Shown here one piece after another: positions 1-5,805 of a stretch of 5,805 nucleotides of DNA (positions within the stretch are counted from its first letter, which is position 1; every line of letters begins with the position of its first letter). A program made the position numbers and the translations under genes. Location of the stretch: the NCBI GenBank assembly GCA_014381035.1, contig JACMIS010000707.1, forward strand, positions 1 to 5,805, written 5' to 3'. This DNA comes from Armatimonadota bacterium. Lineage in GTDB: Bacteria; Armatimonadota; Armatimonadia; Armatimonadales; Armatimonadaceae. The notes under the pieces are model-generated. The model made no database searches and was not told the DNA's origin. It was given only the letters and a program-made list of their open reading frames with translations.

Positions 1-93
1 ACCATCCCGCGCCCGACGGGAATCGGCGGCGACCACATGATAGAAAGGTCGCTTTTTCGCGCCGTCACGGCGCAGTCGAATCTTTACCGACAT
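1..93 (-). CDS. rpsP: 30S ribosomal protein S16, N-terminal part, cut by the window edge
   Basis: Translating the minus strand from the ATG at 93-91 gives 31 residues that read off the window edge without a stop. They begin [20 protein letters not shown] and continue [12 protein letters not shown]. The KIRLRR start, the GAKKRPFY core and the V-ADSR-AR-G segment are the signature N-terminus of ribosomal protein S16, a small-subunit protein of about 80-90 residues that helps assemble the 30S particle, so about a third of the protein is present. An AGGAGCAGGT purine-rich stretch at 101-110 upstream of the ATG provides the ribosome binding site and supports this start. The gene lies 155 bases downstream of ffh on the same strand, the common ffh-rpsP order that often continues into a KH-domain protein, rimM and trmD. 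Those later genes would lie beyond position 1 and are not visible. Identification is very secure despite the truncation. Confidence 0.95.
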
Positions 94-100
94 ACTTTAT

Positions 101-110
101 ACCTGCTCCT
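101..110 (-). promoter_or_regulatory. ribosome binding site of rpsP
   Basis: On the minus strand this reads AGGAGCAGGT, ending 7 bases before the rpsP ATG at 93. It holds two overlapping Shine-Dalgarno possibilities, an AGGAG further upstream and an AGG closer to the start. It supports the S16 start codon. Confidence 0.7.
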
Positions 111-179
111 AAGTTTCTGCTATGGGCAAAAGACAACATCCGTCGTTTTTTGCTTTTCTGCGTTTCTACGAAATCTGGT

Positions 180-198
180 GCCGATTTTGTCAATCGGC
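180..198 (-). other. perfect inverted repeat between ffh and rpsP
   Basis: GCCGATT and AATCGGC form a perfect 7-bp stem with a 5-base loop, about 50 bases after the ffh stop. No T-run follows on either strand, so a strong intrinsic terminator is unlikely and ffh and rpsP could still be co-transcribed. The minus-strand loop region also contains TTGACA (188-193), but I see no good -10 at the right distance. Its role, for example a processing site or weak pause between the two genes, is a guess. Confidence 0.4.
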
Positions 199-248
199 GA
201 ATTAACCCGGGCATTGTACCGCACCATTTGCGATTTAGCCCCCCTCTG

Positions 249-1805
249 TCAGGGATTTTTTCCCCCGCCCCCAAATGGAAAGCCGCCGAACCGGGGACCG
301 CCGCCCTTGTCACCCCCCGAATTGTTGCCACCGCCCCCTTTTCGCTTCACAATACTCCCGGCACCGGGCATCGGTTGCGCTCCGGGAATCCCACGCTGCG
401 GGGGTTTCATCCCCGGAATCGGTGGCATCCCCGCAGGCATTCCCGGCATCTGCCCGGACGCCAGCCCCTGCATCATCTGCCGCATGTCGTCGAATCGCTT
501 TAGCGCGGTGTTAACTTCCGCTACCGGAACCGCCGCGCCTGCCGCGATCCGCTTGCGGCGCGAGCCGTTGATGATCTCCGGTCGCCGACGCTCCGCCACC
601 GTCATCGAGCGAACGATGGCTTCGAACCGCGCCATCTCTTTCTCACCCGCCGAAAAATCAACGTCTTTCATTGCGGAACCGACGCCGGGGATCAGTTTGA
701 GCAACTCCTGCATCGGACCGAGTTTGCGCATCTGTTGCAACTGCGAAAGGAAATCCTCGAAATCGAACTTGCCTTGCTTCAGTTTCTTTTCCATCTGCGC
801 GGCTTGTTTTTCGTCGAACGCAGACTCGGCTTTCTCGATCAGCGACATTACGTCGCCCATGCCGAGGATGCGGGACGCGGCGCGGTCGGGATAGAACGGC
901 TCCATCGCCTCCATCTTCTCGCCGACACCGATAAATTTGATCGGCTTGCCGACAACGGCGCGGATGGAGATCGCCGCACCGCCGCGCGTGTCGCCGTCCA
1001 TCTTGGTCATCACGAACCCGGAAACATCCAGAACCCCGTCGAACTCCTTGGCGACGTTGACCGCGTCCTGCCCGGTCATGGCGTCCAGAACCAGAAGCGT
1101 TTCGCTCGGCTCGGTCGCCGCCTTGATCGCCTTGAGTTCGTCCATCAACGTTTCGTCCACGTGCAGACGACCCGCCGTGTCGAGGATCAGGACATTGGCT
1201 TTCTTTTCTTCCGCCCACGCCTTGGCATCGGTGGCGATCCTCACCGGATCGGTCGAACCGGGGATCGTGAACACCGGCGTCTTCGCCTGCTCGCCGACAA
1301 TCTGCAACTGTTTGATCGCCGCCGGACGCTGAACGTCACACGCGGCTAAGACAACTTGCTTGCCCTGTTTGCGCAGGTACGCGGCGAGTTTCGCAGACAG
1401 CGTGGTTTTTCCCGCGCCCTGAAGCCCGCACAGCATGATTACCGACAAGCCTTTGGGATGAAGGTTCAGCGTCGCCGGACCGTTTTTGTCCTGTAGACCG
1501 GTCGCGGTGATTATCGGCGTGTTGTCGTCGGTCGCCCCCTCGCCCGCGAGGAGTTTGACCATCTCGCCATGGACGATCTTGACAACCTGATGCGCCGGAT
1601 TCAAACCGTCTAAAACGTCGCCACCGATGGCTTGCTCCTTGACGCGAGCAACGAACTCCTTGACGACGCGGAAGTTGACGTCTGCCTCTAACAGTGCGAT
1701 ACGCACTTCGCGCAGGGCGGCTTCCACGTCGGCTTCGCTCAGTTTCCGGTCGCCGCGCAGTTTCTTGAACGCTTCCTGAAGTTTTTCCGCTAATCCCTCA
1801 AACAT
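249..1805 (-). CDS. ffh: signal recognition particle protein Ffh (SRP54), with a long Met/Pro- and Gly-rich tail
   Basis: This is the GTPase of the bacterial signal recognition particle. It binds signal sequences on nascent chains and 4.5S RNA, then docks with FtsY at the membrane. The 518 residues show the N domain (about 1-95), then the G domain with GLQGAGKTT (127-135), DVQRPAA (157-163), DTAGR (209-213), TKMD (267-270) and GVGEK (293-297). The M domain follows from about 325, with the RNA-binding INGSRRKRIAAG at 412-423. The usual family length is about 430-460 residues. The excess is a Met/Pro/Gly segment (about 446-482) and a final stretch (490-518) in which 15 of 29 residues are Gly. 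The start is supported by AGAGGAAGG at 1815-1823, nine bases upstream. It is followed by rpsP on the same strand. Its likely promoter is at 1966-1994, giving a leader of about 154 bases that holds a terminator-like hairpin. Confidence 0.97.
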   Translation of the reverse strand: MFEGLAEKLQEAFKKLRGDRKLSEADVEAALREVRIALLEADVNFRVVKEFVARVKEQAIGGDVLDGLNPAHQVVKIVHGEMVKLLAGEGATDDNTPIITATGLQDKNGPATLNLHPKGLSVIMLCGLQGAGKTTLSAKLAAYLRKQGKQVVLAACDVQRPAAIKQLQIVGEQAKTPVFTIPGSTDPVRIATDAKAWAEEKKANVLILDTAGRLHVDETLMDELKAIKAATEPSETLLVLDAMTGQDAVNVAKEFDGVLDVSGFVMTKMDGDTRGGAAISIRAVVGKPIKFIGVGEKMEAMEPFYPDRAASRILGMGDVMSLIEKAESAFDEKQAAQMEKKLKQGKFDFEDFLSQLQQMRKLGPMQELLKLIPGVGSAMKDVDFSAGEKEMARFEAIVRSMTVAERRRPEIINGSRRKRIAAGAAVPVAEVNTALKRFDDMRQMMQGLASGQMPGMPAGMPPIPGMKPPQRGIPGAQPMPGAGSIVKRKGGGGNNSGGDKGGGPRFGGFPFGGGGKNP

Positions 1806-1814
1806 AGATTCTCG

Positions 1815-1823
1815 CCTTCCTCT
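1815..1823 (-). promoter_or_regulatory. ribosome binding site of ffh
   Basis: The minus strand reads AGAGGAAGG, nine bases before the ATG at 1805. It fixes the start of Ffh at MFEGLAEKL, which agrees with the family N-terminus. Confidence 0.75.
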
Positions 1824-1870
1824 GCATATTTGCGTCTTGCTGCTGTTTGAGCGGGAACCCCACCGCCACT

Positions 1871-1911
1871 AAAACACGCAAAAGCCCGCACCCGCAAATA
1901 CGGGACGGGCT
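1871..1911 (-). terminator. terminator-like hairpin with U-rich tail in the ffh leader
   Basis: On the minus strand AGCCCG (1911-1906) pairs with CGGGCT (1888-1883). Inside it CCCG pairs with CGGG around a six-base TATTTG loop, giving about 10 bp in all. TTTT follows at 1883-1880 and a second TTTT at 1874-1871. This is a credible intrinsic terminator. It lies downstream of the best promoter for ffh (1966-1994) and 65 bases upstream of the ffh start. It either ends the transcript of the GreA-C/Lys-rich unit or attenuates ffh. The sequence cannot separate the two. Confidence 0.6.
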
Positions 1912-1965
1912 ACGAAATCGTCGCCGTGTGTGGACCGTTTGTCCGCACGTGGTTTTGTAGGAACA

Positions 1966-1994
1966 ATTCTACCGTGCGAAACAACAAGCGTCAA
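1966..1994 (-). promoter_or_regulatory. sigma-70-type promoter, probably of ffh
   Basis: On the minus strand, TTGACG (1994-1989) and TAGAAT (1971-1966) are separated by exactly 17 bases, each one base from consensus. The predicted start is near 1959, giving an untranslated leader of about 154 bases before the ffh ATG. The leader contains a possible small hairpin (GGAC/GTCC, about 1931-1945) and the terminator-like hairpin at 1883-1911. I found no better promoter between that hairpin and ffh. In the gene-free stretch 1806-2133, the recognisable elements are this promoter, the hairpins at 1883-1911 and 2075-2112, and the ffh ribosome binding site. Confidence 0.6.
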
Positions 1995-2074
1995 TGGCAC
2001 GAATTGCCACGAAAAGTTTGTTTGGATTACTAGAAACACCGCATAGCCAACGCCCGACAGGATGGGATACTGCG

Positions 2075-2112
2075 GACCGCCGCGCGAGGAGTCTTTGCTC
2101 CGCGCGACGGTC
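2075..2112 (-). terminator. long GC-rich hairpin after the Lys-rich ORF, without a U-run
   Basis: GACCG (2075-2079) pairs with CGGTC (2108-2112), CGCGCG (2081-2086) with CGCGCG (2101-2106), and GGAG (2088-2091) with CTCC (2098-2101). The loop is TCTTTG, and one or two bases are bulged or mismatched. The stem has about 14 bp and is very stable. It lies 22 bases after the stop of the 16-codon ORF, so it is well placed to mark or protect the 3' end of that transcript. No T-run follows on the minus strand and only TTGT follows on the plus strand, so it is not a classical intrinsic terminator. Confidence 0.5.
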
Positions 2113-2133
2113 TTGTAGCGGTTAGATTACCTG

Positions 2134-2184
2134 TTACTTCTTTTTCTTCTTGTCTTTTTTCTTTTTGTCTTTGGTTTTCGCCAT
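2134..2184 (-). CDS. 16-residue lysine-rich mini-protein, translationally coupled to the GreA-C gene
   Basis: The ATG at 2184-2182 opens a 16-codon frame encoding MAKTKDKKKKDKKKKK, ending in TAA at 2136-2134. Eleven of 16 residues are Lys, the only acidic residues are Asp6 and Asp11, and AAA and AAG codons are mixed. The stop codon of the upstream gene (2188-2186) is one base before this ATG. The minus-strand sequence AAAGGAGGTG (2200-2191) is a near-perfect complement of the 16S rRNA 3' end and ends six bases before the ATG. That makes real translation likely, probably by termination and re-initiation. I do not recognise a named family. A nucleic-acid- or ribosome-binding peptide is an inference from its charge. 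A translational-pausing element is the alternative, because long Lys runs slow ribosomes. It could also be a chance ORF, but the ribosome binding site argues against this. Confidence 0.62.
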   Translation of the reverse strand: MAKTKDKKKKDKKKKK

Positions 2185-2185
2185 G

Positions 2186-2497
2186 CTACTCACCTCCTTT
2201 CATAATACTGCTCAGAACACGGTAGCGGACGATACCCGCAGGCACCTGAACCACCACAACGTCGCCTGTTTTGCTGTTTCGCAACGCCGCGCCTACGGGG
2301 GATACGTCCGATATTCGCCCACATGAGGGGTCCGCGAGAGCAACAGGCACAACGACGAGGTCATTGACATCACCAGTCTCTAAATCTTCTACGACCACCC
2401 CTCTGGGAAAGAACGATACTTGATCCTCAACCATTTTAGGGGTCGGGTATGTCCCAATCGCATGAGACGTGACCGAACTACGAGTCATTACATCCAT
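2186..2497 (-). CDS. free-standing GreA/GreB C-terminal (FKBP-like) domain protein
   Basis: The predicted product has 103 residues. Residues 34-97 match the C-terminal domain of transcription elongation factors GreA and GreB: VVVEDLETGD (34-43), then ADPSCGRISDVSPVGAAL (55-72), then TGDVVVVQVPAG (77-88) and RYRVLSI-like at 91-98. In GreA this domain binds RNA polymerase near the secondary channel. The coiled coil that carries the acidic tip and triggers transcript cleavage is absent. In its place are about 30 Ser/Thr/Pro-containing residues with no visible heptads, so cleavage activity is not expected. GreA is about 158 residues, and Rnk is a related short form. The ATG at 2497 is chosen because AAGGAG (2509-2504) lies six bases upstream. 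The in-frame ATG at 2548 lies just upstream of the U-runs and has no such site. The final codons (KGGE, stop) also form the ribosome binding site of the next ORF. The gene has its own promoter and a structured leader of about 170 bases. Confidence 0.82.
   Translation of the reverse strand: MDVMTRSSVTSHAIGTYPTPKMVEDQVSFFPRGVVVEDLETGDVNDLVVVPVALADPSCGRISDVSPVGAALRNSKTGDVVVVQVPAGIVRYRVLSSIMKGGE
2191..2200 (-). promoter_or_regulatory. near-perfect Shine-Dalgarno sequence inside the end of the GreA-C gene
   Basis: The minus strand reads AAAGGAGGTG and continues AG, so about ten bases can pair with the anti-Shine-Dalgarno sequence. It is stronger than the sites of ffh, rpsP or the prepilin in this window. 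It lies six bases before the ATG of the Lys-rich ORF and is formed by the Lys-Gly-Gly codons at the end of the upstream gene. Confidence 0.75.
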
Positions 2498-2503
2498 CCT
2501 CTT

Positions 2504-2509
2504 CTCCTT
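2504..2509 (-). promoter_or_regulatory. ribosome binding site of the GreA-C gene
   Basis: AAGGAG on the minus strand, six bases before the ATG at 2497. It selects this start over the earlier in-frame ATG at 2548 and the later one at 2488. Confidence 0.7.
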
Positions 2510-2539
2510 ACTAGTCGGTCCGTCTTTATGCTTGCTTAT

Positions 2540-2619
2540 AAAAAACAAAAAAGAGACCGACGCAGTGTCCGCAAACCACCCGCTTTACAGCGGGGGTGCT
2601 TACACGACCGTTCGGCCTC
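2540..2619 (-). terminator. structured hairpin with double U-run in the GreA-C leader (attenuator or small-RNA 3' end)
   Basis: On the minus strand GAGGCCGA (2619-2612) pairs with TCGGTCTC (2560-2553), 8 bp with one G-U, followed directly by TTTTTT-G-TTTTTT (2552-2540). Inside are CG/CG (2610-2609 with 2562-2561), GTGT/ACAC (2605-2602 with 2568-2565) and GCA/TGC (2599-2597 with 2573-2571). The innermost stem is CCCCCGC (2596-2590) with GCGGG plus GG (2583-2576), one base bulged, around a TGTAAA loop. This is a strong intrinsic-terminator shape. It lies between the promoter near 2669-2707 and the gene at 2497, so reading into the gene requires passing it. A simple terminator for the upstream regulator is the alternative. 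Confidence 0.62.
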
Positions 2620-2624
2620 CCCAT

Positions 2625-2647
2625 CGACTTATAGCCCCCGAAAGTCG
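2625..2647 (-). other. 5' hairpin of the GreA-C leader with a G5 loop
   Basis: On the minus strand CGACTT (2647-2642) pairs with AAGTCG (2630-2625) around an 11-base loop containing GGGGG (2639-2635). That G-run is complementary to the CCCCC at 2596-2592 in the innermost stem of the following terminator-like hairpin. A loop-stem contact or an alternative fold that opens the terminator is therefore possible. I cannot match this layout to a riboswitch class that I know. Confidence 0.4.
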
Positions 2648-2668
2648 GCGACTACCCTTGCCTATAAA

Positions 2669-2707
2669 ATTATAAGATATTCTACCATAAGAATACGATA
2701 ACGCAAA
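2669..2707 (-). promoter_or_regulatory. promoter region of the GreA-C unit, two overlapping -10 candidates
   Basis: On the minus strand TGGTAGAAT (2687-2679) is an extended -10, with TTTGCG (2707-2702) 17 bases upstream as a weak -35 (3 of 6). A perfect TATAAT follows at 2674-2669 without a good -35. Either gives a start near 2662-2672, and the sequence around it is AT-rich in contrast to the flanks. Both place the structured leader entirely within the transcript. Confidence 0.5.
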
Positions 2708-2726
2708 TTAGTGAAGTATCCGAGTA

Positions 2727-2759
2727 TTCCTGCCGTCCCCGTAAAACAAGCGACAGGAA
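2727..2759 (-). terminator. hairpin after the InsA-LacI regulator, without a U-run
   Basis: On the minus strand TTCCTGTCG (2759-2751) pairs with CGGCAGGAA (2735-2727), 9 bp with one T-G wobble and a 15-base loop. It starts 24 bases after the stop of the regulator gene and is the most likely 3' end signal for it. It lacks a following T-run, so efficient factor-independent termination is uncertain. Confidence 0.4.
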
Positions 2760-2783
2760 CGGTTCACGGTTCGAACGAAGCGA

Positions 2784-4142
2784 TCATGCCGTTTGACCGG
2801 GGATGAGTTCCATGGGCAACGTCGAGCAACATTCTTCATGAGGCGCACCCGCGATTTTTTGCAGCAGGTTTTTCACGGCGAGGTTTCCCAGTGCCCGAAA
2901 GGGCTGGCGAAGGGTAGTCAACTTGTCGCCGACGCCCTGAATGTAATACGGGATACCGTTGACCCCCACGACCGCGATGTCGTCGGGAATGCGTAGCCCA
3001 CGGGCAAGAATCAGCCGGATCAAAATTGCCGCCAGCCCATCATCGGGGGTAACGATAACAGTGGGAGGGAGCGGTTGACTCAGACAATCCTCCAGAGCCG
3101 CTGCATATAGCGATTCTTCCCAGATATTTTCTTTCAACACATAAGTGATCGTTTCGTCATCGGGGAGTTCACATGCAGCCAATCCCCGGCGGTACCCGTC
3201 GAGACGATCCGAATAGTTCGAGGAGTGTGCCGGTCCGATCCAACCGATTCGCCGATGCCCCCGCTGATACAAATATTGCACCATCTCAGACACGCCCCGG
3301 ATGTTGTCCGCATTCACATAACCGACCGTTTCCGGCACATGACGGGATAATAGAGCAACAACGGGAAGTCCGGCACGGGCGACCTCTTCGAGCACCGGTT
3401 CTGTCCAGCCAGGAGCGACCCAGATCAGCCCATCAATATGACCATCCAGAAACGCCAATCCCGGATGACGATGGGGTCGGTAGAGCCAGCCGGGGTAGAG
3501 CAAAACATTGTATTCCGCGCGATCTGCCGCCTCATTGATGCCGGAAAGAACCAACTGCGAGATGCTGTTTTTTTCCAGTTCCGTCACACCGAAAAGAAGA
3601 ACCCCCAGGATGTGTGTCCGACGCTGGCGGATCGCCCGCACCAGAGCATTGGGCGTGAAATGCAACGCCTCGATAGCCTGCCGGATGCGCTCCGCCGTTT
3701 CAGCGCGGATATAGCCCTGGTTATTCAAATAGTTGGAAACCGTCGCGGTGGAAATACCCGCCTGCAGGGCGACATCCCGGATCGTGGCTCGCCTGCGTTC
3801 CGTATCGCGCGTTCCTTCCCAGCCGCGCTCAGGAATCGCCTCCTCAGCGGTCAATGGCGGGGCGACGGTCAGGGCAGAAGTGGCATGTTTCTTCAGGAGC
3901 CAGTTCGCTACCGTCTGGTGATTGACCCCGACCTCACGGGCTATCGCCCGGATCCCTTTCCCGGTTTCGTGCAGTGCGGAAACGCGTTGATGCAGGGCGT
4001 CGGAATAGACCGGCGTCTGCGGCGACTCGATATAGCGACGCTGGCAGTGAGCACACTTATACCGCTGGCGCCCCTGACTCAACCCCGCCCGGACTTGCGA
4101 GGTGGATTGGTGACAATGGGGACAGGTAATCATGATATTCAT
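2784..4142 (-). CDS. InsA-like zinc ribbon/HTH fused to a LacI-family transcriptional regulator
   Basis: The frame is uninterrupted for 452 residues. Residues 1-86 resemble the DNA-binding protein InsA of IS1: a zinc ribbon with C7, C10, C30 and C33 (CPHC...CAHC) and a helix-turn-helix at about 63-84 (GIRAIAREVGVNHQTVANWL). A 30-residue linker with a basic RRR follows. A normal LacI regulator starts at about 119: TIRDVALQAGISTATVSNYL helix-turn-helix, hinge helix TPNALVRAIRQ (163-173), and a periplasmic-binding-protein-like sensor domain to the end, with TPDDGLAAILIRLILARGL (365-383), IPDDIAVVGVNG (385-396) and TTLRQPFRALG (409-419). LacI repressors are usually about 330-350 residues, so the excess equals the InsA part. 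It is presumably a ligand-responsive DNA-binding repressor; the ligand, probably a sugar or related molecule, cannot be told. The ATG at 4142 has AGGA 11 bases upstream; the ATG at 4133 is the alternative. It is divergent to the prepilin. Confidence 0.88.
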   Translation of the reverse strand: MNIMITCPHCHQSTSQVRAGLSQGRQRYKCAHCQRRYIESPQTPVYSDALHQRVSALHETGKGIRAIAREVGVNHQTVANWLLKKHATSALTVAPPLTAEEAIPERGWEGTRDTERRRATIRDVALQAGISTATVSNYLNNQGYIRAETAERIRQAIEALHFTPNALVRAIRQRRTHILGVLLFGVTELEKNSISQLVLSGINEAADRAEYNVLLYPGWLYRPHRHPGLAFLDGHIDGLIWVAPGWTEPVLEEVARAGLPVVALLSRHVPETVGYVNADNIRGVSEMVQYLYQRGHRRIGWIGPAHSSNYSDRLDGYRRGLAACELPDDETITYVLKENIWEESLYAAALEDCLSQPLPPTVIVTPDDGLAAILIRLILARGLRIPDDIAVVGVNGIPYYIQGVGDKLTTLRQPFRALGNLAVKNLLQKIAGAPHEECCSTLPMELIPGQTA

Positions 4143-4163
4143 TCGCGGACCATTCCTGCCAAC

Positions 4164-4169
4164 ATTCTA
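4164..4169 (-). promoter_or_regulatory. possible -10 element of the InsA-LacI regulator
   Basis: TAGAAT on the minus strand, about 20 bases before the ATG at 4142, within a GGTAGAAT octamer shared with the other two minus-strand promoter candidates (1966 and 2679). No good -35 lies 16-18 bases upstream, so it is weak or activator-dependent if real. Confidence 0.3.
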
Positions 4170-4315
4170 CCGCACCGCCAACCTTAGACAGATCGATACA
4201 AAACCAGACCGACTCGTGAACAGAACTTTATCCAAATTTAGACATTTAATGAATACGCCCCTTAATCCACTCCCAACATCTGTAAAAATTAAGGAACGCC
4301 TGTTTGGAAATCTCC

Positions 4316-4345
4316 TTGACAGCGCGAAAAAACCTGAGCTATAAT
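4316..4345 (+). promoter_or_regulatory. consensus sigma-70 promoter of the prepilin gene
   Basis: TTGACA (4316-4321) and TATAAT (4340-4345) both match consensus perfectly, with an 18-base spacer. Transcription would start near 4352, leaving an untranslated leader of about 123 bases before the ATG at 4475. The leader holds only short inverted repeats: TAGTA/TACTA (4355-4373), AGGGT/ACCCT (4410-4427) and ACAAC-C-GTTGT (4446-4456). The rest of the gene-free stretch 4143-4474 shows nothing else I can name. Confidence 0.8.
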
Positions 4346-4445
4346 GCAATCAGTTAGTAAACCCGTTCTACTACTTTGAGTTCGACAATCGAATCGTGTT
4401 TATACGGGCAGGGTTAATGTCGACCCTTATAGCTACACGTCGCAG

Positions 4446-4456
4446 ACAACCGTTGT
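4446..4456 (+). promoter_or_regulatory. small palindrome in the prepilin leader, possible operator
   Basis: ACAAC and GTTGT are separated by one C, just upstream of the ribosome binding site. Its core AACCGTT also occurs, on the other strand, at 2758-2764 just after the LacI-type regulator gene. A binding site for that regulator is only a possibility. The element is short enough to arise by chance. Confidence 0.2.
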
Positions 4457-4460
4457 TTGG

Positions 4461-4466
4461 AAAGGA
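4461..4466 (+). promoter_or_regulatory. ribosome binding site of the prepilin gene
   Basis: AAAGGA, eight bases before the ATG at 4475. It shows that the prepilin starts MLYPMALRP rather than six codons earlier at a TTG. Confidence 0.7.
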
Positions 4467-4474
4467 CCAAATCC

Positions 4475-5332
4475 ATGTTGTATCCTATGGCACTCCGCCC
4501 ACTACCATCGAGCATCAAACGAGGCTTCACGCTTATCGAATTGCTTGTTATTATCGTCATTATCGCTATACTTGCAGCGATACTTTTCCCGGTCTTCGCA
4601 CAAGCTCGCGAGAAGGCACGCTCTGCGTCCTGCCTTTCCAATGAAAAGCAGATCGGTCTCGGCGTGATCCAGTATGTTCAGGATTACGATGAGGCGTTCC
4701 CGCTGTCGTATGCCGCCTACCCGTCCGCGTTCAACACCTTTACCGAATGGACGACGGCAATCGACCCGTATGTCAAGCTCGGGGTAGGGAACAAAAACGG
4801 CGGGAAGACCGGGGGGATCTATCGCTGTCCCTCGTTCCCGGATCAGGATCAGGGTCAACAGTACCATGTGCGGGAGGATATGTTTATCGGTTCCTGGCAA
4901 GTCGCGACCGGTGAAGTCGGAACCCTCGCAAAGGTAACCGAGCCCGCCAGCAAGGTCATGATATGGGAAGGCGGTTTGCAAGGCTTCCCCGGCTGGTGGG
5001 ACCCCACGAATAACACCGGTAACGCGCAATGCCCGGTCGACGAATGGGCGTGGCTCGGCGACAACGGTATCACCGGCGAAAACAACGGCACCACCAAAGC
5101 CGGTATTCGCCCACCGGGGGGCAACTTCGGGGGTGACTACGACTGTAAATCACCGGAACATGACTGGTGGGGCGGGTGTAATGCGATGCCCCGTTATCGC
5201 CACAATGGCACGGCGAACTTTATCTTCTTCGACGGTCACGTGAAAGCGATCCCGCGCGGCAGACTGAACTACCAACGCAACGTTTACATGGGTTATTGTA
5301 GCGGTGGGACTAAAGGCTGCCCACTCTGGTAA
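4475..5332 (+). CDS. type IV pilin-like prepilin (pseudopilin) with H-x9-DG C-terminal motif
   Basis: This is a 285-residue secreted or surface protein with a class III signal. A short basic leader ends in KRG, prepilin peptidase would cut after Gly17, and FTLIELL follows with the conserved Glu at position 5 of the mature protein (Glu22). The hydrophobic helix spans about 18-40 and leads into [12 protein letters not shown] and the [20 protein letters not shown] segment. The globular part has seven Cys residues and a WxG-rich middle. Near the C-terminus His243 and Asp253-Gly254 form the H-x9-DG motif of the DUF1559-type prepilin families that are expanded in Armatimonadota and Planctomycetota. 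The ATG at 4475 is chosen because AAAGGA lies eight bases upstream; the in-frame TTG at 4457 has no such site. The substrate or structure it serves (pilus, secretion pseudopilus or surface layer) cannot be told. Perfect consensus promoter elements suggest strong expression. Confidence 0.93.
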
Positions 5333-5339
5333 ATAACAC

Positions 5340-5379
5340 GCCGCCCCTGCCCCGCAGTCGATCTCGGGATAGGGGCGGC
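5340..5379 (+). terminator. strong hairpin between the prepilin and the small membrane protein, no U-run
   Basis: GCCGCCCCT (5340-5348) and AGGGGCGGC (5371-5379) form a perfect 9-bp stem, with a further CCCG/CGGG (5351-5354 with 5365-5368) inside. It begins eight bases after the prepilin stop. No T-run follows, so it could act as a 3' stability element or partial terminator that sets the expression ratio of the two genes rather than a full stop. Confidence 0.5.
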
Positions 5380-5401
5380 AGACAGGAATCGAAGCAAGAT
5401 A

Positions 5402-5689
5402 ATGAGCGAAGACAAGAAGAAATGGGTGGTCGGAGGGATAGCACTCATCGCTGTTCTGACCACGGTTGCGGTTTTTCAGTCACGCCCCGATTCGGGTGGG
5501 GGGGACAGTATCGGCGCGGGTCCTGTGTCCAAACCGAAAAGTGTCGAGCAACAGATCAAAGATGTTGAGGCAAACCCGAACATCCCGCCTTCCCAGAAAG
5601 CAACCATCATCGCGGCGATCCGCATGAATTCCGGACAACAAGCCACCGCCGGTGCTCCCCAAATCGGCATCGCTACTTCCAAACCATAG
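5402..5689 (+). CDS. small single-pass membrane protein of unknown function next to the prepilin
   Basis: The product has 95 residues. A charged start (MSEDKKK) is followed by a hydrophobic segment WVVGGIALIAVLTTVAVF at 8-25, which fits a signal anchor or uncleaved signal with the remainder outside the membrane. A low-complexity Gly/Ser/Pro stretch (29-46) leads to a predicted helix (about 47-74) with VEQQIKDVEANPNIPPSQKATIIAAI. The tail is rich in Ala, Gly and Gln. There is no Cys and no lipobox. I do not recognise a named family. The gene starts 69 bases after the prepilin on the same strand, separated by the hairpin at 5340-5379, and no separate promoter is obvious, so co-transcription is likely. 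Its ribosome binding site is weak (purine-rich GAAGCAAGATA only). A role in pilus or pseudopilus assembly is inferred only from position. Confidence 0.75.
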   Translation: MSEDKKKWVVGGIALIAVLTTVAVFQSRPDSGGGDSIGAGPVSKPKSVEQQIKDVEANPNIPPSQKATIIAAIRMNSGQQATAGAPQIGIATSKP

Positions 5690-5708
5690 GCGACAACAGT
5701 CCGAAAGG

Positions 5709-5754
5709 GCGGCGACAATGGACAGATACCTTTTGGGTAGTCTGCCGTCGCCGC
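5709..5754 (+). terminator. long hairpin after the small membrane protein gene
   Basis: GCGGCGAC (5709-5716) pairs perfectly with GTCGCCGC (5747-5754). Inside, GG/CC, CAGA/TCTG and TACC/GGTA stack with single-base bulges around a T-rich loop, giving about 18 bp in total. It starts 19 bases after the stop codon. Only TT then CCCC follows, so it is U-poor. It is the best candidate for the end of the prepilin transcript. Confidence 0.6.
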
Positions 5755-5805
5755 TTCCCCTACCCCGGCAACACCGCTCACGCCCTGCATTCCGTCCTGA
5801 TATTC

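Follow-up and report, generated by a model that had tools for sequence, protein, structure and literature searches.

The 5,805-nucleotide stretch analysed here (the window), from an Armatimonadota bacterium, encodes a protein that joins the DNA-binding module of an IS1 transposase to a transcriptional repressor. A zinc ribbon and helix-turn-helix (HTH) of IS1 InsA type are followed by a linker and then by a complete LacI repressor, all within one frame. The fused protein is a real and, as far as the literature searched goes, apparently undescribed variant of LacI; searches covering part of the literature found no description of an architecture of InsA-type module plus LacI. The window is organized as follows.

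2784..4142, minus strand: fused regulator gene, 452 amino acids (ATG at 4142, stop ending at 2784)
4023..4130, minus strand: four-cysteine zinc ribbon of IS1 InsA type, residues 5–40 (C7, C10, C30, C33), from profile matches and alignment
3885..4007, minus strand: HTH of the IS1-type module, residues 46–86
3795..3884, minus strand: linker, residues 87–116, variable and apparently disordered (pLDDT <50 at 93–115; entropy 3.06 bits)
3714..3788, minus strand: LacI HTH, residues 119–143 (PF00356; predicted helices 121–128 and 132–139)
3627..3650, minus strand: LacI hinge helix, residues 165–172 (predicted helix; entropy 0.96 over residues 160–177)
2787..3611, minus strand: periplasmic-binding-protein-like sensor domain, residues 178–452
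4316..4345, plus strand: sigma70-like promoter of the divergent pilin gene, TTGACA–18 bp–TATAAT
4355..4373, plus strand: candidate operator TAGTAAACCCGTTCTACTA, weak, 9 nt after the −10 and placed as are the strong sites in L043, L045, L046, L047 and L049
4475..5332, plus strand: divergent pseudopilin-type gene (N_methyl, DUF1559/SBP_bac_10, H-X9-DG), probable target (ATG at 4475; frame-list start 4457)
5402..5689, plus strand: small 95-residue protein after the pilin gene

Profile comparisons place the two parts in their families. The IS1 transposase model NF033558 matches residues 7–89 (64.3 bits, E 1.4e-17), a score below its cut-off of 100 bits, which is set for the whole transposase; the IS1/IS1595 zinc domain NF050000 (27.2 bits, cut-off 28) and Pfam Zn_ribbon_InsA (residues 4–34, 20.2 bits, cut-off 26.1) both fall under threshold. 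Structure prediction gives strands over ribbon residues 11–40 with pLDDT of approximately 91–93. Pfam LacI (PF00356; residues 120–165, 66.9 bits) and Peripla_BP_3 (residues 288–451, 91.6 bits) both exceed their cut-offs, the latter marking a LacI-family sensor domain. The InsB DDE catalytic domain is absent, residues 119–452 being LacI by Pfam, and the LacI HTH starts at residue 119–120, compared with the very N terminus that is usual, if not defining, in the family. The original prediction, of an InsA-type ribbon–HTH and a complete LacI in a single frame, is therefore borne out by the matches to either half, with the gene on the minus strand.

The fused layout recurs widely. Residues 1–115 as sole query returned the window protein, two fused proteins and one transposase-like protein; a profile of three fused proteins retrieved 844 proteins at E ≤1e-20 (7990 candidates scored). 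The ribbon pattern C-x2-C…C-x2-C lies within the first 120 residues in 103 of the best 120 of these 844 (window protein included). Its four cysteines are invariant in the 103 because the search pattern demands them; the QVKAG…QRYKC frame and the module HTH, of which the pattern makes no demand, are conserved as well, with the unforced columns retained in 103 (G), 102 (Q), 101 (A), 100 (W) and 99 (R) of the ribbon proteins. A module-only search with P0022, limited to candidates of 0.55–1.75 times the query length (40 in total), gave 30 matches, the query included, all 30 with a LacI domain. Named family members belong to Capsulimonas corticalis, Capsulimonas sp. and Armatimonas sp.; a Fibrella label on P0048 is taken as a binning error. 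Across 291 genomes of Armatimonadota, the module query found a match at E ≤1e-6 in 26 (18 candidates scored per genome), with long fused frames in three (G001, G002 and G023; 7 loci altogether in the module search), where the module accompanies 2 of 24, 1 of 7 and 4 of 56 LacI-HTH matches, respectively. Scored with a full-length profile (five candidates per genome), these 7 loci reach at least 580.8 bits, against at most 307.9 for ordinary LacI paralogues; intermediate scores came from G001:C165 (the contig of L001) and G021:C58 (L054), both without the module.

Some listed homologues begin within or after the ribbon, as would be expected if the fusion were an artefact, arising from start-codon choice or from read-through of a short, independent IS1 gene into LacI. 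Among the 17 of the best 120 that lack the ribbon pattern, 11 start, as listed, within the ribbon, after it or within the module HTH, three (P0101, P0104 and P0110) within the LacI HTH or further on, and three (P0100, P0116 and P0121) just ahead of the LacI HTH. For P0050 (L046) the DNA has a full ribbon 5′ of the listed start, and consistent starts near residue 115 were not seen. The identical fused layout in approximately 100 proteins and three genomes, together with in-frame selection on the module, refutes the artefact, to which we assign a negligible probability. That selection is seen in an orthologue pair, L045 (G023) and L047 (G001), in which a simple count method applied to this one pair gives the module a dN/dS of 0.043, the sensor 0.13, the LacI HTH with hinge 0.21 and the linker, over 19 codons only, 1.09. 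Over 52 sequences, all chosen with the ribbon, conservation of the module is similar to that of the sensor and lower than that of the LacI HTH.

Phylogeny points to an origin in a single event. On a tree of the LacI part (84 rows, 54 fused and 30 unfused, with no locus dropped; quick method, midpoint root), all 54 fused rows form one clade (SH-aLRT 99), whose sister comprises 11 unfused loci (SH-aLRT 99). The module trait changes three times on this tree; in our reading it was gained once and lost twice, in P0100/L001 and in P0116/P0121/L054, and these losses imply that some lineages can do without the module. In one of these, L001 (2998–4077) of Capsulimonas sp. RYN_270, a close relative of the L043 regulator has lost the module, and its short intergenic region, set against that of L043, showed neither module nor operator. 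On a tree of the module itself (51 of the 103 fused proteins and 13 IS rows), IS1-type genes of Armatimonadota adjoin the fused proteins as nearest kin; five divergent IS rows are interspersed with the fused ones, so that a single fused clade is unrecovered, though not rejected (p-AU 0.25). These trees uphold the original proposal that a host regulator captured an insertion-sequence DNA-binding domain, with the module's kin being the IS1-type transposases of the phylum.

Module matches outside fused genes were characterized by inspecting the frames of 16 and 8 loci, in partly overlapping sets. Judged by eye, what resembles the start of InsB (DEL/DEM motif) comes after the module in L014/L015, L018, L020/L041, L042, L101, L102 and L103; the module stands in a short frame only in, for example, L017, L019, L022–L024, L028 and L104, and further loci gave no frame by the pattern used. 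L036 is a longer transposase-like frame with a module match, and the match in L100 is an unrelated sigma-factor-like HTH. An IS1-type element of approximately 840 bp is present in two copies in G021, bounded by terminal repeats GGGAGTACCTAACWTAGC and flanked by target duplications of approximately 7 bp. A frame from 1907 on the minus strand of L099 (G004:C7; 390 residues) carries a similar ribbon–HTH before what by eye resembles an IS5-type transposase.

Fused loci related to that of the window (clearly so in L043–L047 and L049) carry a 19-bp odd palindrome (8+3+8) of the type TGATGAAC-N3-GTTCATCA, present as TGATGAACTTGGTACATCA in L043, in place of the even operator with a central CG pair that is usual, although not defining, for LacI. 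In related genomes the palindrome lies 7–12 nt after the −10 of TTGAC…TAnAnT promoters, the distance being 8–11 nt in the related fused loci. When each locus is scored with a matrix that excludes the locus itself, its nearest copy and L048 (and that includes the window site for the other loci), the palindrome ranks first in six of the eight fused loci (L043, L044, L045, L046, L047 and L049). The window candidate at 4355–4373 ranks fifth of 5787 positions (score 3.3, matrix built without the window site) and the L048 site is weaker, at rank 29 of 14522; the L044 site precedes the regulator itself, without a recognized promoter. Promoter-like sequences with a site score of at least 2 number 6 of 14 in fused loci versus 0 of 14 in 13 unfused LacI loci of G023, in a count where the motif was derived from the loci in which it was then counted, the window site (3.3) is among the six and the threshold was chosen after that score was known.

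Three genome patterns made from such sites were scanned over G023, G001 and G002. The first has seven places in G023, three of them adjoining fused regulators, and none when reversed; a two-mismatch scan (G023 and G001) is near background, with 15 rows in G023 versus 8 for the reversed pattern. A promoter-like sequence precedes 9 of the 30 pattern places examined, which are all of those in G023 and all but three of those in G001 and G002. By score, it precedes eight of the nine places scoring at least 20 (six of these nine made the matrix) versus 1 of 21 lower-scoring ones. Paired sites also occur: L049 has two operator-like 19-bp palindromes in tandem, 21 bp apart (7064–7103), and, like this pair, the unfused L054 regulator of a loss group has adjacent operator-like palindromes at 2587–2605 and 2609–2627.

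Behind the promoter in L043, L045, L046, L047, L048 and the window stands a pseudopilin gene with an N-terminal methylation motif (DUF1559 matches for all six except L045, read by eye), and in the first five of these loci the small gene after it is lipoprotein-like by eye; L044 and L049 showed no pilin gene. Four promoter sites took no part in building the matrix; downstream of them are a GH44 gene (L105), a GH2-type gene (L129), a DUF1559 pilin gene (L128) and a gene for a secreted protein without Pfam match (L130). The neighbours of fused regulators include GH3, GH5, GH43 and sugar-transport genes. In related genomes, the LacI half appears to act at the palindrome of pseudopilin and glycoside-hydrolase promoters. 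In L105 the operator (3678–3696) sits in the promoter before the GH44 gene (3775–6945), beside GH5 genes and approximately 10 kb from the L045 fused regulator, in what is likely a cellulose or xyloglucan regulon.

Proximity to pilin genes is common to unfused LacIs as well, which suggests a general pairing of LacI and pseudopilin genes in Armatimonadota. In G023, 17 of 52 ordinary LacI genes lie within 2.5 kb of DUF1559 pseudopilin genes versus a random mean of 3.0, and an even palindrome stands just after the promoter at the ordinary LacI loci L083, L084, L086, L089 and L090. Elsewhere in the window, on the minus strand, 2186–2548 encodes a 120-residue protein with the GreA/GreB C-terminal domain only (residues 47–113, PF01272; N-terminal GreA domain unmatched), and 249–1805 encodes Ffh (SRP54; 518 residues), whose C-terminal tail is long and rich in Gly, Pro and Met.

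The unfused sisters indicate which half recognizes the operator. L062 carries TGATGAACTCAGTTCATCA and L061 TGATGAACTCAGTTCATTT, of the type TGATGAAC-N3-GTTCATYW, the half-site in L062 being identical to that of fused loci; an 8+3+8 palindrome-like site is the best or second best in 8 of the 11 sister loci (L055, L056 and L058–L063), with no clear palindrome-like site in L064, L065 or L093. Because this operator type is common to the unfused sister LacIs, the operator belongs to the LacI half; the module therefore did not create it, the type predates the fusion and odd symmetry is not a mark of fusion. Were the IS1-type module to read the palindrome instead of the LacI HTH, this would account for the rarity of such operators in the family (PMC4052901 gives 1251 of 1303 LacI regulators as even and 4% as odd), for the lack of such a site upstream of the module-less L001 and for its lack at the 14 promoter-like sites of unfused G023 loci, yet the sister loci speak against this reading and we regard it as very unlikely.

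We consider it moderately probable that the fused protein is a ligand-responsive LacI-type repressor whose LacI half blocks pilin and hydrolase promoters until a sugar binds, and to which an IS1 module, added once, gives a second DNA contact. By the simplest account, the DNA-binding module of an IS1 transposase, zinc ribbon and HTH, would have joined a LacI repressor in a single event, in some armatimonadotal ancestor. The LacI half would bind the 19-bp odd palindrome 7–12 nt after the −10 of pseudopilin and secreted glycoside-hydrolase genes, and transcription would stay blocked until sugar occupies the sensor domain. Tethered by its flexible linker, the module may contact DNA at another point, close by or remote, and so make repression stronger or more far-reaching. 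We infer this dual contact from the IS1 ancestry of the module and the selection on it, which make it the likeliest role; in InsA, according to PMC12428005, zinc finger and HTH are both needed for binding IS1 ends. The two DNA-binding units would then be expected to read two types of site, and might read composite operators or bridge two sites, as first suggested. A more specific version, in which the LacI half holds the promoter palindrome and the module holds second, IS1-end-like or structure-specific DNA, with four DNA-binding units per dimer and bridging or looping under sugar control, we put forward tentatively and as rather unlikely.

The module may instead have ceased to read DNA, serving in protein–protein contact, in zinc or redox sensing or in stability and leaving all DNA recognition to the LacI half. 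Such a role fits the unfused L061 and L062, which have the same operator without the module, the two losses, and the outcome of a comparison by eye of few loci, which revealed no further conserved block next to the operators. It sits less easily with the retention of both ribbon and HTH, including a GVNxQSVxNW region conserved in paralogues and common to the IS1-type genes of the phylum, and with the dN/dS of the module, which in one pair is lower than that of any other part of the protein; a pure contact domain, moreover, has no need of a recognition helix. We judge this doubtful, though a serious alternative to a second DNA contact. The original prediction had also raised repression of insertion-sequence copies, whereby the module would still read IS1 ends and the fused protein would control IS1 copies in response to a metabolite. 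The closeness of the module HTH to IS1-type genes of Armatimonadota and the repression of the IS1 promoter by InsA (PMC12428005) favour it. However, it is unlikely because, in the draft genome G001, nothing outside the two fused regulators matches the module at E ≤1e-4 (98 of 98 candidates scored); furthermore, the only other match in G023, among those listed, is a distant IS1-like gene, and the operators and neighbours indicate pilin and sugar genes. The claim thus finds no footing here, and we hold it to be highly improbable.

Compared with LacI/GalR repressors such as PurR, CcpA, CelR and RbsR, the fused protein adds approximately 115 residues, an N-terminal ribbon–HTH module and linker, and loci of its family carry an odd 19-bp palindrome with a 3-bp centre where even palindromes are usual (PMC4052901). 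It resembles the N terminus of InsA and IS1 transposases in having a four-cysteine ribbon and then an HTH (NF033558, 64 bits), and differs in that LacI stands where the transposase has its catalytic InsB (DDE) part. Host regulators that took up the DNA-binding domain of a transposase are a recognized origin of new eukaryotic transcription factors, and host–transposase fusion factors such as SETMAR are known mainly in eukaryotes. The fused LacI shares with SETMAR-type fusions a transposase DNA-binding domain on a host protein; unlike them it is bacterial and ligand-responsive, and its partner already has a DNA-binding domain of its own.

The family thereby offers a bacterial case of capture in which the donor type (IS1) can be traced and the recipient clade is resolved along with its unfused sister. 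It has many paralogues, two losses and a predicted operator, and the effect of an added DNA-binding domain on a working repressor becomes directly testable. DUF1559 pseudopilin genes are very numerous in Armatimonadota, and the family also provides a first reading of how one group of them may be regulated. If the fused proteins do anchor DNA through both halves, a domesticated transposase domain would be an architectural arm of sugar and pseudopilin regulation in this phylum.
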